DNA from: Caldisericota bacterium
GTDB taxonomy: Bacteria > Caldisericota > JANLFM01
Direction: 5' to 3'
NCBI GenBank assembly: GCA_024655865.1
Contig: JANLFM010000011.1
Coordinates: forward strand, 246 to 16,537
Length of the DNA stretch: 16,292 bases
The number at the start of each line of letters is the position of its first letter. Position 1 is the stretch's first letter. Below, one piece after another: positions 1-16,292 of this stretch. Both the position numbers and the translations under genes were made by a program. The notes under the pieces are model-generated. The model was not told where the DNA came from, ran no database searches, and worked only from the letters and a program-made list of their open reading frames with translations.

Positions 1-1690
1 CCTTGAAAGTTATGGTGTAAGGTCTGGCCTGGTCAAAATCGGGGGTCCAGGAGAAGGTGTTGCCAATGAAGGTTGCCCCTTGAGGCAAATCTGAAGCGGT
101 ACAAGTTAAGGGATCCCCATCGGGGTCAGTGGCAGTTACAGTGAAGGTGAGTGTCTGGCCCTCGGGTACGCTTTTATCGCCAATGGGCTCCAGAACTGGG
201 GGATCGTTCACCGGGTTGACCGTGATGAAAACCGTGGCTGGGTCGGAGTAAGATTTCCCATCGCTGGCCTTGTAGGTAAAGGAGTCCGTGCCGTTGAAAT
301 TTGAAGCGGGGGCATAAGTAAAGGAGCCATCGCTGTTTAAGGCTAAGGTGCCGTAACTCGGACCAGTAACTAAAGAAGCTGTCAGGGGATCGGTATCGGG
401 ATCAGAGTCGTTGGCCAGCACGCCTGTAGCTGAAACTGTTAACTCAGTATCCTCCTCGGTAGTATAACTGTCATTATTAGCAACTGGGGGCTGATTTGCG
501 GGGAATCGGAACACGTAAAAGGAATTTGAAGCCGGGTTTTGTCGCAAAGGAGGGAGAGTAACGTTCGCATAAGTAACATCAATGAAAACATCTGCAAGAA
601 TGCCATCCATAAGGTTCAGAAGAAGCCCATCTGAGTCAGTAGTACCCAGCACAGAATTTGGCGTCCCACTATCAACCCACCATCTGGCTGTAGCTCCGGG
701 TTGGGGTGTGCCATCTTCTTCCAACACCTTGATGACAGCAAGTGTCTTATCAAAGCAACAACCACTGAAGGTAAGGTCCATCCGGCCAGCGCCACGGAAG
801 TCAAATTTGTAGGTCCCGGGCAAGAGTTCCATGGATGGCTTGGTGAACCAGGTGGAATTACCTGTGGAGCCACCGTAAGATATGGAACCGCTGTATTGAA
901 GTGTAACCTTGGTCGTTTGCCAGGTTACTTTGGTGTTGGCATTCGGAATGACAATATTCAGCTTGGCATCAGCGGTGGCCTTGTACTGCATCTCGAAGGA
1001 ATAGGTGCCGGGGAAGAACTCTGCGGCAGTTTCGCCTGGGGCACTGGTCCCAGTTACCCCACCCGGGAACCACCAGGTGGTATAAGTGCTACCGATTCCG
1101 TAACGGGGGTGCCCACCGTCAAGAGCGGTTCCGCCACAGGTTTCAAGCCTCAAAGTTAAGAGAACGGTCTGGAAGTCAAAGAAGGAGTTAGCCGAAGGGT
1201 CCTGAGGCCCTTTTACAGACTTGGTATTGTTAAAGCTCATTTCGTAGGCAAGGCTTGAAGGCTTACCATTACGGATGTCGAGAAGCATACCGTCGTTATT
1301 TGTTGAACCGGCCACCAACCAGCTATTCGGTGTGGTGTATCCCCCTCGGGCGGTGCCTCCCGCAAGAGCGTCGCCATTGTGGTTCGTAAGGCGCAAGTAG
1401 GCGATGGTCATTACCGTGCTTGATCCTGAAATAGATATGGGGACCTCCACATAGGGATGATAGGTGTTGTCGCCAAAACGGAAAGTGTAGGTACCCGGAG
1501 GCATCGACATTGAAGGTTTATTGAAGTCTGACCAGGTGTCACCCGTCTTGTACTGAATGCTGCCGCTGAACCAGATAGTGACCTGCGTTTCTCCATCTGC
1601 TTTCACAGGGGTTGTAGGAAACAACCCGAAACAAGCGATAGAAGCAATTACAAAAATCACCATTACTTTACGGAGCAAAATTCTACACAT
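1..1690 (-). CDS. Exported repeat protein with cadherin-like and Ig-like domains, 3'-truncated
   Basis: This open frame runs without interruption from an ATG at 1690 to the left edge, giving 563 residues and no stop in the window. The start is supported by AAAGGAG nine bases upstream. Residues 1-31 form a signal peptide (basic start, hydrophobic core, likely cleavage after VKA). Residues about 32-315 carry beta-rich repeat units with the signatures LETCGGT, GGHPRYGIGSTYTTWW, FPGTYSFEMQY and ELLPGTYKF, also present in the complete gene upstream. Residues about 316-395 form a further, more divergent unit. From about 400 the type changes: a cadherin-like/Big_9-type domain (NNDSYTTEEDT, VLANDSDPD, DGSFTYAP, FNGTDSFTYKASDG) at about 403-491, then a putative Ig-like domain beginning NDPPVLEPIGDKSVPEGQ. 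It is probably an extracellular adhesive or structural protein. The C-terminus and any anchor are not seen. The exact function is unknown. Confidence 0.85.
   Translation of the reverse strand, partial: MCRILLRKVMVIFVIASIACFGLFPTTPVKADGETQVTIWFSGSIQYKTGDTWSDFNKPSMSMPPGTYTFRFGDNTYHPYVEVPISISGSSTVMTIAYLRLTNHNGDALAGGTARGGYTTPNSWLVAGSTNNDGMLLDIRNGKPSSLAYEMSFNNTKSVKGPQDPSANSFFDFQTVLLTLRLETCGGTALDGGHPRYGIGSTYTTWWFPGGVTGTSAPGETAAEFFPGTYSFEMQYKATADAKLNIVIPNANTKVTWQTTKVTLQYSGSISYGGSTGNSTWFTKPSMELLPGTYKFDFRGAGRMDLTFSGCCFDKTLAVIKVLEEDGTPQPGATARWWVDSGTPNSVLGTTDSDGLLLNLMDGILADVFIDVTYANVTLPPLRQNPASNSFYVFRFPANQPPVANNDSYTTEEDTELTVSATGVLANDSDPDTDPLTASLVTGPSYGTLALNSDGSFTYAPASNFNGTDSFTYKASDGKSYSDPATVFITVNPVNDPPVLEPIGDKSVPEGQTLTFTVTATDPDGDPLTCTASDLPQGATFIGNTFSWTPDFDQARPYTITFK
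900..1125 (-). repeat. Diverged third copy of the 226-bp repeat block
   Basis: This stretch aligns without gaps to 2724-2949 (offset 1824) with 26 differences in 226 positions, 88% identity by hand count. Most differences look synonymous. It encodes the same LETCGGT...ITWQTTKV module as the two identical copies in the neighbouring gene, so the module was shared between the paralogues before the more recent duplication inside the neighbour. Confidence 0.9.
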
Positions 1691-1901
1691 TGCTATTTTC
1701 TCCTTTGCTCGGATTTTACTCACTTACCAGTGGATCCAGAGATTTTGTCCTTTCTGTCTTCTCGTTTCCTTCGGAAAGGGTTTTTCTTTAATCCACCGGA
1801 AATGAAAGTTTTGCTGTGGTCTTCTATCGAGATCTCATGCCTTTTTAATTTTCATTTGTGAAGAAAGTTCGTTTATGGAGCTGCAAGTATCCTTGCTTTA
1901 T

Positions 1902-1934
1902 TACCGAGGGTTGGCCTCTGGCCAACCCTCGGTA
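1902..1934 (-). terminator. Long perfect stem-loop after the complete repeat-protein gene
   Basis: Positions 1902-1916 and 1920-1934 are perfectly complementary: a GC-rich 15-bp stem with a 3-nt loop. It lies 14 bases past the stop codon of the gene at 1949-4003 and before the start of the next gene on the same strand. Neither side has a proper T-run (on the minus strand ATAAAGC follows), so it may be a weak terminator, a processing or stability element, or a protein-binding palindrome. Partial termination would lower expression of the second gene relative to the first. Confidence 0.55.
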
Positions 1935-1948
1935 TCTGTTCAGCAAAG

Positions 1949-4003
1949 CTAATGAATGTGGTTTACAGTTCCAGCCACTATCGAATACCAGGTCTCAGGG
2001 AAACCATCACTGAACCGGAAGGAGTAGCTCACAGGTAACAGCTCCATATCCTGCACAAATGTTTTCCAGCCACTGGCGTAGTACTGAATACAGCTCCCGG
2101 AATCAGAATGGACCTTTACAGTTTGGAAAATAACATTAGGGTCAGCACCAACGTTCTGCCACTTCTCCTGGCTGGCTCCGGCGTAGGAGACCCGGAAGTT
2201 GTAGCTCACGGGGAGGAGCTCCATGGTAGCGGGGGTTGTGCCACTTCCGAAAGTGTTCCAGCCACTGGCGTAGTATTGAGCACCTCCATTCAGGTCACTT
2301 CCATTGGAATCAAGCAATTTGAAGGTCACCAGCGTTGTCTGGAATTGTACAATGGAATTGGAGGCGATATTCTGCCACTTCTCCTGGCTGGCTCCGGCGT
2401 AGGAGACCCGGAAGTTAAGGGTACCTTTTAGACCGGGAACGGCGTGTAGCAATATGCCGTCCGAGCCAGTGCTACCGGGAATGGTATACCAACCTGAATC
2501 GTAGTATTGCCCGATACCCCCAGAAATTCCGCTTCCACTGCTACTAATCAATTTTAGAGCAAAGACACTTCGGGTAAACTCACAACCACTAAAGGTGAGG
2601 TCCATCCGGCCAGCGCCACGGAAGTCAAATTTGTAGGTCCCGGGCAAGAGTTCCATCGAGGGCTTGGTAAACCAGGTGGAATCGCCATAAGGGCCACCAT
2701 AAGATATCTGACCGGAATATTGTAGGGTGACTTTTGTCGTCTGCCAGGTGATTTTCGTGTTGGCGTTGGGAATGACGACATTGAGCTTGGCATCAGCCGT
2801 AGCCTTGTACTGCATCTCGAAGGAGTATGTACCGGGGAAGAATTCTGCGGAGGTTTCCCCTGGTGCACTGGTCCCAGTTACCCCACCCGGAAACCACCAG
2901 GTGGTATATGTACTACCGATTCCGTAACGGGGGTGCCCACCGTCAAGAGTGGTTCCGCCACAGGTTTCAAGCCTGAGGGTTAGAAGGTTAGTTTGGTACT
3001 GGAAGACGGAGTTGGCGGAAACATCCTGAGTAATAACCTTGGTTGTATTATTATATCGCATCTCGTAGGACATATTGGTCGGTTGACTTTTAACGTCCCG
3101 AATATCGAAAAGAACGCCATTTGCATCAGTTGTTCCAGGGACCCACCAAGTACTGTAATTTGAGCCAAAACCTCCTCGGGTTTTACCACCACTTAAGGGA
3201 TTACCATTATGGTCTTTGAGAGTGAGTATGTTAACTACTTTGGTCATGTAGGGGCCACTTATGGTCAGTTGAGTATAATAATCTCCCCCCCTAAAATGAA
3301 ACCAGTAAGTTCCTCCCAGTAGCTCCATGGAGGGTTTTTCGAACCAGGTGCTATCACCATAGGAACCATATGATATTTGCCCGCTGTAATAAAGGGTGAC
3401 TTTTGTCGTCTGCCAGGTGATTTTCGTGTTGGCGTTGGGAATGACGACATTGAGCTTGGCATCAGCCGTAGCCTTGTACTGCATCTCGAAGGAGTATGTA
3501 CCGGGGAAGAATTCTGCGGAGGTTTCCCCTGGTGCACTGGTCCCAGTTACCCCACCCGGAAACCACCAGGTGGTATATGTACTACCGATTCCGTAACGGG
3601 GGTGCCCACCGTCAAGAGGGGTTCCACCGCAGGTTTCAAGCCTGAGGGTTAGAAGAACGGTTTGAAAATTAAAATTTGGGTTTAGGCTTATGTCCTGAGT
3701 TACGTGGGCACTTACGGTGTTATTGAATACCGCCCAAACCTCAAGGTTCCTTGTCCCGGCTGGGAAGTCTTTGGTGACACAACCCGTCGAGTCTGTAGTT
3801 CCAAAGTTACAGATAGAACCTAGTTTGTAATATACATGGGCTCCAGCAAGACCGTTACCATTATGGTCCTTGACGCAAACAGTAACCGTTATATTGCTAT
3901 CCGCCCGTGCTGGCAATGCGTAGCCCAATCCTAAGAGCAGAGTTAAAGCTAAGAGTAGCAACACTAATGCAACGGACCTGAAACTGAAACGAATCTCTTT
4001 CAT
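1949..4003 (-). CDS. Exported protein of about nine beta-rich tandem repeats
   Basis: A complete 684-residue protein. The frame is open back to a GTG at 4090, but the ATG at 4003 is preferred: it has AGGA seven bases upstream and begins a classic signal peptide (MKEIRFSFRS, a leucine-rich core, cleavage after PARA at residue 34). About nine units of 55-85 residues follow, at roughly 37-114, 115-199, 200-255, 256-337, 338-422, 423-477, 478-555, 556-627 and 628-684. Many units end in FQT or WQT and contain PGTY or LLPVSY before an aromatic strand; several have GG..YY.SGW. The units at 115-255 and 338-477 are near-identical pairs. The protein ends abruptly with NHIH, without an LPXTG or membrane anchor. 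I know this repeat style from surface proteins of uncultured bacteria but no named function. Likely secreted or surface-bound. It is the promoter-proximal gene of the tandem pair. Confidence 0.88.
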   Translation of the reverse strand: MKEIRFSFRSVALVLLLLALTLLLGLGYALPARADSNITVTVCVKDHNGNGLAGAHVYYKLGSICNFGTTDSTGCVTKDFPAGTRNLEVWAVFNNTVSAHVTQDISLNPNFNFQTVLLTLRLETCGGTPLDGGHPRYGIGSTYTTWWFPGGVTGTSAPGETSAEFFPGTYSFEMQYKATADAKLNVVIPNANTKITWQTTKVTLYYSGQISYGSYGDSTWFEKPSMELLGGTYWFHFRGGDYYTQLTISGPYMTKVVNILTLKDHNGNPLSGGKTRGGFGSNYSTWWVPGTTDANGVLFDIRDVKSQPTNMSYEMRYNNTTKVITQDVSANSVFQYQTNLLTLRLETCGGTTLDGGHPRYGIGSTYTTWWFPGGVTGTSAPGETSAEFFPGTYSFEMQYKATADAKLNVVIPNANTKITWQTTKVTLQYSGQISYGGPYGDSTWFTKPSMELLPGTYKFDFRGAGRMDLTFSGCEFTRSVFALKLISSSGSGISGGIGQYYDSGWYTIPGSTGSDGILLHAVPGLKGTLNFRVSYAGASQEKWQNIASNSIVQFQTTLVTFKLLDSNGSDLNGGAQYYASGWNTFGSGTTPATMELLPVSYNFRVSYAGASQEKWQNVGADPNVIFQTVKVHSDSGSCIQYYASGWKTFVQDMELLPVSYSFRFSDGFPETWYSIVAGTVNHIH
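2154..2200 (-). repeat. 47-bp exact direct repeat, copy 1
   Basis: Identical to 2370-2416 (offset 216 bp, exactly 72 codons). It encodes the NFRVSYAGASQEKWQN segment of the eighth repeat unit. In-frame spacing shows that it arose by duplication of a repeat unit. Confidence 0.9.
2370..2416 (-). repeat. 47-bp exact direct repeat, copy 2
   Basis: Partner of 2154-2200, in the seventh repeat unit. Sequence on both sides differs, so identity is confined to this core of the unit. Confidence 0.9.
2724..2949 (-). repeat. 226-bp exact direct repeat, copy 1
   Basis: Base-for-base identical to 3393-3618 by direct reading, offset 669 bp (223 codons), flanked by mismatches at 2723 and 2950. It encodes most of the LETCGGT repeat unit. 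Identity at all codon positions implies very recent duplication or gene conversion. Confidence 0.95.
3393..3618 (-). repeat. 226-bp exact direct repeat, copy 2
   Basis: Partner of 2724-2949. Recombination between the two would delete or add 669 bp and keep the reading frame, changing the repeat number of the exported protein. Confidence 0.95.
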
Positions 4004-4010
4004 CTTTTTC

Positions 4011-4067
4011 CTATCCCCCTTTTCTGAACAAACCTGACTGGTCGCCCCTGCAGCTTGGGCATAACAT
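4011..4067 (-). CDS. Possible 18-residue leader peptide with CPSC motif
   Basis: An ATG at 4067 opens an 18-codon frame reading MLCPSCRGDQSGLFRKGG, stopping at TAG (4011-4013) eight bases before the ATG of the exported repeat protein. The pair of cysteines recalls the first knuckle of a zinc ribbon, and the frame stays open upstream into the terminator hairpin. It could be a translationally coupled leader peptide, the remnant of a zinc-ribbon gene, or chance. No clear ribosome site of its own is seen. Confidence 0.2.
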   Translation of the reverse strand: MLCPSCRGDQSGLFRKGG

Positions 4068-4145
4068 GAATCCGTTTTCCCTAATCTCACCCCCTATATT
4101 TTCCAGCTTGGTCGGGTCGGCGCCATTGGCTTGGGCCTCAAGCTT

Positions 4146-4179
4146 AAAAACAAAAAACCGACCCTTTTGAGGTCGGTTT
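4146..4179 (-). terminator. Intrinsic terminator upstream of the repeat-protein gene
   Basis: Read on the minus strand, AAACCGACC (4179-4171) pairs perfectly with GGTCGGTTT (4163-4155) across a 7-nt loop and is followed by TTTTTTGTTTTT (4157-4146). No gene ends in front of it. It sits 140-175 bases upstream of the ATG of the exported repeat protein and downstream of a good promoter, the layout of a leader attenuator or of a free-standing small RNA. Confidence 0.85.
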
Positions 4180-4327
4180 CACTACTCACTCCCCGTTACC
4201 CTAGTGACCAGATTATCGGGTAGCGGTTCATCGCTCCCTCAATTTTTCCCAGCGGACAGGCAAACCTTTCCCTGCCTTAATGATGTGGTCTCAGACTTGG
4301 AATTTATGATGAAAGTTAGCACATCCC
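4146..4327 (-). ncRNA. Candidate cis-regulatory leader RNA or small RNA
   Basis: This is the inferred transcript from the promoter at 4334-4362 to the intrinsic terminator, about 180 nt. Several stems can be drawn by eye: GATGTG with CACATC, AGGCA with TGCCT, GGG-AGCG with CGCT-ACCC, and TCACTA with TAGTGA just before the terminator. The last includes a possible alternative pairing of GGTC with the GACC of the terminator's 5' arm, which would act as an antiterminator. I compared it mentally with TPP, SAM, cobalamin, c-di-GMP-I, guanidine-I, fluoride and ZTP riboswitch cores and saw no match. Its function as a riboswitch, protein-binding attenuator or sRNA is inference. Confidence 0.45.
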
Positions 4328-4333
4328 CAGGCG

Positions 4334-4362
4334 TTTATAACAATAAATCGCCAGAATGTAAA
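4334..4362 (-). promoter_or_regulatory. Sigma70-type promoter for the leader and repeat-protein genes
   Basis: On the minus strand TTTACA (4362-4357) and TATAAA (4339-4334) are separated by exactly 17 bases, each hexamer matching consensus at five of six positions. Transcription would start near 4327. The sequence just upstream (4373-4389) is a run of A and T tracts, favourable for an UP element. Confidence 0.65.
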
Positions 4363-4389
4363 AATCAAGGGGTTTTTAAAAATTTTTTT

Positions 4390-4430
4390 CCAAAAACCTG
4401 CAAGCGTTCGCAGTAAAAACAGGTTTCTGG
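4390..4430. promoter_or_regulatory. Imperfect inverted repeat upstream of the leader promoter
   Basis: CCAAAAACCTG (4390-4400) and CAGGTTTCTGG (4420-4430) are complementary at 10 of 11 positions across a 19-bp spacer. It lies about 28 bp upstream of the -35 element of the minus-strand promoter, a plausible place for an activator. It has no T-run in the orientation of any gene end, so it is unlikely to be a terminator. Confidence 0.3.
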
Positions 4431-4901
4431 AAGACATTAAAGAGTCTATAAGTAGCGCAATGTGGCAGGTCAGAATCTCCATATAGGGTATAGCATGGGT
4501 AGCGGTTGCGGTCTGAAGAGGAAAGCCACCGTGAACTGAATTCTGGCTATTAGATAGCACGGCCCACCATTTTTAATTCCCGGAAGCTCTTTTATTTCTC
4601 CTTTTTGCTCCCTTCGAGTCTTTCCGGTATCGTCTGCATCCAGGTCTGGAGGGCTGGGGATTTTCCTCGGCTTGAGGTGGGTAAAACTTACCTCAGGGAG
4701 AGCAGGTCCCGCCGGCCGCCTGAGAAAAGCAAAAGCAAGGTTGCTTCCTTCAATTAGCTCTGGAAAAGGTCCAACCTCAGGTGAATCGGGGATCGGGCGC
4801 TAAAGCATGCGCTCCTTGCTCGAAGCATGTGAAGGGAATCGGGCCTCCTGGGGAGAAGGAAAACAACTTTTTCGCTTAAGCTGCTCACAAAGCGGATGGT
4901 C

Positions 4902-4910
4902 TGATAGAAT
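4902..4910 (+). promoter_or_regulatory. Extended -10 promoter for the eight-PAS kinase
   Basis: TGATAGAAT is an extended -10 element (TG, one base, TAGAAT). The -35 region 17 bases upstream (TGCTCA) is poor, as is common with extended -10 promoters. Start would be near 4917, giving a 5' leader of about 29 nt. Confidence 0.4.
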
Positions 4911-4945
4911 AAAGAAAAATAAAATTCCCGGGGAATGCCTAAAGG

Positions 4946-7900
4946 ATGAAAGCACCTGAAAAGAGAACCGGATTTCTGATCCTTGATGCCCAAACGGGCA
5001 TGGTGATGACTTTTTCCTCTAATCTGGAAAACTTATTGGGGCAGGAGATCAGGGAAAACGAGAAACCCCCTTTTGAGGTTCACTCGGAAAAGTTCCAATT
5101 TGAGGTTGAAAGCAATTCCGGTTCCATCAGCTTTAGAGCGCAAACTACGGAAGTAGAATGGCGGGGAAGGAAAGCTCTTCTCGTCATCATAGAGGGGGCT
5201 TCCCCAGAAACTCCCAAGGCGACATATCCAGAGGAACTGGCCGATGTCCTCCAGAGCATGCTTTCTGCTCTTCCGGGCTTTGTCTACCGTTGTGAGAACG
5301 ACCCCCAGTGGACCATGCGCTACATCTCCCCGGGATGCAAAGAGCTGACCGGGTACGACCCCGAGGAAATAATCGGAAACCGGGTTATCGCCTTTAACGA
5401 CCTTATCCACCCTGATTACCGTCAGAAAGTATGGGAGGAATGGCAGAGAGTACTCAGGGAGAGAAAACCATATGAGGGAGAGTACCCCATCATTACCAGA
5501 GACGGGGAAATCAAATGGGTATGGGAAAGGGGAAAGGGAGTTTATACTGAGGAGGGGAAGCTATTATTAGAGGGCTTCCTGATTGACATCACCTCGCTAA
5601 AAGAAGCCCAAGCGCAGTTTAAGGAAAAGGAAGAGGAGCATCGGCAGATATCCTTGGAATTCCAGGCCATGCTCGATGCCATCCCGGATAACCTCACCCT
5701 GCAAACTCCAGATTTGAGCATCGTGTGGGCTAACCGGGGAGCAGCCGCCGGCATCAATAAAGAGGTCCCTGAGCTCATGGGCAGGCACTGTTACGAGCTC
5801 TGGCAGGGAAGAAAAGAGCCATGCCTCGTTTGCCCGGTGCAGCGAGCCTTCCAGAGCGGGAAGATAGAAGAAGATACTGTCACCACTCCCGACGGAAGGG
5901 TGTGGTTTCTGAGGGGCATCCCCATAAAGGATGAACAGGGGAAGGTGCGAAATGTGGTGGAAATGGGGCGGGACATCACCGTCTCGCACAGGGCTGAGGA
6001 AGAGCTCAGGGAATCGGAGGAAAAATTCCATATCCTCGTTGAACTTTCCTCGGATGGGATTTTCCTGGAGGACCAGTATGGGAACATTCTTGACTGCAAC
6101 AAGGCCGGAGCCCGGATCTACGGGTATTCAAAGGATGAGATTATCGGTAAGAACATCCGCGACCTTGTTCCTGAGGATTTCGCCCAGACCCTGCCCCCTG
6201 TGATCACCGAGGATTCCGGAGGCATCTACGAGGAGCGCAGGAGCAAGAGAAAGGATGGGAGCATTTTCCCTTCAGAGATCGCCACGCGCCTGTGCACCGT
6301 TAGAGGTGAAAGGAGGCTTTTAGCCTACGTAAGGGATATTACCGAGCGCAAGCTGGCGGAAGAAGCACTGCGGGAATCGGAAGAACGGTGGCGCACCTAC
6401 ATCGAGCAGGCCTCTGACCTGATCTTCACCCTGGATCCCTCCGGACGCTTAACCTCGGTTAACCGGGCTGTCTGTGAGGCACTGGGCTACCAGGCTGAAG
6501 AATTGCTCGGCAAAAGCCCCCTGGAATTGGTCGCACCCCAGGCGCGTCAAGCCACAGGGGAGGCCTTGCGTAAAGTGTTGAACGGTGAGGGTGTTGCACA
6601 AATCGAAGTTCCCGTGCTGCGGCGGGACGGCTGCATGCTCACTCTTGAGCTACGCGGGCGCAGATTGTACCAGGAAGGCAAGCTTGTGGGAACTTTGCAC
6701 ATCGCCCGCGACATCACCGAACGTAAACTGGGAGAAGAGGCCCTGCGGGAATCGGAAGAGCGCTTCCGCTCTCTTTATGAGAACTCCACAATAGGCCTTT
6801 ACCGAACGACACCCGACGGGAAAATACTCCTCGCTAACTCCGCTCTTATCGAGATGCTCGGCTATTCCACCTTCGATGAACTCTCTACCAGAAATCTTGA
6901 AAAAGAAGGTTTCGCGCCCTCTTATCCTCGAGCCAAATTCATGGAAATAATAGAAAGGGAAGGGGAAATAAGGGGATATGAGTCGGCCTGGAAACGACGG
7001 GATGGATCGATACTTTATGTCAGGGAAAGCGCCCGTGCAATCCGCGATTCCAATGGAAACACTCTATATTATGATGGTACGGTGGAGAACATCACCGAGC
7101 GCAAACTGGCGGAAGAGGCCCTGAAAGAGAGCGAGAGGCGCTATCACACCCTGGCCGAGATCTCGCCTGTGGGAATCTTCCAAGCCGATGCTCGTGGTTC
7201 CACAACCTATGTAAACCCCAAATGGTGCGAAATTTCCGGATTATCAAAGGAAGAGGCTCTGGGTGAGGGGTGGCTCAGGGCGGTTCACCCTGATGAAAGA
7301 GAGGAGGTAAGAAAGGGCTGGATTGAGGCCACGAGGGAGGGCCGTCCTTCCCGAGCAGAGTATCGCTTCCTCCGTCCTGATGGCAAAATTTCCTGGGTAA
7401 TCGGGCAGGCCGTTCCCGAGAGAAACGAGAAGGGCGAGGTCCTGGGCTATGTGGGCACAATCACCGAGATCACAGAGCGAAAGTTGATGGAGAAAGCTCT
7501 GAGTAATGAAAAAACAAAATTCGAAGCACTGGCAGAAAGTGCACCATTCGGAATGGTCCTGATCTCTCCAGAAGGAAAATGGATGTACGTTAACCCCAAA
7601 TTCAGCGAAATTACAGGGTACGGAATCGGTGATATTCCCGATGGAAAAACCTGGTTCAAGAAGGCATTTCCCGATCCGCTCTACCGCAGGGAGGTTATCC
7701 AGAAATGGATTGAGGATCGCGAACGCTTTTATTTGAGGGAGAAACTGACCCGCACCTTTAACGTTACCTGCAAAAATGGTGCCGAGAAAATACTCAATAT
7801 GATTACGGTCCAGCTCCCTACGGGGGATTTTCTCCTTTCCCTTGAGGACGTTACGGAGCAGAAGGAGATGGAGGAGGCCTTACGGAAAAGCGAGGAGAGG

Positions 7901-8947
7901 TATCGCACTCTGGTGGAGAACCTATCCGAGGGAGTGGACATCGTGGATGCGGAAGAAAATTTTGTTTTCGCCAACCCGGCCTGCGAGAGGATTTTTGGAG
8001 TTCCTCCAGGGGGACTTAAAGGAAGGAACTTAAAGGAATTCACCGCTTTAGGGTTTGAAAGAACGCTGGAAGAAGAAACGGAAAAGCGGAGAAGAGGTTA
8101 TTCCAGCCAGTACGAATTTCGAATTCGTCGGGATGACGGTCAGGAAAGAGATCTCCTGATTTCTGCCGTTCCCCGGCTTGATGATAAAGGCCAGTATATG
8201 GGAGCCATGGCAATCATCTCGGATATCACCGAGAAAAAACTTCTGGAGCAAGAGGCAGAGAAAGCCCGTTCCGATTTCCTCTTCGCCGTCTCCCACGAAT
8301 TGAAGACACCCCTTTTCCTCATGGCCACGGCCCAGGAAATGATATCCTCCTTGCCCACGGATGTGCGATTAAGGCGCTTCCTGGATTACGAGGAGCTCTG
8401 GAACCGCAACCTCATCCGCCTGAAAATGCTCATTGATAATCTGGTGGATGCCCAGAGGACGGAGTTCACCGGTTTGAAGCTTAACCTGCAAAGGACGGAG
8501 GTTCATCCTATCATAGAGCAGGCCTTGAGTGACCTGGCTGTTTTGGCGGAACGCAAGGAAATCCATTTCATTAAGAACCTCGATCCCCTGCCATCCCTGG
8601 AAATCGATCCGGAAGCTATCCTCAGGGTCCTTCACAATCTCTTGAGCAACGCGGTCAAATTCTCCCTTCCCGGGGGAAAAGTAGAAGTCTTGTTAAAGAA
8701 ACACGAAGAAAAGGCTCAAATAACCATTAGAGACCATGGTTCAGGGATAGAGCCGGAGATCCTCCCCTACTTATTCAAGCCCTTTGCTCGCGCACCCGAT
8801 GCCCTGAAGGCCAGGATTTCGGGAACCGGACTGGGGCTTTATGTCTCCAAAGTGCTCGTGGAAGCTCATAACGGAAAAATTGAGCTTCAAAGCGAGCGAG
8901 GAATAGGAACGACCGTCAAGGTCTTCCTTCCCCTGCCTGAAGAGTAA
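4946..8947 (+). CDS. Soluble multi-PAS sensor histidine kinase (eight PAS domains)
   Basis: A 1333-residue cytoplasmic kinase with no membrane segment or signal peptide. Eight PAS units lie at about 103-218, 237-345, 358-468, 480-592, 604-718, 730-846, 857-972 and 983-1096, most ending in the DITERK linker; residues 1-95 may be a degenerate further unit. The transmitter follows: H-box SHELKTPL with phosphoacceptor His1117, N-box around Asn1235, G1 box DHGSGI from Asp1263, and G2 GTGLGL at 1293-1298. All catalytic boxes look intact. It should autophosphorylate in response to intracellular ligands or redox state and pass phosphate to an unlinked response regulator. PAS2 contains HCY (Cys282) and PCLVCP (Cys293, Cys296). 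An in-frame TAA directly precedes the ATG, fixing the start at or after 4946. The ribosome site is odd: AAAGG abuts the ATG and GGGGA lies 11 bases away. Confidence 0.93.
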   Translation: MKAPEKRTGFLILDAQTGMVMTFSSNLENLLGQEIRENEKPPFEVHSEKFQFEVESNSGSISFRAQTTEVEWRGRKALLVIIEGASPETPKATYPEELADVLQSMLSALPGFVYRCENDPQWTMRYISPGCKELTGYDPEEIIGNRVIAFNDLIHPDYRQKVWEEWQRVLRERKPYEGEYPIITRDGEIKWVWERGKGVYTEEGKLLLEGFLIDITSLKEAQAQFKEKEEEHRQISLEFQAMLDAIPDNLTLQTPDLSIVWANRGAAAGINKEVPELMGRHCYELWQGRKEPCLVCPVQRAFQSGKIEEDTVTTPDGRVWFLRGIPIKDEQGKVRNVVEMGRDITVSHRAEEELRESEEKFHILVELSSDGIFLEDQYGNILDCNKAGARIYGYSKDEIIGKNIRDLVPEDFAQTLPPVITEDSGGIYEERRSKRKDGSIFPSEIATRLCTVRGERRLLAYVRDITERKLAEEALRESEERWRTYIEQASDLIFTLDPSGRLTSVNRAVCEALGYQAEELLGKSPLELVAPQARQATGEALRKVLNGEGVAQIEVPVLRRDGCMLTLELRGRRLYQEGKLVGTLHIARDITERKLGEEALRESEERFRSLYENSTIGLYRTTPDGKILLANSALIEMLGYSTFDELSTRNLEKEGFAPSYPRAKFMEIIEREGEIRGYESAWKRRDGSILYVRESARAIRDSNGNTLYYDGTVENITERKLAEEALKESERRYHTLAEISPVGIFQADARGSTTYVNPKWCEISGLSKEEALGEGWLRAVHPDEREEVRKGWIEATREGRPSRAEYRFLRPDGKISWVIGQAVPERNEKGEVLGYVGTITEITERKLMEKALSNEKTKFEALAESAPFGMVLISPEGKWMYVNPKFSEITGYGIGDIPDGKTWFKKAFPDPLYRREVIQKWIEDRERFYLREKLTRTFNVTCKNGAEKILNMITVQLPTGDFLLSLEDVTEQKEMEEALRKSEERYRTLVENLSEGVDIVDAEENFVFANPACERIFGVPPGGLKGRNLKEFTALGFERTLEEETEKRRRGYSSQYEFRIRRDDGQERDLLISAVPRLDDKGQYMGAMAIISDITEKKLLEQEAEKARSDFLFAVSHELKTPLFLMATAQEMISSLPTDVRLRRFLDYEELWNRNLIRLKMLIDNLVDAQRTEFTGLKLNLQRTEVHPIIEQALSDLAVLAERKEIHFIKNLDPLPSLEIDPEAILRVLHNLLSNAVKFSLPGGKVEVLLKKHEEKAQITIRDHGSGIEPEILPYLFKPFARAPDALKARISGTGLGLYVSKVLVEAHNGKIELQSERGIGTTVKVFLPLPEE

Positions 8948-9038
8948 GGAATATTCTGGCCGAAGGCTAAGCCTTTATTCCTCACCATTTCCCTTTGAAC
9001 CGGTGCCAGGAAAGAAATGAAGGACAACAGGAAAATCG

Positions 9039-9067
9039 TTTACTTTTTTGAATCACCCTTCTAAAAT
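9039..9067 (+). promoter_or_regulatory. Promoter for the three-PAS kinase
   Basis: TTTACT (9039-9044) and TAAAAT (9062-9067) are separated by 17 bases, matching consensus at four and five of six positions. Transcription would start near 9074, 18 bases before the ATG. The second kinase can therefore be transcribed separately from the first, whose stop is 144 bases upstream. Confidence 0.45.
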
Positions 9068-9091
9068 TTTTCAAAACTATCAGGTTCCAAA

Positions 9092-10921
9092 ATGTGTCCG
9101 GGAGCAAATTTAAGAGATAACGGGGAAAGGTATTCTGTCGAGGGCTCGCTTCTTCAAGAATTCATAGAGCAAGCCCAGGAAGGGTTTACTCTCGTTGATG
9201 AATCCGGGCGAATCATAATCTGGAATAGAGCTATGGAGAGAATTTCCGGTCTTCTAAAGGAGGAAGCCATAGGCCGGGAATTCTGGGAGGTTAGGGCCCA
9301 GTTAACTCCAGAACAATATCAAAGTCCAGGGCTTCTCGAGGAAATTAAAAATGGAGTGCTCCGCCTGCTTGCCGGGGAAAAAGCTGGGTTTCTCAGCCGA
9401 CAGATCCGCGCCTGGCTTCAAAGGACAGACGGTGCAGTCAGGCTTCTTGAGCAGACTGTCTTCCTGGTCCAGGCAAGGAACGGAAACCAGTTAGGCGTAA
9501 TTTCGCGTGACGTTACCGAAAAGCACGAGTTAGATCAAAAGCTTCAGCTCTTAGCCTCTATCGTGGAAACGACGCTGGACGGCATTGTGGGGCTTGATCA
9601 GGAGGGAAGAATTCAAACCTGGAATCATGGGGCAGAGGTCATTTTTGAAGTTGACAGGACGAGCGCCCTGGGGCTGAACATTCAGGACCTCCCTATCACC
9701 TTCTCCCCAGAATTCAGGGGGCACCTCCTGGAATACTTGAATAGGGAAGACGCGGAAATTTTCGAGGTGGAAATCCTCACCCCCAAGATGGCAAGGAAGC
9801 AGGTATCAATAACGTTTTCCCCAATATTTGAAAGAGGAAAGGCCGCCGGCGGCTCTTTAGTGATCAAGGATTTAAGCCAGCTCAGGGAAGCAGAGCGGCA
9901 CTTTAAAGAAAGCGAGAAAAGACTTAGAACCATCTTCGACAAAGCCAGCGACCTGATTCTAATTCACCGCTCTTCCGAGGAGATAATCGAGGTGAATTCC
10001 ATAGCCGATCAACTTTTGGGGTTTTCTCCAGAGGAACTCAAAGGGAAAAAGCTTGAAGGGATAGTTGTTCCCGAGGAAAGGGAAAGGTTGAGGGAGTTTC
10101 TCTCTCAGCTCAGGAAGGGGGAATTTTCCAGAATAGAGCTTCGGCTCTGCGATCGTTCCGGGCGCAGGGTGCCGGTGGAAATGAACTCCCACATGCTGGA
10201 CGAGGAAACAATCATGAGCATCGCCAGGGACATCACCCAGCGGAAAAGGGCGGAGGAGCTTCAGGCCGATTTTATTCGCGCTGTAGTTCACGATTTAGGA
10301 AATCCCATTTCCGCCATTAAGGCTTCCCTGGAAATGGTCCCGGACTCCATCAAGAAGGGCGAGAAAAGAGATCTGATTGAGATCGTCTACCGAAACACGG
10401 AACGCCTGCACAACCTGGCTCACTCCCTTTTGACCAGTATCAAGCTTGAAGCTGGAGAACTAAAGTTGGTTAAGAAAGAAGTTAACCTCTCCCAATTCTT
10501 ACTTGACTTCCTCCTTCAGCAGAGGCCTCTTGCTGAACAAAAATCCATTGAGGTTATATCCAGGATTCCTTCCCTTCCAGCTCTCATCCAGGGCGACCCG
10601 GACAGGCTGGGGGAGATCTTCTCCAATATTTGGGCTAACTCCATAAAATTTACCCCGCATTCGGGAAAAATAGAGATTTCTCTTGAAGAGAAGGACGGTT
10701 GGGCGGTGGTGAAAATCTCCAACAATGGACCACCAATTTCCCCGGAGGATCAAGAGCATCTCTTTGAGAAGTTTTACAGAGGAAAATCCGGAATGGGGGG
10801 GACCGGCCTAGGCCTGTACATTGCCCGCTGGCTAACTGAGGTCCATGGAGGATCGATCAGCGTGGAAAGTTCCGAAGAGGGAACCACCTTTACCGTGAAG
10901 CTGCCAGCGCTCAAGTCCTGA
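9092..10921 (+). CDS. Soluble PAS sensor histidine kinase (three PAS domains)
   Basis: A 609-residue cytoplasmic kinase without membrane segments. PAS units lie at about 22-142 (ending ISRDVTEK), 150-262 and 275-384 (ending ARDITQRK). The HisKA dimerisation helix has AVVHDLGNPIS, with His400 as the presumed phosphoacceptor, a variant of the usual HELRTPL. The ATPase domain has N-box Asn512/Asn516, a G1 box reading NNGPPI at 544-549 where DxGxGI is typical, and G2 TGLGL at 571-575. The changed G1 box occurs in some active kinases but replaces the adenine-contacting Asp by Asn, so activity is probable but not certain. The ATG at 9092 is the only ATG before the PAS fold, with AGG seven bases upstream. 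It is a different subtype from the preceding kinase, not a recent duplicate. No response regulator is adjacent. Confidence 0.92.
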   Translation: MCPGANLRDNGERYSVEGSLLQEFIEQAQEGFTLVDESGRIIIWNRAMERISGLLKEEAIGREFWEVRAQLTPEQYQSPGLLEEIKNGVLRLLAGEKAGFLSRQIRAWLQRTDGAVRLLEQTVFLVQARNGNQLGVISRDVTEKHELDQKLQLLASIVETTLDGIVGLDQEGRIQTWNHGAEVIFEVDRTSALGLNIQDLPITFSPEFRGHLLEYLNREDAEIFEVEILTPKMARKQVSITFSPIFERGKAAGGSLVIKDLSQLREAERHFKESEKRLRTIFDKASDLILIHRSSEEIIEVNSIADQLLGFSPEELKGKKLEGIVVPEERERLREFLSQLRKGEFSRIELRLCDRSGRRVPVEMNSHMLDEETIMSIARDITQRKRAEELQADFIRAVVHDLGNPISAIKASLEMVPDSIKKGEKRDLIEIVYRNTERLHNLAHSLLTSIKLEAGELKLVKKEVNLSQFLLDFLLQQRPLAEQKSIEVISRIPSLPALIQGDPDRLGEIFSNIWANSIKFTPHSGKIEISLEEKDGWAVVKISNNGPPISPEDQEHLFEKFYRGKSGMGGTGLGLYIARWLTEVHGGSISVESSEEGTTFTVKLPALKS

Positions 10922-11022
10922 GCTTGAAATTGAAAAATTAGCGGGTGCCAAAATTAAAAGGAGCGTTCAAGCTGTGGTTTCCGGAAAGATGACCGAAAAA
11001 GAAGCAATATTCAATAGAACCC

Positions 11023-11051
11023 TTTAAATCTACATGATTTTTCGCTATTCT
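11023..11051 (+). promoter_or_regulatory. Possible promoter for the small gene and tRNA-Ala
   Basis: TTTAAA (11023-11028) and TATTCT (11046-11051) are spaced by 17 bases, each matching consensus at four of six positions. It is placed correctly for the GTG start at 11079 and would also read the overlapping tRNA. The rest of 10922-11078 shows no convincing gene. Confidence 0.3.
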
Positions 11052-11078
11052 TAGCTTAACCATTATGGAGGTAGTAAC

Positions 11079-11390
11079 GTGGACGATTTTAAGAAGGGCG
11101 TAATAAAAACTGATTTGTCCAGACGCATCGAGAAAGTCAGGGTAAGGGTGCTGATCTACACCAATTTATTTCGCATTGAGGGCTTTATTTATGTTATACC
11201 CGGATCGCGCTTGATTGATTTCTTAAATACCCCTGGCGATTTTATCCCGATCACAGACGCCACACTGCGCTTCCTTGCAGGAGAGAAGGAAACTCTGCAA
11301 AAGGACTTCCTCGCTCTGCGCAAATCCAATATAATCCTCCTGATGGAAGCGGAGGAGAGGGGAACTGAGAAAGCTGTACCGGGGCTGTAG
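11079..11390 (+). CDS. Small uncharacterised protein overlapping tRNA-Ala
   Basis: A 103-residue protein starting at GTG, chosen because GGAGG (11067-11071) sits seven bases upstream; the nearby ATG at 11065 is in another frame. Visible features are a basic N-terminal third (RRIEKVRVRVLIYT), alternating hydrophobic strands, and a central conserved-looking stretch RLIDFLNTPGDFIPITDATL, followed by a probable helix and an acidic tail. It has no signal peptide, membrane segment or cysteines. It resembles small DUF proteins in which an RL.D.LN...FI.LTDA motif recurs (DUF6812 comes to mind; low confidence). The last codons read CCG GGG CTG TAG, and GGGGCTGTAG is also the first ten bases of the tRNA gene. 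It probably shares a transcript with the tRNA. Function unknown. Confidence 0.75.
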   Translation: MDDFKKGVIKTDLSRRIEKVRVRVLIYTNLFRIEGFIYVIPGSRLIDFLNTPGDFIPITDATLRFLAGEKETLQKDFLALRKSNIILLMEAEERGTEKAVPGL

Positions 11391-11455
11391 CTCAGCGGGA
11401 GAGCACCTCGCTTGCACCGAGGGGGTCAGGGGTTCAAATCCCCTCAGCTCCACCA
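11381..11455 (+). tRNA. tRNA-Ala (anticodon TGC)
   Basis: A complete 75-nt cloverleaf. The acceptor stem GGGGCTG pairs with CAGCTCC, including the G3-U70 wobble that identifies alanine tRNAs. The D-arm is GCTC/GAGC. The anticodon stem CCTCG/CGAGG encloses CTTGCAC with anticodon TGC at 11413-11415, and the T-arm is AGGGG/CCCCT around TTCAAAT. The discriminator is A and CCA is encoded (11453-11455). Its first ten bases overlap the end of the preceding coding sequence. Confidence 0.97.
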
Positions 11456-11480
11456 AAGCGAGCTTTTCGGCTTTCTTTAT
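11455..11480 (+). terminator. Weak hairpin after tRNA-Ala
   Basis: AAAGCGA (11455-11461) can pair with TC-GCTTT (11467-11474) with one bulged G, followed by CTTTAT. The stem begins at the last base of the tRNA, so it could terminate the small-gene/tRNA transcript. It is short and the T-run is interrupted. Confidence 0.35.
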
Positions 11481-11657
11481 TGAATTCTCCAGTATTGCTT
11501 AAACTGGATTTTCTGAGGTCATTAAGGCTCCCGGGCCTACCATTCAAAATCCAGGCTTGATATTTCCTTAAAAAGTCAATCTATCTTCTCAATTTTAAGC
11601 CATGGTAAACCTTTGGGTGTATTATGTACCTATAGAGACAATGGCAGGAAAGGAGTG

Positions 11658-12668
11658 ATGGTGTTGCGCAAGGACTTTATAGATATTCAGGATTTTTCCT
11701 CGGATGAGCTCTTCCACCTGATCCTTCTGATCGAAGTGACAAAAGAGGCCACCAAAAGCAGAGCACTTCCGGAGCTCCTCCATAAGGCTTCCCTGGCGAT
11801 GATCTTCGAGGAGCCCTCCACGCGCACACGGGTCTCCTTCGAGGTTGCCATGACTAACCTGGGAGGACATGCCCTTTATCTCCGGCCCGGAGAAATCCAC
11901 CTGGGCGCCAGGGAAACCATTGCCGACACAGCAAGGGTGCTGAGCAGGATGGTGGATGGCATCGAGGCTCGGCTCCTTCACCACAAGGACATCCTGGAAC
12001 TCGCCAAGTACTCCTCTGTGCCCGTGATCAACGGCTTAACTGACCTTCAGCACCCCACACAGGTCCTTTCTGATGTCTTCACTATGTACGAGCACTCAGG
12101 GATGATCAGGGGGCTCAATTTAACTTTTGTGGGGGACTCCACTAACGTGGCTAATTCTCTCATGGCTATCTCCACAAAAATGGGAATCAACTACACCCAG
12201 GCAACTCCTCGAAAGTATCAGCCCCTCCCCGAACTCCTGAAGCAGGCAGAGGAGAACGCCAGAGAATCCGGATCCCGCCTCCTGATTACCGAGGAGGTGG
12301 AAGAAGCAGTTAAGGATGCGGACTTCATCTACACTGATCTCTGGTGGTGGGTAGGGCAGGAGCACGAGGCTGAAGAGAGGCTGAAAGCCTTCATGCCCAG
12401 GTATCAGGTGAACGAACGGCTCCTTTCTCTGGCCCCGAAGCACGTTAAAGTAATGCACTGCCTTCCCGCATCCCGGGGAATGGAGATTACGGATGAGGTG
12501 ATGGATGGCCCCCGATCAATTGTCTTTGATCAGGCGGAAAACCGCCTCCACACCGAGGAGGCCCTGCTCATTGCCTTTATTTACCCCAGGCTGGCAAAAC
12601 CTCGCTATGAGGGAGGCAATCGGTATCTGGACAGGATTGAGAATGTCCTTGCAAGGTTTTCATATTAA
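11658..12668 (+). CDS. ptcA: Putrescine-type carbamoyltransferase
   Basis: A 336-residue transcarbamylase: carbamoyl phosphate plus amine in reversible exchange with a ureido compound plus phosphate. Seen: carbamoyl-phosphate motifs STRTR (54-58) and HPTQ (132-135), Arg105, and HCLPASRG from 267. The ornithine-binding DxxxSMG loop is replaced by DLWWWVG (227-233). From memory, Enterococcus faecalis putrescine carbamoyltransferase has DVWYGLY there, the same HCLPATRGEEVTDEV stretch, a start like MKRDY and a C-terminal extension, all matched here (LRKDF; about 30 residues after ALLIAFIYPRL). This argues against ornithine carbamoyltransferase. Catabolic direction is likely: carbamoylputrescine to putrescine plus carbamoyl phosphate. 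ATG 11658, GTG 11661 and TTG 11664 are all possible starts after AGGAAAGGAG; a TTG at 11613 is unlikely. A transporter and a deiminase-fold gene follow closely. Confidence 0.85.
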   Translation: MVLRKDFIDIQDFSSDELFHLILLIEVTKEATKSRALPELLHKASLAMIFEEPSTRTRVSFEVAMTNLGGHALYLRPGEIHLGARETIADTARVLSRMVDGIEARLLHHKDILELAKYSSVPVINGLTDLQHPTQVLSDVFTMYEHSGMIRGLNLTFVGDSTNVANSLMAISTKMGINYTQATPRKYQPLPELLKQAEENARESGSRLLITEEVEEAVKDADFIYTDLWWWVGQEHEAEERLKAFMPRYQVNERLLSLAPKHVKVMHCLPASRGMEITDEVMDGPRSIVFDQAENRLHTEEALLIAFIYPRLAKPRYEGGNRYLDRIENVLARFSY

Positions 12669-12688
12669 GAGAAAAAGGAGGGGTTTGA

Positions 12689-14077
12689 ATGGAGGGGAAA
12701 TATAAAAGGGTTCTGAATTACTGGGATCTGTTTTTCTTCACCGTTTGCGCTATCCTGGTGATGGATACGGTGGCTGCCTCCGCGGGAATTGGAAACCAGT
12801 CCTATTTCTGGTGGATACTAACGCTTTTTCTTTTCTTCATTCCTTATGGCTTGATCACAGCGGAGTTGGGATCGGCCTGGCCCTCTCAGGGAGGAATTTA
12901 TGTCTGGGTCAAGGAGGCCTTTGGCGAAGGCTGGGCGGTGATGACCTCCTGGCTTTACTGGATCAATGTGGCCTTCTGGATGCCCTCGGTCTATATGCTC
13001 TTTTCTGGCACTCTGGCCTCGCTCTTTTTCCCGGACCTGAGCACCTGGTGGCAGGTGGCAATCGCCATAATCATGACCTGGGTCACGGTCCTTTTAGGAA
13101 TTGTAGCTTTAGAGAAATCAAAATGGGTGCCCAATCTGGGTGCGATTTTAAAGGCATTGATCATGATTTTTCTCGGCGTTTTAGGGATTGCCTGGATCGC
13201 AAAGGGAGGATACGCAAATCCCGGTGGAGTCGGGGATTTTCTCCCCACCTGGAGCAATACCCTGGCTTTCCTTCCAGTAGTCGTTTACAACTACATGGGT
13301 TTTGAGCTCATGAGCTCCGCAGGGGAGGAGATCAAAAATCCCCAGAAAAACGTGCCCAAAGCCATCATTTTTTCAGGAATTGTGATCTTTCTCCTTTACG
13401 TTCTGGGGACATTTGGAATCCTCTCGGTCCTGCCCTTAGAAAAGATCTCCATCGTTACCGGAATCATCGACTCCATTAAAGAAGTGATGTCCAATTTTGG
13501 CACTGCTGGCGAGGTGGTGTCTATCGCTTTCGGCATTGCTATCCTTTATTCCTTCCTGGCGAATATGGTCACCTGGTCAATCGGAGCCAACAGGGTAGTG
13601 GCTTCCACAGCCGAGGATGGGAAATTACCCCGTTTCTTCGGACACCTGCACAGTAAATTTAAGACACCAGATTACGCTTACATTGCTATGGGCATTTTAG
13701 GTTCCCTGCTACTTGTAGGAAATGGATTCCTTCAAGAGAGTCCGGCCAACATTTTCTGGCAGATTTTTGCCCTCTCCAGCCTGATCTTTCTCCTCCCATA
13801 CCTTTTGATGTTCCCCGCCTTCCTGAAGCTCAGGGCTTCCAGAGCGGAAGTCTCCAGGCCTTACCGAGTTCCTGGACCGAAGTGGCTGATCTGGGTTATG
13901 GCTTGCTTAGGGGAGTTCTTCATCGCCCTGGCTTGTATTTTTTTCTTCATGCCCCCTGAGGGCACAGAGAACGTCTTAATTTACGAGCTTCAGTTAGGTG
14001 GCCTGACCATCCTGGTCCTGATTATCGGTCTGGTGCTTTACCTGGCATACAGGAAAAATCCCCTGAAGAGCCAGTAA
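12689..14077 (+). CDS. APC-family amino acid/polyamine transporter
   Basis: A 462-residue integral membrane protein with about 12 hydrophobic segments and short loops, typical of the APC superfamily. Seen: the first helix with the small-residue turn ASAGIGN; PYGLITAELGSAWPSQGGIYVWV (written here as its parts PYGLITAELG and SQGGIYVWV), which is the hallmark loop of amino-acid antiporters; and GFELMSSAGEEIKNPQKN-type residues after helix 6, with the cytoplasmic motif GANRVVASTAEDGKLP between later helices. The start has AAAAAGGAGG about eight bases upstream and lies 20 bases after the carbamoyltransferase stop. Context suggests uptake of the guanidino substrate in exchange for the amine product (agmatine/putrescine or arginine/ornithine type). 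Specificity cannot be read from the sequence; glutamate/GABA-type exchangers share these motifs. Confidence 0.88.
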   Translation: MEGKYKRVLNYWDLFFFTVCAILVMDTVAASAGIGNQSYFWWILTLFLFFIPYGLITAELGSAWPSQGGIYVWVKEAFGEGWAVMTSWLYWINVAFWMPSVYMLFSGTLASLFFPDLSTWWQVAIAIIMTWVTVLLGIVALEKSKWVPNLGAILKALIMIFLGVLGIAWIAKGGYANPGGVGDFLPTWSNTLAFLPVVVYNYMGFELMSSAGEEIKNPQKNVPKAIIFSGIVIFLLYVLGTFGILSVLPLEKISIVTGIIDSIKEVMSNFGTAGEVVSIAFGIAILYSFLANMVTWSIGANRVVASTAEDGKLPRFFGHLHSKFKTPDYAYIAMGILGSLLLVGNGFLQESPANIFWQIFALSSLIFLLPYLLMFPAFLKLRASRAEVSRPYRVPGPKWLIWVMACLGEFFIALACIFFFMPPEGTENVLIYELQLGGLTILVLIIGLVLYLAYRKNPLKSQ

Positions 14078-14089
14078 GGAGGCGCACCT

Positions 14090-15301
14090 GTGACCATGCT
14101 TGCCCGTCAGGCTGCAGAGTGGGAGAGGGCAAAAGTTGTCCTTCTTGCAGAACCCAATTTTGAAACCCTCTTTGGCCTTTTAGAGACCAATTCCGCTAAT
14201 TTTCTCTATCCCTTCGATTTAAAAAAAGCCAGGGAAGAGCACCGGGTTTTCCGAAAGAGTCTGGAGCGCTTTGGAGCAAAGGTGATCGATCTCCGTGAGG
14301 CACTCGTTTCAGGATGCCTGAAAGAGGGAGAGGCTCTCGAAGGTAAAAATTTAGAGAAACTGAGAGAATTCGCAGGAAAAGGCCTGAGATATGAGTTTAG
14401 CGAGGAAGTCTCGAAGGAGGACAGGGAGCTCCTTTTGAAAAACAAGGACCTGATCATCAGAACTTTTCATCCCACTGTGCTTGCTGATCTTGTGCTTCTA
14501 AGGCCCAAACTCATGATCCGGTATAATCCCCATGCTCTGGATCCCACAAGCAGGTTCATCTCCAAATTTGAGGTGGAACCAGCGAACAACCAATACTTTA
14601 TGAGGGATGGCATGATCACTACAGCCCGGGGATGCGTGATCGGAAATCTGACCCTGGATGTGCGCAAGGTGGAAAACGAGATCGTGGAGTTTGCCCTGAA
14701 ACAGTTAGGAATTGAGCCCATTTATCGCGTCGAGCCCCCGGGCAACCTGGAAGGGGGGGATTTTATGCCCGCAGGGGAGTTCGTGCTCCAGGGGCAAGGG
14801 CTTCTAAGCAACGAGGAAGGTGTGCACCAGCTTCTTCAAAACAGGGTATACGGTTTCGCAGAGGTGGCAGTGGTCAAGGATCCCAGAGCGCAGATGGACG
14901 AGATGCACCTCGACACCTATTTCAACTTCCTTTCCCGGAAGAAAGCGATCCTCTGCACTGATCGCCTCAAGAAGGAAGCTCAGCCGATTGTGGAGGTCTG
15001 GGTGCCGGAAGGAACCCCTGAGGATTTCTCTTACCAGAAAAAGCGCACCTTGCCTTTCCCTCAGTATCTGGAGGAGAAGGGCATTAAGATCATCCCCTTC
15101 TCCAAGGAGGAGCAGGAAAATTTCGCCCCAAATTACCTCCTCTTACAGGAAAACTTTCTTGTGGGGGTAAAGGGGGCGGGTGAGGATTTCTGGAGGAGGA
15201 TCAGGGAAGAGGGAGTAAAAGTGCACCTCTTGAGCTTCGAAGCTCTCACCGGAGGATACGGAGGGCCCCATTGCATGAGCCAGGTTATCCTCAGAGGATA
15301 A
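14090..15301 (+). CDS. Arginine deiminase-fold guanidino-modifying enzyme
   Basis: A 403-residue member of the arginine deiminase/amidinotransferase superfamily, close to the usual arginine deiminase length including its helical insert (about 75-160). The catalytic set is complete: FMRD (Asp173), EGGD (Glu221), MHLDT (His273, Asp275) and the nucleophile Cys395 in GGPHCMSQ. Such enzymes hydrolyse a guanidinium to ureido plus ammonia, or transfer an amidino group. The segment where arginine deiminases carry SERT, whose Arg helps bind the substrate carboxylate, reads SNEEG at 240-244, so the substrate may lack that carboxylate, for example agmatine. It is not of the agmatine deiminase family by motif (no GNIHCITQ). 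GTG 14090 is chosen because AAGGAGG (14076-14082), overlapping the previous stop, is seven bases away; ATG 14096 is less well spaced. Gap to the transporter is 12 bases, so this is one operon. Confidence 0.85.
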   Translation: MTMLARQAAEWERAKVVLLAEPNFETLFGLLETNSANFLYPFDLKKAREEHRVFRKSLERFGAKVIDLREALVSGCLKEGEALEGKNLEKLREFAGKGLRYEFSEEVSKEDRELLLKNKDLIIRTFHPTVLADLVLLRPKLMIRYNPHALDPTSRFISKFEVEPANNQYFMRDGMITTARGCVIGNLTLDVRKVENEIVEFALKQLGIEPIYRVEPPGNLEGGDFMPAGEFVLQGQGLLSNEEGVHQLLQNRVYGFAEVAVVKDPRAQMDEMHLDTYFNFLSRKKAILCTDRLKKEAQPIVEVWVPEGTPEDFSYQKKRTLPFPQYLEEKGIKIIPFSKEEQENFAPNYLLLQENFLVGVKGAGEDFWRRIREEGVKVHLLSFEALTGGYGGPHCMSQVILRG

Positions 15302-15306
15302 GAGGA

Positions 15307-16292
15307 TCAAGAATAAAGAGCTCTTTGAAGAAAAGCCTCCAGGACGCTTGCGGCTTTTTTAATTGATGGGATTTCCACGAACTCGTCGGGCTGATGGGCC
15401 TGTAAAATGTTTCCCGGACCGAAGATCACAAAAGGAGGATGGGATTCGGGAAACATTGTGGGAAGATCGGTGCAAAAAGTCGCCGCTTTGGGGTTGTAGT
15501 CCTCATCGCTAATTTCTCTATAAATCTTAAGAAACTCCTGAACCCATGGATTGTTAAGGTCCGCGAGCATGGCCCGCTTGTAGGAGATTGTTTCCCAGGA
15601 AAACTTGCTTTCTGGGAGGGCATTCTTTCCGAGTTCTTCCATAATATGGATTACTTCCTCTTTTTGCTCTTCGTTCACCAGGCGGAAGTCGAGCTCAGCA
15701 AAACAGGTCTCAGGAACGACGTTCGGTTGCCTGCCCCCTTGAATTTTCCCTACATTCAAAGTGGTTCGGCCCATATGCTCAAGGGGCGGAAGAGCGAGCA
15801 TTTTCTTTTCCAGCTCCAGGAGGAAGCGAGCTTGAGCCAGAACGGCATTTACGCCCTTCTCCGGGGTGGAGCCATGAGCCTCCCGGCCTTGAAAATGCGT
15901 CCTCGCCCAGAATTCGCCCTTTTCCCCGATCAGGGGGATAGCATCGGTGGGTTCAGCCACGAGAACGAAGATGGCATCGTCGAGGAGCCCGGCCTTACGG
16001 AAGGCCTCAGCGCCACGGTATTTGTTCTCCTCGTCGGCGGAAAGGAGGAGTTTTAAAGAATAGCGGGGCTTTCCAGCCCTACGGAATTTGAAAAAGAGAT
16101 CGATGAGGACCGCTACCCCGGATTTCATATCGCAGGCTCCCAGCCCGAAGATCCTTTCGTCCCTCTCAATTGGCTCTAAGGGGTCAAAGGACCAGGAACC
16201 CAAGGGAGCTACTGTGTCCAGGTGTCCGGAAAGGATGAGTGACCCAGGGTGATCTCCCTCTAAAACCGCATAAAAGGAGGGTCTTCCAGGGG
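15307..16292 (-). CDS. M20-family metallopeptidase/deacylase (ArgE/DapE/ACY1 type), 5'-truncated
   Basis: About 327 C-terminal residues of a zinc-dependent amidohydrolase; the frame is open through the right edge, so the start lies outside. Codons at 16203 (TTG) and beyond are interior, because the first metal motif SGHLDTV is encoded at 16207-16230. Other ligands seen are GACDMKSG (bridging Asp), SADEE (catalytic Glu plus ligand), AEPTD (third carboxylate) and AHQPDEF (final His). The lid domain is present between (REAHGSTPEKGVNAV, GRTTLNVGKIQGG), with the dimer-interface His of the HGS motif. The enzyme cleaves an N-acyl amino acid, dipeptide or carbamoyl amino acid; the substrate cannot be decided. 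It converges on the deiminase gene, with stops five bases apart. Acetylornithine or carbamoyl-type substrates would fit the neighbours but this is inference. Confidence 0.9.
   Translation of the reverse strand, partial: PGRPSFYAVLEGDHPGSLILSGHLDTVAPLGSWSFDPLEPIERDERIFGLGACDMKSGVAVLIDLFFKFRRAGKPRYSLKLLLSADEENKYRGAEAFRKAGLLDDAIFVLVAEPTDAIPLIGEKGEFWARTHFQGREAHGSTPEKGVNAVLAQARFLLELEKKMLALPPLEHMGRTTLNVGKIQGGRQPNVVPETCFAELDFRLVNEEQKEEVIHIMEELGKNALPESKFSWETISYKRAMLADLNNPWVQEFLKIYREISDEDYNPKAATFCTDLPTMFPESHPPFVIFGPGNILQAHQPDEFVEIPSIKKAASVLEAFLQRALYS
15331..15360 (+). terminator. Intrinsic terminator of the catabolic operon, inside the convergent gene
   Basis: AAAAGCC (15331-15337) pairs with GGCTTTT (15352-15358) across a 14-nt loop and the T-run continues to 15360. 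It lies 30 bases after the deiminase stop on the plus strand, within the 3' coding end of the convergent M20 gene. On the minus strand the same hairpin is followed by TTCTTCAAAG, so it is not an obvious terminator in that direction. Confidence 0.55.

Follow-up and report, generated by a model that had tools for sequence, protein, structure and literature searches.

Organization of the locus

The window analysed here is a stretch of 16,292 nucleotides from an uncultured Caldisericota bacterium. Its minus strand carries a predicted promoter, a leader of about 180 nt that ends in an intrinsic terminator, and two genes for surface proteins (Table 1). The nearer gene opens with an ATG at 4003, 143 nt past the U-tract, and its product gives a weak match to Invasin_D3 that stays below the cut-off. 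The two proteins are paralogues and have long repeats in common, which are 61% identical over about 360 aa. No terminator-like site was listed on the minus strand in the gap between their genes (1724-1948), and the 2-1723 gene is possibly co-transcribed with its neighbour. A search of four relatives for these proteins returned a single weak match (33% identity) in a congener, which makes the family look lineage-specific. Two multi-PAS histidine kinases on the plus strand, at 4946-8947 (at least six PAS stretches) and 9092-10921, are transcribed away from the surface-protein genes.

The promoter is composed of TTTACA (4362-4357), a 17-nt spacer and TATAAA (4339-4334). It ranked top among the sigma-70-like sites in the 150 nt 5' of the aptamer described below, and 2 of 100 shuffles contained a site as good; a strict scan left it off its list because TATAAA lacks the final T. 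In the terminator (4180-4154), a stem of 11 pairs closes a 5-nt loop and is followed by the tail TTGTTTTT; its folding energy is -15.0 kcal/mol (z -5.25), which none of 200 shuffles matched. No convincing gene was found between promoter and terminator. The presence of the promoter, of this terminator and of a gene with a signal peptide at 4003 shows that the layout given in a preliminary description of this DNA (promoter, gene-free interval, clean intrinsic terminator, and a next gene about 140 bases on) is real.

The same description drew several stems in the leader, and these fared unevenly. Structure is supported by folding (z -1.78) and covariation in the aptamer at 4247-4162, but not in the 5' 80 nt (4327-4248), which are no more stably folded than shuffles (z +0.62). 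The corresponding stretch of the congener, a same-genus relative, looks unrelated by eye, and the stems drawn in the 5' segment are therefore unsupported. A degenerate second aptamer or other element within 4250-4327 was also considered and rejected, there being no above-chance Rfam match and no visible similarity to the congener in addition to the unfavourable folding score. The 136 nt between the terminator and the gene at 4003 are likewise unstructured (z +1.99).

Table 1. Coordinates of the minus-strand leader, the genes downstream and the tandem loci of other Caldisericota genomes.
Feature	Position	Strand	Basis or remark
Sigma-70-like promoter, TTTACA-17-TATAAA	4334..4362	-	sequence; predicted
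5' leader segment ahead of aptamer	4248..4327	-	MFE z +0.62; no evidence of conserved structure
c-di-GMP-II riboswitch aptamer	4162..4247	-	RF01786 match and 40-sequence covariation
P1 5' strand, UUGAGG	4237..4242	-	Rfam alignment, pair counts; partner CCUCAA 4172-4167
P1 3' strand, CCUCAA	4167..4172	-	CCU common to terminator 5' arm
P2 hairpin with pseudoknot loop	4193..4226	-	alignment; 94.7% of cells paired in relatives
Pseudoknot 5' strand, GGUCACU	4203..4209	-	pairs with AGUGA..CC; includes the GGTC noted earlier
Pseudoknot 3' strand, AGUGA-AA-CC	4175..4183	-	alignment; contains two A residues equivalent to ligand contacts
Intrinsic terminator	4146..4180	-	stem 4180-4154, U-tract 4153-4146
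Predicted target gene; 684-aa repeat protein, secreted, carrying a signal peptide	1949..4003	-	ORF
Second surface protein, Big_9/cadherin-like repeats	2..1723	-	Pfam; NCBIfam tandem-95 repeat
M6-peptidase doublet loci	L036:187-369, L038:8032-8232, L045:5656-5862, L187:3639-3843, L188:4057-4263, L189:850-1032		

Identity of the leader element

A cmscan search against Rfam 15 placed the c-di-GMP-II riboswitch family RF01786 at 4247-4162 on the minus strand with 55.5 bits (E 3.8e-10), the match spanning model positions 1-84 of 84. The score exceeds the family's gathering score of 53.5 bits by 2 bits only. Because it lies above that threshold, the element is, judged by sequence, a new representative of the established c-di-GMP-II class and no new kind of RNA; the idea of a new riboswitch class, which arose in the preliminary description when no known class was recognised, was rejected on this match. 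Weak Rfam matches to STnc240, CRISPR-DR63 and DUF3800-I mostly covered the terminator hairpin and fell far under their gathering scores. The variant families c-di-GMP-II-GAG (RF03169) and c-di-GMP-II-GCG (RF03170) belong to the same clan as RF01786. The window element scores 45.2 bits with the former, above the cut-off of 40, and 36.0 bits with the latter, below its cut-off; the canonical model outscores them by 10 and 19 bits, respectively.

The aptamer is closed by a P1 helix of 6 bp only, P2 has one C-A mismatch, and in the pseudoknot, which joins the loop of P2 to the strand around AACC, 7 of 7 pairs form. Ligand contacts reported for the structure PDB 3Q3Z include A69, A70 and G73, with C68 also listed (PMC7288161). 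With the contact list taken from that paper and the numbering inferred from the aligned motif, the equivalents of 3Q3Z U37, A69, A70 and G73 are kept as T38, A70, A71 and G74 of the element, the G73 equivalent being position 4174 on the minus strand. The pseudoknot pair 40-68, which adjoins the pocket at the place of the listed contact C68, is U-A in the window copy versus G-C in the Rfam consensus. The GGTC that had earlier been proposed to pair with the terminator's 5' arm as an antiterminator (4209-4206) is part of the pseudoknot 5' strand, in a register different from the one drawn. An antiterminator pairing exists, but the partner of this strand is AGUGA/CC (4183-4179 and 4176-4175) and not the GACC of the terminator arm.

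The class recurs across the phylum. Matches to c-di-GMP-II at E ≤ 0.001 were found in 20 of 54 Caldisericota genomes, in 10 of them over the cut-off, and in none of 14 control genomes. Forty phylum copies were aligned and the pairs of P1, P2 and the pseudoknot counted, and covariation among these homologues was strong. Standard pairs filled 89.2% of all cells, whereas shuffles reached 66.7% and slid controls 39-43%, and the whole-structure covariation score was 0.670 compared with 0.096-0.221 in slid controls. The pseudoknot was paired in 99.6% of cells, double changes included. Its pocket-adjacent pair (45-76) was AU, GC and UA in 13 sequences each, the U-A form occurring in the window copy and its same-genus relative. 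P1 had the lowest paired share of the helices (68.8%), which we attribute partly to register shifts in an alignment that was not fitted to the structure. The congener's aptamer, whose pseudoknot letters are identical to those of the window, scored 68.3 bits with RF01786. A pattern search with the window's 3'-strand variant retrieved 116 stretches in named genomes; when 20 of these were scanned with Rfam, 17 overlapped c-di-GMP-II (58.9-82.2 bits), in Chloroflexota, Halanaerobiales and other lineages, one of them being the congener. The U-A variant of the window is therefore ordinary.

Terminator overlap and predicted switching

The 5' arm of the terminator (4180-4170, GAAACCGACCU) holds the last pseudoknot nucleotides, the equivalents of A69, A70 and G73, and the initial half of the 3' strand of P1. 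Terminators accompany 5 of 5 copies in the genus, and in each the 5' arm begins within the AACCGG/AACCGACC of the aptamer. A second c-di-GMP-II aptamer in the window's genome, preceding a SpaA-domain protein, follows the identical platform plan. Since aptamer and terminator share the 5'-arm nucleotides and are mutually exclusive, ligand should favour read-through. The leader is very probably a c-di-GMP-II riboswitch that acts by transcription attenuation with ON polarity; we infer ligand binding, this polarity and more surface protein at high c-di-GMP. The RNA would start near 4327 on the minus strand. At low c-di-GMP, 4180-4170 would form the terminator with the downstream arm, whose last nucleotide is 4154, and transcription would stop at about 4146. 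At high c-di-GMP the same nucleotides would be held in the aptamer as pseudoknot strand, contact A/A/G and P1 3' strand; no terminator would form, and the polymerase would continue into the surface-protein gene that starts at 4003, and probably into the one after it. The promoter, the sensor, the terminator and the antiterminator pairing bear out the earlier proposal of a cis-regulatory leader before the surface-protein genes.

Several features could be taken to mean that the c-di-GMP-II fold now serves a different cyclic dinucleotide, or no longer functions, as a result of drift: the small margin over the gathering score, the G-C to U-A change beside the pocket, the C-A mismatch in P2 and a GAG-model score also above its cut-off. 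However, the U37, A69, A70 and G73 equivalents are retained, the U-A change is compensatory and present in high-scoring members elsewhere, the canonical model scores over both variant models, and the congener reaches its 68.3 bits with the same pseudoknot letters. We consider such drift very unlikely. An altered-ligand subfamily was rejected on the score of the canonical model, which is the best, and on the frequency of the U-A pseudoknot variant in other phyla.

The polarity might also be reversed, with c-di-GMP binding favouring termination, given that sequence alone gives no certain polarity and that class I switches occur with both (PMC6366702). The pseudoknot and P1 3' strands are, however, the very ones used by the terminator's 5' arm, so that a bound aptamer excludes the terminator, and an OFF switch is very improbable here. 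A new class of regulatory RNA, or a promoter-terminator pair that yields a small RNA, has next to no probability: although a terminated product of about 180 nt would build up at low ligand, the Rfam match and the class-specific covariation speak against either, as does the non-aptamer 5' part, which is unstructured and apparently unconserved.

Predicted target genes, ligand supply and known systems

The predicted ON switch most likely lets the host turn surface-protein genes on when c-di-GMP is plentiful, and the surface proteins of the window are predicted to rise with c-di-GMP. Three GGDEF genes of the window's genome retain intact motifs (GGEEF, GGEEF and GGDEF), and through them the host can presumably make c-di-GMP; the idea of a genome without ligand was rejected on these genes. 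A search for EAL phosphodiesterases found none in the window's genome or in that of the congener. Across the phylum, the genes 3' of c-di-GMP-II copies encode surface proteins with SpaA, SLH, PKD or DUF11 domains, and others encode N-methylated pilin-like proteins. The suspected new RNA turns out to be a second-messenger riboswitch of a recognised kind, and with it a poorly studied phylum gains a predicted regulon of surface proteins and pilins under c-di-GMP control; a limited literature search returned no report of such a regulon in Caldisericota.

The window element resembles RF01786 in its full-length match, its P1, P2 and pseudoknot, its ligand-contact nucleotides, its terminator platform and its surface-protein target, and differs from it in the U-A pair 40-68 and in its Caldisericota host. 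The class II switches of C. difficile turn adhesins and type IV pili ON (PMC6366702). The window element is expected to follow the ON logic of Cdi-2-1, Cdi-2-3 and Cdi-2-4, in which a terminator forms when ligand is absent. The genes that follow these switches encode an adhesin or a type IV pilin (PMC6366702); in the window protein no sortase-type adhesin domain was recognised.

Other c-di-GMP-II layouts in Caldisericota

Six genomes of the phylum (G002, G003, G018, G019, G021 and G023) have tandem c-di-GMP-II doublets ahead of a secreted M6 metallopeptidase gene; three of these genes were assigned by Pfam PF05547 and the remaining three by sequence similarity together with an HExxH motif. No such doublet was seen in the window's own genome. 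Tandem c-di-GMP-II arrangements are known, with 59 doublets and 9 triplets described, mostly before surface anchor proteins (PMC9481103). In all 12 aptamers of the M6 doublets, the 3' strand of P1 (ACCAAG/CTTGGT) leads straight into a U-rich stretch, which reaches 5-7 T in 8 of the 12, whereas the remaining copies have a median of 3.5 (Mann-Whitney p 4.6e-5, a value that is too small because related sequences were treated as independent). Several AT-rich copies outside the peptidase loci also reach 6-7 T after P1. This layout suggests ligand-stabilised termination, that is, an OFF polarity opposite to that of the window element.

The ZmpI/PPEP-1 protease of C. difficile and its adhesin targets are regulated oppositely, by class I and class II (PMC6366702). 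It is conceivable, though we lean against it, that in Caldisericota c-di-GMP-II alone covers both jobs, with adhesins and pilins ON and, through the tandem doublets whose P1 leads into a U-tract, the secreted M6 metallopeptidase OFF. The ON copies would then be those with competing terminators, the window element included, or with hairpins sequestering the Shine-Dalgarno sequence. By the ZmpI/PPEP-1 precedent, our guess is that the M6 peptidase might shed surface proteins.

In three single copies (L045:9263-9350, L046:1053-1136 and L038:11830-11914), pairing is possible between the 3' strand of P1 and the Shine-Dalgarno sequence or its vicinity (for example CCTCC...GGAGG), a layout that suggests translational ON switches. 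One of these copies precedes an S-layer-domain protein. In the same-genus genome (L032:3330-3586), two near-identical tandem c-di-GMP-II copies, each with its own overlapping terminator, lie before a SpaA-domain protein.
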